Both the position numbers and the translations under genes were made by a program. From Desulfoscipio sp. XC116 (GTDB lineage Bacteria > Bacillota > Desulfotomaculia > Desulfotomaculales > Desulfallaceae): DNA of 64,000 bases. Below the pieces are notes generated by a model. That model was not told the origin of the DNA, ran no database searches, and saw only the letters and a program-made list of their open reading frames with translations. Positions 1 through 64,000 of the stretch are shown here, piece by piece (position 1 is the stretch's first letter; the number at the start of each line of letters is the position of its first letter). The stretch lies in the NCBI RefSeq assembly GCF_039851975.1, contig NZ_CP156660.1, positions 2,113,035 through 2,177,034 of the forward strand, given 5' to 3'.

Positions 1-975
1 AAGTATTTCAATTTCCGCTATGTTAATGCCCGCATTGCCCAGCATCCCGGCCAACCCGGCAATGATGCCGGGCCGGTCGGGCACTGTAACGACGATCTCA
101 TAAATATAAGGCAGGTAACCTTTCGGTCTTATGGGCAGTTTTTTTCTAACCGCACCGGCATCGGATAATAGCTGCATTATTCTCTCGGCATCCCGCCGGC
201 GCAGGGCGTACTCCATTTCATCCATAGCATCGCGTAAATAAGCCAGCGCCCGCAGCACCTGCTCGCTGTTGGATAAAAAAATATCCCGCCACATGACAGG
301 GCTGCCTGCGGCAATCCGGGTGGTATCCCGAAAGCCTCCCGCGGCCAGCGCCATGGCCTTGTCTCCCACAGGCATGCCCGCTACCGCCGCCACCAGTGAT
401 ACGGCCATGAAATGCGGCAGGTGACTGATAGCCGCCGTAACCAGATCATGTTCCCGGGGCGGCATTTCCATAACCACAGCGCCTATGGCACGTACCAAAC
501 AACGCATAGTTTCCAGTGCGCCGTTAGCGGTTTCGGGTGTGGGAGTCAGCAAATAAAAAGCGTTTTCAAACAGATAAGGGTCGGCACCGCTAAAACCCGC
601 TGTTTCGGCACCGGTCATGGGATGCCCGCCCACAAACCGGCCGCCGATAATCTTTTCAGCTTGCTTTACTACATCCTTTTTGGTGCTGCCGACATCCGTC
701 ACCACAGCACCGGGTTTCAGAAACTGCTTTATGTCTTTTAACAAAACCGGAGTTGCCCCCACCGGCGCAGCCAGGATAACCAGATCGGCATCGGACACGG
801 CCTCGGGCAACGGAGCGACCCGGTGTACGGCTCCGGCCGCGCAAGCCATGGCCAGATTGTCCTGATCTAAATCCGTACCGCAGATATGACCCGCCAATTG
901 CCGTTCATTAAGCGCCAGTCCCAGTGAGCCGCCGATCAAACCCACGCCGATGATGGCGCAGCGATCTATGAGCAT
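1..975 (-). CDS. tyrA: Prephenate dehydrogenase (3' end beyond window)
   Basis: Oxidises prephenate to 4-hydroxyphenylpyruvate in tyrosine biosynthesis. The 325 visible codons begin MLIDRCAIIGVGLIGGSLG, with the Rossmann GxGxxG at residues 10-15. A GGHPMTGAE motif carries the conserved TyrA active-site region, followed by a helical dimerisation part. From about residue 297 a C-terminal ACT domain starts (VPDRPGIIAGLAGMLG), which in this family binds regulatory amino acids. The end of the ACT domain lies off the left edge. The ATG overlaps the end of aroF by 10 bp, so translation is probably coupled. The order aroH-aroF-tyrA fits an aromatic amino acid operon. Confidence 0.93.
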   Translation of the reverse strand, partial: MLIDRCAIIGVGLIGGSLGLALNERQLAGHICGTDLDQDNLAMACAAGAVHRVAPLPEAVSDADLVILAAPVGATPVLLKDIKQFLKPGAVVTDVGSTKKDVVKQAEKIIGGRFVGGHPMTGAETAGFSGADPYLFENAFYLLTPTPETANGALETMRCLVRAIGAVVMEMPPREHDLVTAAISHLPHFMAVSLVAAVAGMPVGDKAMALAAGGFRDTTRIAAGSPVMWRDIFLSNSEQVLRALAYLRDAMDEMEYALRRRDAERIMQLLSDAGAVRKKLPIRPKGYLPYIYEIVVTVPDRPGIIAGLAGMLGNAGINIAEIEIL

Positions 976-1997
976 GACAAATGTCCTACTTGCCGGCCCA
1001 TTAACCTGGCAATGCCATCCAGCTGCCGCATCAGCAGCCGGAAATTGGCCGGGTTTAAAGACTGGGGACCGTCACACAGGGCCTCCGCCGGATTGGGATG
1101 CACTTCCACCAGTAAGCCGTCCGCTCCCGCTGCTATAGCGGCCCGGGACATAGGTTCTACAAACCGCCATTTTCCAATGGCATGACTGGGATCCACAATT
1201 ACCGGCAAATGACTTAAATACTTAATTACCGGTACGGCGGTAAGGTCCAGTGTATTCCTGGTATAATTATCAAAGGTACGTATGCCCCGCTCGCAAAGAA
1301 TCACGTCGCGATTGCCCTCGGCCAATATATACTCCGCCGCCAGCAGCCATTCTTCTATGGTCGCCGAGGAACCTCGTTTCAGTAATACCGGTTTGCCGGC
1401 CCGGGCCACTTCCCGCAATAAAAAGAAATTTTGCATATTGCGGGTGCCGATTTGCAGAATATCAGCATACTCGGCTACCAATTCCACTGTACGAGGATCC
1501 ATTACCTCGGTAACAATGCACAGACCGGTGCGCTCCCGGGCTTCGGCCAGCATTTCCAGCCCCCGTTCTTCCAAACCCTGAAAAGAGTAAGGCGAAGTGC
1601 GGGGCTTGAAGGCGCCGCCCCGCAAAAGGGTGGCCCCGGCCTCCTTAACTATTTGGGCCGACTGCAGTAATTGTTCCCGGCTTTCTACCGCGCAGGGACC
1701 GGCCATTACATGGATGGTATCTCCGCCAATGGCCAATCCCCCTACATTTACCACTGTAGGTTCATCTATATAGGCCCGACTGGCCATTTTGTAAGGTTGT
1801 AGAATGGGTACCACCTTTTCCACACCTGGCAAAGCCTCCAAAGACATATCACCCAACCTGGTTTTATCACCGATAGCCCCAATGATAGTCCTCTCCACAC
1901 CCTGTGAGAGATGGATTTGAAATCCCGCGCTTTCCAGTTTCTTTAACACGTTGTCTATATCGTGGCCGACAGCATTGTGATTCATCACAACGATCAT
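966..1997 (-). CDS. aroF: 3-deoxy-7-phosphoheptulonate (DAHP) synthase
   Basis: Condenses phosphoenolpyruvate and erythrose 4-phosphate, the first step of the shikimate pathway. The 343-residue protein has an N-terminal ferredoxin-like regulatory domain (about 1-70) and a TIM-barrel catalytic domain with GPCAVES, LRGGAFKPRTSPYSFQGL, QIGTRNMQNF and IVDPSHA motifs, typical of the short Firmicute/Thermotoga-type enzyme. A GGGGGG Shine-Dalgarno lies 7 nt before the ATG at 1997. It is followed directly by tyrA. About 230 nt of leader containing a terminator hairpin separate it from its predicted promoter, so attenuation of its expression is likely (inference). Confidence 0.96.
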   Translation of the reverse strand: MIVVMNHNAVGHDIDNVLKKLESAGFQIHLSQGVERTIIGAIGDKTRLGDMSLEALPGVEKVVPILQPYKMASRAYIDEPTVVNVGGLAIGGDTIHVMAGPCAVESREQLLQSAQIVKEAGATLLRGGAFKPRTSPYSFQGLEERGLEMLAEARERTGLCIVTEVMDPRTVELVAEYADILQIGTRNMQNFFLLREVARAGKPVLLKRGSSATIEEWLLAAEYILAEGNRDVILCERGIRTFDNYTRNTLDLTAVPVIKYLSHLPVIVDPSHAIGKWRFVEPMSRAAIAAGADGLLVEVHPNPAEALCDGPQSLNPANFRLLMRQLDGIARLMGRQVGHLSCS

Positions 1998-2100
1998 TAT
2001 AAAGCCCCCCGGCTAGTATTTAGGTTAGCTTGGTTTTAGTATATGAGTATCGTATTATATTACACATTTTTTTAAAACCGTTGTTGCTGCTTGATATACC

Positions 2101-2130
2101 AAAAAAATGCAAAAAAACTCCCGGGGGAGT
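2101..2130 (-). terminator. Rho-independent terminator in the aroF leader (attenuator candidate)
   Basis: Read on the minus strand, ACTCCC and GGGAGT (2125-2130 and 2117-2122) form a 6-bp GC-rich stem followed at once by TTTTTTTGCATTTTTTT. It lies about 100 nt after the predicted start of transcription and about 105 nt before the aroF ATG, in the same direction. That position, inside the leader of the gene it precedes, is typical of an attenuator. A run of five G just upstream (2153-2158 region) could pair with the C-rich arm and prevent terminator formation. Confidence 0.75.
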
Positions 2131-2158
2131 GATTATGTTTTCATACCAGCATCGCCCC

Positions 2159-2194
2159 CTACCATACTACCGTTATACCAATATCTACTGCCAT
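2159..2194 (-). CDS. Possible 11-residue leader peptide ending in Trp-stop
   Basis: An ATG frame in the aroF leader encodes MAVDIGITVVW followed by TAG. It ends about 30 nt before the terminator stem, where a ribosome stalled at the last codon could influence folding. It has only one Trp codon and no convincing Shine-Dalgarno sequence, so it may be chance. The alternative is control by an RNA-binding protein (see the UAG triplets in the same stretch). Confidence 0.25.
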   Translation of the reverse strand: MAVDIGITVVW

Positions 2195-2233
2195 AACACT
2201 AATTATTCAACTAAACCATGCTACCGTGCCAAT

Positions 2234-2262
2234 ATATTAACACTTTTTACCGCTCGGCGCAA
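2234..2262 (-). promoter_or_regulatory. Predicted sigma-A promoter of aroF-tyrA
   Basis: On the minus strand TTGCGC (2257-2262) and TAATAT (2234-2239) are separated by 17 nt, close to the sigma-A consensus. Transcription would start near 2226, giving a leader of about 230 nt before aroF. The leader holds six UAG triplets (plus-strand cta at 2159, 2167, 2185, 2199, 2211 and 2221) and a terminator. Confidence 0.55.
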
Positions 2263-2423
2263 CCCAAGCCCGATACGCCTTTTTTAACATCAATTACTTA
2301 CGGCTCTCCAGCTGGATTTGATGCATAACCCTTCTCACACCTGCAATTCATTCGGAAACGGATTGTCTGCGAAATAATACCGGACACCATGCCGGATCCC
2401 GGCGCCATCCACTCCGGTATACA

Positions 2424-2780
2424 CTAGGTCAAATCGGGACGAAGCCGGGCTGCACCGTTCAGGTAAACATGCTTGATATCACTCTGTCCCGCACCGGTAT
2501 TGACCAGCATCAGCACTCTGATGCAATGCTTCAGACTGCCGGGCACGTCAATTTCCAGGGCGCATATCATGGGCACCAGACTAAAACCGGCCAATTTCCT
2601 GACTGCGGCAGCCGGAAAGGCCGCGTTTAAGTCATGAGTTACAGTAAACGTTATACTTGCAATATCCTCTATAGAAAAATTATTCTCGGACAGCATGACG
2701 CTGATCAGCTTTCGTGCCGCGTCGCCAATAGCTTTTTCCGTATTTTCATCGACCGTGATCGCTCCTCTGACGCCGCGCAT
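2424..2780 (-). CDS. aroH: Chorismate mutase, AroH type
   Basis: Converts chorismate to prephenate, the substrate of the downstream TyrA. The 118-residue length and the start MRGVRGAITVDENTEKAI match the Bacillus AroH fold. The N-terminal Arg pair, the ALEIDVPGSLKHCIRVLM segment (conserved Glu and Arg) and the late Arg-rich tail are the active-site elements of this family. A GGGGG Shine-Dalgarno precedes the ATG. It lies upstream of aroF but is separated from it by a 426-bp gap with its own predicted promoter, so it may be transcribed with the genes before it. Confidence 0.93.
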   Translation of the reverse strand: MRGVRGAITVDENTEKAIGDAARKLISVMLSENNFSIEDIASITFTVTHDLNAAFPAAAVRKLAGFSLVPMICALEIDVPGSLKHCIRVLMLVNTGAGQSDIKHVYLNGAARLRPDLT

Positions 2781-2796
2781 TAAATTACCCCCTTAT

Positions 2797-3216
2797 CTAA
2801 GAGGATACTGCCCGGTGTCCAAGCCCGATAGCTACCTCGTCCAGGTGCAGCAGACCGACCCCGAAAAAAACAGCCACGCTGATATGATCCTGATACCTGG
2901 CAATACCTATTTTACCGCCCACGTTCAGCCCCAGTGCCTTGGACATCACCTGCGATATGGCCTCCCTGGTGGCCCCGGCCACGGCACCTTCGTCAGCATG
3001 CACTTCGCGGATTACTCCCTCCCGCTTAGCCGCCACCACAGACCGCTCAGTAATTTTATTTACCGAGGCTATAAAATCACCTCCATGGTCCACGGCTGCT
3101 GTTTTTATACCTATTTTCGCATAACGCGACTTTAATTCCCTTTCCTGTTCCCGGCTATCTGTAAGAGCCATCTTTATTGCGGCCCGGGCTACCTCTCTGC
3201 TGCCCACCGATGCCAT
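2797..3216 (-). CDS. HutP-family RNA-binding antiterminator-like protein
   Basis: The 139-residue protein aligns along its length with HutP, the Bacillus antiterminator of the histidine-utilisation operon. Matching blocks include an N-terminal helix, the GIKTAAVDHGGDFIAS strand, KREGVI, REVHADEGAVAGATREAI, an ISVAVFFGVG strand and a closing GLGHR. In HutP, His residues in the two last regions bind Mg2+ and L-histidine; one of the His pair appears to be Gly here. A GGAGG sits 8 nt before the ATG at 3216, which is preferred over an upstream start that would overlap the previous gene. No hut genes are nearby; the next genes make aromatic amino acids, so its RNA target is probably different. Confidence 0.78.
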   Translation of the reverse strand: MASVGSREVARAAIKMALTDSREQERELKSRYAKIGIKTAAVDHGGDFIASVNKITERSVVAAKREGVIREVHADEGAVAGATREAISQVMSKALGLNVGGKIGIARYQDHISVAVFFGVGLLHLDEVAIGLGHRAVSS

Positions 3217-3232
3217 GCCCAACACCTCCGCG

Positions 3233-3709
3233 TTAATTAATAGAATCCCTGGTGGACTTGCCAATTTCCACTGTTCCTATTGTTTTTATAGTTCCGCACA
3301 CTTCTATAACAGTGCCCGCCGATGGCTTTAAAACATTACCATAGGTTTCAATTACCTTAAAGGAAACCGGGTATTTATAAAAATCAGTCTCAACAGCCAA
3401 CTCATCCCCGTCCGTTACAGGAACGGTAACGTAACGGTGCGTGAAATAACCTTTTTTTTCACCGTTTACCAACACCGCTGCTTTGGGTAATGTTGTATAG
3501 TCCAGCAGCTGAAAGGTTACCAGATGTTCAAGTTCGGCCTTACTGAAGTCACTTTGGTCCGTCAAGTTCCCATCCGCTTGGCCGGCAACCCGCATCACCG
3601 GATCACCGGTAAACCACTGCACCGTAACAAGCATTACCGCACACAGCACCACAACCCGCAACAACCAGCGCTCCAACTTAGCGCCCCAAAAAAGAAAATT
3701 TTTACGCAC
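3233..3709 (-). CDS. Uncharacterised membrane-anchored protein
   Basis: I do not recognise the family. The 158-residue product has one N-terminal membrane helix (about residues 16-34, LLRVVVLCAVMLVTVQW) and a hydrophilic, beta-rich remainder that should lie outside the cytoplasm. A segment (TVIEVCGTIKTIGTVEIGKS) near the C-terminus is strand-like with one Cys. It starts with GTG after an AAAGGTG Shine-Dalgarno. Its stop is 16 bp from the start of the HutP-like gene, which suggests co-transcription. Confidence 0.7.
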   Translation of the reverse strand: MRKNFLFWGAKLERWLLRVVVLCAVMLVTVQWFTGDPVMRVAGQADGNLTDQSDFSKAELEHLVTFQLLDYTTLPKAAVLVNGEKKGYFTHRYVTVPVTDGDELAVETDFYKYPVSFKVIETYGNVLKPSAGTVIEVCGTIKTIGTVEIGKSTRDSIN

Positions 3710-3761
3710 GACAGATCACCTTTCTTTTTTAAAATGATATATGCCGTGCATTAGATTATTA

Positions 3762-4211
3762 TTATCGCAGGTTATGTTTTCTTTCCAGGTGTGCTATATG
3801 ATTTTTCATTTCTTCACCGACCCTGAACAAAAATCGTTCCAAGTCATAGCGAGACATCACCATGCGCCCCGGTTCAATCACTTCAATTTTACGAAAATCC
3901 TCTCTGGCTATAAAACGCAGCAAATCCTCCATGTTTTCAGCGATTATGGAAAGTATGACCGGCGCATAGGCTACCTCGGTTTCGCTCATATCGTCCCAAA
4001 CAGTATAAACTTCAATACTCATATCAATGTCTTCTATATATATGCCCTGAATGGGTACATTTCTAAGCAACGCCAATTGCTGTTCCCGAACCTCTTCCGC
4101 AGCCCTGTCCACCGGTTTGCCGCCGAATAAAAATCGCCCGGGCCGGCCCTGCCCTTTAAAATCCAGTCTGATTTTTACTTTTATTTCCGTGTCCGGACTT
4201 AATTCAGTCAC
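3762..4211 (-). CDS. Uncharacterised conserved-looking cytoplasmic protein
   Basis: No family is recognised. I place the start at the GTG at 4211, 10 nt after GGAGGTG; an in-frame ATG at 4247 has no ribosome-binding site. The 149-residue product is charged and soluble, opening with TELSPDTEIKVKIRLDFKG and ending in a basic helix (HIAHLERKHNLR). It has no signal peptide, membrane segment or cysteine cluster. It sits between the rluB-like gene and a membrane-anchored protein, in the same direction. Confidence 0.65.
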   Translation of the reverse strand: MTELSPDTEIKVKIRLDFKGQGRPGRFLFGGKPVDRAAEEVREQQLALLRNVPIQGIYIEDIDMSIEVYTVWDDMSETEVAYAPVILSIIAENMEDLLRFIAREDFRKIEVIEPGRMVMSRYDLERFLFRVGEEMKNHIAHLERKHNLR

Positions 4212-4385
4212 GTTATGTATGCACCTCCGCGCGGAGTTTAGGGTCATAATTCTACCAATATGTCGGGATATCCTGCCACCGGTGCCATGTTTTTTTGTCG
4301 CAAACCACGCAAATCATACATACAAAATATATAAGTGTTGCATTATTGTCTTAAGCCCACCTGACTATGTTTGTTTTAAGCATAG

Positions 4386-5111
4386 TTACGTCGGTAGCCT
4401 GGCGGCCTTCATCAACATTTTTACCTCACGGATTGTTAAATGGCGGAAACGGCCCCGCTGCAAATCACCTATTTTAAGAGGGCCGATACCGACCCGCCGC
4501 AAACCAAGCACCGGGTGGCCGATATGCTCACACATGCGGCGCACCTGCCTATTTCTGCCTTCATGAATGGTGATTTCCAATAAGGCCCTGTCTCCTTTAT
4601 TTTTAAGCAGCCGCACTCCGGCCGGGGCCGTGGGGCCGTCTTGCAGCGTCACACCCCCGGCCAGTTCATCCAGCTTGTTCTTGTCAGGCACTCCCAATAC
4701 CAACGCCTGGTAGGTTTTAGGTATTTCGTGACGCGGGTGGGTCAAAGCATAGGTCAGCTCACCGTCATTGGTAAGCAGCAGCAGTCCCTCGCTATCATAA
4801 TCCAAACGGCCCGCCGGATAGACTCTTTGCTTTATTCCGCTCAATAAATCAATTACCTTGCGGCGCCCCTTGGGGTCACTTACCGTGCTCACATACCCGG
4901 TGGGCTTATATACCAGTAGATATACTTTTTTCTCCGGTTTGCGCACAGGGCGGCCATCAACCTCCACCCGGTCGCGCAACGGATCTATCTTAAGCCCCGG
5001 CAGGGCAACCGACTTACCGTTGACTCTGACCTTGCCCTGAGCAATTAATTCTTCACTGCCGCGCCGGGAAGCCACTCCCGATCGGGCCATAAATTTGTGC
5101 AGCCGTTCCAA
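4386..5111 (-). CDS. rluB: Pseudouridine synthase of the RsuA/RluB family
   Basis: Isomerises a uridine of ribosomal RNA to pseudouridine. The 241-residue protein has an N-terminal S4 RNA-binding domain (about 1-60, LHKFMARSGVASRRGSEELI) and the catalytic domain with GRLDYDSEGLLLLTNDG, where the first Asp is the catalytic residue, then HEGRNRQVRRMCEHIGHPVL. It starts with TTG after GAGGTG. In many Firmicutes this gene follows spmA-spmB, as here. The exact target (23S U2605-equivalent or 16S) cannot be decided from sequence alone. Confidence 0.9.
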   Translation of the reverse strand: MERLHKFMARSGVASRRGSEELIAQGKVRVNGKSVALPGLKIDPLRDRVEVDGRPVRKPEKKVYLLVYKPTGYVSTVSDPKGRRKVIDLLSGIKQRVYPAGRLDYDSEGLLLLTNDGELTYALTHPRHEIPKTYQALVLGVPDKNKLDELAGGVTLQDGPTAPAGVRLLKNKGDRALLEITIHEGRNRQVRRMCEHIGHPVLGLRRVGIGPLKIGDLQRGRFRHLTIREVKMLMKAARLPT

Positions 5112-5258
5112 AGCTTAAATCACCTCATCATGCATTTTACCACGTTTTTCAGCAAAGTGAAAAGGTTTGGCAACCGAGCAGCCAATTTTCCGCTGCCGGT
5201 TGCCAAACCCCATAATTTGTCACCCATCTACTGCTTTCGTTTTCGTTTGTTTGCTTAT

Positions 5259-5798
5259 CTAAACCGGCCCGAACAATTTGTGCGCCACGTAAACCGAAGC
5301 TATAAGAGTGGTGAAATCAGCGGAAAGACCGGAAATAATGGAATAGCGGTACCTGGAAATACCTACCGATCCGAAATACAATGTAAGCACGTAAAAAGTG
5401 GTGTCGGAACTGCCTTGCATGGTAGAAACCAGGCGGCCGATAAAACTATCGGGACCGTGGGTTTTGATAAGGTCGGTTGCTATACCAAGTGAGGCGCCAC
5501 CCGAAAGAGGACGCATAACGGCATGGGGCAGCACTTCAGCGGGAAACCCGACCAGGTTTAATACCGGGGAAAAGATGCCCACTACCATATCCAGCGCCCC
5601 GGAAGCTCTGAATATACTGATGGCCACCAGCATAGCTACCAAGAACGGTATAGTCTTAATAGCCGTGCCAAATCCTTCTTCCGCTCCTTCCACAAATTTT
5701 TCAAATACATTAACTCCCCGAACCATGGCAATTAAAGGCACCAACAGCAGTACCACAGGAATGGCCCAGCGGGAAAGATCGGACACAACACCGAACAA
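5259..5798 (-). CDS. spmB: Spore maturation protein B
   Basis: Integral membrane protein of the nucleoside-recognition (Gate) domain family that works with SpmA in dehydration of the spore core. The 179-residue product has several hydrophobic helices and the conserved stretch VLPHAVMRPLSGGASLGIA. It begins with TTG; the spmA stop lies 6 bp upstream and the GGGAGG of the Shine-Dalgarno is inside the end of spmA, so the two are translated together. Length and order match the B. subtilis pair. Confidence 0.93.
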   Translation of the reverse strand: MFGVVSDLSRWAIPVVLLLVPLIAMVRGVNVFEKFVEGAEEGFGTAIKTIPFLVAMLVAISIFRASGALDMVVGIFSPVLNLVGFPAEVLPHAVMRPLSGGASLGIATDLIKTHGPDSFIGRLVSTMQGSSDTTFYVLTLYFGSVGISRYRYSIISGLSADFTTLIASVYVAHKLFGPV

Positions 5799-5804
5799 TT
5801 ATGT

Positions 5805-6395
5805 TCACCTCCCCCGGTAATAAAGGTAACGCAACAACCTATCCATGCACACAGCCACCGTCATACCGGCCGTTGTGGCAAAAATGGTGGTGCCCACTAT
5901 CTCGGTGGGATCCGCCGAGCCGTATATTAACCTAATGCCAATAATAGTTGTAGGAATAAGAGTGATGCACGAAGTGTTCAGGGCCAGAAAAGTGCACATA
6001 GCATCGGTAGCCTCTTTGGGGTCTCCACGGTTTAATTTTTGCAATTCCTGCATGGCAATCAGCCCCATAGGCGTTGATGCGTTGCCCAGCCCCAGTATGT
6101 TGGCGCTTAAATTCATTACAATAGCGCCCATAGCCGGGTGATCTTTGGGTACGCTGGGAAATAGAAAGCCGGTAATGGGCTGCACCATCCGGGACAAGGC
6201 TTGGACCAGCCCGGCGGCTTCAGCCAATTTCATAATGCCCAGCCAGAAAGTAATAATAGCAATTAGATCAATAGCCGTTTGCACGGCCACTTGAGCACCC
6301 TCCAGAGCCGCCTTGGTAACTACTTCCACATGACCGTTGACGGCGGCCACCAGCACTCCAATGACCATCATACCCAACCAGATATAATTGACCAT
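5805..6395 (-). CDS. spmA: Spore maturation protein A
   Basis: Membrane partner of SpmB. With the ATG at 6395, which follows GGAGGAGAAAAGT, the protein has 196 residues, the same length as the B. subtilis protein; the frame stays open 21 codons further upstream but without a ribosome-binding site. Motifs seen are FWLGIMKLAEAAGL, NILGLGNASTPMGLIAM and ALNTSCITLIPTTIIGIR, all typical of the family. The dacB gene that often precedes spmA is absent; a divergent FAD-dependent enzyme lies upstream instead. Confidence 0.93.
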   Translation of the reverse strand: MVNYIWLGMMVIGVLVAAVNGHVEVVTKAALEGAQVAVQTAIDLIAIITFWLGIMKLAEAAGLVQALSRMVQPITGFLFPSVPKDHPAMGAIVMNLSANILGLGNASTPMGLIAMQELQKLNRGDPKEATDAMCTFLALNTSCITLIPTTIIGIRLIYGSADPTEIVGTTIFATTAGMTVAVCMDRLLRYLYYRGR

Positions 6396-6616
6396 ACTTT
6401 TCTCCTCCGCCACACGATGAGTCTCCTTACAACAAAAAGTATGATCAGGCTGTCCCAAATATGAAAAATTTTCTAAACCGAATATATGTATTTTTATTCT
6501 TTATGATATTGCGTCAGCAGATGGATGTCTATGGTGTTAATTGTTTATGAAACTTTTTTGATATCCGGGAATATGATGTTTGCAGGAGTGTTTTGCCCTC
6601 TGAAAGGGGATAAAAA

Positions 6617-7900
6617 ATGCAGGCTATTGTGGTGGGGGGAGGCTGGGCCGGCTGTGCAGCCGCGTATGCGGCGAGAAAAGCCGGCGCCGATGTAATACTG
6701 CTGGAGAAAACCGATATGTTGCTGGGGACCGGTCTAGTGGGCGGCATCATGTGCAACAACGGACGGTTTACCGCGCTGGAGGAAGTACGCGCATTAGGCG
6801 GAGCGGATTTTATTTCATTAATTGAATCCGTTTTCAGGCACCGGTTTGTCGATTTTCCGGGGCACCGGCATGCCATGCTTTACGATGTAACTAAAATTGA
6901 ACCGATGGTGCGAAATTTCTTAACCCGGTGCGAAGTCAGTATAAAGTTACAAACCAGAATGACAGAGGTTTTTGTCAATAACGGTTACATAAATGGCATA
7001 GTAACAGCTAACGACGAAATATTACGCGGAGATGTTTTTGTGGATACCACCGGGTCGGCCGGACCGGTTAAAAATTGCACCCGTTTCGGCAGCGGGTGTG
7101 CTATGTGCATACTGCGCTGCCCCAGCTTCGGGCCGAGAGTCAGCCTGACGGCCAAGGCAGGGCTGCCGGAAATCAAGGCCGGAGACAGTTTCACTCATTT
7201 TGAAGCCATGAGCGGCTCCTGCAAACTGGACAAAAACTCCCTGGATGCAAATTTGGTGCAACAACTGGAACGCAATGGAGTGCTGGTTATTCCCCTGCCG
7301 CCTGCTATGTATAAGGATGAATTGTTAGACAGCAAAGCATGCCAACAATATGCCCTGACGGAATACGCCAGGAACCTGGTAATCTTGGATACCGGGCATG
7401 CTAAATTAATGACGCCTTTTTTCCCATTGGAAAAACTGCGCACTCTGGATGGGTTTGTCAACGCCCGTTACGCCGACCCTTATTCGGGCGGCAGAGGCAA
7501 TTCGGTGCGTTTCATGGCCATGTGTCATTGCAACGACGCACTGCAGGTCGAAGGCGTGAAAAATTTATTTTGTGCCGGAGAAAAAACCGGCCCGCTTGTG
7601 GGTCACACTGAAGCCATAGCCACCGGCTTTATCGCAGGTTACAACGCAGTTCGATTGCTGGCCGGATTGGACCCCCTGGTACTCCCCGATGACCTGGCCA
7701 CCGGCGATATCATAGCTTATATGCACCGCGAGATTAAAAAGCCCGCGGGGTTGAGCAAAAAGTATACTTTCTCCGGTTCGGTATATTTTGAAAGAATGCA
7801 GAAAAAAGGCCTGTATAGCACCTCCGCCTCGGAATTATACGAGCGGGTGCGCCGGGCCGGATTGGAAGAATTATTCAATAAAAGACTCCCGCTTCTATAG
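6617..7900 (+). CDS. FAD-dependent oxidoreductase (GidA/TrmFO-like fold)
   Basis: One of the few plus-strand genes. The 427-residue protein starts with a dinucleotide-binding motif, MQAIVVGGGWAGCAAAYAA, followed by an E/K-rich FAD site (LLEKTD), and ends in a GHTEAIATGFIAGYNAVRLL motif like that of GidA/TrmFO-type FAD proteins. A GSGCAMCILRCPSFG segment contains three Cys in CxxC-xxx-C spacing. Substrate unknown. An AAAGGGG Shine-Dalgarno precedes the ATG. The last five codons (RLPLL) and the TAG stop lie inside an IS200/IS605-like hairpin repeat, so the original C-terminus may have been altered. Confidence 0.8.
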   Translation: MQAIVVGGGWAGCAAAYAARKAGADVILLEKTDMLLGTGLVGGIMCNNGRFTALEEVRALGGADFISLIESVFRHRFVDFPGHRHAMLYDVTKIEPMVRNFLTRCEVSIKLQTRMTEVFVNNGYINGIVTANDEILRGDVFVDTTGSAGPVKNCTRFGSGCAMCILRCPSFGPRVSLTAKAGLPEIKAGDSFTHFEAMSGSCKLDKNSLDANLVQQLERNGVLVIPLPPAMYKDELLDSKACQQYALTEYARNLVILDTGHAKLMTPFFPLEKLRTLDGFVNARYADPYSGGRGNSVRFMAMCHCNDALQVEGVKNLFCAGEKTGPLVGHTEAIATGFIAGYNAVRLLAGLDPLVLPDDLATGDIIAYMHREIKKPAGLSKKYTFSGSVYFERMQKKGLYSTSASELYERVRRAGLEELFNKRLPLL

Positions 7901-7982
7901 GTGGGAGTTTCTATTTTTACTTCAGGTGGGGTAAAGTCCCCATCTGAAGCCCGGATATTCAGCTTTAGCTGAATGAGTTTAC
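7884..7982 (+). repeat. Three-hairpin IS200/IS605 right-end-like repeat, copy 1
   Basis: The copy runs GACTCCCGC... to GAGTTTAC. It folds into three successive hairpins: CTCCCGC/GTGGGAG, CTTCAGGTGGGG/CCCCATCTGAAG and TTCAGC/GCTGAA. Its layout, with GAAGCC before the last hairpin and a TTYAC-like end, resembles right ends of IS200/IS605 elements that encode TnpB omega RNA. No tnpA or tnpB is nearby. It overlaps the 3' end of the FAD oxidoreductase and could also end its transcript. Related copies are at 24843-24942 and 55871-55968. Confidence 0.75.
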
Positions 7983-8060
7983 TTTCGTAAGAACTATATT
8001 TATGCTTCTTGATATATACGGTCAAATTAGCGAATTCAAAAGGGTTAAACCCTTTCCACA

Positions 8061-8489
8061 TTAGGTTAGCGCGCCGCGGTCAATTTTGGGGTCGGTTCGC
8101 CGGTCCAACAGGCTTTGAATCTGGTTGAATACTTGCGGGGCCAGGTCGATAAGCCTGTCCAGCGTTGCATTGCCGTCTACCGGTATCAAGCGTACCTGGC
8201 CGTTGCCCGCCACCAGAAAACCGACGGGTTTCACGGAAACACCGGCCCCGCTGCCACCGCCAAAACCGGGCATTTGTCCTTCGCCGCCCTGGTCCTTTTC
8301 ACCGCCGCCATAATCAAATTCACCGCCGCCCGCACCGAAGCCGCAGGCCACTCTGGATATGGGAATGATTACGCTTCCGTCGGGGGTCTCGACAGGATCT
8401 CCCACCACGGTATTTACATCAACCATCTCTTTAATGCTTTCCATTGCTGTTTTCATAAGACCCTCAATAGGATGCATTTGTTCAGGCAT
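8061..8489 (-). CDS. ytfJ: Spore protein YtfJ (GerW family)
   Basis: Sporulation protein of the GerW family, made in the forespore in Bacillus. The 142-residue product has the family signature: an N-terminal helix (LMKTAMESIKEMVDVNTVVGDP), ISRVACGFGAGGGEF, a Gly-rich low-complexity linker, and SVKPVGFLVAGNGQVRLIPV. AAGGAG precedes the ATG. The gene for a DUF2953 protein lies upstream, as ytfI-ytfJ do in B. subtilis. Confidence 0.93.
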   Translation of the reverse strand: MPEQMHPIEGLMKTAMESIKEMVDVNTVVGDPVETPDGSVIIPISRVACGFGAGGGEFDYGGGEKDQGGEGQMPGFGGGSGAGVSVKPVGFLVAGNGQVRLIPVDGNATLDRLIDLAPQVFNQIQSLLDRRTDPKIDRGALT

Positions 8490-8567
8490 ATATATCCAGC
8501 TCCTTAGTTAATACTGCAACTATTGAATAATGTACCCTGTATTTGCTGCGTTATGCATGCAAGCGAA

Positions 8568-9242
8568 CTATGACTTTTTCCTATTCTTCAGAAAAAGCCA
8601 AGCAGCCATAACGCCGGTAATAATTATATGTACGGGCCGCAGGCTAAACACGCAGTTTATGCGCATGGCCAACAGACGAGCGTTGAAAACCGGTATGACC
8701 TCCAGTTCCGGCTTAGGCATCGGCTTTTGCAGCCGGCGATAAAGATAAGCGATGGTATTACTTTTAACGATCCATAGCAATCCTACCGCCATTCCGGTTT
8801 GGTCCGCCCGGCACATGCCCAATCTGGTGCGCCAGCTAAACCGCTGCAGTTTGGTTGCCGCTAAAATGTAGCGATAGGCCGGCTCTGTGGCACGATAAAT
8901 GTTCATCATCCATTTATACAGATCAATAATCCGGCCGGCGGAAATACTGGCCTTTTCCTCTGCTAAAACGTCACCGGATCGTCCGGCCAATCGAGCTCGC
9001 AGCTTTAACACGGGAGCAAATGAATTGCTGACCAGCTTAACCGAAGACAGCCGCAGCCGTAACTTAAATAAGCCCCACAAAAAGGACAGGCTTACACCGG
9101 TGCCGGGCGTGGAAAGATTCAGTGTCATATTGGGATTTGCGTCATCTTTTTCTTTAAGCTCATAACTGATATACACTGTAACCGGTGCGACCAGCAGCAG
9201 CAATAACAAAATCAGCACCGGTGCAAATATTAAGTACCACAT
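8568..9242 (-). CDS. DUF2953 protein (YtfI-like)
   Basis: Membrane-anchored protein of unknown function that usually accompanies ytfJ in spore formers. The product (224 residues from the ATG at 9242, which follows GAGGTG) begins with a single strong membrane helix, FAPVLILLLLLLVAPVTVYI, then a beta-rich domain and a C-terminal hydrophobic segment (VHIIITGVMAAWLFL) with a basic tail. A role in the spore is inferred only from synteny. The start overlaps a short frame in the same direction. Confidence 0.82.
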   Translation of the reverse strand: MWYLIFAPVLILLLLLLVAPVTVYISYELKEKDDANPNMTLNLSTPGTGVSLSFLWGLFKLRLRLSSVKLVSNSFAPVLKLRARLAGRSGDVLAEEKASISAGRIIDLYKWMMNIYRATEPAYRYILAATKLQRFSWRTRLGMCRADQTGMAVGLLWIVKSNTIAYLYRRLQKPMPKPELEVIPVFNARLLAMRINCVFSLRPVHIIITGVMAAWLFLKNRKKS

Positions 9243-9348
9243 GCTGCACCTCATGCCTTATACTGCCGCCGCCGTCATTAAAATATGCGCCTTTCCTGAC
9301 GCCTTCTTCTCTGCCTTCCTCTCTGATCCACTGTTCTATCCGGATCAT
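9160..9348 (-). CDS. Possible 62-residue protein between trpS and DUF2953
   Basis: An ATG at 9348 has a very good Shine-Dalgarno (GGAGGTGTTGAAG) and opens a frame starting MIRIEQWIREEGREEGVRKG. The frame lies 55 bp after trpS and runs 83 bp into the DUF2953 gene. The EEGREEGVRKG stretch resembles the charged tail of Rpn/PD-(D/E)XK transposase-like proteins, so it may be a remnant. The overlap with a better-supported gene argues against a functional protein. Confidence 0.3.
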   Translation of the reverse strand: MIRIEQWIREEGREEGVRKGAYFNDGGGSIRHEVQHVVLNICTGADFVIAAAGRTGYSVYQL

Positions 9349-9403
9349 CTTCAACACCTCCAGAAGACGTCTTTTGTATGCTTCCGACAGGCATAACGTA
9401 TTT

Positions 9404-10378
9404 CTAATTCTTATTGTAATCAAGACCCACATTGCGGCGAGCCCGCTCCAGGTATACCGCAGCCGCCTGTTTGGCCTTGCGGGCACCTTTTTGCATAGTT
9501 TCCAATACATATTGTCTATCTTCAGCCAGTCTATCTCTTTCTTTTTTATAGGGGGCGAAGTAATCACGAATCACTTCGAACAGTTCCTTTTTGATATCCC
9601 CGTATCGCAGACCCGGTGTTATAAACCTTTTTTTAAGATCGGCCTTGCCTTTTTCATCCAGAAATAAAACATATAAGTCAAAGAGTATATTGCCTTCGGC
9701 AGCCTTGGGCTCATCCACCGGCGTGGAATCGGTTTTTATGCTCATGACTTTTTTCCGCAGCGCCTTTTCATCGGCAAATATCTCTATGGTATTGCCATAG
9801 GATTTGGACATTTTTTGGCCGTCGGTACCCGGTACAGTAGCAAAGTCCTCTTCAATGTCGGGCTCGGGCACCACGAATGTATCCCCGTAGGTACTATTAA
9901 ACTTTATTGCCACATCCCTGGCCACCTCCAGGTGCTGTTTCTGGTCTTTGCCCACGGGTACCCTTTCGCTCCCGTACAGCAGTATATCGGCAGCCATCAG
10001 CACCGGGTAAGAAAATAAACCGTGACTGGCCGGGATACCCTTGGCGGTTTTGTCCTTGAAGGAATGGCAGCGTTCCAGCAATCCCATGCCGGTAATATTG
10101 GACAACAGCCAGGTTAGTTCCGTAACTTCCGGCACATCCGACTGGACCCAGAACACAGCTTTGTCGGGGTCAAGACCCAGAGCCAGAAAATCACAGGCCG
10201 CGTCAAAGGTTTGTTCCCTTAAACGGTTCGCATCAAAAACAGAAGTCAGAGCATGGTAATTTACCAGAAAGCAAAACAGCTCATTGTTCTGCTGGTAATT
10301 AACCATTCTGCTCATCATACCGAAATAGTTGCCCAAGTGCAGGGCACCCGAAGGCTGAATACCGGAAAGAATGCGCAT
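9404..10378 (-). CDS. trpS: Tryptophanyl-tRNA synthetase
   Basis: Charges tRNA-Trp. The 324-residue class I enzyme has the HIGH-type motif (GALHLGNYFG, residues 11-20) and the KMSKS loop (GQKMSKSYGN), with the anticodon-binding helical domain at the C-terminus. Length is normal for the bacterial enzyme. AAAGGAG precedes the ATG. The 125 bp upstream contain no T-box leader that I can recognise. Confidence 0.96.
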   Translation of the reverse strand: MRILSGIQPSGALHLGNYFGMMSRMVNYQQNNELFCFLVNYHALTSVFDANRLREQTFDAACDFLALGLDPDKAVFWVQSDVPEVTELTWLLSNITGMGLLERCHSFKDKTAKGIPASHGLFSYPVLMAADILLYGSERVPVGKDQKQHLEVARDVAIKFNSTYGDTFVVPEPDIEEDFATVPGTDGQKMSKSYGNTIEIFADEKALRKKVMSIKTDSTPVDEPKAAEGNILFDLYVLFLDEKGKADLKKRFITPGLRYGDIKKELFEVIRDYFAPYKKERDRLAEDRQYVLETMQKGARKAKQAAAVYLERARRNVGLDYNKN

Positions 10379-10503
10379 GATAAATCTCCTTTACTTTATA
10401 AGTATGGTTAGTGAACCGGGCAATGAATACGCAAATATATTTACCGCTGCGGCCTGTCTATTGCTAAGTTGCACGGGTAATATTAGTAAATCGGCAGGTC
10501 AAA

Positions 10504-11130
10504 TTAGATTATTTCACTTATCTTTAAAAACATATCTACCACAAAGCTAACCACAGGCCATAATACCTTGCCCAGTACTCCGGTAAAAAGCAGTATCAGC
10601 AATATTATAGTGCCGTATGTCTCCATACCGTAAATAAAATGGGATTGCCGGGGAAACAGCCCGGCCAATATTTTAGACCCGTCCAATGGCGGCACGGGTA
10701 TCAGATTAAAAAAGGCCAGTATCACGTTGATCTGCAGAGTCAGATATAATATGTAATAAACATATTCGGCAAACGGTACCAGCCGGAGAAGTCCCACGCC
10801 TAACAATATGGAAGCCGCCAGCGCCATCACCAGGTTGGCGGCGGGGCCGGCCAACGAAACCAGCAGCATGCCCCGGGCCGGGTCGCCCCGTAAGTTGTAC
10901 GGGTTGACCGGAACCGGCTTGGCCCAACCGAACTTGAACAGTATCAGCATTAGAAAACCAACCGGGTCAATGTGGGCCAGGGGGTTAAGGGTCAGCCGTC
11001 CCTGATGCCGGGCGGTATGGTCGCCTAACCGATCGGCCATCCACCCGTGGGCGAATTCATGAAATGTGAGGCCAATTAATATAGCCGGCAGCAAAAGCAG
11101 CAGCTCGGCCAAGCTGGGTAAATCTAACAT
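10504..11130 (-). CDS. Site-2 protease family (M50) membrane metalloprotease
   Basis: Intramembrane zinc protease of the small S2P subfamily. In the 208-residue product the HExxH motif is in GLTFHEFAHGWMADRLGD (about residues 20-37), the third zinc ligand in NLIPVPPLDGSKILAGL, and hydrophobic helices cover the rest. The stop codon of the long nucleotidyltransferase gene and this ATG are directly adjacent (TAAATG), so they are one operon. Its substrate is unknown; gene pairing with a tRNA nucleotidyltransferase is common in Firmicutes. Confidence 0.9.
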   Translation of the reverse strand: MLDLPSLAELLLLLPAILIGLTFHEFAHGWMADRLGDHTARHQGRLTLNPLAHIDPVGFLMLILFKFGWAKPVPVNPYNLRGDPARGMLLVSLAGPAANLVMALAASILLGVGLLRLVPFAEYVYYILYLTLQINVILAFFNLIPVPPLDGSKILAGLFPRQSHFIYGMETYGTIILLILLFTGVLGKVLWPVVSFVVDMFLKISEII

Positions 11131-13770
11131 TTACTCGCTCCTTTTAGTCACCCGGGCCAGATAATCCCGCACAAAGGCTTGTTCTTCCTCCTCCGTGCAC
11201 AAATTGCCGTCCAGCCGCTCCCGCCACAGCGCATCCAATGCTTCGCGGTAAACCGGCCCGGGACGATAGCCCAGGTGTTTAATATATTTTCCGTTGATTC
11301 TAGGTTTGCTATCCCTAATTATATTGAGCAGCTGTTTGAAACGTTCCTTTAACTCTTCTTCTTCCAAAATGGCCAGCAGCATGGGGTAGCTTTCCCTGGG
11401 CATCTGCAGCAGCACCTTGGCCAATTGACTGACTTTGACATGCTGCGGCGCTTTCCAGATTAAAGCTACAGCCCGGCTCCAGCCATCCAGAGCGGCCAGC
11501 ACCTTTTCAGTCTGCCTTTTACTGACACCGTATTTAGCACAGTTATCCCGGGCTGCCGCCGCATCCGACCAGTGTAAAACAGCTATTAAATAAACCAACC
11601 ACCGGGAATTGGGCACCGCCATCCCCCAGTCGCCGATTTGCTGCATAGCACGGGGTAATTCTTTCAGCACGGGTTCAACCTCCCAGTAATTAACCCGGGG
11701 GAATATATATGGCCAAACCGCCAGCTCTTCCATGCGCCCCAGCATGCTGCCGGCCTCGGGCTCCAGCAGTATATGCTTGAGCTCATCCCAAAGCCGTTCA
11801 TTGCTGACCTTGGCCAGCACACCCCGGCGCACCGTTTCCTTTAAATACTTAAGTGTCTGCGGCTCGATTTTAAAGCCGTACCGCTGCTCAAACCGAATGG
11901 CCCGCAGTATTCTGGTGGGATCTTCAATAAAGCTTAAATTATGCAGCACTCTGACAGTATGATACTGCAAGTCGTCCCGGCCCTCAAAAAAATCTACCAA
12001 GTCGCCGAAGCTGCTTTCATTTAACGCCACAGCCATAGCATTAATGGTAAAATCACGCCGGTATAAATCCTGGTGCAGCGTAGAGCTTTCCACCTGGGGC
12101 AGTGCCGCCGGATAAGCGTAAAACTCAACCCGGGCCGTGGCAACATCTATTTTAAAATCATCGGAAAAGACCACTTCCGCTGTTCCGAACTTATGGTGCT
12201 GCCTAACCCGGACATCATAGACTTTACCCAGCTCTTGAGCCAGCAGTATACCGTCTCCCTCCACCACCAAATCCACATCCAGGCTTTCATGACCCAATAA
12301 AACGTCACGCACCAGCCCTCCGGCCGCATAAATATTATAACCCATACTATCCGCAATTTGACCGGCTTGCTTCAAAATATTCCGCACGGCGGAGGACAAG
12401 GTCCGCTCCAGCACCCAGCCGATATTGCGTTTGGACAGTCCCTCCTGCGCGCCGTGATTATAAACTACCCGGTGCCTTGCCTGTACTTCCCCGTGCAAAG
12501 TACGCAATATATCGGTGCGCGAAACAATACCTAATATTTTACCATCTTCCACCACGGGCACCCGGCCAATGTCGTGGTTAATCATTAATTCCTGCAGCTC
12601 GGATACAGGCATATCGGGCGGTACCGATACAACCCTGACGGTCATAAAGCCCTTTACCGGTGCATGCCCCAGACCGTGGTGGTTGGCCTTTTCCACATCC
12701 CGGCGGGAAATAACGCCGGTTAGCTTTTCACCCTTGACCACGGGCAAACCGGTATGACCGTAACGCAGCATAATCTGTCCCGCCTCGGCAATGCTCATTT
12801 CCGGGGCCACGGTTTTTACCGGCGCAGACATAATATCCGCGGCACAAACGGGCGGCTGTATTTTATGGTAAATAACGTCCAGCAGCTCCCAGGCCACGTC
12901 GTCAAGCACACCGTTTTTCACGGTAGCCGAGGCGGCTGCGGCATGTCCGCCCCCACCGAAGTGCTTTAATACCTCCGCCACATTGGCCTGGGGTATACTG
13001 CTCCGGCCTACGATATGCACCCGGTCCTCCATTTCAGCCAGCACAAAAACCACGTCCAGACGTTCGATCTCAGAAATGGTGTGTGCTATCAGAGCCAGGC
13101 CGACCACGAATTCCGCCGTTTCAGCCTTGGCTATCAGCACCTTGGCACCGTTTATCTGGTGCCGCTCTGCATTTACCAGCAAATCTTTGAGCAACGCTTT
13201 TTGTTCATCGGTCATGGGCCGGCCCAAAAAATCCGCCACCACTGCCAGATTGGCTCCCTTTTGCAGCAAGTAGGAAACAGCATCCACATCCCGGTGTGTA
13301 GTGCTGGTAAATACAAGTGAACCGGTATCACTATATATGCCCAGACAAAAGATAGTGGCTTCCAGGGAGGTAAGCGGCAAATCCGCCTGCCTGATTTTTT
13401 CCACCAGCAGAGTAACCGCCGCCCCTACCATATCCACTATCTCCACGGAACCCCGCACGTCGCCGTCCACCCAGGGGTGATGGTCATAAATATGCACATC
13501 CACCCCCGATTGATTTAAAATATCACTTATTTTGCCCACCCGGCGGCGGCTTTTGGTATCCACCAGTATAACGCGCTTAACTTGCTCTAAATCAACCTGC
13601 TTAATAGTATAAATATTTAAAGTGTCCTTGTGAAGTGACATAAATTCTTCCACATTACGAGACATTTTGCCCGGCAAAACCAACCTGGCATCGGGATACA
13701 GTTTTTGTGCCGCCACCATGGCCGCCAGCCCGTCCATATCTGTATTGGTGTGGGTTGTAATAATCTCCAC
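11131..13770 (-). CDS. DHH phosphoesterase-CBS-tRNA nucleotidyltransferase fusion
   Basis: An 879-residue three-part protein. Residues 1-300 form a DHH/DHHA1 phosphoesterase (HTNTDMDG, VDTKS, YDHHPW, GGGGHAAAAS). Two CBS domains follow (about 315-430, MSAPVKTV and FMTVRVVSVPP). The rest is a class II poly(A) polymerase/CCA-adding head (AAGGLVRDVLLG, DVDLVVEGDG, RRDFTINAMA) with its helical tail. It probably adds A or CCA to tRNA 3' ends; the DHH part may act on short RNAs or dinucleotides. Starts with GTG 7 nt after GGAGG. Its promoter region has a TATAAT box near 13830. Confidence 0.92.
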   Translation of the reverse strand: MEIITTHTNTDMDGLAAMVAAQKLYPDARLVLPGKMSRNVEEFMSLHKDTLNIYTIKQVDLEQVKRVILVDTKSRRRVGKISDILNQSGVDVHIYDHHPWVDGDVRGSVEIVDMVGAAVTLLVEKIRQADLPLTSLEATIFCLGIYSDTGSLVFTSTTHRDVDAVSYLLQKGANLAVVADFLGRPMTDEQKALLKDLLVNAERHQINGAKVLIAKAETAEFVVGLALIAHTISEIERLDVVFVLAEMEDRVHIVGRSSIPQANVAEVLKHFGGGGHAAAASATVKNGVLDDVAWELLDVIYHKIQPPVCAADIMSAPVKTVAPEMSIAEAGQIMLRYGHTGLPVVKGEKLTGVISRRDVEKANHHGLGHAPVKGFMTVRVVSVPPDMPVSELQELMINHDIGRVPVVEDGKILGIVSRTDILRTLHGEVQARHRVVYNHGAQEGLSKRNIGWVLERTLSSAVRNILKQAGQIADSMGYNIYAAGGLVRDVLLGHESLDVDLVVEGDGILLAQELGKVYDVRVRQHHKFGTAEVVFSDDFKIDVATARVEFYAYPAALPQVESSTLHQDLYRRDFTINAMAVALNESSFGDLVDFFEGRDDLQYHTVRVLHNLSFIEDPTRILRAIRFEQRYGFKIEPQTLKYLKETVRRGVLAKVSNERLWDELKHILLEPEAGSMLGRMEELAVWPYIFPRVNYWEVEPVLKELPRAMQQIGDWGMAVPNSRWLVYLIAVLHWSDAAAARDNCAKYGVSKRQTEKVLAALDGWSRAVALIWKAPQHVKVSQLAKVLLQMPRESYPMLLAILEEEELKERFKQLLNIIRDSKPRINGKYIKHLGYRPGPVYREALDALWRERLDGNLCTEEEEQAFVRDYLARVTKRSE

Positions 13771-13856
13771 TTGTTTGCCTCCGTGTATTATTACTTAAAC
13801 TGTATTTATTTTCTACATTAGCTTAATATTATATCATATTTACCGGTCGGATGCGT

Positions 13857-13902
13857 AAAAAAACGTGTTCCGAATTGCCTAAAAAGCCCTTCGGAGCACG
13901 TT
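13857..13902 (-). terminator. Rho-independent terminator after lysA
   Basis: On the minus strand ACGTGCTCCGAA and TTCGGAACACGT form a 12-bp stem (one G-T pair) around a 15-nt loop, followed by TTTTTTT. It lies between the lysA stop at 14200 and the start of the DHH-CBS-nucleotidyltransferase gene and would end the lysA transcript. Confidence 0.8.
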
Positions 13903-13979
13903 ATCATCATTAATGCTCTACCCTGAAAAAAGCTCGGGGTTCTTTTCTTCCGTATGCTTTCAACTATTATTGCGGGCAA

Positions 13980-14089
13980 CCGTTATTGCAAGCGTAAGCA
14001 AAGCAATCCCAAACTCCAAAGCGGATCGCCAAAGAAATGCGGGCTGTAAAACGAAGATTGCTTCGTCGCTTCGCTCCTCGCAATAACGG
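13980..14089. repeat. 110-bp palindromic element with CCGTTATTGC inverted ends
   Basis: The element begins CCGTTATTGC and ends GCAATAACGG, a perfect 10-bp inverted repeat, with further paired blocks inside (AGCAAAGCAATC and GATTGCTTCGTCGCTTCGCT). Read on the minus strand it encodes CEERSDEAI, a tell-tale peptide of a repeat found in many bacterial genomes, so the 77-codon frame across it is not a gene. It fills most of the 429-bp gap between lysA and the nucleotidyltransferase fusion. A related partial copy is at 25501-25570. Confidence 0.7.
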
Positions 14090-14199
14090 GATCTTAATGC
14101 ACAGTTATATTCATTGCCATAACGAGATTTTAAGCAGCACAGGTTGTATTCATAGCAATGACAAGCTGCACCGCCGCGCCAGCATAGCCGCAATGAGTG

Positions 14200-15546
14200 T
14201 CAGCGCCCGGCACCGGCTATTTTAGCCACCCGGCCCTCGTTAAACCGCTCCGGCACCACATCGTTTCTAATTAAATCGTCATAAGTTTCCCTGGCCACAA
14301 TGATGTCCGCCGCACCGTCTTTAACCAGCACCATGGCCGGGCGGGGTAAACGGTTATAGTTCATGGACATGGAATAGTTATAAGCTCCGGTGGAAGAAAC
14401 CGCCAGAATATCGCCGGGTGCGGGAGCAGGCAAATCAATATCCCAAATCAGCATATCGCCCGATTCGCAGCATTTTCCGGCTATGGACACCATCTCCTGC
14501 GGCTGCTGGGCCGCCCGGTTGGCCAGCAATGCTTCATAGCGGGACTGGTACAATGCCGGTCTGGGGTTGTCACCCATACCGCCGTCCACCGCCACGTACG
14601 TGCGAATACCGGGTATACTTTTCACCGCTCCCACCGTGTACAGCGTTGTCCCGGCGGGACCGCTGACGGACCGACCGGGCTCCACCAACACCTTGGGGGC
14701 CGCCAAACCATATTGGGGGGCTAGATTTTTCACCGCCTGCGCCAGCGTGTCGGCGAATTTGCTCACCGATTGAGGCTCATCTGCCGCGGTATAATAAATA
14801 CCCATACCACCGCCGAAATTCATTTCTTCGGGCTGCCAGCCGGTTTCCCTGCGCACCTCGGCGGCAAAGCCAAGCATTACTTCAGCAGCATGGGCATATG
14901 ACTGCAGCTCAAATATTTGCGAGCCGATATGGCAGTGCAGCCCGGTGAGCCGGATATGCTCCAGGGCCAGTGCCCGCTTGATTATTTCCATGGCCTGGCC
15001 GTTTTCTATGACCATGCCGAATTTACTGTCAATTTGCCCTGTTTTGATATACTCATGAGTATGCGCTTCCACCCCGGGAGTCAGACGCAGCATAATTTTA
15101 GCCTGAACGCCGGCCTCGCCGGCCAGCCGGTCAAGCATTTGCAGTTCATGCGGGTTATCCACCATTACCCGGCCCACCTTGTAATCCAAAGCTAATTTTA
15201 ACTCGGCAGCCGATTTATTGTTACCGTGAAAATAAACCCGCTCCATGGGAAAACGCGCTTTTTTAGCGGTATATAGCTCACCGCCCGATACCACATCCAG
15301 GCTCAAGCCTTCCTCATCTACCATGCGGCAAACAGCCAATGTAAGTAATGTTTTAGCGGCATATAACACCACACCGTCATATTTTTCAGTGAAAGCCCGG
15401 TAATAGCGGCGACAGTTTTGCCGGAAATATTGCTCATCCAGCACATATAAAGGTGTGCCGAAATTCTCGGCCAGCTCCACGGTATCACAGCCGCCTATCT
15501 CCAAGTGCCCCTTATCGTTAATTTGCATTGTGCCCTGCAGCTTCAT
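14200..15546 (-). CDS. lysA: Diaminopimelate decarboxylase
   Basis: Last step of lysine biosynthesis, PLP-dependent decarboxylation of meso-diaminopimelate. The start is the ATG at 15546 after GGGGGAAATTTG, giving 448 residues. YAAKTLLT carries the PLP lysine, GLHCHIGSQI and EMNFGGGMGIYY are barrel motifs, EPGRSVSGPAG binds PLP phosphate, and CESGDML contributes the second-subunit Cys. The final residues (IAGAGR) and the stop are encoded by a GGTGCCGGGCGCTGA repeat motif. A lysine riboswitch lies in its leader. In B. subtilis lysA also follows the spoVA operon. Confidence 0.97.
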   Translation of the reverse strand: MKLQGTMQINDKGHLEIGGCDTVELAENFGTPLYVLDEQYFRQNCRRYYRAFTEKYDGVVLYAAKTLLTLAVCRMVDEEGLSLDVVSGGELYTAKKARFPMERVYFHGNNKSAAELKLALDYKVGRVMVDNPHELQMLDRLAGEAGVQAKIMLRLTPGVEAHTHEYIKTGQIDSKFGMVIENGQAMEIIKRALALEHIRLTGLHCHIGSQIFELQSYAHAAEVMLGFAAEVRRETGWQPEEMNFGGGMGIYYTAADEPQSVSKFADTLAQAVKNLAPQYGLAAPKVLVEPGRSVSGPAGTTLYTVGAVKSIPGIRTYVAVDGGMGDNPRPALYQSRYEALLANRAAQQPQEMVSIAGKCCESGDMLIWDIDLPAPAPGDILAVSSTGAYNYSMSMNYNRLPRPAMVLVKDGAADIIVARETYDDLIRNDVVPERFNEGRVAKIAGAGR

Positions 15547-15689
15547 CAAATTTCCCCCGTTCAGTTCAGAAATAATTAAACCCCCTTCCACGCGGAGTGA
15601 AAGAAGGCCATATATGCATACCGACTCTTTCCGTTTCTCCGGTGATATAGCTCTCCACCCAAACCGGCAAACACAACACGCGCTCATCC

Positions 15690-15885
15690 GGCAACGCCAT
15701 CATAAGCGCCTGCGGGTGACAGTCCGGCACTTGTTCAATGCCGAACCAGCCCGGTGTTACGGAAATAAAACCGGACTTCGGCGGCTTGCCCTTTCACCCC
15801 GGCTCATCGGATTCCCGCTCCTCACCGTCGGTTACTATTGCAAACCGCGCCTCTACACCTCCCAGCGGAGATGAGGTCTATTTAT
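15690..15885 (-). promoter_or_regulatory. Lysine riboswitch (L box) upstream of lysA
   Basis: The minus-strand leader carries the conserved L-box blocks in order: GTAGAGGCGCGG (about 15845-15856), AATAGTAACC, GATGAGCCGGGGTGAAAGG with CGCCGAAG, and GGGCTGG...ACTGTCACC near 15712-15750. Spacing and order match the lysine riboswitch, which lowers lysA expression when lysine is bound. A possible expression platform follows at about 15585-15615, where CCTT...CAC and GTGGAAGG can pair before TTTAATTATTT, although the stem is imperfect. Confidence 0.85.
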
Positions 15886-15893
15886 TTGTGCAC

Positions 15894-15923
15894 ATTTTAA
15901 CACGGTTTAATCAACTAAGTCAA
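15894..15923 (-). promoter_or_regulatory. Predicted sigma-A promoter of lysA
   Basis: Minus strand TTGACT (15918-15923) and TAAAAT (15894-15899), 18 nt apart. Transcription would begin about 15887, immediately before the lysine riboswitch. Confidence 0.55.
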
Positions 15924-15937
15924 TTGGGTATGTTTTA

Positions 15938-15961
15938 GGCGGCAAAGATAGCTTTGCCGCC
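15938..15961. other. Perfect 10-bp hairpin between trpB2 and lysA
   Basis: GGCGGCAAAG and CTTTGCCGCC pair perfectly around a 4-nt loop. No T-run follows on either strand, so it is at best a weak terminator of the trpB2 transcript; it also lies just upstream of the lysA -35 box. The remaining sequence up to trpB2 (15962-16118) holds GTTGAAA repeats and a GGTGCCAGGCACC palindrome. Confidence 0.5.
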
Positions 15962-16118
15962 TGGTAATAGCAGTATAACATGATTAAGTTTAAACAGTCA
16001 CCGGCATCAACTTTGAAAAGACAATCTTGCAATCTTTCAACATCGGTGCCAGGCACCGGTAGCGACGATAACGACAATCTTTCAACTTTTTCAACGCCCG
16101 GCACCAAAGGTGGTGCGC

Positions 16119-17474
16119 TTAGATTTGAGGCAGGTTTTTCAGGGCGCCGGCCAGAATGTCTTCGGGCAGCGGATAGTCTTCCATTTTACCGGCCATGTAT
16201 TTGTCGTAGGAGGGCAGATCCAAAAAACCGTGCCCGCTCAGATTGAACAATATGGTGCGGGCCTCACCCGCTTCCTTAGCCGCCAGGGCTTCGTTAATCG
16301 CGCACTGGATGGCGTGAGCTGATTCCGGCGCCGGCACCACGCCCTCGCTGCGGGCAAACAGTACGGCTCCCTTGAATATAGCGGTTTGATCCAAAGAAGT
16401 AGCCTCAATGATGCCGTCATGCAACAACTGGCTTACCAGCGGTGAATCGCCGTGATAGCGCAGTCCGCCCGAGTGTATGCTGGGGGGCATGAACTCGGAA
16501 CCCAAAGTATACATGTGCAGCAGCGGGGTTAGCCCGGCCACATCGCCGTAATCGTAAGCAAATTGTCCCCGGGTAAGCGTGGGACATGAGGAAGGCTCGG
16601 CTGCAACGAGTCTTATTTTCGCTCCCTGCACCAGCTTATCATATACAAAGGGGAAGGCCAGGCCGGCAAAATTGCTGCCGCCGCCGCAGCAGGCAATCAC
16701 TATATCCGGATAGTCCCCGGCTTTGGCCATTTGCGCCTTGGCTTCCTGGCCGATGACGGTTTGGTGCAGCATAACATGGTTTAATACACTGCCCAGGGCA
16801 TAGTTGGTATCGTCACGCTGAGCGGCTACTTCTACGGCTTCGCTGATGGCAATACCCAGGCTGCCCGGACTTTCCGGGTCGGCGGCCAGTATTTTGCGGC
16901 CCGCCTCCGTCTCATTGCTGGGGCTGGCTACCACGCCGGAACCATAAATTTGCATCATGGACCGGCGGTAGGGTTTTTGCTCGTAACTCACCTTAACCAT
17001 ATAAACCTTGCATTCCATGCCAAAGAAATTACAGGCCTGACTGAGGGCCACACCCCACTGTCCGGCTCCCGTTTCGGTAGTCAGCCGGTTGATGCCTTCC
17101 TGCTTATTAAAATAAGCCTGCGGTACGGCGGTGTTCAGCTTATGGCTGCCAGCCGGGCTGGCACCCTCATACTTATAGTATATTTTAGCCGGCGTATCCA
17201 ACGCCTTTTCCAGACGACGGGCCCGGCAAAGAGGCGAAGGACGCCACAGGCGGTATATCTCCCTTACTTCATCGGGGATCTCAATCCACCGTTCCTGAGT
17301 GACTTCCTGCTTGATCAGCTCCATGGGAAAAATAGCGGATAAATCTTCGGGGCCAACGGGCTGCTTGGTGGCCGGATGCAGCGGCGGCTTGGGCAGGTTA
17401 GGCATGTCGGCCATAATATTATACCATTTTTGGGGCATTTCCTTTTCCGTGAGCAAAATTTTTACATCGCTCAT
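16119..17474 (-). CDS. Tryptophan synthase beta chain-like enzyme (TrpB2 type)
   Basis: PLP enzyme that joins indole and serine to tryptophan, or a related reaction. The 451-residue length, the N-terminal extension ([20 protein letters not shown]) and the PLP-lysine motif [10 protein letters not shown] are those of the long TrpB2 group rather than classical Trp[13 protein letters not shown] and a Gly-rich phosphate-binding GGGSNFAGL are also present. No trpA or other trp genes are adjacent, as is usual for TrpB2, which often works alone to salvage indole. Confidence 0.9.
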
Positions 17475-17559
17475 CTCTTCTCGAACTCCTCTCTACTCGG
17501 GTTTAAAAAAATCATAAACCCATTGTAGACTATGATATATTTTTCCGCAAGGGGCAATA

Positions 17560-18534
17560 TCAACTAATTTTTTCATGGTGTGCCAGGGCATTGCTCCAGC
17601 GGCCGCAGCGGTCGCCCCAGCAGGCAATAACCTGTCCGGATTCCAGTATTTCCACCACTTCACATATATTCGGGCAACCGTCACAAGCAAAACCACCGGC
17701 TTTAAATTCTCTGTCCGCAACGTCAAATCCCCTGAACCCGGTGCTCTTCCGGTTGGTGGCTTCCCTGGCCAGCATAGCCGCACCCAGAGCCCCCATAACA
17801 TTATAATATAAAGGTACATGCACCGAAAAACCCAGAGCCTTTTCAAAGGCGGCTTTCATGCCGACATTGGCAGCCACCCCGCCCTGAAACACCACCGGCG
17901 GCAAAATTTCCTTACCTTTGCCTACATTATTTAGATAATTGCGCACCAGAGCCTCACATAGCCCGGCTAAAATATCGGGCACATTATAGCCCATTTGCTG
18001 CTTATGAATCATATCGCTTTCAGCAAATACGGCGCAGCGCCCCGCAATACGCACCGGTACAGCGGCCTGCAGCGCCAGGGAGCCGAAATCTTCTATCTGT
18101 ATATTCAAGCGAGAAGCCTGCTGATCCAAAAATGACCCCGTACCCGCGGCACATACTGTATTCATGGCAAAGTCGGCTACCACTCCATTGCGCAAAATAA
18201 TTATCTTGGAATCCTGGCCGCCAATTTCAAGTATGGTTTGCACACCGGGCACTACATTGGAAGCGGCAACAGCATGGGTAGTGATCTCGTTTTTAATAAT
18301 ATCGGCACCGATAATTACCCCGGCCAGGTGCCGTCCGCTGCCCGTGGTGCCCACACCGGCCACTTTTATCTTACCCGGCAGGGCCGCCTGCATTTGTTTT
18401 AACCCCTGCTGCACCACTTCGATGGGCCTGCCCCGGGTACGCAGGTAAATACTATGTTTTACCGTACCGTCCTCACCCGTAAGTACAATATTGGTGCTCA
18501 CCGATCCCACATCTATACCCAGGTAACCGTACAT
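17560..18534 (-). CDS. Acyl-CoA dehydratase activase (BadF/BcrA/HgdC ATPase family)
   Basis: ATPase of the family that activates 2-hydroxyacyl-CoA dehydratases and benzoyl-CoA reductases by ATP-driven electron transfer. From the ATG at 18534 the product has 324 residues. It shows YLGIDVGSVSTN (nucleotide phosphate binding), CAAGTGSFLDQQASRLNI (Fe-S cluster Cys) and GGVAANVGMKAAFE. A C-terminal tail adds a second Cys group (CDGCPNICEVVEI...CWGDRCGR), beyond the usual 250-270 residues. The ATG is 1 nt after the stop of the preceding gene. No dehydratase alpha/beta genes are in the window. Confidence 0.88.
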   Translation of the reverse strand: MYGYLGIDVGSVSTNIVLTGEDGTVKHSIYLRTRGRPIEVVQQGLKQMQAALPGKIKVAGVGTTGSGRHLAGVIIGADIIKNEITTHAVAASNVVPGVQTILEIGGQDSKIIILRNGVVADFAMNTVCAAGTGSFLDQQASRLNIQIEDFGSLALQAAVPVRIAGRCAVFAESDMIHKQQMGYNVPDILAGLCEALVRNYLNNVGKGKEILPPVVFQGGVAANVGMKAAFEKALGFSVHVPLYYNVMGALGAAMLAREATNRKSTGFRGFDVADREFKAGGFACDGCPNICEVVEILESGQVIACWGDRCGRWSNALAHHEKIS

Positions 18535-18535
18535 A

Positions 18536-19633
18536 TTAAGCCAACACCTTCCCGGTTTGTTTTCTCCTGGCCAGCAAATCCACAAATGCTTCCAGCCTGG
18601 TAACCAGACCTGCTTCACCGGACTGCTCGTCAACAATTAAAGTCATGACCGGAATGCCCAATTCCGTGCTCACCCGGGGCAAGATGCTCTGGGCCACTAT
18701 TTCCGGCATACATGTAAAGGGCAGCAGTTGAATCACGCCGTCATAACCCCGCTCGGCATACAACACTGTACTGCCCACGGTTTCCAGGCCATGACCGCCT
18801 ACGGAATGTCCCAAGTATTTAATAGCTTTTTGCTTGGCTAATTTACTGCCGCCCTTGTTCTTCTTAAGCCCCATAAACAGGTGTTCATTAATCCACTCGC
18901 TAAGATAGATGGAACGATCCACTTCCACTCCCATACCGCCCAGTTTGCGCTCAATATCAAGGTTGCTAAAGGGCTCCAGTAAAGTGTAAATCTCTCCCAC
19001 CAGACCAATGCGCAGCACCGGCCTTTGCTTGTCCAATGATACAGCGTTCATCATGCCCATAGCATTATTTAAGGCCGCCGGCAGCTTTTCCGGCCTATCC
19101 ACAGCAATTATTTCCCGCAAGGCGCTTTGCAGTGCCCGGTCGGTAGCACCTGCCCTGGTTTCCCGTGGCCGGCAATAATGCGACATTTTTTCCAACTGAT
19201 CCACCGCCTCAGCCTTATGATAACCGAAACGGATACCATTGATCACCCGCCGCCAGGACTGGTGGCCGGTGATATGCTTAATCTTACCCAGCAGTTCGCC
19301 AATGTGTTTTTGCGGCGGCTCCAATACTACCAGCTGGTAACGGTAGCCCAGATCACGCAGTATGGCATGTTCCACATGAGCGTAGTAGCCAAACCGGCAG
19401 GGACCGCACCCGCCGGCCATAACGATTGTGTCCGCACCCATCTCGGCGGCCTCCATAAAGTTGCCCAGATTTAGCTTTAATGGCATACAGGCAAACTCGG
19501 GGGCATGCTTGACCCCCAACAGCAGTGTCTTTTTACTGGAGGGCGGCGGCACTACCACTTCCACGTCCAAATATTCCAGCATAGCCTTGACGCATATCCA
19601 CATATGCCCCATGTGGGGATAAACTACCTTCAC
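18536..19633 (-). CDS. Acyl-CoA dehydratase activase-related protein (DUF2229 type)
   Basis: A 365-residue protein of the DUF2229/CoA protein activase group, related to the dehydratase subunits. Motifs include MKVVYPHMGH, PEFACMPLKLNLGNFMEAAE, the Cys-rich GGCGPCRFGYYAHVEH and TLIVDEQSGEAGLVTRLEAF. The spaced Cys residues suggest an Fe-S cluster. GTG start after AAAGGTG. It is paired with a similar protein upstream (19662-20657) and with the activase downstream; all three appear to be one operon. Substrate unknown. Confidence 0.8.
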   Translation of the reverse strand: MKVVYPHMGHMWICVKAMLEYLDVEVVVPPPSSKKTLLLGVKHAPEFACMPLKLNLGNFMEAAEMGADTIVMAGGCGPCRFGYYAHVEHAILRDLGYRYQLVVLEPPQKHIGELLGKIKHITGHQSWRRVINGIRFGYHKAEAVDQLEKMSHYCRPRETRAGATDRALQSALREIIAVDRPEKLPAALNNAMGMMNAVSLDKQRPVLRIGLVGEIYTLLEPFSNLDIERKLGGMGVEVDRSIYLSEWINEHLFMGLKKNKGGSKLAKQKAIKYLGHSVGGHGLETVGSTVLYAERGYDGVIQLLPFTCMPEIVAQSILPRVSTELGIPVMTLIVDEQSGEAGLVTRLEAFVDLLARRKQTGKVLA

Positions 19634-19661
19634 GGGTTATCTGCACCTTTCCTAATTATCT

Positions 19662-20657
19662 CTATAACGTAGCGGCTACATCATCCAAATGACGACGCCA
19701 TCTGACCATATCCATAAATGCTTCAAGACGCGTGATCATACCCGCCTCACCGGTATGTTCGTCAATGGTTAGATTCAGCAGCGGTTTGCGTGAGCTGCGG
19801 CGGGCGTACCTTTCGATTAGCTCTCCCGTCATGGAATCCGGTCCGCAGCCGAAGGAGGCCACATGAATCAGCCCGTCGACATCCGGCCGCTCGAAGTAAT
19901 AAAAGGCGGCCCCCACCATGCGCTGGTTCAATGTCCAGAACAGCTGTTTGGGAAGTTTCCCGGCCTCCCGGCGAAAAGCAGTTTCCGTCAACTGATCTGC
20001 AGTTACCACGTCAGCCCCGTAATCCCACAGCCGCTTAATCATATTCATGCTGATATACCGGTCGTATATATTGTACGGGTGGCCGATAACAGCGATGGTG
20101 ACGTCATGCACACCACCATCCCGGGTCCGGTAGTTCTGATTATCTTTACCCCCCGTTTCAAACGGCAGACGCCCGGCCTCCATATCCCGGCAATGGACAT
20201 GCAGTGATTCCATGGAAGCCTTGTAGGCCTTATAAATGCTCGCCGGATTGTGGGTAAAATACCTGCCCACCATATAAAACAAATTGTACAGACTGCTGCC
20301 TTTGCGGTATAGATCCATATTATTGTCAATCAGCGGCGGCAAGTTATTGATATTATTACGCACCATATCGGGAAAACCTAAGAATTTGGGGCAGATGTAT
20401 TCCCGCCGGGCGGTACTGACAATGCGCGGCAAAAAAATATAGTCCACCCTGTCCTTAAGATCCAGTACATGGCCCACCGCTAACTTAATCGGCAGACAAG
20501 CTTCATCAACGGTAGATTTTATGCCTTTTTCCAAAATAGCCCGGGTGGTCTCCCGGGATACCACGGTTTTCACTCCCAGGTGATCAAAAAAAGTTTTCCA
20601 CTGGGGATAATAGTAATAATACAGTAATGCCCTGGGTATACCCACTGTAGCGGACAT
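19662..20657 (-). CDS. Second activase-related protein (DUF2229 type)
   Basis: A 331-residue relative of the next gene, sharing the arrangement VGIPRALLYYYYYPQW, DEACLPIKLAVGHV, HVASFGCGPDSM and LNLTIDEHTGEAGMITRLEAF. Cys residues in DEACLP, YICPKF and FGCGPD could bind an Fe-S cluster. The ATG at 20657 lies 10 nt after GGGAGG; a TTG two codons upstream is also possible. The two activase-related genes probably arose by duplication (inference). Confidence 0.8.
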   Translation of the reverse strand: MSATVGIPRALLYYYYYPQWKTFFDHLGVKTVVSRETTRAILEKGIKSTVDEACLPIKLAVGHVLDLKDRVDYIFLPRIVSTARREYICPKFLGFPDMVRNNINNLPPLIDNNMDLYRKGSSLYNLFYMVGRYFTHNPASIYKAYKASMESLHVHCRDMEAGRLPFETGGKDNQNYRTRDGGVHDVTIAVIGHPYNIYDRYISMNMIKRLWDYGADVVTADQLTETAFRREAGKLPKQLFWTLNQRMVGAAFYYFERPDVDGLIHVASFGCGPDSMTGELIERYARRSSRKPLLNLTIDEHTGEAGMITRLEAFMDMVRWRRHLDDVAATL

Positions 20658-20854
20658 GATCAAAATGCCTCCCGTTTTTTCCGGTTCTTTCTCACATTAA
20701 GGTATTATGAACTAAAAACCAAATTGGTATACTAAAATTCATCTATATTTTGACAATAGGCTAACATACCACCAACAGGGTTGCAGTGGATTAAATGTAA
20801 GACTCCTTTAAAAACCCACGGGCTGTTCAGGATACTTACTTTCGGGAAGTAAGG

Positions 20855-20889
20855 CGAAAAAGAAACCCGGCACATGTCGGGTTTCTTTT
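20855..20889. terminator. Bidirectional-looking terminator after spoVAF
   Basis: AGAAACCCG and CGGGTTTCT form a perfect 9-bp stem with A-runs on the left and T-runs on the right of both strands. It lies in the 310-bp gap between spoVAF and the activase cluster and would end the minus-strand spoVA transcript. A second small hairpin (CTTACTT/AAGTAAG) is at 20834-20852. No gene is visible in the gap. Confidence 0.75.
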
Positions 20890-20967
20890 CGGCAAGGAGA
20901 AGCACACTTTAACATTTTATAGAGCATACTTGGTCTGTTAGCTTACCCCGGCAAATTGGCGATACCG

Positions 20968-22500
20968 CTATTTTTTATCCGGTCGTTTGTTCTTCTCACC
21001 CGGTTTGCGAGCCGGTACCGGCAATCCCTGCCGGTCAGCATCCCGCGGTTTTAAAATGCTGGGCCGCACATTGGTTACCGGCACCGGGCGGCGCACTATA
21101 ATGCTGTACAGCGCCTTGGCGTTAAAGGGTATCAGCGGCCACATGTAGGGCACTCCAAACGATCGGGTGAATATCAATAGCGCCAGCACCAGCGCCAGAC
21201 CCACCAGCAGTCCGGGCAACCGGAGAAATCCCACCATTATCAGCAGAAAGAAACGGATCAGCCGGTTGGCAAAACCCAATTCATAGCTGGGCGTAAGGTA
21301 GTTGCCCACCACCGCCGCGGCGGTGTACATAATTACTTCGGCGTTAAACAGCCCCACGGTAACCGCCAAATCACCAATCAAGAGCGCGGCAATAAGACCT
21401 ACCGCCGTGGCCAGCGCCGTGGGGGTATGAATAGTAGCCATGCGTACCATGTCCACTGACACTTCAGCAAGTAGGAACTGAACAAATATTGGTATCTCAC
21501 CTATTTTATCGGGTCCGATAAATTTCAAAGCCGGCGGCAGTATGCCGGGCTGCAGCACTGCCAGCAGCCACAGGGGCAATAAGAATACGGAAATAGCTAC
21601 CCCCATAAATCTGATCAAGCGCATGAACACACCCGCCGCAGGGTTCTGCCGGTATTCTTCGGCATGCTGCAGGTGATGGAAATAAGTGGCCGGGGTAATA
21701 ATAACACTGGGTGAAGTATCCACCAGCACCAGCACATGCCCTTCCAGCAAATGTATGGCAGCAACATCCGGTCTTTCCGTATAACGAACTCTGGGCAGCG
21801 GATTCCAATAATTTCCCGGGGTGATAAGTTCCTCCACAGCCTTTTCGGCCATCGGAAGCCCATCAATATTAATTGCCTTAATTTTTTCGCGAATACTGTC
21901 TACCAAATCTTCATTAGCAATATCTTCGATATAGCAAATAACTATATCGGTCTTGGAGCGATTGCCCGCCTGAGCATATTCCATGCGCAGCTTGGGATCC
22001 CGAATGCGCCGCCTGATCAGCGCGGTATTAAAAACCAGCGTTTCCGTAAAACCGTCCCGTGAACCTCGCACTACTTTTTCCAGATCGGGTTCATCAGGAC
22101 TTCTGGCCGGGTAAGTGCGCACATCCAGCATGATAGCCCGATCCTGGCCATCAACTAGCAAAGCCAGGGGGCCGGAAAGCATTTTTTCGATCAAGTCTTC
22201 CAGGTATTCTGTCGGCTGTACCTCCACGTAATTAATGTGTTTTAGAAACAATTTTTGAAAGGCATCCACCGACAAGTCGTCCCGATCCAATTGATGCAAG
22301 TTATATAAAATGTCAGTCATCAGTTCGGCGTTGGCAAAGGCGTCGACAAACAACATCAATGTTTTGCGGCCGCCGATGATCATTTCCCGCCTGACAATAT
22401 CAAAGTTTTTATCAAAGGCTAATTTTTCGGCCAGCAAATCCTGGTTGACCTTCAGTTGCTTACTTAGTCTGGTCTTATTTTCAATGGCAGCGGGTGCCAT
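20968..22500 (-). CDS. spoVAF: Stage V sporulation protein AF (GerA-family membrane protein)
   Basis: Spore membrane protein of the GerA receptor A-subunit family, encoded with the SpoVA dipicolinate-transport proteins. The 510-residue product has a hydrophilic N-terminal half (LFVDAFANAELMTDILYNL, GPLALLVDGQDRAI) and about five membrane helices from residue 300 on, with PIFVQFLLAEVSVDMVRMAT. The ATG at 22500, 8 nt after GGAG, is chosen over a GTG three codons upstream. It overlaps spoVAEA by 20 bp. The tail is basic and Lys/Pro-rich. Confidence 0.93.
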   Translation of the reverse strand: MAPAAIENKTRLSKQLKVNQDLLAEKLAFDKNFDIVRREMIIGGRKTLMLFVDAFANAELMTDILYNLHQLDRDDLSVDAFQKLFLKHINYVEVQPTEYLEDLIEKMLSGPLALLVDGQDRAIMLDVRTYPARSPDEPDLEKVVRGSRDGFTETLVFNTALIRRRIRDPKLRMEYAQAGNRSKTDIVICYIEDIANEDLVDSIREKIKAINIDGLPMAEKAVEELITPGNYWNPLPRVRYTERPDVAAIHLLEGHVLVLVDTSPSVIITPATYFHHLQHAEEYRQNPAAGVFMRLIRFMGVAISVFLLPLWLLAVLQPGILPPALKFIGPDKIGEIPIFVQFLLAEVSVDMVRMATIHTPTALATAVGLIAALLIGDLAVTVGLFNAEVIMYTAAAVVGNYLTPSYELGFANRLIRFFLLIMVGFLRLPGLLVGLALVLALLIFTRSFGVPYMWPLIPFNAKALYSIIVRRPVPVTNVRPSILKPRDADRQGLPVPARKPGEKNKRPDKK

Positions 22501-23065
22501 CGTATCCACTCCTCTTTAGTATTTCCTGTAATGCTTTAGTGGTTAGCGGTGCACCGCGGGCATGATGATCGGCATAGTCCATTTTGCCCACATCTCCAAT
22601 GCCTATAATCACCGGCAGATCTAATTCATCCAACACCTCTACAGTATCGCCATAAAGTACATCATCGGTGTATCCGCTGGTCTGCCCCAGCTTATCTACC
22701 GGTCCGTTCACTAATTCACCATGGCAGTCCACTGATAAATCCACATGCGCTCCATGCGTAAACTCGGTATTGGAGGCCACCGCCAGGACACCTAAAATAC
22801 GTATATCCGGGTGACGGGCCAGGTAAGCCAGCGCCGATTCACCACTTCCCATGCCGTGCTTACCCTTGTCATCCAGCATAACCACCACCGGCTCATGGGC
22901 CGCGCGCTTGATTAAATATATCAACTGCTCGCCGGTCAACCTAGTGGGGTTACCGGCCGATGCCGATATACAGCGGGCCCCAATATTGTATGCCGCTGTT
23001 TCCACCGTTTTTTGGGCCATCTTGTCCCCGTCTGTAACCACTATGATGTTGATTGGCTTACCCAA
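22481..23065 (-). CDS. spoVAEA: Stage V sporulation protein AE (SpoVAEA type)
   Basis: A soluble spore-germination-related protein of 194 residues. It opens with INIIVVTDGDKMAQKTVETA and contains ISASAGNPTRLTGEQLIYLI and VVVMLDDKGKHGMGSGESAL, typical for SpoVAEA. TTG start after GGGGATAAAATAG. spoVAF follows with an overlap. The other spoVA genes (AA-AD) are not in this window; a terminator after the dodecin gene separates this pair from sigF, so it probably has its own forespore promoter, which I could not identify with confidence. Confidence 0.9.
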   Translation of the reverse strand: MGKPINIIVVTDGDKMAQKTVETAAYNIGARCISASAGNPTRLTGEQLIYLIKRAAHEPVVVMLDDKGKHGMGSGESALAYLARHPDIRILGVLAVASNTEFTHGAHVDLSVDCHGELVNGPVDKLGQTSGYTDDVLYGDTVEVLDELDLPVIIGIGDVGKMDYADHHARGAPLTTKALQEILKRSGYDGTRCH

Positions 23066-23220
23066 CTATTTTATCCCCTTGTCTGTCCAGTGATAAGTAT
23101 ATGTCAACAGCAACCTAACCACGCATAATGAAATACCGGAACCATTTTAAAATGACTTCAATACTATAAGTCAACAAACTCATTAGGAATATTACAGTTT
23201 CTTTTGATAATAATGCCAGT

Positions 23221-23251
23221 AATAAAAAGCAGGACACCTTGATTGGTGCCC
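23221..23251 (-). terminator. Terminator after dodecin
   Basis: Minus strand GGGCACC and GGTGTCC pair (one G-T) around a 6-nt loop, followed by TGCTTTTTATT. It starts 6 bp after the dodecin stop codon and separates it from spoVAEA-spoVAF. The rest of the gap (23066-23220) holds no gene. Confidence 0.75.
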
Positions 23252-23257
23252 TTACTT

Positions 23258-23452
23258 TTAACTGGTGTGAGCTACTTTAAGATTGGCCTTATACTCCACT
23301 ACTCTGCCGTTTTGCACATTGGCGGTAAAGTTGACGACTTCCACACCGACAATATCGTCTATTGTTTTGGAGGCCTCGGAAACCGCCGACTGCACTGCAC
23401 TGCGCCAACCTTCCGTTGACTCTCCCACCATTTCCATAACTTTGATATGCAT
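23258..23452 (-). CDS. Dodecin (flavin-binding small protein)
   Basis: A 64-residue protein that assembles into a hollow dodecamer and stores flavin or a similar aromatic cofactor. MHIKVMEMVGESTEGWRSAV, then SEASKTIDDIVGVEV and VVEYKANLKVA, match the family throughout. The ATG at 23452 follows GGGGGGATTGTATT; the frame is open upstream but lacks another start signal. It sits between sigF and spoVAEA. Confidence 0.93.
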   Translation of the reverse strand: MHIKVMEMVGESTEGWRSAVQSAVSEASKTIDDIVGVEVVNFTANVQNGRVVEYKANLKVAHTS

Positions 23453-23526
23453 AATACAATCCCCCCTCTGCAAGATTAATTCTATTGGCAATTGTATTAT
23501 TTGTTCTATATTGTTTTTTATGCAGC

Positions 23527-24303
23527 TTATTGAACACTTTCCATCATATCCCGTAATTTCTGCAAAGCCTGGCGTTCCAGGCGGGAAACCTGCACCTGTG
23601 AAAGTCCCAGCCGGCTGGCGATCTCCCCCTGGGTTTTATCGCCGAAAAACCGCCACAGCAGTATGAGCCGATCCCTGTCCGGCAGCCTTTTAAGTACCTC
23701 TTTAATCGCAATATTATCCAGCCAGGGCGTTTCCTCCCCGTCACTCTCGCTCAACTGATCCAATAAGTAAATAGGATCGCCGTCATCCTGGTGCAGTGTT
23801 TCATAAATGGAGGCGGGAGATTGGGACGCCTCCAGCGCCGTAACTACTTCTTCCCTGGGTATGCCCAGTTCGGCGGCAATTTCATTAATAGAAGGCTCAC
23901 GGCCTATTTTAGCTACCAGTATATCCCGCGTCTGCTGCACTTTATAAGCGGTTTCTTTAATAGAGCGGCTTACCTTGACGTGATTATCGTCTCGCAAAAA
24001 CCTCCTGATCTCGCCCACTATCATGGGCACCGCATAAGTGGAAAAACGCACATTGTAGCTCATATCAAACTTATCAATGGCCTTCATCAGTCCAATACAG
24101 CCGATCTGAAAAAGGTCTTCCAGCTCATAACCCCGGTTTTGAAACCGCTTGACAAGGTTAAAAACCAGCTTTAAATTACAATTAACCAGGCGTTCTCTGG
24201 CCTGCTCGTCCCCCGTTTGGGCCCGGGTCAGCAGCTCTTTCATTTCCGCATCCTTAAGCAGAGGAAAGCGGGGCAGGTTCATTTCCATTAACCGGTTACT
24301 CAT
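23527..24303 (-). CDS. sigF: RNA polymerase sporulation sigma factor SigF
   Basis: First forespore-specific sigma factor. The 258-residue product shows region 2 (FQIGCIGLMKAIDKFD, VRFSTYAVPMIVGEIRRFLRDD), region 3 and the region 4 helix-turn-helix (GEIASRLGLSQVQVSRLERQ). GGGGGAATAACC precedes the ATG. It is held inactive by the product of the upstream spoIIAB and released by spoIIAA; all three are in the standard order. Confidence 0.97.
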   Translation of the reverse strand: MSNRLMEMNLPRFPLLKDAEMKELLTRAQTGDEQARERLVNCNLKLVFNLVKRFQNRGYELEDLFQIGCIGLMKAIDKFDMSYNVRFSTYAVPMIVGEIRRFLRDDNHVKVSRSIKETAYKVQQTRDILVAKIGREPSINEIAAELGIPREEVVTALEASQSPASIYETLHQDDGDPIYLLDQLSESDGEETPWLDNIAIKEVLKRLPDRDRLILLWRFFGDKTQGEIASRLGLSQVQVSRLERQALQKLRDMMESVQ

Positions 24304-24314
24304 GGTTATTCCCC

Positions 24315-24755
24315 CTATTGCTCACGCATTGCCTTACAGCCGGGTGCCCCTGCCCTTCTGCTCATTTTTACCCGGGTGCCTTGATCCGGGGAAGAAGACA
24401 ATGCAAACTTTTCCATAAATGACTGCATAAAAGCAAATCCCAGACCCATGCGCTCGGGATCGGTGGAATAGACCGGTTCCAGGGCCTTGGAAATATCCTT
24501 TATTCCCCTGCCTCCATCTATTACTTCAATCTCTAAAAACTCCTCGGCCACTTTTATTTCCAACCGAACCGTATGATCCGGATTACTATCATAGCCGTGT
24601 ATAATAGCATTAGTCACTGCTTCGGAAACCGCCACCTTTATTTCTTCCAAATCAGATAGTGTAAAATCCAACTGAGATGCAAAAGCTGCCACCGCCACCC
24701 GTGCAAAAGCCACATTTGACGAGCGGCTGGAAAACTCAAGTACGGCTTTATTCAA
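24315..24755 (-). CDS. spoIIAB: Anti-sigma F factor and serine kinase SpoIIAB
   Basis: Binds and inhibits SigF and phosphorylates SpoIIAA. A TTG at 24755 lies 8 nt after AAAGGAGG and gives 146 residues, the same as the B. subtilis protein; the frame stays open for 32 more codons upstream, but that part comes from the flanking spacer. GHKL ATPase boxes are EAVTNAIIHGY (N box), DGGRGI (G1) and ERMGLGFAFMQSF (G2). Unusually, a 197-bp spacer with an IS200/IS605-like hairpin repeat separates it from spoIIAA, so the normal coupling of the two is lost. Confidence 0.95.
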   Translation of the reverse strand: MNKAVLEFSSRSSNVAFARVAVAAFASQLDFTLSDLEEIKVAVSEAVTNAIIHGYDSNPDHTVRLEIKVAEEFLEIEVIDGGRGIKDISKALEPVYSTDPERMGLGFAFMQSFMEKFALSSSPDQGTRVKMSRRAGAPGCKAMREQ

Positions 24756-24830
24756 TTCCACAACCTCCTTTAAAACTACTCGGTATTTATCTATATACCA
24801 GCTAATATATTGGTTGAATGCTTTGTGATT

Positions 24831-24942
24831 ATCAAATTCCAAGACTCCCACTTCTATGGGTGGGAGTTCCTATTTTTACTTCGGGTGGGGCGGAAGCCCC
24901 ATTTGAAGCCCCGCTGTTCAGCTTTTAGCTGAACGAGTTCGC
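24831..24942 (+). repeat. Three-hairpin IS200/IS605 right-end-like repeat, copy 2
   Basis: Begins ATCAAATTCCAA then GACTCCCAC (24843) and runs to GAACGAGTTC near 24940. Hairpins: CTCCCAC/GTGGGAG, a weaker central one (GGTGGGG/CCCC) and GTTCAGC/GCTGAAC. The upstream flank ATCAAATTCCRA is shared with copy 3, so the true left boundary of these two copies is at least 12 bp further out. It lies between spoIIAA and spoIIAB, ending close to the spoIIAA stop codon. Confidence 0.75.
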
Positions 24943-24952
24943 CACATCTACT

Positions 24953-25291
24953 TTACCCGATTTTATCCAGCAGCATGCGCAAAGAAGGGTATATTTCCAT
25001 TAAACGCGGCAACCCGGACAAATCCAGCACTTTTTTCACTTGCGGCTTGGCGCCCGCCAGGTATACCTTCCCGCCACCGGCGGCAATTTTTTTATAACGA
25101 CCTAAAATGACCCCCAAACCGGCGCTGTCCACGAAATCAACTTCAGTTAAGTCAAAAATAAGCCGGTTGACACCATGTTCCGTCAACGCCCGATCCACAT
25201 CTTCACGCAGCGAATCAGTCAGGCTGATATCCACATCACCCATCACCGAAACTATGAGATAATTATTTACCTTTTTAATTGTATAATTCAC
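24953..25291 (-). CDS. spoIIAA: Anti-anti-sigma factor SpoIIAA
   Basis: STAS-domain protein that, when unphosphorylated, frees SigF from SpoIIAB. The GTG at 25291, six nt after GAGGTGG, gives 112 residues. The phosphorylated serine is in FVDSAGLGVILGRYK, and FDLTEV and KVYLAGAKPQVKKVLDLSG are conserved. It is the first gene of the sigF operon; dacF, next to it in Bacillus as well, ends 428 bp upstream. Confidence 0.95.
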   Translation of the reverse strand: MNYTIKKVNNYLIVSVMGDVDISLTDSLREDVDRALTEHGVNRLIFDLTEVDFVDSAGLGVILGRYKKIAAGGGKVYLAGAKPQVKKVLDLSGLPRLMEIYPSLRMLLDKIG

Positions 25292-25336
25292 AACTAACCA
25301 CCTCAGCTCGCTAAAAATGTTTATATACATTGCTAT

Positions 25337-25365
25337 ATTTTACCATATAAGGCAGGCAATATCAA
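25337..25365 (-). promoter_or_regulatory. Predicted promoter of spoIIAA-spoIIAB-sigF
   Basis: Minus strand TTGATA (25360-25365) and TAAAAT (25337-25342) with 17 nt between them resemble a sigma-A promoter. In Bacillus this operon uses sigma H; I see no clear sigma-H boxes, so the assignment is tentative. Confidence 0.45.
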
Positions 25366-25500
25366 CTCAATCAAGTGAAATATGTATTTTCGGCAGCTCC
25401 TCGGCCCAGATAAATCATTAATGTATCTGTCCAAAGCATACTTCTTACCCTGAAAAAGAGTAATCATCTAGTAGTCATCTATCTGCTACCATCTTCTGCA

Positions 25501-25570
25501 ACTGTTACTGCGAACGCAGCAAAGCAATCCCAGACTCAAAAGCAGGTTCCCAAAGAAATGCGAGCTGTTG
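25501..25570. repeat. Partial copy of the 110-bp palindromic element
   Basis: ACTGTTACTGCGAACGCAGC followed by AAAGCAATCCCAGACTC and CCAAAGAAATGCGAGCTGT matches the left two thirds of the element at 13980-14089; the right arm is lost. Both copies also follow a shared ACCCTGAAAAA sequence (13920 and 25447). It occupies the middle of the 428-bp gap between dacF and spoIIAA. Confidence 0.6.
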
Positions 25571-25656
25571 CACAACGGGCTAAATAGTTCATAGTGCGGC
25601 GGCTTTTGGCAAGGATACCGGATTATTATCGAATAATCGGCTGAATCCAGGCAAAG

Positions 25657-25702
25657 GAGCGTCGCTTACTACTTCAAGAAAGTAGTTTGGCGACACTCCC
25701 AT
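25657..25702 (-). terminator. Long hairpin after dacF, possible terminator
   Basis: GGAG-GTCGC-ACTACTT pairs with AAAGTAG-GCGAC-CTCC in an interrupted stem about 45 nt long, 20 bp after the dacF stop. There is no strong T-run on the minus strand, so termination is uncertain. A second hairpin (GATTATT/AATAATC) is at 25624-25641. Confidence 0.4.
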
Positions 25703-25719
25703 TTTGACATTAGGAGCCG

Positions 25720-26982
25720 CTAAAAAATCTGCTCCAGGGCCTTGTGCATTTGACGGAACACCGAAGCCCGGCCGACCTGATTTTGAGCCAGCAGAGGCAC
25801 CCGCTGTACTTCCTTGTCTCCTTCCAGCAAAACAAAGTCGCCCACCTTTTGCCCCTTGTTTAGCGGAGCGGTGATTTCTTCCGGCAGAAGAGCTTGGCCC
25901 CGATAATTTTGCTTTTGTCCCTTGGGCACGGCCATAGCTATATCCGCACCCGCAATAACACCCACCTGATCTATAGTACCCTTGCCTACTTTGACGGTTT
26001 TGATCCGTTCTCCGCTCTGGGCAAAATGCACAGCCTCATAGCGGGCAAATCCGTAATTGAAAATTTTCATGGTTTCCCTAAAATGACTGCGGGGCTCGGG
26101 TGTGCCCAGCACCACCGAAATTAAGCGCAGGTCTTCCCGCTTGGCTGTGGCGGCCAGGCAATACTTAGCTTCATTGGTCCAGCCTGTTTTTCCGGCATCT
26201 GCCCCCTGGTACCACTTGAGCAATTTATTAGTATTCCATAAAACAAAATCCCCGCCCCGAATATCATATCGATAAATGGAAGAAATTTTGGTGAAATGCG
26301 GGCAAGCCAGCGCCTGGCGCAGGATTACCGCCATATCTTGTGCCGATGTATAGTGATTTTCAGCGGGCAGCCCGGTAGGATTGGCGAACCTGGTATGCCG
26401 GCAGCCCAATTCTCCGGCCCGGCTATTCATTATTTCCACGAACGCTTCCTCCGACCCGGCAATGTGCTCGGCCACGGCCACGCTCGCGTCATTGGCCGAT
26501 CCCACGGCTACGGAAATCAGCATATCCCTCATGTTCATTTCCTCGCCGGGCTCCAGGTATATCTGAGAACCACCCATGCCCCAGGCGTTTTCCGAAACCG
26601 TAACCCGATCGTCAAGGCTTATTTTACCCTGTTCGAGCGCTTCACAGGCCAACAGCAAGGTCATAATTTTAGTAACACTGGCCATAGGCAGCTCTTTGTC
26701 CTTTTCCTTGGACCAGAGTACCTTACCCGTAGCGGCATCCATCAGCACGGCCGCTTCCGCAGTTGTTTCCAGCGCCGCGGCGGACACCTGTGCAGGGCTT
26801 TGCCGCACTACGGCAAGATCTTCCCCGGTGGCTGCCTCTTTCAAATCGGATACCGGTCCGGCAGTTACCGGTGCCGCTCCGGATACCGGAGCGCCGGTTG
26901 CCGCCGGCCCGGCTGCAGCGGCGGCAGCAACCGTAACCAGCACCAGCGCCAGTATCATCGAATAAACTTTCTTACTCTTCAT
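25720..26982 (-). CDS. dacF: D-alanyl-D-alanine carboxypeptidase (DacF type)
   Basis: Removes the terminal D-Ala of peptidoglycan peptides, acting outside the membrane, probably on spore peptidoglycan. The product has 420 residues from the ATG at 26982 (after GGGGGGAAAGTGTG). A signal peptide (VYSMILALVLVTVAAAAAAG) is followed by an Ala/Pro/Gly-rich linker, then SxxK (ASVTKIM), SxN (GSANDAS) and KTG (AGKTGWT) catalytic motifs and the C-terminal beta domain of PBP5-like enzymes. Gene order pdp-dacF-spoIIA-sigF is as in Bacillus. Confidence 0.95.
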   Translation of the reverse strand: MKSKKVYSMILALVLVTVAAAAAAGPAATGAPVSGAAPVTAGPVSDLKEAATGEDLAVVRQSPAQVSAAALETTAEAAVLMDAATGKVLWSKEKDKELPMASVTKIMTLLLACEALEQGKISLDDRVTVSENAWGMGGSQIYLEPGEEMNMRDMLISVAVGSANDASVAVAEHIAGSEEAFVEIMNSRAGELGCRHTRFANPTGLPAENHYTSAQDMAVILRQALACPHFTKISSIYRYDIRGGDFVLWNTNKLLKWYQGADAGKTGWTNEAKYCLAATAKREDLRLISVVLGTPEPRSHFRETMKIFNYGFARYEAVHFAQSGERIKTVKVGKGTIDQVGVIAGADIAMAVPKGQKQNYRGQALLPEEITAPLNKGQKVGDFVLLEGDKEVQRVPLLAQNQVGRASVFRQMHKALEQIF

Positions 26983-27091
26983 CACACTTTCCCCCCTGTT
27001 CTTTTCACTCAAAATATTATGTGGAACTGAGTAAAAGTTATGCGGGGCGATAGTGTGCGCGACATCAAGAATATATTAGCTTTTTTAAGAA

Positions 27092-28393
27092 TTACTCTAT
27101 AACATCATATACAACCGGCACTTCTTCAGGCCTCCGAGGTCCAATGACAAATGACTGACTCAGCATTTGGCTGATTTGTGGGTTTATGGTACGATTGCTG
27201 TGCAAAACAGCCAGCACATCTCCAGGCCGCACCTCATCCCCAACCTTTCTCTTCAAGGATATACCGGCGGCATTATCTATTTGTTCATCTTTTATTTTCC
27301 TTCCGGCACCCAGCAGCATAGCCGCGGTGCCCACCGCATCGGCAGCAATACTTTGAACATAACCGGCCGCGTCGGACTTTACTTCCATATTATTTTGGGC
27401 CTGAGGCAGCAGATCAGGGTTATTCACCACTGCCGCGCGGCCGCCCTGCGCTCTGATAAATTGTTCAAATTTATACATGGCCTCACCGCCTGACAGCATC
27501 TCGGCCAAGGCATTGTAGGCCCGCTTAAAATCCGCATAAATACCGCCGGCCACCGTCATATGGGCGGCTACCGTTAGACAAACTTTAACCAGACCTGCCT
27601 CGCCTCTACCGTTAAGCACTTCTATAGCTTCTTTAACTTCATTGGCGTTGCCTACTTCGTAACCAAGCGGCTGGCACATGTCCGTGATAATTGCAATGGT
27701 CTTTTTATTTAAACCTTTACTTATCTGTACCATGGTTTTTGCCAGTTTCCTGGCATCGGGCAAAGTTTTCATAAAGGCGCCGGAGCCCACCTTAACGTCA
27801 AGTACAATAGCATCAGCCCCCGAGGCAATTTTTTTGCTCATAATGGAGCTGGCAATTAAAGGAATGGAATTTACCGTGGCTGTAACGTCCCTAAGCGCAT
27901 ACAACTTCTTATCGGCAGGGGTCAAATTACCCGTTTGACTTACGATAGCAATTTTATACCTGTTTACCTGTTCGACAAATTCTTCCCGGGAAAGCTCCAC
28001 ATGAAAGCCCTCGATTGACTCCAGCTTATCTATAGTGCCACCGGTATGCCCCAGACCCCGACCGGATATTTTAGCCACCGGAACACCTGCCGCGGCTGCC
28101 AGCGGTCCAACGATTAAACTTGTTTTATCTCCCACGCCCCCTGTGGAATGTTTATCCACCTTAATACCCTGTATGCCTGATAAATCCATAATATCTCCGG
28201 AATTAACCATAGCCATGGTCAAGTAGGTGTTTTCTTGCATATCCATGCCCTGAAAATATACAGCCATTAAAAAGGCGGACATTTGGTAATCGGGAATCGC
28301 TCCACCGGTAAACCCGCCAACTATAAAATCTATTTCTTTTTTAGTCAGACTAAAGCCATCGCGCTTTTTTTGTATCAAATCCACCATTCTCAT
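27092..28393 (-). CDS. pdp: Pyrimidine-nucleoside phosphorylase
   Basis: Splits uridine, thymidine and related nucleosides with phosphate. The ATG at 28393, after GGGGGGGCATCGGT, gives 433 residues as in Bacillus Pdp. MRMVDLIQKKRDG, the phosphate site VDKHSTGGVGDKTS and KISGRGLGHTGGTIDKLESI are diagnostic; KSDAAGYVQSI begins the C-terminal domain. It forms a nucleoside catabolism pair with deoB upstream. Confidence 0.96.
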   Translation of the reverse strand: MRMVDLIQKKRDGFSLTKKEIDFIVGGFTGGAIPDYQMSAFLMAVYFQGMDMQENTYLTMAMVNSGDIMDLSGIQGIKVDKHSTGGVGDKTSLIVGPLAAAAGVPVAKISGRGLGHTGGTIDKLESIEGFHVELSREEFVEQVNRYKIAIVSQTGNLTPADKKLYALRDVTATVNSIPLIASSIMSKKIASGADAIVLDVKVGSGAFMKTLPDARKLAKTMVQISKGLNKKTIAIITDMCQPLGYEVGNANEVKEAIEVLNGRGEAGLVKVCLTVAAHMTVAGGIYADFKRAYNALAEMLSGGEAMYKFEQFIRAQGGRAAVVNNPDLLPQAQNNMEVKSDAAGYVQSIAADAVGTAAMLLGAGRKIKDEQIDNAAGISLKRKVGDEVRPGDVLAVLHSNRTINPQISQMLSQSFVIGPRRPEEVPVVYDVIE

Positions 28394-28545
28394 ACCGATG
28401 CCCCCCCGCACAGGTAAATTGATCCACACAGTCGATAACCGGCAAGATAGCTGTTAAACTTAAGCAAACACCACTGCCGGCCTCTAGGAATCTGCTCTCA
28501 ACATCCGGCGCCAAAGCCTGCCTTGGGCAAGCTCTTTAGAAATCT

Positions 28546-29721
28546 TTATTGAGCAACAGCAGTGACAAACTCTTCGCCGGTATCAAAACTTAGTCCGAAT
28601 AACCGGGCCACGGAGGCTGCCACATCGCTGAAACCGGCGCGGATACCCAAGTCAACTCCTTTTTTGATACCCGGGCCGGCGACCAAAAGCGGTACGTATT
28701 CCCTGGAGTGATCGGTACTGGCGGTGGTGGGATCACACCCGTGGTCCGCGGTTAATATGAGCACATCCGCGGGGCGCAGGGCTCTCATTATTTCCGGCAC
28801 CCGGCGGTCAAATTCCTCCAGAGCACCGGCATAACCGCGAGGGTCGTTGCGATGTCCGTAAAGCTGGTCGAAATCCACCAGGTTGGTAAAAATAACACCG
28901 CTAAAATCCTCCCGCATTAAAGCCAGGGTTTTATCCACCCCATCCATGTTGCTATTGGTATGCGCCGAACTGGAAATTCCCTGACCGGCGAAAATATCTT
29001 TGATTTTGCCCACCGCAGCCACAGTCAATCCATTATCCAGCAATAAATTCAGCACCGTGGGACGGGGCGGAATAAGGGAATAATCGTGGCGGTTGGCTGT
29101 ACGCTTGAATGAACCCGGCGAGCCGATAAACGGCCGGGCAATCACCCGGCCCACCGCGTACTTACCGGTGAGCAGCTCCCTGGCTGTCCGGCACATCCGG
29201 TACAATTCCTCCAGCGGAACCACCTCTTCATGGGCAGCGATTTGAAATACGCTGTCAGCGGAGGTATATATAATAGGGCTGCCGGTTTGCATATGTATTG
29301 CGCCCAATTCGTCAATAATCGCTGTTCCCGAGGCTGCCTTATTGCCCAGTATATCCCTGCCGATGTTTTGTTTGAACGGCTCGATGATTTCAGGCGGGAA
29401 GCCGCCGGGAAACACCGGAAAGGGCCTGTCCAATACAATACCGGCAATTTCCCAATGCCCGGTAGTGGTATCTTTACCCGGGGAAAGCTCAGTCATTTTA
29501 CCGTAGCACGCGGTTGGATTATCCGCCGGAGGCACGCCCTGTATTTCAGTCAAACGCCCCAGGCCCATTTGCTCTAAATTGGGCATTTTCAGGCCACCCA
29601 CGGCCCGGGAGCAATTGCCCAGCGTATTACTGCCGCTGTCACCGTAATGCCCGGCATCCGGCAGTTCACCAACCCCGACGCTATCCAACACAATAATAAT
29701 TACTTTTCTATTTAGCTGCAT
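28546..29721 (-). CDS. deoB: Phosphopentomutase
   Basis: Interconverts (deoxy)ribose 1-phosphate and 5-phosphate, following nucleoside phosphorolysis. The 391-residue product belongs to the alkaline phosphatase superfamily, with metal-binding [11 protein letters not shown] at the start, [10 protein letters not shown] around the phosphorylated Thr and [20 protein letters not shown] near the end. AAAGGAG precedes the ATG. Gene order xerD-deoB-pdp-dacF is the Bacillus one without punA. Confidence 0.97.
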
Positions 29722-29804
29722 TTAATTTTACTCCTTTAGTTATAATTTTTATGTTCGTGGAAAAGCTGATTGAAACGTTAAATAAGCCGTAGCCCACCCG
29801 GGTT

Positions 29805-30692
29805 TTAGGCCCGGGGATGATGCTTGTTATATATATCCCTTAATCTGGTATCGGTCAAATGTGTGTATATCTGAGTGGTGGCAATATCGGCATGACCCAG
29901 CATTTCCTGCAAGGCACGCAGATCGGCGCCGTTTTCGAGTAAATGAGTGGCAAAGGAGTGGCGCAGTGTATGCGGAGTTATTGTTTTATCTATACCCGCC
30001 GCTAAAGCATATTTTTTGATAATCTTCCAAAAACCTTGGCGGGTAAGACGCTTGCCCCGCATATTTAAAAAAAGAGCGTTTTCCCCTTTGTTTGCAGTTA
30101 TTTTTGCCCTACCCCGTCGCAGGTATTCCGTTAAAAAATTTCTGGCCACCGTGCCTACCGGTATAATACGCTCTTTGGCACCCTTACCCAGGCAGCGGAC
30201 AAAGCCCCGCTCATAATCCACCTGCTCCAAGTCCAGCGCTAAAAGTTCAGACACCCGCATACCGGTTGCGTACATCAATTCCAGCATAGCCTTATCCCTG
30301 AGTCCGGCCGGGTTGCCCACCCGGGGCTGGGCCAGTAATTTTTCCACTTCCTCCTGGGCCAGCACGCCGGGCAACTTTTTTTGCAGGCCCGGAGATTCCA
30401 GGTTGGCCATGGGATCAATGCCCAGCACCTGCTCATCCACAAGGAAACGGCAAAAAACCCTGAGCGCCGCCATATGCCGGGATACGGTAGCGGGCAAACG
30501 ACCACTTTTTTTTAATTCCAAAAGATAGTTTAGCACTAAAACACGGTCAATCTGCCCGGCAGCCATCACCTGACGCCGCATACAAAAAGATTTAAACTGC
30601 TTTAAATCAAGGGCATAAGAAGTAATTGTGTTTTGGGCCAGTCCCCTTTCCAGGGCCAGATAATTTAAAAAGTACCGGATATATTTTTCCAT
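29805..30692 (-). CDS. xerD: Tyrosine recombinase XerD
   Basis: Site-specific recombinase that, with XerC, resolves chromosome dimers at dif. The 295-residue product has the N-terminal SAM-like core-binding domain (1-85) and the catalytic set R (ATGMRVSELLAL), K, H-x-x-R (HTLRHSFATHLL), H and Y (LGHADIATTQIYTHL). Full length. It follows yqzK-like and spoIIM, as in Bacillus, where the homologue is ripX. Confidence 0.95.
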   Translation of the reverse strand: MEKYIRYFLNYLALERGLAQNTITSYALDLKQFKSFCMRRQVMAAGQIDRVLVLNYLLELKKSGRLPATVSRHMAALRVFCRFLVDEQVLGIDPMANLESPGLQKKLPGVLAQEEVEKLLAQPRVGNPAGLRDKAMLELMYATGMRVSELLALDLEQVDYERGFVRCLGKGAKERIIPVGTVARNFLTEYLRRGRAKITANKGENALFLNMRGKRLTRQGFWKIIKKYALAAGIDKTITPHTLRHSFATHLLENGADLRALQEMLGHADIATTQIYTHLTDTRLRDIYNKHHPRA

Positions 30693-30757
30693 ATTCTAAC
30701 ACCACCGTTTTATATTCAGCTATTCCACATCTTGTTGATCTATTCCTTTTGAAAGGC

Positions 30758-30793
30758 AAACAAAAAAGCCCTCCGGGGGCTGCTTTTTTCTAT
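30758..30793 (-). terminator. Terminator after the spoIIM-yqzK pair
   Basis: Minus strand AGCCC and GGGCT form a short GC-rich stem (flanked by A- and T-runs, GGGCTTTTTTG), between the yqzK-like stop at 30851 and xerD at 30692. The symmetry of the flanks means it could act in both directions. Confidence 0.65.
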
Positions 30794-30850
30794 AAGAGAT
30801 TGCTCGAACATAAAGAGCCTGTCCGAACACAAACCATAAGTGCTGGAAGA

Positions 30851-31036
30851 TTATTCCCAGCCCAAATGCCATTCTACCCGCAAAGGCTCATTGGTTGTTT
30901 TGTCGTGTTCAATCCAGTTGGCCTTGAACACCCCATACAACTGGGCGATTATAATACACAATATACACATCACCAACACTAGGCGGGCAAATAACAATAC
31001 TTTATCCTTAACCCGGGAAACCACCACAAAAAACAT
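30851..31036 (-). CDS. Small single-helix membrane protein (YqzK/DUF4227-like)
   Basis: A 61-residue product with a central membrane helix (VLLFARLVLVMCILCIIIAQL) and a charged C-terminal tail ending in WHLGWE. An AAGGAGG Shine-Dalgarno is 9 nt before the ATG. Position between spoIIM and xerD is that of yqzK in Bacillus, which also encodes a small membrane protein. The family name rests on this position and on general similarity. Confidence 0.65.
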   Translation of the reverse strand: MFFVVVSRVKDKVLLFARLVLVMCILCIIIAQLYGVFKANWIEHDKTTNEPLRVEWHLGWE

Positions 31037-31060
31037 TGCCGTAAGCCTCCTTGGTTTTTA

Positions 31061-31693
31061 TTACCGGTTAACCACAAACGAGGCCGCAAGCCTGGTTAAT
31101 TCCGGCGTAATATATCCCTCCGCCAGAGCAGCCAGCGCAAAGGCTGTCAAACAACCGGCCATAATTAAAGAATAACCGACAAACTGGGGAGCCACACGAG
31201 TTTGTGAATTGTTAAATCTTTTAACTAACAGCAAGGAAAAGGAAAGCGAAGCCGTGCCACCGATAATCAGCGCCGGAATGTAAAGTATATTTTGCGGCAG
31301 CATGGAAATAAGGACAATAACAAACTCCCGCCAATCCGGATGCGCGGTTAAAAAACCTATGGTAAATCCCAGCACAAATCCGCGGAAAAAAATTAGCGCC
31401 AACACCAGGGGCAGGCAGATAATGGTTAAACCCAGCATATAGATTACCGACCCCACCAGTAAATTATCGTAAAGTGCTCCTCTGACCATTTGAGCCCGGT
31501 CTACTTCTATTGCCGCCGCCTGGGCTAAAAAAGATTGCAGGTAGCGCTGCAATTCCCTGGTTTGTTCCTCTTGCAATGTATTGACCCCCAGCGAACCAAG
31601 CAATATGCCAACACTAAAAATAGCTATCACAATACAATAAAGCGACCAGCTTTGCCGGAGAGAGTCAGTCATTAACCGGCGCATGTAACCCAT
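31061..31693 (-). CDS. spoIIM: Stage II sporulation protein M
   Basis: Integral membrane subunit of the SpoIID-SpoIIM-SpoIIP machine that removes septal peptidoglycan during engulfment. The 210-residue product has about five membrane helices, a cytoplasmic-side loop with LGSLGVNTLQEEQTRELQRYL, and FFRGFVLGFTIGFL, typical of the DUF95 family. GGAAGCGG precedes the ATG. The yqzK-like gene follows after 24 bp. Confidence 0.93.
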   Translation of the reverse strand: MGYMRRLMTDSLRQSWSLYCIVIAIFSVGILLGSLGVNTLQEEQTRELQRYLQSFLAQAAAIEVDRAQMVRGALYDNLLVGSVIYMLGLTIICLPLVLALIFFRGFVLGFTIGFLTAHPDWREFVIVLISMLPQNILYIPALIIGGTASLSFSLLLVKRFNNSQTRVAPQFVGYSLIMAGCLTAFALAALAEGYITPELTRLAASFVVNR

Positions 31694-31760
31694 ACCACCG
31701 CTTCCTTTTTTGCAACCTGTCCATGCCTATATATATGAGCGGTACGGCGCCGATTATGAC

Positions 31761-32429
31761 TTAGTGCAAAAAATCGTCAATAATTGTACGGGTAATGTAT
31801 TCAGCCGCCAGTACATCCTCCAGTGAATTACCGCTGGCAGCCACTACCGTGATGCCGGCATCCAGCGCCCGGGCTTTTCGAATGGCCCGGGCGGCCGCGG
31901 CGCGCGCCGGTGCGGACCCCTTTTGCCGCATGGTCCTGGCCACTGTTCCTGTGAGCACCGCCGCTGCCCCGGCTTTAACGGCAGCATCATAGGCCACCCC
32001 CCCGGTGGCGGTGGCGGCTATGACCACCTGGTTTTGCAGATTATACAGTTTGGGCGTTTCAGCGCCAATATTGGGCAGCACAGCCGATATTTCAACCCCA
32101 GCCCGAGCCAAACCGCCGACCACCCCGGTGATTTTGTTTAAACGCTCGTCATCCGTACCCACCCGGGGTTCGGCTATCAAAACTACCCCGGTGTTCTTTT
32201 CCCGGGCTGCCCGCCCGGCTAGCCAACCAATAGCAGCGGGGTCTATGGACACAGGCGGCGCAGCCCCGTCGGGCGCGGCCCCGAACACGGCACACGCACC
32301 CGCGTCCAAAGCGGCCTCCAGAGTAGTGGACATATCAATAACATCCACTATCACCACCACATCTCCTTGTCCGGCGGCGGCGGCCGCTCCGCTGGCATTG
32401 ACGCTCATTTTAACAATGGGTATTCTCAT
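31761..32429 (-). CDS. ComB-like protein (2-phosphosulfolactate phosphatase family?)
   Basis: The 222-residue product, started at the ATG at 32429 after GGGGGAAATAAC, resembles the ComB family in its order of motifs: VVVIVDVIDMSTTLEAALDAGA near the N-terminus, a central Ala-rich sheet, and a late ASGNSLEDVLAAEY segment. Known ComB enzymes remove phosphate from 2-phosphosulfolactate in coenzyme M synthesis, which is not expected here, so its substrate is unknown. It is Ala- and Gly-rich and has no membrane segment. Confidence 0.5.
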   Translation of the reverse strand: MRIPIVKMSVNASGAAAAAGQGDVVVIVDVIDMSTTLEAALDAGACAVFGAAPDGAAPPVSIDPAAIGWLAGRAAREKNTGVVLIAEPRVGTDDERLNKITGVVGGLARAGVEISAVLPNIGAETPKLYNLQNQVVIAATATGGVAYDAAVKAGAAAVLTGTVARTMRQKGSAPARAAAARAIRKARALDAGITVVAASGNSLEDVLAAEYITRTIIDDFLH

Positions 32430-32508
32430 GTTATTTCCCCCGGCATAATAAAATGTTTTACGCATAAAAATAAATGATGCATTTGAATTTTAAGGAGGAC
32501 ATTATTGA

Positions 32509-32637
32509 ATGCGCATATTTATATCCAAAGATGGATTGTATTTTAGCGGTAAGGTAAGCGAGCTAAAGCTATTAATACGCCCCTGGTCGGAATCCAAAGC
32601 CACACTGCGGCAATTTATCGCCTCGGCATTGCATTAG
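32509..32637 (+). CDS. Possible 42-residue protein on the plus strand
   Basis: The frame MRIFISKDGLYFSGKVSELK ... ASALH has a strong AAGGAGG Shine-Dalgarno 10 nt upstream. It lies between two minus-strand genes and its stop overlaps the DUF3866 stop by two bases, so it is convergent with it. It is basic, without a membrane helix or Cys. The composition (mixed hydrophobic and charged, single Trp) looks like a real small protein. I do not recognise a family. Confidence 0.5.
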   Translation: MRIFISKDGLYFSGKVSELKLLIRPWSESKATLRQFIASALH

Positions 32638-33716
32638 ATCAGCAGCCCGGCCGCATAAATGCCCGCCGCACCGGCAGACAGGAAAAAGGCCGGGTCGTCT
32701 TCCGGCGTACGCCCCATGGAAGTAACCTTGATCCCCCGGTGCTCCAATTCCGCCAAAGCCGGCCCGCCCTCTTGCCGCACCAGACGGTGCTTATCCGCCG
32801 GCCAGGCCCGGCTTAGCTGGTCCCGTATCAATGCCCACTGTCGATTATCAGCCAGCTCGGGCAGCACCACCGTGCAGGAAGTCAGGGCTATCTTACCCAG
32901 AGCAGTTACAGTGTGGTGACTGATGCCCCGGTGCCTTTCCCGGGCATCGGCGAAACTAATGCGGGGAATGGCCACCGCCCGACCGCCCAGTATATTCACA
33001 GCGTTAATTATTTCCCCCTGTTCCACACCCGTGAAGCCCAGCGGCGAAGCAGTGCCCACAATACCCGGCCCCATAGCTACAATTATTACATCCGCCCGGG
33101 CCACTGCCTTTGCCGTCAGCAGCGCGGTGTAAATATTGATACACTCCCAGTCGCCGCCAAAGGCATGGCCGCAAGTAACAGTGGCGTCCAGCAGGCTTTT
33201 GGTCTGCAGGTCGTGCACCAGGTTACTTAAGGGCAGCGGTAAGGCAGCCCCGTCCGTCATCACATATACCACCCGGGCCCGGCCGCCGGTGGCGGTTTTG
33301 ACGCCCGCAGCCGCGGGCGCCAGCATACTATGCAGCGTGCCCACCACTACCGGTATACCATCCAGAGAGGCGGTATTTTTGATAATGTCGGCGTCGGGGC
33401 TGTCCGGTTCTTCCGCTGCCAGCACTTTCACCTGGCACGGGCTGTAACGCAGTTTCATAATGTGCCCGGCCGGGCGGGCATTATGCTCCGGCCTGGAAAC
33501 GTTAGCCATCACAAAATGGGCGCCGCCCGTGCCCAGCCCTTTGGTTACGGCTGTGGTATTCAGCACCACAATGTCCCCGGTTTCCACCGGGCCGGTAAGC
33601 AAATCGTAGTTGTAAGCTTTCCGCTCCGGCTCCCCCGGTATTTGAACCGTTAATTCCGTCATATTCCGCCGTCGGGTCCTAACGGTTAGAACCCGGCCCT
33701 GCCGTGTCCTGATCAA
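32634..33716 (-). CDS. DUF3866 family protein
   Basis: A 360-residue protein of unknown function found in many Firmicutes and Actinobacteria. Recognisable stretches are LNTTAVTKGLGTGGAHFVMA, IPVVVGTLHSMLAP, YVMTDGAALPLPLSNLVHDL and VIIVAMGPGIVGTASPLGFTG. The Gly-rich parts suggest a nucleotide- or cofactor-binding fold. TTG start overlapping the TGA stop of the peptidase gene (TTGA), so translation is coupled to it. Confidence 0.8.
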   Translation of the reverse strand: MIRTRQGRVLTVRTRRRNMTELTVQIPGEPERKAYNYDLLTGPVETGDIVVLNTTAVTKGLGTGGAHFVMANVSRPEHNARPAGHIMKLRYSPCQVKVLAAEEPDSPDADIIKNTASLDGIPVVVGTLHSMLAPAAAGVKTATGGRARVVYVMTDGAALPLPLSNLVHDLQTKSLLDATVTCGHAFGGDWECINIYTALLTAKAVARADVIIVAMGPGIVGTASPLGFTGVEQGEIINAVNILGGRAVAIPRISFADARERHRGISHHTVTALGKIALTSCTVVLPELADNRQWALIRDQLSRAWPADKHRLVRQEGGPALAELEHRGIKVTSMGRTPEDDPAFFLSAGAAGIYAAGLLI

Positions 33717-34858
33717 AATGCCGATGCTCCCTTCCCGGCCGCCCGGGCTGTCGCGGCATTGATGACGGCCAGCACGTAAGCGGCATCCATGACCAGATCT
33801 TCAACAGTTATAAATTCATCGGTGGTATGCACCTTCTGCATGGCAATGCCCAGGTTTACCGACAATATGCCATGTTCGTTAAATATATGGGTATCGCTGC
33901 CGCCGCCCGTACTTTTAACCACGGGCTGCAAGCCTATGTCACGGGCCGCCTTTTGGGCCAGCCGCACGACTAAAGAGTCTTCCGGCACTGCCATGGCGGG
34001 ATAAATATTTTCCACTTTTACCTCCAACTGTGCACCGCCCTCCCGGGCCGCTCGTTCCAATGTCTCGCAGATAATTTTAGTATGTTTAATACGTTTTTGT
34101 TCCTGCAGGCTTCTCGTTTCACCTTTGATCATTACTTTTTCGGGTACAATATTAATAGCCACACCGCCGGAAATGATACCTATATTGGCAGTGGTTTCGT
34201 GGTCAATGCGGCCCAGCTGCATAGCTGCGATAGCCCGTGATGCCACCTGTATGGCGTTGACCCCGTCTTCCGGGTTGATACCGGCGTGTGCCGCCACGCC
34301 GAGCATTTCAGCATATATCTCATCCTGGGAAGGTCCCCGGTTGATAATAGTGCCGGCCGGGCCGTTGCTGTCCAGCACATAGCCCATCCGGGCCTTAAGC
34401 CGGGGGAAATCCAGGAACTTGACGCCCGATAAACCCACCTCTTCGCATGTGGTAAACACCAGCTCCAAGTCGCCATGCGGCAGTTTTTGTTCCTGCAAAA
34501 CCCGCACCGCTTCCAATATAGCGGCAACGCCTGCTTTATCATCGGCGCCGAGCACGGTAGCTCCGGCTGAGCGTATGATACCGTCTTCCTCCAGCGGCTT
34601 AATGCCGCGCCCCGGCGATACCGTATCCATATGAGCCGAAAACATAAGGGCGGGCGCATCCGCGCTGCCGGATCGCCGAGCGATTAAATTACCTGTGTCC
34701 GAGCCGGTTTTAGGTCCGGCATCGTCCACGTAAGTAGTAAATCCCAAGCGCCGCAGCTTCTCTGTCAGCAGCGCGGCCATACGGGCTTCCCGCCGGCTTT
34801 CGCTGTCCACCCGCACCATTTCCATAAACTCAGCCACCAACCGCTCCCTATTTATCAA
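33713..34858 (-). CDS. M20 family zinc peptidase (PepT/tripeptidase-like)
   Basis: Cytoplasmic dizinc aminopeptidase. The 381-residue product shows the M20 ligands in FSAHMDTVSPG, LGADDKAGVAAILEAV and TTCEEVGLSG, a dimerisation domain in the middle and a final zinc His in VHTTDEFITVEDL. Closest type by sequence order is the PepT-like group used for di- or tripeptides. TTG start after GGTGGGG. It is translationally coupled to the DUF3866 gene. Confidence 0.88.
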   Translation of the reverse strand: MINRERLVAEFMEMVRVDSESRREARMAALLTEKLRRLGFTTYVDDAGPKTGSDTGNLIARRSGSADAPALMFSAHMDTVSPGRGIKPLEEDGIIRSAGATVLGADDKAGVAAILEAVRVLQEQKLPHGDLELVFTTCEEVGLSGVKFLDFPRLKARMGYVLDSNGPAGTIINRGPSQDEIYAEMLGVAAHAGINPEDGVNAIQVASRAIAAMQLGRIDHETTANIGIISGGVAINIVPEKVMIKGETRSLQEQKRIKHTKIICETLERAAREGGAQLEVKVENIYPAMAVPEDSLVVRLAQKAARDIGLQPVVKSTGGGSDTHIFNEHGILSVNLGIAMQKVHTTDEFITVEDLVMDAAYVLAVINAATARAAGKGASAF

Positions 34859-34894
34859 TGGAACCCCACCTTTGCAAACTAATGTTACTAATAT

Positions 34895-34945
34895 AATAAC
34901 CGCCGGAAGCCCAACTGTAAAATGCCGGGTTACTGGCGGTTATGA
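34895..34945 (-). terminator. Hairpin after korC, possible terminator
   Basis: ATAACCGCC and GGCGGTTAT form a 9-bp stem around a long (about 30-nt) loop that can itself pair (GCCC/GGGC). On the minus strand it is followed by TATATTAG rather than a T-run. It lies 30 bp after the korC stop. Confidence 0.4.
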
Positions 34946-34976
34946 AAAGGATAATATATAGTTGTCCAAGAAAAGC

Positions 34977-35522
34977 TTAAGCCTGCCCTCTGGCCAACTG
35001 ACAGCCTTTTTCGAGTGCTTCGCCATTGATGGGAATTAGATTGTGACGTTTAGGCGGCAGCACTTTTTTCAGCGATTCCAGAACGGCATCGCCGGATACC
35101 ACGCCGGTTAATTCAAGCAGTGCACCTAGTATGATATTATTGGCTATCTTACCGTTACCAAGTTCCTCGGCCAGATCATTGGCCGGCACGTAAACGGTGC
35201 GCACATCGGAGCGTGTGGTTTTAATACTGATCAGCGAGCTATTCACTAAAATAAGCCCGCCCGGCACCACAGTAGGCTCAAATTTTTCCAGGGAAGGCCG
35301 GTTCATAGCTATCAGCACGGTAGGCTCGCTGACAACCGGTGAGCTGATGGGCTCGCTGGAAATAGTTACACCACAGTTGGCCGTACCGCCGCGCATCTCC
35401 GGACCATAGGAGGGAATCCAGGCCACGTGCTTATCCTCCATCATTCCGGCATAAGCCAGCAACTGGCCTGTGGACAAGACACCCTGCCCGCCAAAACCCG
35501 CAATTAAAATACCCTCGAACAT
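34977..35522 (-). CDS. korC: 2-oxoacid:ferredoxin oxidoreductase, gamma subunit
   Basis: Gamma subunit of a four-part CoA-dependent oxidoreductase (Kor/Vor type) that turns a 2-oxoacid into acyl-CoA and reduces ferredoxin. The 181-residue product has [34 protein letters not shown] and [11 protein letters not shown]. Start overlaps the stop of korB (TAATG). Gene order is ferredoxin, alpha, beta, gamma. Confidence 0.92.
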
Positions 35523-36274
35523 TATATCTGAACCTCCTCCGCCGGAGTCTTGTACTCACCCAGTGGGTAATAAGGAATCATTTTTTCCTCCAACCATTTT
35601 AGCGCTTCCAAAGGAGGCAGACCCCAGTTGGTGGGACAGGAGCTGAGTATTTCCACCAGAGTAAACCCGTCGCCGCGCATTTGCACTTCAAATGCTTTGC
35701 GAATAGCTTTTTTAGCCATCATGATATGCTTGGGATTGTGCAGGGAAACCCTGGCCAGATAGGCACTGCCGTCCAGGGGCGCCAGCATTTCACAAACCTT
35801 GACGGGCAAACCGTTGGCATCCTTATCCCGACCGTAGGGAGTGGTAGTGGTTTTCTGTCCCAGCAGCGTGGTCGGCGCCATTTGCCCGCCGGTCATGGCG
35901 TAAACCGCATTGTTAATAAAAAGTACGGTTATCTTTTCACCCCGGGCCGCCGCATGCACCAGCTCGCCTGTACCGATAGCGGCCGCGTCGCCGTCGCCCT
36001 GATAAGTGAACACCAGCCGGTCGGGCAGTACCCGCTTGATGCCTGTACCCACCGCCGGTGCCCGTCCATGGGCCGCCTGATACATATCAATATCCAGATA
36101 ATTATATATAAATACGGAACAGCCCACCGGCGCTATGCCCAGCGCCCGCTCGTAGATATCCATTTCATCAATAACCTCAGCCACCAAGCGGTGGGCAATG
36201 CCATGGGTGCAGCCCGGACAGTAGTGAAAAGGTAAATCTGTCAGCGCCTCCGGCCTGGTAAAAATCTTTTTCAT
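35522..36274 (-). CDS. korB: 2-oxoacid:ferredoxin oxidoreductase, TPP-binding beta subunit
   Basis: Carries the thiamine diphosphate site. The 250-residue product has FHYCPGCTHGIAHRL near the start and the TPP/Mg motif GDGDAAAIGTGELVHAAARG ... NNAVYAMTGGQ. The ATG overlaps the korA stop (TAATG). Sequence does not tell 2-oxoglutarate from branched-chain 2-oxoacids. Confidence 0.93.
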   Translation of the reverse strand: MKKIFTRPEALTDLPFHYCPGCTHGIAHRLVAEVIDEMDIYERALGIAPVGCSVFIYNYLDIDMYQAAHGRAPAVGTGIKRVLPDRLVFTYQGDGDAAAIGTGELVHAAARGEKITVLFINNAVYAMTGGQMAPTTLLGQKTTTTPYGRDKDANGLPVKVCEMLAPLDGSAYLARVSLHNPKHIMMAKKAIRKAFEVQMRGDGFTLVEILSSCPTNWGLPPLEALKWLEEKMIPYYPLGEYKTPAEEVQI

Positions 36275-37338
36275 TATACCGCACCCCCGTTGTACAGTTT
36301 TTTAACCTCTTCAAGCACGTCCCGGGCTACGGGCATCATGCCGCCCACCCGTCCGTAAAAGTGCACCGGCTTTCTGCCTTCCACTGCCAGTCGCACATCT
36401 TCCACCATTTGTCCCATGTTCATTTCCACGGACAGGAATTGCTCGGCGGTTTCCCTTACCCTGGACAACACATCGTTGGGAAAAGGCCATACTGTAATAG
36501 GCCTGATTAAACCAACCGCCAGTCCTTCTTCCCGGGCGCGGTCGATGACAGCCTTACAAATCCTGGCGCAAGTGCCAAAGGCCACTATGACCAGTTTGGC
36601 ATCATCCAGCCGGTATTCCTCCCAGCGCTGCTCTTCTTTGGTTATGACAGAGTATTTTTGTGATAACCTGATATTATGCTGTTCACAATCCTCCGGTACG
36701 ATATATAACGAGTTGATCAATCGTTTGGGACCGCCTTTTTTACGTCCCGTGGCCGCCCATTCTTTTTCCGGTGCCTGTCTTAGTATTTCGTCTCCCAGAT
36801 CCACCGGTTCCATCATCTGGCCCAAAACACCGTCAGCCAGCAGCATCACGGGGTTACGATATTTATCCGCCAAGTCAAAGGCATCCTGCATTAAATCAAT
36901 GATTTCCTGCACTGATGCCGGAGCCAGACAGATCAGCCGGTAATCACCGTGCCCACCGCCTTTAACTGCCTGAAAATAATCAGACTGAGCGGGAGCTATA
37001 TTACCCAGGCCTGGGCCGCCCCTGATCATATTCACCACTACACAGGGCAGCTCAGCACCGGCCAGATAAGAAATACCCTCTTGCATCAAGCTGATACCCG
37101 GACCCGAAGATGATGTCATCACCCGGGCACCGGCACCGGCGGCGCCAAAGACCATGTTAGCCGCCGCTGTTTCGCTTTCCGACTGCAGATATATACCGCC
37201 CACCTGGGGCATACGCTTGGCCAGATAATGCGGCAATTCGCTCTGCGGAGTAATGGGATAACCAAAAAAGTAACGACAACCGGCCCGTACGGCGCCTTCC
37301 CCGATTGCTTCATTACCTTTCATCAATACTTTAGCCAA
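36274..37338 (-). CDS. korA: 2-oxoacid:ferredoxin oxidoreductase, alpha subunit (VorB-like)
   Basis: Alpha subunit of the same enzyme. The TTG at 37338, nine nt after GGAGG, gives the standard N-terminus (M)AKVLMKGNEAIGEG and 354 residues; it overlaps the ferredoxin gene by 8 bp. Motifs: FFGYPITPQSELPHYLA, SESETAAANMVFGAAGAG, MTSSSGPGISLMQEGISYLAG and RGGPGLGNIAPAQSDYF. The form is that annotated as 3-methyl-2-oxobutanoate (VorB) subunit in many clostridia. Confidence 0.92.
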   Translation of the reverse strand: MAKVLMKGNEAIGEGAVRAGCRYFFGYPITPQSELPHYLAKRMPQVGGIYLQSESETAAANMVFGAAGAGARVMTSSSGPGISLMQEGISYLAGAELPCVVVNMIRGGPGLGNIAPAQSDYFQAVKGGGHGDYRLICLAPASVQEIIDLMQDAFDLADKYRNPVMLLADGVLGQMMEPVDLGDEILRQAPEKEWAATGRKKGGPKRLINSLYIVPEDCEQHNIRLSQKYSVITKEEQRWEEYRLDDAKLVIVAFGTCARICKAVIDRAREEGLAVGLIRPITVWPFPNDVLSRVRETAEQFLSVEMNMGQMVEDVRLAVEGRKPVHFYGRVGGMMPVARDVLEEVKKLYNGGAV

Positions 37339-37552
37339 CCTTCTTTTCCTCCTTTGCCACTTCAATCACCAAATCTGGACACATGCGGGCACACAGTGCA
37401 CACCCGGTGCATTTTTCGGGTTCTTCCACAGTGGCCGGGTGAAAGCCCATTACATTAATGTGCCCAGCCATCTTAATTAACTGTTTGGGACATACTGCGG
37501 TGCACAATTGGCAACCTTTGCAGCGATCTTCCCGAAATGTTATTTGCGCCAA
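37331..37552 (-). CDS. korD: 2x[4Fe-4S] ferredoxin subunit (delta)
   Basis: A 73-residue ferredoxin-like subunit passing electrons from the oxidoreductase to ferredoxin. It has two CxxCxxCxxxCP sets: CKGCQLCTAVCPKQ and CTGCALCARMCPDL. It is the first gene of the korDABC operon. The overlap with korA ties their translation. Confidence 0.94.
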   Translation of the reverse strand: MAQITFREDRCKGCQLCTAVCPKQLIKMAGHINVMGFHPATVEEPEKCTGCALCARMCPDLVIEVAKEEKKVG

Positions 37553-37601
37553 AAAGAGCCCCTCCCTTAATCCATAAATGATAAATATCCAAACAAACTA
37601 A

Positions 37602-38303
37602 TTAGAATAAGCCTGACCCCGCAGCCCAGGGAGGCATCATGTTTTTTTCGATAGGAAATATCGGTGTATCCGGCATACGCACGGTCATTTCCCGGGCCAG
37701 CGGGCTGTGCACTGCCAGGAAGGTCACAGGCAGACCCAATTGCCGGGCCGCGTCCTCAATAATAGCGTGGCCGGCCTGAATGGTATCCGGTTCGGTGTCG
37801 GAACCCAGGTTGGTGTTACTTACCAGAGCGCTAACCTGCAAGCGGGATGCCTTCTCTACCGACCGCAGCATTTCAATAATACCCTCCGCTGTGCGAGTAA
37901 AGGGCCGGCAGGCGTTGGCTACAAAAAACATGTTATATGACCCATCGGGCAGATATGGTTTAAAACGGCCCAGCGCGGTAGCTCCTATTTCATCGCCGCC
38001 CACATCAAAAACGCCCTGACCCCGCTCGTCTTCCAAAACACCTAAAATAGACGATGGCAGGGCGGGCACATCAGCGCCCGCCAGTTCCCCCGGCGGGCAG
38101 ATCACGCGCAAACCTATTTTTTCCAGTTCTTCACGCATTATCCTGGTACGAAAGTATGGATTGATAATATCCAAATCCACAATACCAACCCGTGCATATT
38201 GTTTTTTCAGCCAAAGAGCAAAGTTGATAGCCAACTCGGTCTTTCCACTGCCCAAATTGCCCGTAAATAAGGTAATTCTTTTAACATCGCTGAGCAATAG
38301 CAT
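37602..38303 (-). CDS. P-loop ATP-binding protein (MinD/ParA-CobQ-like)
   Basis: A 233-residue protein with a deviant Walker A motif (LFTGNLGSGKTELAINFA), a VGIVDLDIINPYFRT switch-like segment and FDVGGDEIGATALGRF in the Walker B region. It is similar to CobQ/MinD-fold ATPases. Partner unknown. It lies between the cell-envelope genes and korD with about 50 bp on each side, so it may be part of the kor operon, possibly helping Fe-S or complex assembly (inference only). AGGAGTGT precedes the ATG. Confidence 0.75.
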   Translation of the reverse strand: MLLLSDVKRITLFTGNLGSGKTELAINFALWLKKQYARVGIVDLDIINPYFRTRIMREELEKIGLRVICPPGELAGADVPALPSSILGVLEDERGQGVFDVGGDEIGATALGRFKPYLPDGSYNMFFVANACRPFTRTAEGIIEMLRSVEKASRLQVSALVSNTNLGSDTEPDTIQAGHAIIEDAARQLGLPVTFLAVHSPLAREMTVRMPDTPIFPIEKNMMPPWAAGSGLF

Positions 38304-38340
38304 ACACTCCTATTAGTGACCAACAAGTAATTATTCGACA

Positions 38341-39195
38341 TTATCTTTCGGGTTCCTTCTCCCGTCCCAGCATATCAAGATAATTCAGCATAAAATTGTC
38401 CGCAATAATCCTGGTTAACGAATATTTTTCAGTTATTATGTGCATTATCACCAGAGCGGTCAGATAACCGATCCGGTAGTTCCCTTCCAAAGCAGCGGCG
38501 GCAGTCAGACCAATGACCATACCCAACGTATTGGACCCGGCATCTCCCATCATAGCCCGAGCTTTCAAATCGGCAGGCAGAAAAGCCAGCAAAGCACCCA
38601 GTGTCATGGTGGCCATCAGCGCTTCCGCCCCCCCGAGCGCCGCGGGCAGTAAAATTATGTAAAGTAATACAAAAACTTTACCGGCCCGGCCCGGACGCAA
38701 GTCAAATAAATTGACCAGGTTAACCGAAAGAGCAATAATCAAAGCGCTGTCCATTATTCTCCAAAGGTCTCCGGGATAAAGCTGCGCCCCTATAATAAGC
38801 GCCAGTATACCGCCACCCAGCGCTTTTAAGGCGCCGGTGGTTAAACGGCCCCGCATTAATGCTTTGAAATGACCCGTTAAACCGGATGCCTCACGGCTGC
38901 CCCAAAAGTCATCCATCAACCCTAGAAAAGCAGCCCCGGCCATAGCCATTAAATAAAGCAGCGCCTTCTCACGCAAATCAGCCGTCCATAACAAAAACAA
39001 GGGCGTCACGGCAGTTGCCGTAGAGATAAAAAAAACAACCCCTGCGGCCAGAGGTATTCTTTCCCCCCTAAAATTCGGCCGCACAAAGTCAGCTCCGGCA
39101 ATCATATTCATTATTTTTTCCCTTATGATTAAAGCTATAAAAAAAGCCAGACCAAAACCTACCGGCAAATAATATAATTCCGGCTGCCAGTTCAT
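38341..39195 (-). CDS. MraY/WecA-like phosphoglycosyltransferase
   Basis: Polytopic membrane enzyme of the polyprenyl-phosphate N-acetylhexosamine-1-phosphate transferase family. In the 284-residue product about eight or nine membrane helices are seen, with the family Asp motif GLMDDFWGSREASGLTGHFK, NLFDLRPGRAGK and MGDAGSNTLGMVIGL. It is shorter than MraY and distinct from it. Next to a family 2 glycosyltransferase, steB and steA, it probably makes a lipid-linked sugar for the envelope; which one is unknown. Confidence 0.82.
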   Translation of the reverse strand: MNWQPELYYLPVGFGLAFFIALIIREKIMNMIAGADFVRPNFRGERIPLAAGVVFFISTATAVTPLFLLWTADLREKALLYLMAMAGAAFLGLMDDFWGSREASGLTGHFKALMRGRLTTGALKALGGGILALIIGAQLYPGDLWRIMDSALIIALSVNLVNLFDLRPGRAGKVFVLLYIILLPAALGGAEALMATMTLGALLAFLPADLKARAMMGDAGSNTLGMVIGLTAAAALEGNYRIGYLTALVIMHIITEKYSLTRIIADNFMLNYLDMLGREKEPER

Positions 39196-39210
39196 ATTTC
39201 ACCTCGAACC

Positions 39211-39888
39211 TTATTTAACCACCGCGGCTTTAGCCAGTACCCGCGCGATATGACAGAATTGCCTGCCGCGATGCCAGAAGCCTTTCAGATCACGACCTGT
39301 TTCCGCGTGGGTCATCGGCACCGGTACTTCCAATACCTTAAATCCGGCCCGGGCCGCTTTGATAGTCAGCCCCACCTCTACCCCGTAACCCGAGGCAAAG
39401 GGCAACAGTTTATCCATTACCTGACGAGTCATCACTCGCTGCCCGGACAGAGGAGATTGCATTTCCAGGCCGGTATAAAATTTAATGCCTTTTCTGGCCA
39501 AGCCCTTAACCAGGCCAAAACCGCCTTTAATCCGGGGCGGCGGAAAGTGAGCCACAGTCATATCGGCCCGCCCGGCCAGCACAGGCTCCAACAGCAACCG
39601 GGCATTTCCGGCTGAATCACCCAGATCACCATCCAGCAGCATAACTATATCGGCCCTAATTTGCTCGCTGCCCCTGTTAAGCGCGGCACCTTTACCGCTA
39701 TTGCAAGGCAGGCCAATTACCCTTGCCCCCGCAGCCGCGGCAAGTTCAGCAGTGGAATCGGAGGATGCATCGTCCACCACTACAATCTCGTTCACTTCGG
39801 ATAGTGCCGCCAGTGCCGTAACAGTGGCGGTAATATATTCTGCTTCGTTGTAGGCCGGTATTAAGGCTGCAACCCGCTTAGGGGACAT
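39211..39888 (-). CDS. Family 2 glycosyltransferase
   Basis: A 225-residue GT2 (GT-A fold) enzyme without membrane helices. VAALIPAYNEAEYITATVTA binds the nucleotide; VVVDDASSDSTAELA and the DxD in MLLDGDLGDSAGN bind metal and sugar nucleotide. It resembles dolichol-phosphate-mannose synthase-like transferases. GAGGAATAA precedes the ATG. It is followed by the phosphoglycosyltransferase after 15 bp. Confidence 0.88.
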   Translation of the reverse strand: MSPKRVAALIPAYNEAEYITATVTALAALSEVNEIVVVDDASSDSTAELAAAAGARVIGLPCNSGKGAALNRGSEQIRADIVMLLDGDLGDSAGNARLLLEPVLAGRADMTVAHFPPPRIKGGFGLVKGLARKGIKFYTGLEMQSPLSGQRVMTRQVMDKLLPFASGYGVEVGLTIKAARAGFKVLEVPVPMTHAETGRDLKGFWHRGRQFCHIARVLAKAAVVK

Positions 39889-39967
39889 TTATTCCTCGTT
39901 CCTTTCATGACCATCTTCATTATCATTGTCTTGCAGCAGCGTTTATCGCATTGCAAATTGACCCCAA

Positions 39968-40846
39968 TTAAGTCTCCTGGCCCGGTATATCGGGCATCAG
40001 CTTTTGTGCCGTGGATTTAATTCCATAATGACCGGGTTGTCCGCCCAATACCAGTACCATAGCCATCTGACCGGGTGCAGTGTCTATATTATCCACCGTA
40101 CTAATATGTTTGCGCTGGTACTCTTTCATCGAGGAAAAAGAGACATCTGTTTCCTCCACTCCAACAACGGGGATGTTTAATTCACTAAAATAATCTATTA
40201 AAGATATGTCAATCTGCATATTTCTATTGCTTTCCTTGTAACTGCCACCGACAATAATCAGTCCATCCACCGGCACCCCGTATTCACCGCTGGTTTTAAT
40301 TAATTCCTTTTCCACAAGATAGCTGATAACCGCCTGGTTTTCTCCGGTGTTAATGTTATTAGCTATCTCGGTGCCCAATCTTTTGTAAAATTCGTCGCCG
40401 GTAGTAACCGGCCACACGAGATCCTTTTGCAACATGCTGATTATATGCTTTTCATCTTCAATAGAGTTGACTGAAGTAACGGAATTAACGTGCCCCCCGG
40501 CATCTTTTATTGCCTCTGCAAGCTCCGGAGGAAAACCAAAATTATTGAGCTCTACCAGAGCAAAATTTTTATCGGCCAACTTACCGGCCACCAATACCGG
40601 AAGCACTTGTTTCTCAAATTGTTGATGCATATTGGAGTCTGTTTCCAATGTATTAGCCCGAACCTGTATTGTTTCATTAGTTTTCCTTAACGATTGCAGC
40701 TGGTCTTCCAACTTATTGGTAACTTGTTTTTGATAATCAATCAGCGCATCGTTGCCCAGCAAAGTACTGCCTATCAAAATACCTATTCCCAAAGCCAGAA
40801 ACACAGCTACCAGCGAAGCAATGTGGTATTTATAATCAATGATCAT
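39968..40846 (-). CDS. steB: SteB/MctB-like membrane-anchored protein
   Basis: A 292-residue protein of the MctB (copper transporter-named) family. One N-terminal membrane helix (IASLVAVFLALGIGILIGSTLL) is followed by a coiled coil (about 35-75) and a globular external domain. In Actinobacteria and Firmicutes it is encoded with SteA, with which it is reported to act in cell division and envelope integrity. Here it directly follows steA, 21 bp apart. AAGGTG precedes the ATG. Confidence 0.82.
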   Translation of the reverse strand: MIIDYKYHIASLVAVFLALGIGILIGSTLLGNDALIDYQKQVTNKLEDQLQSLRKTNETIQVRANTLETDSNMHQQFEKQVLPVLVAGKLADKNFALVELNNFGFPPELAEAIKDAGGHVNSVTSVNSIEDEKHIISMLQKDLVWPVTTGDEFYKRLGTEIANNINTGENQAVISYLVEKELIKTSGEYGVPVDGLIIVGGSYKESNRNMQIDISLIDYFSELNIPVVGVEETDVSFSSMKEYQRKHISTVDNIDTAPGQMAMVLVLGGQPGHYGIKSTAQKLMPDIPGQET

Positions 40847-40867
40847 TAACTATCACCTTAATTTCAG

Positions 40868-41989
40868 TTAAATTCCAACCAATAGTCGAAACTGAATAAA
40901 CAAAAGGCGCAGCAATTCCCTGGTTGAAGGGGAAATCACAGCAACAGCAACGACAGGCAACAGTGCCGCAACAAAAATAGGGGCCAGATGTTTGGCGCGC
41001 AGCCTGCTTTTATATAGCTTGCTCACTCCTTTGGCATCAATTAATATCGAACCAACCTTGGCCCGCACTAAAAAAGTGCTGGCCATTCCCTTGCGCCCCT
41101 TCTCAAGGAAATCAATCATATTTGAATGTGTGCCTACCGCTACAATCAGTTCAGCTCCCTTTTCATAGGCTATCAACATGGCAATATCCTCGCTGGTTCC
41201 GGGTGCGGCGTAGGTTAATGCTGCCAAACCCAATTCCTGCAGACGCGCCATGCCCGGTGCGCGACCATCGGGATAAGCGTGTACTACCAGCTCAGCACCA
41301 CATAACAATGTTTTGTCACTGACACTGTCCATATCACCTACAATAATATCGGGCTGCAGACCGAACTCCGTTAAGGCATCAGCCCCACCGTCAACACCAA
41401 TTAATACCGGTTTTATTTCATCAATATAAGACTTGATGGCTCTTAAATCTTCTTTATAATTTTTTCCACGCACAACAATGAGAGCATGTTTTTCCTTAAA
41501 TACAGTACAGACATTCGGCACTTTGTATTCACCGCAAATTAAGCCGATTTCATTCCGGGCGTAATCCATGGTGTTTTGTACAAAACGAGATAACACACCT
41601 TCGATATTAGCTCTAGTAGCCTCCATTTTTTGTTTTATTTTATCAGCCGTTAACTCCTCGCCAACTGCCAGAACAGTACCGGATAAGATCACCCGGCCAT
41701 TTTTCACTTCTACTTCCTGGCCTTCCGTTAATATGGCAAACAAATCACTACCCGTACAATCCACAAGTTTGATGCCCGCTTCCACTATGGTTAAGGGCCC
41801 GCAATTGGGGTATATTTCACTCATGGAAGTGTTAACATTAACCACCGCTTTTACATGGGCTTCCACCAAAGCATTAGCTGCTACCTCGTCGAGATCACGG
41901 TGATCGATTACGGCAATATCACCAGGCTGCAAACGTTTAACCAGGTGTTTTGTTTTTTTATCCAGCCGTACAGTACCTTTAGTGGCCAT
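40868..41989 (-). CDS. steA: SteA-like protein (thiamin pyrophosphokinase-like domain)
   Basis: A 373-residue protein with an N-terminal nucleotide-binding-like part (LQPGDIAVIDHRDLDEVAANALV), a central domain like the catalytic part of thiamin pyrophosphokinase (LIGVDGGADALTEFGLQPDIIVGDMDS) and a C-terminal membrane helix (LAPIFVAALLPVVAVAVI). This is the layout of SteA, a cytokinesis-related protein. AAGGCGG precedes the ATG. Confidence 0.87.
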   Translation of the reverse strand: MATKGTVRLDKKTKHLVKRLQPGDIAVIDHRDLDEVAANALVEAHVKAVVNVNTSMSEIYPNCGPLTIVEAGIKLVDCTGSDLFAILTEGQEVEVKNGRVILSGTVLAVGEELTADKIKQKMEATRANIEGVLSRFVQNTMDYARNEIGLICGEYKVPNVCTVFKEKHALIVVRGKNYKEDLRAIKSYIDEIKPVLIGVDGGADALTEFGLQPDIIVGDMDSVSDKTLLCGAELVVHAYPDGRAPGMARLQELGLAALTYAAPGTSEDIAMLIAYEKGAELIVAVGTHSNMIDFLEKGRKGMASTFLVRAKVGSILIDAKGVSKLYKSRLRAKHLAPIFVAALLPVVAVAVISPSTRELLRLLFIQFRLLVGI

Positions 41990-42161
41990 TTAATCACCGC
42001 CTTAATTCTAACATTTTACAGTTTTTGTTTATTTACGTCAAGGCCATTTATAGAACATTATACACAGTAAACCTTTTGAAGCAAATTATTAGATTCGGGA
42101 GGAGATTCAACTTCCCCTAAATTTTAGAACCGCAAATACACGACTTAGTTGGCGTAAGTTT

Positions 42162-42184
42162 CCTGCTTATAGAAGTGGGAGACT
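42162..42184 (-). repeat. Degenerate first hairpin of the IS200/IS605-like repeat (copy 4)
   Basis: On the minus strand AGTCTCCCACTTCTATAAGC matches the start of the three-hairpin repeat, but the second and third hairpins are not found next to it. It lies in the 340-bp gap (41990-42329) between steA and spo0A, which also has an ACCAAT/ATTGGT hairpin at 42258-42274 and no gene. Confidence 0.4.
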
Positions 42185-42329
42185 TATGTCAATTAAGCCA
42201 AATTAAATTATATCACAACCATAAATAAAAACACCGCTAATTTATTGTACTTTTAGTAACCAATAAATTATTGGTGTCTCTAAATTGTGGTTTTCAATAT
42301 AAATTTTATAAGTTTATATATTATGGTAT

Positions 42330-43091
42330 TTAACTGACTTTAGCTTCAATACGTAATTTATCGGCCACCATGGCAATAAACTCTGAATTGGTTGGCTTGC
42401 CGCGCTGCAGATTAATGGTGTAGCCGAAAAACTTGGTCATCATTTCTATATTACCCCTATCCCAAGCCAACTCGATAGCATGCCGAATAGCTCTTTCCAC
42501 CCGGCTGGGAGTAGTTTTATATTTATGTGCAATCATGGGATATAACTCTTTGGTTACCGCCCCCAGCAGGTTAACATCCTCAATAACTTGTAAAATAGCA
42601 TCTCTCAAATAATGATATCCTTTGATATGTGCAGGTACACCCATTTCATGGATTATATTTGTAACAGCAACATCTAAATTTTTAGGCTTGGCCACCGAAA
42701 TATATGGTGAAACCTTAAACCCACCGGCCAGCTGCCTAATTCTAGTGGCCAGCACCGAAAAATCAAAAGGTTTTAGAATATAATAATCCGCACCTAGTTC
42801 CACAGCCCTTTGGGTAATATTCTCCTGACCAAAAGCTGTTAACATAATTACCCTGGGCCTGTTTTTAAATTCATTAAGTTTTTCTAATACACCAATACCA
42901 TCCAAATGCGGCATAATAACATCCAAAACCAAAACATCAGGTGCTTCATCTTGAATTAAATCCAACGCTTCCAAACCGTTTTGTGCAATACCTACCAGCC
43001 TGAATTCTTCCTGCTGTTGTAAGAATTCTTTCAATAATTCACAAAATTCTCTGTTATCATCTGCTAATAGTACTTTAATTACGTTTCTCAT
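42330..43091 (-). CDS. spo0A: Sporulation master regulator Spo0A
   Basis: Response regulator that starts sporulation when phosphorylated. From the ATG at 43091 (AGGAGGCGGGAAATTC upstream) the protein has 253 residues. The receiver domain shows VLLADDN and the phosphorylated Asp in [15 protein letters not shown], with Thr in IMLTAFGQ and Lys in YYILKPFD. The C-terminal DNA-binding domain contains [20 protein letters not shown], the recognition helix region. It follows spoIVB, the standard clostridial and Bacillus order. Confidence 0.97.
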
Positions 43092-43147
43092 GAATTTCCC
43101 GCCTCCTAACAAACACTTTTTTATCTAAGTCGTTCTAAATATTACCT

Positions 43148-43155
43148 TTCGACGT
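43148..43155 (-). promoter_or_regulatory. Possible 0A box upstream of spo0A
   Basis: Minus strand ACGTCGAA in the 137-bp gap before spo0A differs from the TTGTCGAA Spo0A-binding consensus at its first and third bases, keeping the TCGAA core. Autoregulation by Spo0A is known in Bacillus. No clear sigma-H boxes were found near it. Confidence 0.3.
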
Positions 43156-43228
43156 GGAGGAGGGAATACCTCTAATTATTTTTAACTTTTTTGTTAATTT
43201 TTAACTGTTTTGTTAAATATTTTTAAAT

Positions 43229-44539
43229 CTATCCCGCTATCTTTTCCGTATGCTTCACATTTAATAGCTTTGCTTCCTTTAACATATTTTCTGCCAGAAC
43301 GCCATATCCCTTGGTGGGGTCGTTGATAAACACATGGGTAACAGCTCCTACGAATCTGCCGTTTTGTATAATGGGACTGCCGCTCATGCCTTGAATAATG
43401 CCGCCTGTACGCCTTATTAACTCTTGATCCGTAACTTGAATAACCAGTCCTTTGCCATGATTACCGGCAGGTAATACATCCAATATTTCTATATTAAACT
43501 TTTCTATCTTATCACCTTCCAATACCGTTAATATTTCGGCCGGGGCCTCCTCAACCTGATATTTCATGGCCAGTGGTATTGGTTGGCTGTAATAGGGGTT
43601 GCGGATACCTTTTTGAAGTTTACCAAATATACCGCAATTAGTATTGCTTTCTATGTTTCCGATAATATCGCTCTTTCCTTTAAAAACCCCCAATTTTTCG
43701 CCGGGAGCTCCTTTTCTGCCGGGGTGTAAACCTTTTACCGTTGCTTCAACTATCTTACCGTCAACCGGATTAAGTTTATGACCGCTTTCAAAATCAGTAA
43801 TCATATGTCCAAGTGCCCCGTATGTTTTAGTTTGAGGCTCATAAAATGTTAATGTACCCACACCGGCGGTGCTGCTTTTAATAAATAGCCCAATGCGGTA
43901 ACGACCGGTTTTTTCACATAAGATAGGTTCTATTTTAGTCAGCTTATTTTTGTTTCCATGTTTAATCAGCAGAACAATATCCTTACCTTGCTTGCCGTAT
44001 TTATCAACTAATTCCTGCAATTGATTTTCGCCGTTTATTTTAGAACCGTTGATTTTTATTATCAAATCGCCTACTGCAACACCCGCTGCCCGGGCCGGGA
44101 AAAAATTCCGGCCATCTTTTTCCACGGCAGCTTCCCCAACCACCATTACGCCTTCGGTATGCAGCAAAACACCGATAGATTGGCCGCCCGGTATGACACT
44201 TTTAGCTTCTACTACATCTACCATCATCCGGTGAATGGGCAACAAACCAAACAGCTTGACCTGCATTTCCAGCTGTCCCGGTTTTAAAGCCACAGGCAGT
44301 GTTTTTTGAGGATCATAAGTAAACTCCCGGTATTGATTACCGTCAACCGAAAAAATTTCCGAAGCAGAGCGCAAGTTTAAACTTATGTTTTGAATAACAG
44401 CTCCCGGCAAATCAATGCCCGCAGCAATGTTATCGCCTACATTTATATACTGCCTATTAGGGAGAAAATAATGCCAATAAGAATGAAGGGTAATTAAAGT
44501 TGCCGTTAAAACAAATACTAGTATAAATATTGGTCCCAA
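43229..44539 (-). CDS. spoIVB: SpoIVB serine peptidase
   Basis: S55-family signalling protease secreted from the forespore to trigger sigma-K activation. The 436-residue frame has an N-terminal membrane anchor (FILVFVLTATLITLHSYW), a PDZ domain (about 120-200, GVAVGDLIIKINGSKI) and the peptidase domain with catalytic His (YGALGHMITD) and Ser (GIIQGMSGSPII). The start is unclear: TTG at 44539 lacks a Shine-Dalgarno, while GGGGG lies 8 nt before an in-frame CTG at 44575, which would add LNHSNQNNQSKS. Confidence 0.94.
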   Translation of the reverse strand: MGPIFILVFVLTATLITLHSYWHYFLPNRQYINVGDNIAAGIDLPGAVIQNISLNLRSASEIFSVDGNQYREFTYDPQKTLPVALKPGQLEMQVKLFGLLPIHRMMVDVVEAKSVIPGGQSIGVLLHTEGVMVVGEAAVEKDGRNFFPARAAGVAVGDLIIKINGSKINGENQLQELVDKYGKQGKDIVLLIKHGNKNKLTKIEPILCEKTGRYRIGLFIKSSTAGVGTLTFYEPQTKTYGALGHMITDFESGHKLNPVDGKIVEATVKGLHPGRKGAPGEKLGVFKGKSDIIGNIESNTNCGIFGKLQKGIRNPYYSQPIPLAMKYQVEEAPAEILTVLEGDKIEKFNIEILDVLPAGNHGKGLVIQVTDQELIRRTGGIIQGMSGSPIIQNGRFVGAVTHVFINDPTKGYGVLAENMLKEAKLLNVKHTEKIAG

Positions 44540-44876
44540 AGATTTGCTTTGATTGTTTTGATTGCTGTGATTCAGACAACATACCCCCTTGCCGGAAATT
44601 TTACAATATGAACATTGTAACTGGGTTATTGAAATAATTTTCTAAAAAAATCACCACCCCTCGATATTAATGTTTAAATAATGTGCTGTTTTTAAATTAG
44701 CCTTATTCAGGCTCATTTATTCCGCCCTCAAGTGCCGCACATTGGCATAACCAGCGTGCAAGCGGTCCGGCTGTGTTTTGTAACATATTGAAATTAAAAA
44801 TGACCGGCTTTTTGGGGGCAACAAGTTATAAAATGCCAACCACCATCCGATCATCATATAAAAAATTATTTATATT

Positions 44877-44921
44877 ATAAACAAAAAGGTTAAGAGATTT
44901 CGTTTAAATCTCTTAACCTTT
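44877..44921 (-). terminator. Terminator after recN
   Basis: AAAGGTTAAGAGATTT and AAATCTCTTAACCTTT form a perfect 16-bp stem with a 4-nt loop; on the minus strand TTTTTGTTTATAA follows. It lies 27 bp after the recN stop. The rest of the gap to spoIVB (44576-44876) is AT-rich and holds no gene that I can see. Confidence 0.85.
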
Positions 44922-44947
44922 CAACAAAATTTCAACTTTCAACATTT

Positions 44948-46651
44948 TCAACACCCGGCACCAATCTTTCGGCAGCGCAGCAAGTCGCGTACGTGGTTGG
45001 AAAGGGCTTGCGACTCCTGGTCACCGCCCAGCATGCGGCTCAGCTCTTGGATGCGCTCTTCTCCGGTCAAAGATGTAATTGATGTTACCGTTCTTTGTCC
45101 GTCGTCAGTTGATTTACTGATTAAATAATGTTTGGCCGCGTAAGCCGCTACGGCGGCTGCATGGGTTACACAGAGAATTTGCTTGGTCTGGCTTAACCGG
45201 TCCATTTTCTCTGCTACCGCCTGCAGTGTGCGCCCTCCGATACCGGCGTCTACTTCATCAAAAACCAAGGTGTTTATTTCATCAGCCGCGGCCAGTATTG
45301 ATTTAAGAGCCAGCATAACCCGGGACAATTCTCCGCCGGAGGCGCTTTTGGCCAACGGACGCAACGGTTCTCCCGGGTTGGGAGATATAAGAAATTCCAC
45401 TGCATTTTTTCCATGAGGTCCCGGATCGGTAGTGGAAACCTGTACCATGAACTGCACGCTGTTCATAGCCAAATCCCCGAGTTCCTGCTCGATAGCCCGC
45501 TCCAGACCGGCTGCTGCTTCTATCCTGCCCGTTTCAAGCTGTCCGGCCAGCGTGTAGTAATCCTCCTCACTTTTCTGCAGCAGATCGTCAATACCGACTG
45601 CGTCGTTCTCTAATGACAGTAATTCCTCCAACTCACCGGCAATCTGCTGCCTGTGAGCCAGTACATCAGCAATAGTCCGCCCATATTTCTTTTTTAACCG
45701 GTCAATCAAAGCCAATCTTTCTTCAATATAATTTAACTCATGCGGGTCGGCCTCCACGTTATCCCTGCAGGTAGCCAATTCCCGGGTAGTTTCTTCTACC
45801 AGGCACAGGGCGGAAAAAATATTATCCTGAGCGCTTTTCAATTCGGGCATGTACCGGCAAAGTTCATCAAGATTGTTTTTAGCCTCGCCCAACAGATCCA
45901 CGGCAGCAGGGCGGCGGTTGGAGCCGTTGTGTATATTCGTCAACACCTGCTCCGCCAGGAGCGATATTCTTTCGGCATTGGCCAAGACATCGCGCCGCCT
46001 GATCATTTCCTCTTCATTTTCATCGGCCAGACGGGCCGCATCTATTTCTTCCATCTGATACTTAATCATATCCACGCGCTGTTGTCTTTCCCTGAAACCG
46101 CCGGTTATTTTTTCCTTGAGCCTTTTGTTTCTGCGCCACTGCCGATAAGCCTGCCCGGTATCCTGCAATAAACTTAGCACTTGAGCGCCGCCAAATCTGT
46201 CCAACAGCTGCAGCTGCTTGTCCGCCGCCAGCAAAGATTGCTGTTCATGCTGTCCATGTATGTCCACTATTAGACCGGCGATTTCCCGGTAAATACCCAG
46301 GTTGACTATCCGTCCGTTTATGCGGCAGGGGTTGCGGCCCTGGCGATTTATTTCCCGACTTAAAATTATCATGTCGGGCTCGTACTCATCCGTATCCAGA
46401 CCGTCTTCCAATAAGCGTTTACGAACCCACGGCAGGCGATTAATGTCGAAGGCGACCTGAACCAGTGCCCGGTCCCGCCCGGTGCGTATTAATTCGGTTT
46501 GTGCCCGGCCACCCAGCGCAACTTGCAAAGCTTCGAGCACTATGGACTTACCCGCCCCGGTTTCACCGGTAAGCACATTAAGCCCCGGGCCAAACTCTAT
46601 TTCCGCATCATCAATTAATCCAAAATGCTTTATGTATAATGAAATCAGCAC
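44948..46651 (-). CDS. recN: DNA repair ATPase RecN
   Basis: SMC-like protein acting at DNA double-strand breaks. From the GTG at 46651 (8 nt after GGGAGG) it has 567 residues: Walker A (LTGETGAGKSIVLEAL), two coiled-coil arms (about 150-370), the ABC signature (KSASGGELSRVMLAL) and Walker B (TLVFDEVDAGIGG). The last residues (IGAGC) and the stop are encoded by a GGTGCCGGGTGTTGA repeat motif. Upstream it touches argR, as in Bacillus. Confidence 0.95.
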   Translation of the reverse strand: MLISLYIKHFGLIDDAEIEFGPGLNVLTGETGAGKSIVLEALQVALGGRAQTELIRTGRDRALVQVAFDINRLPWVRKRLLEDGLDTDEYEPDMIILSREINRQGRNPCRINGRIVNLGIYREIAGLIVDIHGQHEQQSLLAADKQLQLLDRFGGAQVLSLLQDTGQAYRQWRRNKRLKEKITGGFRERQQRVDMIKYQMEEIDAARLADENEEEMIRRRDVLANAERISLLAEQVLTNIHNGSNRRPAAVDLLGEAKNNLDELCRYMPELKSAQDNIFSALCLVEETTRELATCRDNVEADPHELNYIEERLALIDRLKKKYGRTIADVLAHRQQIAGELEELLSLENDAVGIDDLLQKSEEDYYTLAGQLETGRIEAAAGLERAIEQELGDLAMNSVQFMVQVSTTDPGPHGKNAVEFLISPNPGEPLRPLAKSASGGELSRVMLALKSILAAADEINTLVFDEVDAGIGGRTLQAVAEKMDRLSQTKQILCVTHAAAVAAYAAKHYLISKSTDDGQRTVTSITSLTGEERIQELSRMLGGDQESQALSNHVRDLLRCRKIGAGC

Positions 46652-46656
46652 ACCAT

Positions 46657-47112
46657 TCACCTCCCGGTGAGGGCAATAAATTTCTTTATGATGGCGTGGG
46701 TCATTTTTTTGGGCTTAATCACGATCAGTATGGTATCATCCCCGGCCACCGTACCGATTACCTCCGGCCAGCTTGCGTTATCAATAGTAGAAGCAACTCC
46801 CTGGGCCTCGCCCGGCAAAGTTTTGATGATAATCAGGTTTTCACTGTAATCCAAAGAAACCACCGAATCTCTGAAAAGTCTCTTCATTCTGTCTTCATTC
46901 CTGGGATTCATCGGTTCACCCGGCACTGTATAGCGTGATATGCCGGAGTTACCGGGCACCTTTATAAGACCCAATTCCTTGATATCCCTGGATACGGTGG
47001 CTTGAGTAACTAAAAACCCGGCATTTTGCAGCACGGCGACCAAGTCTTCCTGAGTGCTGATTTCCTTTTCTTTAATTAGCTCTAATATTTTTTTATGGCG
47101 CCAGGTTTTCAC
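46657..47112 (-). CDS. argR: Arginine repressor/regulator ArgR
   Basis: Arginine-dependent DNA-binding protein that represses arginine biosynthesis. The 151-residue product has the N-terminal winged helix ([29 protein letters not shown]) and a C-terminal hexamerisation/arginine-binding domain ([15 protein letters not shown] with GDDT). GTG start overlapping the mnmM stop (GTGA). Located between mnmM and recN as in Bacillus (ahrC). Confidence 0.96.
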
Positions 47113-47711
47113 TTTTCTTTTTTCACCCTTTCGATAAAGATTAAAAAAGGGGCCGATAGCGACCGATTGATAAATGTAACCTTAAGCACGCCAAAAAGAG
47201 AGGGATTAAGCTGCGCCGCCATTTCCTCCACAGCCCGGCTTTCTTCTCCGGCGCCAGGATGGCCCGTATACACTACCAGGCTGATTCTCCCGCCCGGCTT
47301 TAGCAGATCCAGCGCGATTTGCAATGCCTTAACGGTAGTAGACGGCCCGGTTATACTATTATGATCGCCGCCGGGTAAATAGCCTAAATTAAATGTGCAG
47401 GCATCCACCGGGGAATCAATATGTAGATTCATGTTTTCATGCCCGTCATGAATTAGTTTTACGTTGTTTTCCAAGCCAAATTGTTTTAAACGCCGGGCTG
47501 TAATGTCGAGAGCCGCTTGCTGAATATCAAAGGCATAAACCCGGCCGCTTTCCCCCACTATATTTGCTAAAAAAAGAGTATCATAGCCATTGCCCGCTGT
47601 GGCGTCCACCGCCACACAGCCTTTATGCAGTACCTCACCCACAAACTGTTGCGCTAAAAGCACGGCATTTCCCCGTACACCGGCAAAGTTAACGGGCCGT
47701 TTGTTATACAT
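47109..47711 (-). CDS. mnmM: tRNA methyltransferase of the YtqB/MnmM family
   Basis: A 200-residue class I SAM-dependent methyltransferase. SAM motif I is [17 protein letters not shown] and a later acidic motif is [32 protein letters not shown] is characteristic of the YtqB family. B. subtilis YtqB has been identified as MnmM, which methylates the wobble uridine aminomethyl group of tRNA. It overlaps nadK upstream and argR downstream. Confidence 0.87.
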
Positions 47712-48570
47712 TGGCCCCGTCTCCCTCTGTTAATTTTTCCTTTAAAATATCAAAAAATGTTCGATTGTTTAGTTTGATAAATTTAGCCCGGTGCATGGCT
47801 TTGCGTACATTTACCACATCCCCGCATTTTAGGCCCATACCATGCTGACCATCCATAGTCAGCATTACTTCTCCCTGCTTGGAACGCAAAGTCACCTGCA
47901 CCTCACTATCCGCGGCTATAACCAGCGGCCTGGCCCATAAAGCATGCGGACATATGGGGGTCACCAGCATTAGCTCTAATTTAGGCACCACCAACGGCCC
48001 ACCGGCTGAAAGCGAGTATGCCGTTGACCCGGTAGGGGTAGAGATAATTACCCCATCTGCGTGATATGTATTAAACAGCTGCCCGTCCACCATAGTATCA
48101 AAAACAATCATACGGGCGAAAGCCCCTTTGGCAATTACAGCGTCGTTTAAGCCATTTACAGGCTCATAAGTATGCCCGTCCCGCACAACGCCGGCCTGCA
48201 GCATCATTCGCTCCTCAATTATATACCTTCCGGCCAGCAAGCACTCCATAGCCTCATACAGCCTGGGTGTATCCACCTCGGTAAGAAACCCCATGTGCCC
48301 CAAGTTAACGCCAAATACCGGTACACTTACGGGAGCCGCCAGCCTGGCGCTGCTTAACAGTGTGCCATCCCCCCCCAGCACTACCAAACACTCGACACGC
48401 CGCACCAATTCAGCCCGGGTACAGCCAACCGGGGGTCTGTCAACTCGCCCGGCGGTTTCATCATCCAGTTGTAAAGCAACCCCCCTGCAAGCCAGCCAGG
48501 CATCAATATCGTTAACCAAGCGTATTATTTTTTCTCTTGCTAAATTAGAAAGCAAGCCAATGGTGTTCAA
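47704..48570 (-). CDS. nadK: NAD kinase
   Basis: Phosphorylates NAD to NADP. The 288-residue product has the GGDGTLLSSAR motif, the NE/D-like segment EPVNGLNDAVI and the second conserved stretch DGVIISTPTGSTAYSLSAGGP. TTG start within the end of tlyA (CATTGA), indicating coupling. Confidence 0.96.
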   Translation of the reverse strand: MNTIGLLSNLAREKIIRLVNDIDAWLACRGVALQLDDETAGRVDRPPVGCTRAELVRRVECLVVLGGDGTLLSSARLAAPVSVPVFGVNLGHMGFLTEVDTPRLYEAMECLLAGRYIIEERMMLQAGVVRDGHTYEPVNGLNDAVIAKGAFARMIVFDTMVDGQLFNTYHADGVIISTPTGSTAYSLSAGGPLVVPKLELMLVTPICPHALWARPLVIAADSEVQVTLRSKQGEVMLTMDGQHGMGLKCGDVVNVRKAMHRAKFIKLNNRTFFDILKEKLTEGDGANV

Positions 48571-49388
48571 TGTTCCGTTCCTCCGGATAAATTACGGTGC
48601 GCCTCGGATACCGCCCGGTCAATTAACACAGATAACCCGTCTGCATTATGGGCGGGTTTTTTAAAATACAGCAAATATTCAATATTGCCCTCCGGTCCCT
48701 TGACCGGTGAATAATCAACGCCCAGCACCGCCATACCTAAACACGTGACATTATGTACAATATTATGCAGCACTTCCCGGTGCACTGCCGGATCCTTAAC
48801 AACACCTTTCTTGCCCACCGCTTTGCGGCCGGCCTCAAATTGCGGCTTAACTAAAGCCACACCTTCATAACTGTTCAGCAGGTAATCTACCCGGGGCAGC
48901 ACCAGCGCCAGTGAAATAAAGGCAACATCAATGGTGAGCAGGTCCGGCACACCAACTGTGAACACGTCGTCCTCCATATACCGGATATTGGTACGTTCCA
49001 GCACTTGCACGCGGGGATCGGAACGCAGTGACCAGGCTATCTGGCCATAGCCTACATCCACCGCGTATACCGCAGCGGCACCGTTTTGCAGAGCACAATC
49101 GGTGAATCCCCCGGTGGACGCGCCAATATCCAAAACTACTCTACCCCGCATATCAATGGGAAAAACTTGCAGTGCCCGGGCCAGTTTGTAGCCGCCCCGG
49201 CTGACATAAGGCATTTTTTGCTTAATAGTTATATCCTCTTTGCCGGCCTGCACCTTTTGCCCCGGCTTATCGACAATTGCACCGTTAACCGTAACATCTC
49301 CGGCCATCAGAGCGGCTCTGGCTTTTTCCCTGCTATCAAAATAGCCTGTTTCCACGAGCAGTACGTCTATCCTTTTCTTCTCCGCCAC
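48567..49388 (-). CDS. tlyA: TlyA-family rRNA methyltransferase
   Basis: 2'-O-methyltransferase-type protein of the TlyA/YqxC family. With the GTG at 49388 (11 nt after GGAGG, which lies in the dxs end) it has 273 residues. An S4 domain (RIDVLLVETGYFDSREKARAAL) precedes an FtsJ-like SAM domain: VVLDIGASTGGFTDCAL, AVDVGYGQIAWSL and VKPQFEAGRKAVGKKG. Placed just downstream of dxs as in Bacillus. Confidence 0.94.
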   Translation of the reverse strand: MAEKKRIDVLLVETGYFDSREKARAALMAGDVTVNGAIVDKPGQKVQAGKEDITIKQKMPYVSRGGYKLARALQVFPIDMRGRVVLDIGASTGGFTDCALQNGAAAVYAVDVGYGQIAWSLRSDPRVQVLERTNIRYMEDDVFTVGVPDLLTIDVAFISLALVLPRVDYLLNSYEGVALVKPQFEAGRKAVGKKGVVKDPAVHREVLHNIVHNVTCLGMAVLGVDYSPVKGPEGNIEYLLYFKKPAHNADGLSVLIDRAVSEAHRNLSGGTEH

Positions 49389-49392
49389 TTTT

Positions 49393-51312
49393 TCACGCGC
49401 CTCCGCCCAAGCCAATTATCTTCCTGCCCCTGGCTTTGCGGGAACCAATCATTTGCATGGCCAGATTAACTATGCTTTCCGGTGTTAGCCCGTATTTTTT
49501 CCGCAAAAACGACTGACTGCCGTGTTCTACGAATATATCCCCGATACCCAAACATTTAACCTGTGTACCGGACATATCTTTGGCCGCAAGTAATTCCAAT
49601 ACGGCCGAGCCAAAACCGCCCGCCAGTATATTTTCCTCTACCGTAATCAAACGGCCGGTAATTGCGGCCCACCGAATGATACATTCCTTGTCCAGTGGTT
49701 TAATAAATCTGGCGTTGATCACGGCAGCCAGCACGCCCCGCTCTTTTAACACAGCCGCCGCGCGGCGAGCCACCGGCACCATATTGCCCACAGCCAGCAA
49801 AGTGATATCTTTACCTTCGACAAGCACCTCGGCCCGACCCACGGGTATAGCCCGGCTGTGCAAATCAAGAGCTACCCCCAAACCGGTGCCCCGGGGATAG
49901 CGCAGCGCACACGGGCCGTTTAATTGCAATGCGGTATGCAGCATGTGCTGCAGCTCGTTTTCATCGGACGGCGCCATAACAGTCATATTGGGAATGCCGC
50001 GTAAATATGAAACGTCAAACAAACCATGGTGGGTGGGACCGTCATCACCTACAATACCGCCGCGGTCCACGGCAAACACCACCGGCAGCTTTTGCAGACA
50101 CACATCATGGATAATCTGGTCATAAGCCCGCTGTAAAAATGTAGAATAAATTGCCACCACGGGTTTTAATCCCTCGCTGGCCAAGCCGGCGGCCAGAGTT
50201 ACCGCATGCTGCTCGGCAATACCTACATCAAAAAACCTGCCGGGAAATCTTTGTGCGAACTTGCCAAGACCGGTGCCACTGCACATGGCAGCGGAGATAC
50301 CGACTACAGCGGGGTCCTGTTCAGCCAGATCAACCAGTGTACGGCCAAAAATTTCCGTATACGTACTGATATCACTTTTTTTTAAACAGTTGCCGGAGCT
50401 GATATCAAAAGGCCCAATGCCATGAAATTTATCCGCCTTTTCCACCGCAGGCGCGTATCCGCGCCCCTTTTCCGTGACCACGTGCACCAGTACCGGGCCA
50501 CCCAGCCCTTTAGCTTGTTCAAAGGTGTTCAGCATGGAGGAAATATTGTGTCCGTCTATAGGTCCCAGGTATGTGAAACCCATTTCTTCAAAAAGCATAC
50601 CCGGCACCACCAGGTATTTAAAGCTGTCCTTAAGCCGTTCAGCTACTTTTACTACCCTGGAGCCAATGGACGGTATACGGCGCAGTAATTGTTCAATTTC
50701 ATCCTTACTGCGGGAATACTTGGGATCGGTACGCATACGATTCAGATAACCCGACATGGCCCCCACATTAGCTGATATACTCATTTTATTATCGTTAAGC
50801 ACTACAATCAGATCTTTTTTCAGGTGCCCGGCGTGATTGAGCGCCTCAAAGGCCATTCCTCCGGTCATTGACCCATCGCCGATCACCGCTACCACGGCGT
50901 GCCGGTCGCCCTTTAAGTCCCTGGCCAACGCCATACCCAGGGCCGCTGATATGGATGTGCTGCTGTGACCTGTGCCGAAAGCATCGTGTTTACTTTCATC
51001 CGGACGGGGAAATCCACTCAGCCCGCCGAAGCAGCGCAGGGTACTGAATTGTTCCCGCCGACCGGTTATTAATTTATGCACATAGCACTGGTGGCCCACA
51101 TCCCAGATGATTTTATCACGAGGCGTGTGAAAGGTACGGTGCAGTGCCAAAGTCAGCTCCACTACCCCCAAGTTGGGAGCCAGATGCCCACCGTTTTTAG
51201 CTACGGTAGCAATAATTTCTTCTCTGATTTCCCCGGCCAGCTCTTCCAGCTGGGTGGCAGCGAGAGCCCGCACATCACAGGGGGAATTTATTTTATCCAG
51301 ATACCTGCCCAA
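49393..51312 (-). CDS. dxs: 1-Deoxy-D-xylulose-5-phosphate synthase
   Basis: First enzyme of the MEP isoprenoid pathway; TPP-dependent. The 639-residue product has VWDVGHQ-like [15 protein letters not shown], the TPP motif [19 protein letters not shown] ... NDNKMSIS, and [18 protein letters not shown] in the pyrimidine domain. TTG start after GAGGTG. It shares the locus with ispA, whose product uses the isoprenoid units it supplies. Confidence 0.97.
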
Positions 51313-51355
51313 GGTTTCACCTCATCCTGTTGTCAGGTTTGTTTCAGGAGTTGAT

Positions 51356-51922
51356 TTATTTTTTCACTAATCCTATACCCGTTATACTACTGAAAGCAGC
51401 TATAATCCTGCCTGCAAAAAAAATTACCCCGTTGGAATTGCTTAAGGCGATTTTTTTACCGTAAGCCTTACCCCCCACGGTAAAGGCAGCAATTAGTGCC
51501 GTTATCATCATATTCAATACAAATCGATTAAGATCCTCCCGAAGAGTCATAATTTGCAATGCCAGGGCAATACCCAGCGCACCGCTGACCGTACCTGCTA
51601 TATCACCTATTACATCGTTTGCTATATTAGCCACCCGATCGGCATTGCGAATCAAAAACACACCTTCACGAGCCCCGACAACTTTCTTTGACGCCTTGGC
51701 ATGAAAGGGAGCCTCATCCGCCGCAGCCACCGAGGTACCGATAACATCCGCAGCAATACCAAATAATATAATGAAAATCAACAGGAAGAACGAAAAAGCC
51801 GGGCTATCCAAAGTTTCGGATAAAAACTGTGATAATAAAAAGAAAAACGCGGCAAAGGTAAAAGAAATAAAACCGATAAATACAACAAACTTGCCGGAAA
51901 CCGTAGACTTGTTATTCTTCAA
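51356..51922 (-). CDS. oapA: OLE RNA-associated membrane protein OapA
   Basis: A 188-residue membrane protein (TTG start at 51922, eight nt after GGAG) with about four helices. It contains FGIAADVIGTSVAAADEAPFH and NDVIGDIAGTVSGALG, with Asp spaced as in the conserved D-xxx-D motif of OapA; automated annotation often calls this family CorB-like. In other Firmicutes OapA binds OLE RNA and brings it to the membrane, with roles in tolerance of alcohol, cold and metal stress. Identification rests on size, topology and position directly after the OLE RNA and before dxs. Confidence 0.85.
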   Translation of the reverse strand: MKNNKSTVSGKFVVFIGFISFTFAAFFFLLSQFLSETLDSPAFSFFLLIFIILFGIAADVIGTSVAAADEAPFHAKASKKVVGAREGVFLIRNADRVANIANDVIGDIAGTVSGALGIALALQIMTLREDLNRFVLNMMITALIAAFTVGGKAYGKKIALSNSNGVIFFAGRIIAAFSSITGIGLVKK

Positions 51923-52142
51923 ACTTTTCACTCCGTAAACAAATTCTTAATTCAGGTTGGTTTTTCACTCTCCGGACATATGAACCCTTAATTAGGGACA
52001 TTCATTCCAAAAAAGGTGTGTTTGCCAATTCGCTGAATTAGAAGTTGTTATCCAGTAGCTTAGCGCCGCTTATCTCCCGATTAAACAGTGAAAGTATTGG
52101 CGACGGTTAGCTGTTGGAATGTATGACAGCCTAATATATGAA

Positions 52143-52172
52143 GGTGTCCCGGTCTTTTTAAACCCGGGCACC
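52143..52172 (-). terminator. GC-rich hairpin at the 3' end of OLE RNA
   Basis: GGTGCCCGG pairs with CCGGGACACC around an A-rich loop, 14 nt beyond the 3' arm of the long-range OLE stem. No T-run follows, so it may be a 3' structural element or a processing/pausing signal rather than a full terminator; oapA could still be read from the same transcript. Confidence 0.5.
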
Positions 52173-52185
52173 GATTTATGTATAC

Positions 52186-52796
52186 GAACAAGTGACGACC
52201 GCACGGGTAAATGTTGTGGCTTAGGTCCAGCAGGTTTTCCCAACTTCGTACCGGCTGTCACCATACCGGCGGTTTCCCATTAAACGAAATTCCGAAAAGT
52301 TTTCATTTCGGGGCTGGATTACCACTTAGTCCACACTGCAATCCCCGTACCGTCCCGATGCATCGGACAGCCTAGGAGTTTTCCTCAACAGGAGTACCTT
52401 TTCCTAGCCTCTTTTGCAATGACGGTTTAAACTCACGGCACATTACGTATGGGCCCATATGCAATGTCCCGCTTAAAAGGCCTCCACCGGCACCACTCAA
52501 GGCAGGCTACGCTGCACGCAGCTTTCCCCACGTGCAGGTTTACTCCCAAGCCATAGCGGCTGCTGTTGGCAAACCGCCACGCACTTGGGTCTCCACGGGG
52601 GCAGGGTCAACGCCCACATGCCATTGCGGGTCGCCCCGCCCCCTTAACTCCCAGTACCAACCCCCAACTGGGCGTCGGCAGCCAGCACCAGGAACTTCAT
52701 CGATGTGCCCTTGACGGATTTTTAGGCCCGCCTTCAAAAAAGGGTTCCCGACTAGGATACTGCATCACTTGTTCAATAATAATAAAGCTCTTTCAG
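52186..52796 (-). ncRNA. ole: OLE RNA (ornate large extremophilic RNA)
   Basis: The gap between ispA and oapA-dxs, about 950 bp, is G/C-rich, poor in believable frames and highly structured. GAACAAGTGA near the 5' end (52765-52774) pairs perfectly with TCACTTGTTC (52186-52195), closing a 589-nt domain. Inside are strong local helices such as the near-palindrome around ATGGGCCCAT (52448-52457), CTAGGA/TCCTAG (52371-52410 region) and GTCCGATGCATCGGGAC. Length (about 610 nt), strand and location between ispA and oapA are those of OLE RNA in other anaerobic and extremophilic Firmicutes. It forms a membrane-bound RNP with OapA. Confidence 0.88.
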
Positions 52797-52802
52797 TGAA
52801 TA

Positions 52803-52832
52803 ATTATAACATGATGCTAACCGGAGCGACAA
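52803..52832 (-). promoter_or_regulatory. Predicted promoter of OLE RNA
   Basis: Minus strand TTGTCG (52827-52832), 18-nt spacer, perfect TATAAT (52803-52808). Transcription would begin about 52796, some 22 nt before the 5' arm of the closing stem. It implies transcription of OLE independent of the ispA operon. Confidence 0.65.
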
Positions 52833-52879
52833 ACACCTATTCCCGCCGTCCGGCATAAATTTTGCACCGATGTCTATAT

Positions 52880-53011
52880 TTAATGACCCCGCGCTGAGTC
52901 GCGTTCGTCAATGCCCCTGTTTAGAATAGTTATCCATATCCCCAGGTACAATACCACAGCGAGAATGACTTTCAGGAAAGCTTCCGTCGCCTTGATGGGT
53001 GCGGCTATCAA
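52880..53011 (-). CDS. Possible 43-residue single-helix membrane peptide
   Basis: A TTG that overlaps the ispA stop (TTGA) opens a frame (M)IAAPIKATEAFLKVILAV ... ITILNRGIDERDSARGH. The middle is a clear membrane helix (FLKVILAVVLYLGIWITIL) and the tail is charged, as in real small membrane proteins. The stop overlap suggests translational coupling to ispA. It ends 48 bp before the OLE promoter. There is no strong Shine-Dalgarno, so it stays a candidate; no family recognised. Confidence 0.45.
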   Translation of the reverse strand: MIAAPIKATEAFLKVILAVVLYLGIWITILNRGIDERDSARGH

Positions 53012-53898
53012 TGTTCTCTATGCAACACAAATCGGACCAGCTCGCGCAAAAAATCAGCTTCGGCACCAAAAGAGGCCAATACGGCGATAGCCTGCTCCGC
53101 CGCCTGCCGAGCCTTGGTTCTGGCTGTCGCCATACCGTACAACGCCGGATATGTAGCCTTTTGGTTATTGGTGTCACTGCCTACAGGCTTGCCCAGCTTT
53201 TGCTCGTCCCCTTCAATATCCAGTATATCGTCAATAATTTGAAAAGCCAGCCCCAGTTTTTCGGCATAAACAGTGAGATCATTCAGCTGCTCGGGGCCGG
53301 CTCCGGATAATATAGCTCCGGCCCGCACCGATGCCCTGTACAATGCACCTGTCTTACGGGTATGAATGTACTCCAAGGTTTGCTTATCGATCAACTTACC
53401 GGTAGATAGTATGTCCATTACCTGACCACCGATTAGACCGGATGTGCCGGCCGCCTCAGCCACTTCGGCAATTACCTGTACCACCTCACCCGTACTAAAA
53501 GGCCCGGTCCTGGTTAGCCCGGCCAAAAGCCCGAAAGCCGAGGTCAGCAGCGCATCACCCACCAGCACGGCTATGGCTTCACCATACACCTTATGATTGG
53601 TGGGCTTGCCCCGGCGCAAATCATCATTATCCATGGCCGGCAGATCATCATGCACCAACGAATACGTATGCAGCAGTTCTATCGCACAAGCAGCGGGCAG
53701 CATAGTTTTTTCATTGCCACCTACAGCCCGGGCCCCAGCCAGCACCAAGGCCGGCCTAAGCCGCTTGCCGCCGACAAAAACGCTGTAGCGCATAGCCTCG
53801 TGAATCACGGAGGGGTAACTGCCGGCCGGCGGCAGATAGTCATTAAGAGCCTTGTCCACAATACCCGCCTGCCTGGCCAATTCCTCTTTGAAACCCAT
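53008..53898 (-). CDS. ispA: Geranyltranstransferase (farnesyl diphosphate synthase)
   Basis: Makes geranyl and farnesyl diphosphate from IPP and DMAPP. The 296-residue product has the first Asp-rich motif HDDLPAMDNDDLRRGKPTNH and the second QIIDDILDIEGDE, plus GGKRLRPAL. GGAG precedes the ATG. Its start is 2 bp after xseB. The OLE RNA lies directly downstream. Confidence 0.97.
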   Translation of the reverse strand: MGFKEELARQAGIVDKALNDYLPPAGSYPSVIHEAMRYSVFVGGKRLRPALVLAGARAVGGNEKTMLPAACAIELLHTYSLVHDDLPAMDNDDLRRGKPTNHKVYGEAIAVLVGDALLTSAFGLLAGLTRTGPFSTGEVVQVIAEVAEAAGTSGLIGGQVMDILSTGKLIDKQTLEYIHTRKTGALYRASVRAGAILSGAGPEQLNDLTVYAEKLGLAFQIIDDILDIEGDEQKLGKPVGSDTNNQKATYPALYGMATARTKARQAAEQAIAVLASFGAEADFLRELVRFVLHREH

Positions 53899-53900
53899 AT

Positions 53901-54128
53901 TTATAGCTCCTCTTCTCTGATAACAGCTTGACCGTTATCATCCTCCATCAATATGCTAATTTGCTTTTCAGCCTGTTCCAAATGTTTACTGCACTGTTTG
54001 GTAAGTTTAATACCCTCGGCAAACAGCTCCAACGACTCCTCAAGCGATAGATTGCCCTCTTCCAAACGATTGACCAAAACTTCCAAACGAGCCAGCGCAT
54101 CTTCAAAAGTAAAAGCATTCTTATTCAT
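53901..54128 (-). CDS. xseB: Exodeoxyribonuclease VII small subunit
   Basis: Small helical subunit of exonuclease VII. The 75-residue protein [20 protein letters not shown] ... [20 protein letters not shown] is typical. The large subunit gene xseA, usually adjacent, is 2.7 kb upstream: folD, fchA and a plus-strand toxin-antitoxin module lie between them. Confidence 0.95.
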
Positions 54129-54477
54129 TATTACCCAATAACCCCCAATTTACTGGATTAACAATTGTCTTTAAATTATATATTAATTAGCCGGCATAAA
54201 CCATAGTTTTAAGCATATCTCAGCAAAGAAGCAATAGCAGTGCAAAAAAGAAGTATTGATAATGTAAAAGATAAACAAAAATCCGCTTAGTTGGTTATCA
54301 CAGTGGCTCACTCCGTTCTTTGATTTTGTCATAAAAGGCAGCAGAACACTTCTCTAAGGCAGTTTCAATGCATCGCAATAAAAATTTTTGAAGATGTATT
54401 GCTATTGTACGCACAACTATGCATAATATAAACAGGAAGTTTTTTGACGCATGATATGCGAAAGGAGCAATGTCATT
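54129..54477. other. AT-rich intergenic region before the toxin-antitoxin module
   Basis: No gene is visible. It must contain the promoters of xseB-ispA (minus) and of the antitoxin gene (plus). For the latter, TAATATAAA at 54424-54432 is a plausible -10 region, inside the imperfect palindrome GTACGCACAACTATGC that might be an operator. Confidence 0.35.
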
Positions 54478-54783
54478 ATGGCAAAATCCGCTAACTTATA
54501 CGCAAGGATCGAACCAGAAGTAAAGGAACAGGCGGAAAGAATTTTATCCGCACTTGGTATTCCTGTTTCCAATGCCATCAATATGTTTTACAAACAGATA
54601 ATCATACAGAGAGGGATTCCTTTTGAACTGAAAATCCCGGCAACTCAGCCTGTGGACATCAGCCAATTAACGGAAGCACAGCTGAATGACGAACTGGAGA
54701 AAGGTTATACGGATATGCTTGAGGGGCATACTAAGTCGGCGAATAAAGCATTTGCAGATATCCGCAAGGAATATAAATTATGA
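54478..54783 (+). CDS. RelB/DinJ-type antitoxin
   Basis: Antitoxin of a type II toxin-antitoxin pair. The ATG at 54478 follows AAAGGAG by 10 nt and gives 101 residues. MAKSANLYARIEPEVKEQAE, ILSALGIPVSNAINMFYKQI and IIQRGIPFELKIP are the ribbon-helix-helix signature of DinJ/RelB. The tail is acidic and helical and should wrap the toxin. Its TGA stop overlaps the toxin ATG (ATGA). The module is on the plus strand inside an otherwise minus-strand operon, indicating acquisition. Confidence 0.88.
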   Translation: MAKSANLYARIEPEVKEQAERILSALGIPVSNAINMFYKQIIIQRGIPFELKIPATQPVDISQLTEAQLNDELEKGYTDMLEGHTKSANKAFADIRKEYKL

Positions 54784-55108
54784 CATATGAGGTGAGGATC
54801 TCCGAACAGGCGGATGCGGACTTAGAGGAATTTTTGAATACATCTCTTTCAATCTGCTATCCGCAGGGAATGCCATCGGTCAACTAAACCGCTTGGAAGA
54901 AGGCATTATAAGTCTTGACCAGATGCCGGAGCGGTTTCATGAATACGATAAAGAGCCGTGGCGCAGCCGTGGTCTGCGTGTTATGCCCGTTGATAATTAC
55001 TGTGTGTTTTATATTCCCAACGAAGACAGTGGCGTTGTGACAATAATCCGTGTTATGTATGGTGGTCGGGATGTTGATAAGGAATTGGGGAAGCATACAA
55101 AAGCGTAA
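54780..55108 (+). pseudogene. RelE/ParE-type toxin, frameshifted
   Basis: The frame begins MTYEVRISEQADADL, then leaves register near 54822-54826 and stops. One inserted base there (TTAGAGG to TTAAGAGG) restores a normal toxin: RGIFEYISFNLLSAGNAIGQ followed by RFHEYDKEPWRSRGLRVMPV, DNYCVFYIPNEDSGVV and IIRVMYGGRDVDKEL, all typical of the RelE/ParE superfamily. The rest of the gene (54893-55108) is intact. Either a real one-base deletion has inactivated the toxin or the sequence has an error. Confidence 0.85.
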
Positions 55109-55185
55109 TGGTTAAGTGTATCCAGCGGTAAAAAGCAATAGCGCAAAAAAAAAGGGCTTATACAGCCCCGCACATTAATTATATA

Positions 55186-55818
55186 TTATTTCATCCTCTC
55201 CCGCACCACTGCCACGGCCTTTTCTTTTAATTCTGCGGCCTTACTTACCAGCTGCTCTTTCTCCGCCAATATATTTTTTACATACTCTTCATCTTTAACC
55301 ATAGGGATATTAATATCGGCACTCAAGAGCACCGCATTAAGAGCCGCTTCACACACATATGCCGCCACACCGGCATCGCTGATGGCCATTTTATTACCGA
55401 TCTTAGCCAACCGGTCGGTAATTTCCAGTGCTTCCAGCAAAGCACGGGCTATATCCATAGGAGTGTCAGTGGCGGTTTTTAGTGCCTTTTGCATCATTTC
55501 TTCCCGTTTGGCTTTTTCTTCGTCAGTATTCTTAGGCAAGCGGAAAACGTCCATAAACTTGCCAAAAGCGGCTATATCCGCAGCCACTAATTTTTCCAGT
55601 TTGTTTATGATAAAATAAGCCGCACCGGTAATTTCCTTTACCTCGGACTCCACATCCTTGAACTTGGGCTTGCCTACAGTGAGATTGCCCACCATAGCAG
55701 TCATGGCCACACCCAGAGTACCAACCAAAGCCGACACGCTGCCACCGCCGGGGGTCGGGGCGTCAGACGCGGATACCGCTACTACCTTACGGAATGGGAA
55801 ATCATAAATCTCGCTCAC
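55186..55818 (-). CDS. fchA: Methenyltetrahydrofolate cyclohydrolase/cyclodeaminase family
   Basis: A 210-residue protein of the formiminotransferase-cyclodeaminase family. VAVSASDAPTPGGGSVSALVGTLG is the conserved folate-binding start; the rest is all-helical. In acetogens and sulfate reducers FchA hydrolyses methenyl-THF in the methyl branch of the Wood-Ljungdahl pathway, which fits its position after folD. GTG start after GAGGTG. Confidence 0.9.
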   Translation of the reverse strand: MSEIYDFPFRKVVAVSASDAPTPGGGSVSALVGTLGVAMTAMVGNLTVGKPKFKDVESEVKEITGAAYFIINKLEKLVAADIAAFGKFMDVFRLPKNTDEEKAKREEMMQKALKTATDTPMDIARALLEALEITDRLAKIGNKMAISDAGVAAYVCEAALNAVLLSADINIPMVKDEEYVKNILAEKEQLVSKAAELKEKAVAVVRERMK

Positions 55819-55858
55819 GGAATCACCTCATTTTATAATTCTCTTTCTGAAAGAATTG

Positions 55859-55968
55859 ATCAAATTCCGAGACTCCCACTTCTATAAGCGGGAATTCCTA
55901 TTTTACCTCAGATGGGGTAGAATCCCCATCTGAAGCCTCGATGTTCAGCTTTAGCCGAACGAGTTCAC
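55859..55968 (+). repeat. Three-hairpin IS200/IS605 right-end-like repeat, copy 3
   Basis: Best-preserved copy, from ATCAAATTCCGA (55859) and GACTCCCAC (55871) to GAGTTCAC. Hairpin 2 (CTCAGATGGGG/CCCCATCTGAA) is perfect apart from its end, and hairpin 3 is GTTCAGC/GCCGAAC. The GAAGCC-hairpin-GAGTTCAC end is like that of TnpB-encoding IS elements. It lies between folD and fchA, ending just beyond the folD stop codon, as copy 2 does for spoIIAA. Confidence 0.78.
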
Positions 55969-55977
55969 TTTCTTTCC

Positions 55978-56832
55978 TTATGCAAGACCCTGCAGCTTAA
56001 TGGCCTTAAGTACGTTTTTCTGAATCAGCACAGTAGTCAGACTGCCCACCCCGCCAGGTACGGGACTGATGGCGCCCGCCACTTCCTTGGCGTTTTCAAA
56101 GTCCACGTCACCGCAAATACCGCCGCCCTCGGCAGGATTAATTCCGGCGTCCACTACAACAGCGCCCGGCTTGATCATATCGGCGGTAACCATTTTAGCC
56201 CGGCCCACCGCGGCAATAATGATATCAGCCTGTTTGGTATGATAGGCTAAATCAGCGGTTTTAGTGTGACACACGGTAATAGTGGCATTCTGGTTGAGCA
56301 TCATAAAGACCAACGGTTTGCCCACAGTTTCACCCCGGCCAACGATAACAGCATTTTTGCCTTTAATTTCAATGCCGGAGCGCAGCATAACTTCAATGCA
56401 GCTCTGGGGGGTAGCCGGGAACAGGCCTTCACCGCCGCTCAAGATATAGCCGCGATTGATGGGATGGGAGCCGTCCACGTCTTTCTTGGGATCAACGGCC
56501 TCCAGAACCACCTTTTTATCCATGCCTTTAGGCAGAGGCAGCTCAATCATAATACCGTGCACACCGGTATCTTTATTCCAGGCGTCGATAACAGCAAGCA
56601 CTTCTTCAACACCAGTGGAACCCGGCATGGTTTTCAATTCAAAGTTAATACCCACGTTGCCGCAAGATTTTTCTTTCGAACGCGCATATACCACCGAAGC
56701 GGGATCATCCCCCACCAGCAGCACATTCAGTTTGGGCGCAATACCTTTTTCCCTTAATTGTGCCACCTCGGCTTTTACTTCTTCTCTGATGGCAGCCGCT
56801 ATCGCTTTGCCGTCAATAAGGGTCGCAGCCAT
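55978..56832 (-). CDS. folD: Methylenetetrahydrofolate dehydrogenase/methenyl-THF cyclohydrolase
   Basis: Bifunctional folate enzyme, NADP-linked. The ATG at 56832 follows GAGGGGGAGGAAAATTCA and gives 284 residues. VYARSKEKSCGNVGI holds the catalytic Lys/Tyr set, ELPLPKGMDKKVVLEAVDPK is the substrate loop, and AVIVGRGETVGKPLVFMML and PVPGGVGSLTTVLIQKN complete the family pattern. xseA lies 28 bp upstream. Confidence 0.97.
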   Translation of the reverse strand: MAATLIDGKAIAAAIREEVKAEVAQLREKGIAPKLNVLLVGDDPASVVYARSKEKSCGNVGINFELKTMPGSTGVEEVLAVIDAWNKDTGVHGIMIELPLPKGMDKKVVLEAVDPKKDVDGSHPINRGYILSGGEGLFPATPQSCIEVMLRSGIEIKGKNAVIVGRGETVGKPLVFMMLNQNATITVCHTKTADLAYHTKQADIIIAAVGRAKMVTADMIKPGAVVVDAGINPAEGGGICGDVDFENAKEVAGAISPVPGGVGSLTTVLIQKNVLKAIKLQGLA

Positions 56833-56860
56833 TGAATTTTCCTCCCCCTCTTTTTTCATT

Positions 56861-58057
56861 TTACTCAATTTCCTTGACCACACACTTTATCTTTCCCCGG
56901 TGCAAATACACCCGCACCGGATCGCCCGTCTGTACCTGCCGCCTGTCACGCAACATGGAACCGTCCGGAGCCAAAACATAACTATAGCCCCGGGCCAGCG
57001 TAGCCAGCGGACTAAGAGCATCAAGCCGTCCCGCCAGCAACGCCAGGCGATTATCCAAGCTGTTTGTGACAGACCGGATATTTCCGGCCAACCGCCTTTC
57101 CAGTGTATCCACCGCCTGACGCCGCTGTTCAACCAGCATATCCACCGGCCTGGCCAATACCCGGGACCTGGAGCAGTGGTTTAACCTCTGCCGGTAAGCG
57201 TGGATTTGCCGGCCCAGGCCGCTGTTTAGCCGCGCCCTGTGCATATCCACCAGCCTCTTCATCTCCAGCCGGTCGGGCACCGCCAATTCCGCCGCCGCCG
57301 AGGGTGTTGGAGCTCGTAAATCGGCGGCCAGGTCCGCCAAAGTAAAATCTGTTTCGTGCCCCACAGCCGATATGACCGGTATTTGTGAAGCCGCGATGCT
57401 TCTAACGACGGGCTCGGTGTTAAAAGCCCACAGTTCTTCCAGGGAGCCGCCTCCCCGGCCTACGATAATTAATTCCACACTATTCAGCCTATTTAGCCGG
57501 GTCATTGCCTTGGATATCTCCCCGGGGGCCGCATCTCCCTGCACCGCCACGGGGGCCAGTATAATATTGACTTGCGGCCAGCGCCTTTGCAATATATGCA
57601 GCATATCCCGCACCGCCGCGCCGGTAGGCGAGGTTACGACAGCAATAGTTCGCGGAAAGCGGGGCAGTGTTTTTTTGCGGCTGTCATCAAACAGTCCTTC
57701 GTCGGCCAGCTGCTTTTTCAATTTCTCCAGGGCGGCAAAAAGTGCCCCTGTGCCGTCCGGTTCCACTTGTTCGGCATACAGCTGGTATTGGCCGTCCCGG
57801 TCAAAAACAGTCACATAACCCCTGACCCGCACGGCCATGCCGTTTCCCGGACTGCACTGCATATACCTGGCCCGGGAGCGGAACATAACCACTCTAATAC
57901 AGGAGTAATTATCCTTTAGTGTAAAGTAAATATGCCCGGAGACAGCTTTTCTAAAATTGGAAATTTCGCCCTTGACCCATAAATCAACCAGGCGATTGTC
58001 ATTTTCCAAAAGCCCTTTGATGTGCCCGGTTAATTGCCGCACAGTAAATATCTGCAT
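56861..58057 (-). CDS. xseA: Exodeoxyribonuclease VII large subunit
   Basis: Catalytic subunit of the single-strand exonuclease. The 398-residue product has the N-terminal OB fold (FTVRQLTGHIKGLLEND; LWVKGEISNF) and the catalytic domain with FPRTIAVVTSPTGAAVRDML and IVGRGGGSLEELWAFN, followed by a long coiled coil. AAAGGA precedes the ATG. A strong terminator separates it from nfnB, so it starts a new transcription unit. Confidence 0.96.
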   Translation of the reverse strand: MQIFTVRQLTGHIKGLLENDNRLVDLWVKGEISNFRKAVSGHIYFTLKDNYSCIRVVMFRSRARYMQCSPGNGMAVRVRGYVTVFDRDGQYQLYAEQVEPDGTGALFAALEKLKKQLADEGLFDDSRKKTLPRFPRTIAVVTSPTGAAVRDMLHILQRRWPQVNIILAPVAVQGDAAPGEISKAMTRLNRLNSVELIIVGRGGGSLEELWAFNTEPVVRSIAASQIPVISAVGHETDFTLADLAADLRAPTPSAAAELAVPDRLEMKRLVDMHRARLNSGLGRQIHAYRQRLNHCSRSRVLARPVDMLVEQRRQAVDTLERRLAGNIRSVTNSLDNRLALLAGRLDALSPLATLARGYSYVLAPDGSMLRDRRQVQTGDPVRVYLHRGKIKCVVKEIE

Positions 58058-58128
58058 GCATCAGTTCCTTTATCTAAGCTATTAGCTCCCGCTCACGTTC
58101 CGGCCCGTGCTTTATCCCTCCGATATTG

Positions 58129-58172
58129 TTAAAACACCCGGCACCGGCTCTCCCCGGTGCCGGGTGTTTTAA
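58129..58172. terminator. Bidirectional terminator between nfnB and xseA
   Basis: AAAACACCCGGCACCGG and CCGGTGCCGGGTGTTTT form a perfect 17-bp stem with a 6-nt loop, with A on one side and T on the other. It lies just after the nfnB stop. The arm contains ACACCCGGCACC, the same motif found at the ends of lysA, recN and trpB2. Confidence 0.9.
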
Positions 58173-58181
58173 ATCAACCAA

Positions 58182-59597
58182 CTACTTATTGCTTAAATAC
58201 TCGTGAATCGACTTGGCCGCGGTACGCCCGGCACCCATGGCCAGGATAACGGTGGCCGCGCCGGTGACCACGTCGCCACCGGCAAATACACCGGGCTTGG
58301 AAGTGGCCCCGGTTTCCAGATTAGCTACGATATTGCCTTTTTTATTTAATTCCAGGCCCTTGGTAGTTCTGGGCACCAGCGGGTTGGGACCCTGACCGAT
58401 GGCTACTACCACAGTGTCCACATCCATTACAAATTCGGACCCTTCAATGGGTACGGGGCGGCGTCTGCCTGAAGCGTCGGGCTCACCCAGCTCGAATTTA
58501 ATGCATTTCATACCGGTTACCCAGCCGGCCTCGTTGCTCATTATTTCCACCGGGCTGGTCAAAAAGGCAAACTTGACGCCCTCTTCCTCGGCGTGCTCGG
58601 CTTCTTCCCTGCGGGCCGGCAGCTCATCATGGGAGCGCCGGTATACAATCCAGGATTCTTCGGCGCCCAGGCGCAGCGCGGTGCGGGCACCGTCCATAGC
58701 CACGTTGCCGCCGCCCAGCACGGCTACCTTTTTGCCTATTTTAATGGGTGTATCCCACTCGGGGAACTGATAAGCTTTCATCAGGTTGGTCCGGGTCAAA
58801 AATTCATTGGCGGAGTACACGCCACAAGCATTTTCCCCGGGAATTCTCATAAAGTAAGGCAGGCCCGCACCGGTGCCGATAAACACCGCGTCAAAGCCGC
58901 CTTTTTCCATTAGCTCATCTACAGTGGTAAACTTACCCACCACCGAGTTAACCTCAATTTTAACACCCATTTTTCTCAGGTTTTCCACCTCGGCCTGCAC
59001 CACCGCTTTCGGCAGACGGAATTCGGGAATACCGTACATCAACACACCGCCCGCCACATGCAAGGCCTCAAATACAGTGACTTCGTGCCCCAGCTTGGCC
59101 AAGTCGGAAGCGCAGGTCAAACCGGAAGGGCCTGAACCCACTATAGCCACCTTTTTGCCGGTGGGCGGAGCTACATCAGGCAGCGTTGCACCTTTTTTCA
59201 GTTCCCGGTCGGCACAGAAACGTTCAATACGGCCAATAGCTACGGCTTCATGTTTTTTAGCCAAAGTACAGTATTTCTCGCACTGGTTTTCCTGCGGGCA
59301 CACCCGGCCACAGACCGCCGGTAAAGCATTTTTTTCCTTGATTTTTTTAATAGCGCCGTCGAAATCCCTTTCGGCCGCCAGCTTGATAAATGCGGGAATA
59401 TTCACTTCCACCGGGCAGCCCTGCCGGCAGGGCTCATTTTTACACTGCAAGCAGCGCTGAGCTTCAAGAACAACAATCTCCTCATCATAACCCAGAGCCA
59501 CTTCATTAAAGTTCCGGGCTCTTTCCAGCGCGTCCTGAGTCGGCATGGGGTTTTTATTGGGTATAATTTTTTTCTTAGCTTTTTTCTCTTCGGCCAT
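58182..59597 (-). CDS. nfnB: NfnB, large subunit of NADH-dependent ferredoxin:NADP oxidoreductase
   Basis: Glutamate synthase small-subunit-like flavoprotein that with NfnA couples NADPH, NADH and ferredoxin by flavin-based bifurcation. The ATG at 59597 overlaps the nfnA stop (TAATG) and gives 471 residues. Cys sets CLQCKNEPCRQGCPV and CGRVCPQENQCEKYC bind two [4Fe-4S]; VAIVGSGPSGLTCASDLAKLG binds FAD and VAVLGGGNVAMDGARTALRLG binds NAD(P). It could be mistaken for GltD, but no gltB is present and nfnA is adjacent. Confidence 0.93.
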   Translation of the reverse strand: MAEEKKAKKKIIPNKNPMPTQDALERARNFNEVALGYDEEIVVLEAQRCLQCKNEPCRQGCPVEVNIPAFIKLAAERDFDGAIKKIKEKNALPAVCGRVCPQENQCEKYCTLAKKHEAVAIGRIERFCADRELKKGATLPDVAPPTGKKVAIVGSGPSGLTCASDLAKLGHEVTVFEALHVAGGVLMYGIPEFRLPKAVVQAEVENLRKMGVKIEVNSVVGKFTTVDELMEKGGFDAVFIGTGAGLPYFMRIPGENACGVYSANEFLTRTNLMKAYQFPEWDTPIKIGKKVAVLGGGNVAMDGARTALRLGAEESWIVYRRSHDELPARREEAEHAEEEGVKFAFLTSPVEIMSNEAGWVTGMKCIKFELGEPDASGRRRPVPIEGSEFVMDVDTVVVAIGQGPNPLVPRTTKGLELNKKGNIVANLETGATSKPGVFAGGDVVTGAATVILAMGAGRTAAKSIHEYLSNK

Positions 59598-60448
59598 TAT
59601 TTGCCACCTCCACATCCGCATTTGCACTCATGACGTTCCAATGCCTTTTGCTCTTCCGGTTTAAAGTAACCGGAGCGCAAGGACAACTCGGCCCAGTTCA
59701 CCTGATGTCCGTCGAAGTCCGGACCGTCAACACAGACAAACTTGGTTTCATTGCCCACGGAAACCCGGCAGCAGCCGCACATACCCGTGCCGTCCACCAT
59801 GAGCGCGTTCAAGCTGACTATGGTTTTAACCCCGTATTCTTTGGTCATGTTACAGACCGCCCGCATCATGGGCTGGGGTCCAATGGCAATGACTAGGGGG
59901 ATGTTTTCTTTGCCTTTGCTTTCAATGACTTCTTTTAAGACATCGGTAACAAAACCTTTACGCACGTAAGAGCCGTCATCAGTGGTAACCAGCAGTTCCG
60001 AACAGGCTGCTCTCATTTTATCTTCCCAGAACATTAATTCCTGGGTCCTGGCCCCCATGATACCAATAACATGGTTGCCGGCTTCTTTAAACGCCCGGGC
60101 AATGGGATGCACCGGCGCAACGCCGACACCGCCACCCACGCAAACCACGGTACCTAAGTTTTCCATGTGGGTGGGTTCGCCCAACGGACCTACGAAATCT
60201 TTAATGTAATCTCCTGCTTCCATAGCACCCAGCTGCTTGGTGGTTTTGCCCACTTCTTGGAATACAATGGTAATCGTGCCCTTTTCCCGGTCAAAATCAG
60301 CGATGGTCAAAGGGATTCTTTCACCCTCTTCATTGATTCGCAAAATAATAAACTGACCGGCCTGGCAACTTTTAGCAACCTTGGGCGCTTCGACAACAAA
60401 CAGTTTGATTATTGGCGAAAACACTTGTTTTTCTAAAATTTTAAACAT
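59597..60448 (-). CDS. nfnA: NfnA, small subunit of NADH-dependent ferredoxin:NADP oxidoreductase
   Basis: A 283-residue ferredoxin reductase-like subunit. GQFIILRINEEGERIPLTIAD is the FAD-binding part, VGGGVGVAPVHPIARAFKEAG the NAD-binding part, and DGTGMCGCCRVSVG with a nearby Cys binds a [2Fe-2S] cluster. The tail has an extra Cys group (HECKCGCGGGK). GGGAGGGAAAGGAAG precedes the ATG. It is the first gene of the nfn operon, after a terminator. Confidence 0.93.
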   Translation of the reverse strand: MFKILEKQVFSPIIKLFVVEAPKVAKSCQAGQFIILRINEEGERIPLTIADFDREKGTITIVFQEVGKTTKQLGAMEAGDYIKDFVGPLGEPTHMENLGTVVCVGGGVGVAPVHPIARAFKEAGNHVIGIMGARTQELMFWEDKMRAACSELLVTTDDGSYVRKGFVTDVLKEVIESKGKENIPLVIAIGPQPMMRAVCNMTKEYGVKTIVSLNALMVDGTGMCGCCRVSVGNETKFVCVDGPDFDGHQVNWAELSLRSGYFKPEEQKALERHECKCGCGGGK

Positions 60449-60574
60449 AGAACTTCCTTTCCCTCCCTCGTGACTTTTTATAACAGAAAAGTCTTATAAT
60501 AAAGTATTTCTAGGCCAGATACCCGATTCCTGCAATCAATTAGCCAGTAAACAAAATTTTGCTATTAGAACACC

Positions 60575-60622
60575 AATACAAACAAAGAACGGTTAACTTT
60601 GCCGCATGCCAAGTAACCGTCC
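60575..60622 (-). terminator. Terminator after nusB
   Basis: ACGGTTACTT and AAGTTAACCGT pair with a single bulged base around an 11-nt loop; on the minus strand TTCTTTGTTTG follows. It lies 90 bp after the nusB stop and ends the acc-asp23-nusB unit before nfnA. The rest of the 261-bp gap holds no gene. Confidence 0.65.
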
Positions 60623-60709
60623 CCCAAAATTTTTAATTTTTTAAAACAGTATAACCGGCAAAAAACCGTCGGAATTTAATACCCCGCACAGATTATTGAC
60701 AGAACAATG

Positions 60710-61114
60710 TTATGCCCGATTACGGCGGGCTACCGCACCTAAAATGCCGTTAATAAACTTACCTGATTCTTCACCGCCAAATCTTTTGGCCATCTCCACA
60801 GCTTCATTAATGGATACATTGGTTGGTATATCCCGGGCATACAGCATTTCATACAAAGCCAGCCGGAGGATATTTCTATCCACAGCAGCCATCCGCTCCA
60901 CCTGCCATTCCCGGCTATGCCCGGCAATGGTTTTATCCAGCTCGTCAAGTTTATCCAGAGTTCCATGTACCAGAAGGCCGGCAAATTCCAGATCGGGTTC
61001 GCTAAGCACAAAATTTTCCTGAATATTTTGCAATGCATCATCCACGGCCATTTTGCCCACTTCCACCTGGTACAGCACCTGCATCGCCGATTCCCTGGAC
61101 TGTCTTCTACCCAT
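60710..61114 (-). CDS. nusB: Transcription antitermination factor NusB
   Basis: All-helical RNA-binding protein that pairs with NusE (S10) in antitermination of rRNA operons. The 134-residue product reads GRRQSRESAMQVLYQVEVG, then DRNILRLALYEMLYARDIPT and VSINEAVEMAKRFGGEESGKF, which is the classical NusB pattern. GGGGGAAAGGTG precedes the ATG. The DUF2273 gene ends 9 bp before it. Confidence 0.96.
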   Translation of the reverse strand: MGRRQSRESAMQVLYQVEVGKMAVDDALQNIQENFVLSEPDLEFAGLLVHGTLDKLDELDKTIAGHSREWQVERMAAVDRNILRLALYEMLYARDIPTNVSINEAVEMAKRFGGEESGKFINGILGAVARRNRA

Positions 61115-61122
61115 TTATTATG

Positions 61123-61347
61123 TCACCTTTCCCCCAGCAAGCGCAACAGCCGGTCTTTTATATTCACCTGATCGTCCAATTGCTTGCCGCCCAGGTAGCC
61201 TAATACCACGCACACCACTATAAAAAGAGTTTTTAAAACCCCCCAGAAAATCACGGATAGGCTTATCGACAAACCTACCAGCACACCAATTATTTTACCC
61301 CGGTGCATGACCATCCATTCCAGGAGATATTCCAGGTAATTCATCAA
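61123..61347 (-). CDS. DUF2273 small membrane protein
   Basis: A 74-residue protein with two short membrane helices (GKIIGVLVGLSISLSVIFWG and LFIVVCVVLGYLGG) typical of DUF2273, which is commonly encoded with Asp23 and AmaP. It probably belongs to that envelope-stress complex. The start may be the TTG at 61347 or the ATG one codon later. The ending DRLLRLLGER is basic. Confidence 0.85.
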   Translation of the reverse strand: MMNYLEYLLEWMVMHRGKIIGVLVGLSISLSVIFWGVLKTLFIVVCVVLGYLGGKQLDDQVNIKDRLLRLLGER

Positions 61348-61361
61348 CGAGCCACTCCCTA

Positions 61362-61895
61362 TTATTCCACCCTGGGTTTAACTGCTACAAAGCTTTCCAC
61401 CGAGACCCGCACCTCGGACACCGTTAACCCCGCCACATTATATATACTGTCCTTAACCTCACGCTGTATGTCCTCCGAAACCGTGGGGATATTAATATCC
61501 GGAGCGGTGATTAATTTTAAATTTAATGCCACGCCCCGCGATGATGCCTCCACCTTGGCCTTGACTTCTTTAATACCCGGCACGGCAGCAACCGTTTTTT
61601 CCGACAGCGATTCAATGGCCGCCAGGGAAACCCGTACCTGACCAAGACCACCCTCCTGCACCACGGCTTGTTTTTTACGCTCGGGCTTTAAGCTTCTCCA
61701 CAACAGACGCAGGCCCATAATAAAGTACACGAGCAGCAAGGCCCATAAAATTTCCTGATAAGAGCGGGTATTAACCTCTCCCCAAAGCCGCTGCACCAGG
61801 TCCGGCCAGCCGGCCAGCCAAGCGCCCAAGGCCAGAAAAAGCAATGTTAAAGTAAAAGTATACAATACAAGTATGCCGCGGTCAAAGGGACCCAT
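61362..61895 (-). CDS. amaP: Alkaline shock response membrane anchor protein AmaP
   Basis: Anchors Asp23 to the membrane. The 177-residue product has two N-terminal helices (ILVLYTFTLTLLFLALGAWL and EILWALLLVYFIMGLRLLW) and a cytoplasmic Asp23-like domain from about residue 75. The ATG at 61895, six nt after GGAGG, is preferred to the GTG two codons before it. Asp23 lies upstream and DUF2273 downstream. Confidence 0.9.
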   Translation of the reverse strand: MGPFDRGILVLYTFTLTLLFLALGAWLAGWPDLVQRLWGEVNTRSYQEILWALLLVYFIMGLRLLWRSLKPERKKQAVVQEGGLGQVRVSLAAIESLSEKTVAAVPGIKEVKAKVEASSRGVALNLKLITAPDINIPTVSEDIQREVKDSIYNVAGLTVSEVRVSVESFVAVKPRVE

Positions 61896-61910
61896 GTGCA
61901 CCCTCCAATT

Positions 61911-62318
61911 TTATTTTACCCGGTTGTTGTTGCCTTCTTCTTCGTTTAATTCATTGGCAAAAGCCACACCCTGTACATTTACATTTACCTCCACCACTGC
62001 CAAACCGGTCATTTTCTCAACGGCGCCTTTTACCGCGTCCTGTATTTTAGCCGCCACATCGGGGATGCGGGAACCGTATTCCACCACGATAAATAAATCC
62101 ACCGCCGCTTCCTTTTCTCCCACTTCCACTTTAACACCCTTGGAGAGGTTTTTGCGGCCTAATTTTTCCGTAATGCCTCCCACCACACCACCGCTCATAC
62201 TGACCACTCCGGGCACCTCGGTGGCTGCCAGCCCGGCAATGATACGCACAACATCATCTGCAATACGTATGGAACCGCAACTATTTTTCTCTTCGCTCAT
62301 AACCATTTCCTGCTCCAC
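61911..62318 (-). CDS. Asp23/Gls24 family envelope stress protein
   Basis: A 135-residue cytoplasmic protein. GSIRIADDVVRIIAGLAATE, VPGVVSMSGGVVGGITEKLG and VDLFIVVEYGSRIPDVAAKI are the Asp23 hallmark. The start is probably the GTG at 62318 after GAGGGGGCTACAAA. It is part of the accB-accC-asp23-amaP-DUF2273-nusB cluster common in Firmicutes. Confidence 0.93.
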   Translation of the reverse strand: MEQEMVMSEEKNSCGSIRIADDVVRIIAGLAATEVPGVVSMSGGVVGGITEKLGRKNLSKGVKVEVGEKEAAVDLFIVVEYGSRIPDVAAKIQDAVKGAVEKMTGLAVVEVNVNVQGVAFANELNEEEGNNNRVK

Positions 62319-62379
62319 TTTGTAGCCCCCTCTTTGATACGATTTAAGCTATTATACCAGAGGAGGAAAAATACCGCAA

Positions 62380-63729
62380 TTAGCCCTGCGGTATTATCCG
62401 GCGCTGAATAAAGTTGGTATAAACCTCTCCCCGGCGAAAGAAAGCGTTGCGTAATATGCGCCGGTGAAAGGGAATGATCGTCTGCACCCCGGTGATAGTC
62501 AATTCATCCAGGGCCCGCTGCATGCGCGCCACGGCTTCATGGCGATCCCGCCCCCAAACGATTAACTTGCCCAGCATGGAATCGTAATGCAAAGGCACCT
62601 CCCAACCGGCAAAAATAGCACTGTCCAAGCGCACTCCCGGCCCGCCGGGGGGATGAAAGGAAGTTATTTTACCCGGGCAGGGCATGAAATTGCGCTCCGA
62701 ATCCTCGGCGTTTATCCGACATTCGATAGCCCAGCCGGAAAACCGGATGTCCTCCTGCGCATAACCCAGCTCTTCCCCGGCGGCAATACGGATTTGTTCT
62801 TTAACCAGGTCAATGCCGGTAACCATTTCAGTCACCGGGTGTTCCACCTGAATGCGGGTGTTCATTTCAATAAAGTAAAAATTACCATGCTTATCCAGCA
62901 AAAATTCCACCGTACCCGCACTGCGGTAACCTACTGCACGGGCCGCGTCCACCGCGGCCTCACCCAGGCGCCGGCGCAGTTCTTCGTCCACCGCCGCGGA
63001 AGGTGATTCCTCTATAATCTTTTGGTTGCGCCGCTGGATGGAACAGTCCCTTTCGCCCAGGTGCACAATGTTACCGTAATTGTCCGCCAGGAGCTGTATC
63101 TCAATGTGCCGGGGCTCTTCCACGTACTTTTCCAGGTAGATATCTCCGCTGCCAAAGGCGGCCGTTGCCTCGGAGCGAGCCATCAATACGCCCTCGGCCA
63201 CTTCTTCTTCGCACTGGGCCACCCGCATACCTTTGCCGCCGCCGCCCGAGGAGGCTTTGATCAGTACCGGGTAGCCAATTTCACCGGCAATCTGCAGTGC
63301 CTGCCGGGCTTCGCCGATAATGCCCCGGGAGCCGGGCACCACAGGTACTCCGGAGGCCAGCATGGTTTCCCGTGCCTGCACTTTATTGCCCATCAGACGC
63401 ATGGCGCGAGCCGGAGGACCGATAAATATCAGACCATTGGCAGCGCACATTTCGGCGAACTTATCATTTTCCGATAAAAAACCGTAACCCGGATGCACCG
63501 CTTCAGACCCCGTAACCAGCGCGGCACTGATAACGTTGGAAATATTAAGGTAACTGCGCCCGGGAAGCGGCGGGCCGATACACACCGCCTCATCGGCCAT
63601 ACGCACATGCAGGCTGTCCCGATCGGACTCCGAATAAACCGCTACACTGGCAATGTTCATTTCCCGACAGGCCCGAATTACCCGGACCGCGATTTCGCCA
63701 CGGTTGGCAATTAATATTTTGCTAATCAT
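62380..63729 (-). CDS. accC: Biotin carboxylase (acetyl-CoA carboxylase subunit)
   Basis: ATP-dependent carboxylation of the biotin on AccB. The 449-residue ATP-grasp enzyme has KILIANRGEIAVRVIRACRE, HPGYGFLSENDKFAE, the Gly-rich loop KASSGGGGKGMRVAQ, and EMNTRIQVEHPVTEMVTGID. Length is normal. It is followed by asp23 in the same direction; AGGTGG precedes the ATG. Confidence 0.97.
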   Translation of the reverse strand: MISKILIANRGEIAVRVIRACREMNIASVAVYSESDRDSLHVRMADEAVCIGPPLPGRSYLNISNVISAALVTGSEAVHPGYGFLSENDKFAEMCAANGLIFIGPPARAMRLMGNKVQARETMLASGVPVVPGSRGIIGEARQALQIAGEIGYPVLIKASSGGGGKGMRVAQCEEEVAEGVLMARSEATAAFGSGDIYLEKYVEEPRHIEIQLLADNYGNIVHLGERDCSIQRRNQKIIEESPSAAVDEELRRRLGEAAVDAARAVGYRSAGTVEFLLDKHGNFYFIEMNTRIQVEHPVTEMVTGIDLVKEQIRIAAGEELGYAQEDIRFSGWAIECRINAEDSERNFMPCPGKITSFHPPGGPGVRLDSAIFAGWEVPLHYDSMLGKLIVWGRDRHEAVARMQRALDELTITGVQTIIPFHRRILRNAFFRRGEVYTNFIQRRIIPQG

Positions 63730-63738
63730 TTATACCAC

Positions 63739-64000
63739 CTAATCTTCTTGGATAACCAGCATTGGCTGGCCATATTCCACAGCTTGAGCGTTTTCCACCA
63801 GTATCTGCACCACAGTGCCGGAAACCTCGGCTTCAATCTCATTCATCAGCTTCATGGCTTCCAGTATACAGAGAGTCTGACCCTTGGCCACCCGAGTGCC
63901 CACTTCAACAAAGGGGTCGGCGTCAGGGGCCGGAGAGCTATAGAATGTACCCACCATGGGGGCTTTGACTACCGTACCGGCCAATGCCGTGTCCATTTTA
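63739..64000 (-). CDS. accB: Biotin carboxyl carrier protein (N-terminus beyond window)
   Basis: Carries biotin in acetyl-CoA carboxylase. The C-terminal biotinyl domain is complete: [20 protein letters not shown], the biotinylated Lys in [15 protein letters not shown], and QPMLVIQED at the end. Family members have about 150-170 residues, so the N-terminal half lies beyond position 64000; the ATG at 63996 is likely internal. It stops 9 bp before accC. Confidence 0.92.

Follow-up and report, generated by a model that had tools for sequence, protein, structure and literature searches.

The window, a stretch of 64,000 nucleotides from Desulfoscipio sp. XC116, carries on its minus strand an OLE locus that is ordinary, complete and well conserved. 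OLE is an established class of large bacterial RNA, known to assemble at the membrane into a particle that acts in the stress response. We are highly confident that the locus makes both the OLE RNA and its membrane anchor OapA, and we infer read-through from one into the other followed by processing. Alone, the locus is one more complete OLE gene set and does not change the question of what the class does. The comparison with its relatives is more useful: it yields a terminal stem without counterpart in the public model, a predicted promoter of its own throughout the order (Desulfotomaculales), and a natural experiment in OLE genes that lie apart from oapA. Of these modest additions the stand-alone lineage counts most, ahead of the conserved promoter and the covarying closing stem. 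The genes of the locus, in minus-strand order, are as follows.

53008–53898, minus strand: ispA, farnesyl diphosphate synthase (NF045485, 376.5 bits against a cut-off of 275)
52176–52784, minus strand: OLE RNA gene (full-length Rfam match, model positions 1–616; single genomic copy)
51356–51922, minus strand: oapA, the OLE membrane partner (188 aa, TTG start; from DxxxD and the predicted fold)
49393–51312, minus strand: dxs (DXP_synthase_N, 1.8e-127)

Upstream of ispA lies xseB, and dxs is followed by tlyA-, nadK-, argR- and recN-like frames (named by eye). The identification of the RNA, proposed in a sequence-only reading of this DNA, is borne out by the Rfam OLE model: RF01071 matches the minus strand from 52784 to 52176 with 534.6 bits (gathering score 50), a value that falls among those of congeners, and a genome-wide search finds this one copy only. 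In OLE variants 1 and 2, which according to the available text of PMC11332333 belong to the same family with an altered P7–P9, these stems are shortened or missing; the RF01071 alignment of the window OLE, by contrast, spans the full-length P7–P9 stems, which sets it apart from both variants. All 11 tested motifs are intact, and the 622-nt RNA 52797–52176 folds 6.07 sd below 20 dinucleotide shuffles, that is, beyond chance. A decayed or non-functional copy, kept through its linkage to isoprenoid genes, would agree with the repeat that adjoins OLE (see below) and with the lack of a detectable defect under optimal growth after OLE deletion in Halalkalibacterium (Bacillus) halodurans, given in the accessible part of PMC12265935. 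Such decay is nevertheless the least probable of all the readings considered here, given the full-length match, the score within the congener range, the intact motifs, and the presence of the closing stem, the promoter and homologues of all three partner proteins.

For comparison, 113 genomes were searched, 101 were OLE-positive, and 96 loci of the order from 95 genomes were analysed, 87 of them non-stand-alone and nine stand-alone; six OLE-positive genomes were left out (G009, with the partial locus L080, and G013, G039, G078, G083 and G087). The 77 loci from outside the order (27 + 30 + 20) are no random sample, having been chosen for their high or low scores. Three draft genomes scored as OLE-negative (G097, G084 and G044, loci L122, L124 and L130) have a contig that starts inside OLE just upstream of oapA, so part of the “OLE-negative” drafts are assembly breaks.

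Within the RNA, three elements with published roles can be placed.

52719–52723, minus strand: A-rich loop taken as L4 (loop matched to the text of PMC12286853)
52451–52456, minus strand: GGGCCC palindrome taken as the P9.3 loop, a kissing-loop dimer contact (from the sequence)
52251–52272, minus strand: hairpin assigned to P13, within the OapB-binding region (putative placement)

In other species, two OLE RNAs dimerise via loops that include L4 and P9.3; in the parts of PMC12286853 available, L4 is the A–A dimer contact of the published structures, and GGGCCC in P9 is tied to the dimer through its internal GGCC. Both conserved dimer loops, the A-rich L4 and the symmetric P9.3, are present in the window OLE at the level of sequence. 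Within the order, the A-rich L4 motif recurs in 84/87 non-stand-alone and 9/9 stand-alone loci. GGGCCC is found in the P9 segment of 77/80 parsed non-stand-alone loci, a count for which the whole segment was searched, not the loop alone, and from which 7/87 unparsed loci are missing; in the other three, the core of the palindrome is among the types that the same source (PMC12286853) lists. The P12.2/P13 region is named as the OapB-binding site in the available portions of PMC9723947 and PMC12265935. Published work on other species, as far as its text is available, has OapA binding OLE at the membrane, OapB at P12.2/P13 and OapC at a kink turn, in a particle that helps the cell adapt to stress.

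The two ends of the RNA are joined by a stem.

52764–52774, minus strand: 5′ arm of the closing stem (sequence, covariation, folding)
52186–52196, minus strand: 3′ arm of the closing stem (sequence, covariation, folding)

The minus-strand 5′ arm GAACAAGTGA (52774–52765) forms 10 perfect pairs with TCACTTGTTC (52195–52186), exactly where an end-to-end stem had been proposed, and a U–G pair (52764/52196) lengthens it. The 589 nt given earlier for the enclosed region is the right number for the span with both arms counted in, but not for the interior. The stem is formed in both the MFE and the centroid structures of the 622-nt RNA. With the two arms taken at set distances from conserved anchors, a choice in which pairing played no part, we find that the closing stem covaries across the 96 loci of the order: 88.4% of cells pair in the 89 distinct arm pairs, against a mean of 77.0% and a maximum of 79.5% when 3′ arms are swapped between species (2000 swaps), and at most 57.3% at other offsets (5–17). 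At least nine of the 11 stem positions are exchanged on both sides, position 8, for example, being A–U in 46 and G–C in 24. An uninterrupted run of at least eight pairs is present in 84/96 loci; in the other 12 the run at the fixed offset is shorter, and about half of these look base-shifted by eye.

In the structure line of RF01071, both OLE ends are unpaired. The closing stem is nonetheless likely to be P1 of the published OLE consensus, because P2 is located at a palindromic OapA site in the available text of PMC12265935, and we therefore do not call it new. The 3′ end of the mature RNA probably lies near 52186–52196, and the stem would draw both ends of the RNA together.

Upstream of the stem lies the promoter.

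52803–52832, minus strand: promoter TTGTCG-18-TATAAT with an extended −10 (TG) (from the site itself and 93/96 loci of the order)

The proposed promoter is thus found to the letter (TTGTCG at 52832–52827, spacer 18, TATAAT at 52808–52803), with the TG of an extended −10 in addition, and would place the start of OLE transcription near 52796. It scores 10/12, the best of four promoter-like sites in 51200–53050; shuffled versions of that region average 2.7 such sites, so the window site is unconvincing without comparison. Across the order, a score of at least 8 is reached within 110 nt upstream of the stem in 93/96 loci, against 2/96 in the control stretch (220–330 nt upstream) and 15.7% of mononucleotide shuffles; at a score of at least 10 the figures are 64/96, 0/96 and 0.4%. 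At the best site, the TG extension is present in 92/96 loci and the spacer measures 17 or 18 in 93/96; only three loci score below 8 (L093, L044 and L085). Judged from these sequences, the comparison shows a predicted own promoter to be general for OLE genes in this order. For B. halodurans, an own promoter for ole within a large operon, together with presumed processing, is printed in the available text of PMC9723947, so the order-wide promoter extends a known fact.

On the 3′ side, the reading adopted here has a transcript that would run from this promoter through OLE into oapA, perhaps dxs, with a mature RNA of about 610 nt cut from the longer transcript. Two features occupy the spacer.

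52143–52172, minus strand: GC-rich hairpin directly after OLE (without a T-tract; not called a terminator)
51937–52122, minus strand: interspersed hairpin repeat in the OLE–oapA spacer (about 180 nt; limits by eye)

The extra GC-rich hairpin proposed for the end of the RNA is present (52172–52143, within a fold of dG −16.8) and has no T-tract. Transcription independent of the isoprenoid genes had also been proposed; its promoter exists, but no terminator is called between the window OLE and oapA, which makes read-through and 3′ processing likelier than independence. A fully independent unit, in which OLE stops at this hairpin and oapA–dxs is transcribed separately, would suit the conserved promoter, the hairpin itself, the long spacer (oapA begins 253 nt after OLE, where the median gap of the 86 linked loci is 48.5) and a weak promoter-like site at 52162–52133, from which oapA could have its own start, although this site scores 9/12 in two registers and is of a kind found at chance frequency. 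Set against this are the missing T-tract and uncalled terminator, and the pattern across loci inside and outside the order: the 60 nt that follow OLE hold a called terminator in 12/158 linked loci but 13/14 unlinked ones, and we consider the independent unit unlikely.

The contrast holds over 110 nt (37/158 linked against 13/14 unlinked), a stretch that in linked loci often extends into oapA. It was also seen in a first count of 20/158 against 14/15, in which the linked stretches were shorter, having been searched only to oapA; L057, a contig end that the script had labelled unlinked, was then dropped, turning 14/15 into 13/14. Read most simply, the counts mean that transcription of linked OLE genes continues into oapA and the RNA is processed, and that transcription of unlinked ones terminates. 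The available text of PMC11332333 describes a processed OLE 3′ end in H. halodurans. That OLE is only a long structured leader of oapA–dxs, acting in cis, would fit its place directly upstream of these genes with no terminator called between them. Yet oapA does not adjoin OLE at nine loci of the order and at five from elsewhere, and 13 of these 14 have a called terminator, so OLE is kept where cis action on oapA is impossible; a leader alone is therefore very improbable, if a shade less so than decay.

The window spacer is the third longest of the 86 because of the hairpin-forming repeat within it, which is missing from the OLE–oapA spacers of six congeners. A 31-base pattern finds five copies of the repeat (about 170–190 nt) in 3/16 genomes of the family, the others being L230 (G000:C1:2241423–2241453), L226, L227 and L229. 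Its fold is strong in L229 (z −7.25) and weaker in the window copy (z −2.49). A known RNA family was rejected for the window repeat, with no Rfam match up to E 5; a mobile hairpin element or a leader RNA is the candidate identity. The repeat could weaken the coupling of OLE and oapA. By eye, a possible reading frame begins shortly after each copy, and one of these frames resembles ribosomal protein L10.

The protein encoded next to OLE, put forward earlier as OapA, is indeed OapA by position, the DxxxD motif, the weak CNNM matches of its relatives and its predicted fold. Its TTG start at 51922 fits the RBS spacing and the N-termini of relatives better than a GTG at 51931 (by eye). OLE is followed by oapA and dxs in 86/96 loci of the order, 84 of which also have ispA in front of it; the remaining 10 are the nine stand-alone loci and L057, which runs off the contig end after the first 31 OapA model positions. 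Aligned with 18 other OapA of the order, the window OapA shares 37–63% identity with them, and D106 and D110 are invariant in 23/23 rows of the alignment. The form DxxGD occurs in 77/81 OapA of the order, and DxxxD is given as distinctive of OapA in the available text of PMC11332333.

Searches of Pfam and NCBIfam assign OapA to no family, the only matches being MARVEL (E 0.0033) and DUF6773 (0.018), both below cut-off. Down to E 0.1, Pfam does not link the window protein to CNNM, and relatives match CNNM weakly, below cut-off. A profile search of the PDB returned only two chance-level CoaBC matches, none credible, and we therefore compared folds. The predicted structure (mean pLDDT 87.5) matches four CNNM/CorC entries with Z scores of 13.9, 13.3, 12.2 and 12.1, the next rows being at most 8.1. 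OapA is thus predicted to share the membrane-domain fold of the CNNM/CorC (MpfA) magnesium transporters; it differs from them in having the DxxxD motif and, in its 188 aa, no detected CBS or CorC domain.

The window genome also encodes homologues of the other two partners, completing a set of OapA, OapB and OapC. The OapB homologue (103 aa; best PDB match 7k9b, “OLE-associated protein B,” E 4.5e-11) sits between map and infA, and the OapC homologue (best PDB match YbxF, 4lck, E 5.6e-15) between rpoC and rpsL, all neighbours being named by eye. OapB, of KOW type, and OapC (YbxF), of L7Ae type, are not universal in the OLE class; in H. halodurans, the accessible part of PMC11332333 gives the three partner proteins as essential. 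The window locus thus shares with that of H. halodurans the full-length structure, oapA directly downstream, an own promoter, isoprenoid gene neighbours and OapB and OapC homologues in the genome, and differs in its host, in the repeat between OLE and oapA, and in two CNNM-family genes in the genome.

The part most worth following, the interest of the window itself being modest, is the stand-alone lineage. Nine OLE genes of the order (L062 and L100–L107; eight in family f4 and one in f10) adjoin neither ispA, oapA nor dxs. They share with the window OLE the RNA family, the kind of promoter (the three low scorers are all non-stand-alone loci) and the core motifs. They differ in lying away from oapA, in an intrinsic terminator (called after the closing stem in 9/9), in their shorter length (559–596 nt), in mostly lacking the P9.3 palindrome, and in forming a separate clade. 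A six-base palindrome is absent from the P9 segment of 7/9, counting L106, which has a bare GATC. In a FastTree phylogeny of the 96 loci, the stand-alone genes form one group apart from the 87 others (support 1.0). The group returns with an SH-aLRT of 100, and the 20 non-stand-alone loci with one of 99, in a quick IQ-TREE search that held 20/87 non-stand-alone loci, the nine stand-alone ones and 70 of the 77 from outside the order. FastTree placed the clade among lineages from outside the class, but we do not claim a horizontal origin: for the OLEs of the order in that tree, the AU test does not reject a single clade (p 0.695), and the constrained tree scored higher. The clade may have arisen from an old duplication.

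Loss of OapA as a rule in these genomes was considered and is unsupported: of the eight genomes of the order whose sole OLE is a stand-alone one, six have OapA (G025, G026, G027, G031, G032 and G069). In these six, oapA sits between ispA and dxs, and no OLE match was obtained in the ispA–dxs interval (blastn; nhmmer at E 10). OapA was not found in the drafts G028 (84% complete) and G030 (97% complete), whose stand-alone genes L107 and L106 are candidate exceptions to the OLE–OapA rule. Outside the order, oapA lies downstream in 72/77 fetched loci, and all five genomes with an unlinked OLE have oapA elsewhere. In the available text of PMC11332333, OLE and OapA are almost completely mutually inclusive; our counts largely agree, the incomplete drafts G028 and G030 being possible exceptions. 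The counts also show that OLE and oapA need not be neighbours.

We rate as evenly balanced the chances that one order holds two OLE lineages, one linked to oapA, read through and processed, the other standing alone, with OapA supplied in trans and the P9.3 contact mostly abandoned. One genome, G029, carries both kinds (stand-alone L062 and canonical L061) and, if this reading is true, could form mixed or alternative OLE particles. As natural variants, the unlinked OLE genes would allow the need for the P9.3 contact, and for co-production with OapA, to be tested. A literature search that covered few of the OLE papers in subscription journals gave none that describes stand-alone OLE genes ending in terminators, which is weak evidence of absence.

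Some minor observations complete the picture. The available text of PMC11332333 states that OLE-bearing species typically carry no more than one MpfA. If the CNNM domain stands in for MpfA, its anticorrelation with OLE is not visible in the order: among eight genomes negative for both OLE and OapA (G040, G046, G047, G074–G077 and G110), only G046 has a CNNM match. The window genome, which bears a complete OLE gene set, has two neighbouring CNNM-family matches (G000:C1:1331814–1332401 and 1333368–1333925, in frames of 447 and 443 aa), a point against the reading adopted here for the locus. Elsewhere in the window, a lysine riboswitch lies at 15640–15863 on the minus strand (112.9 bits).
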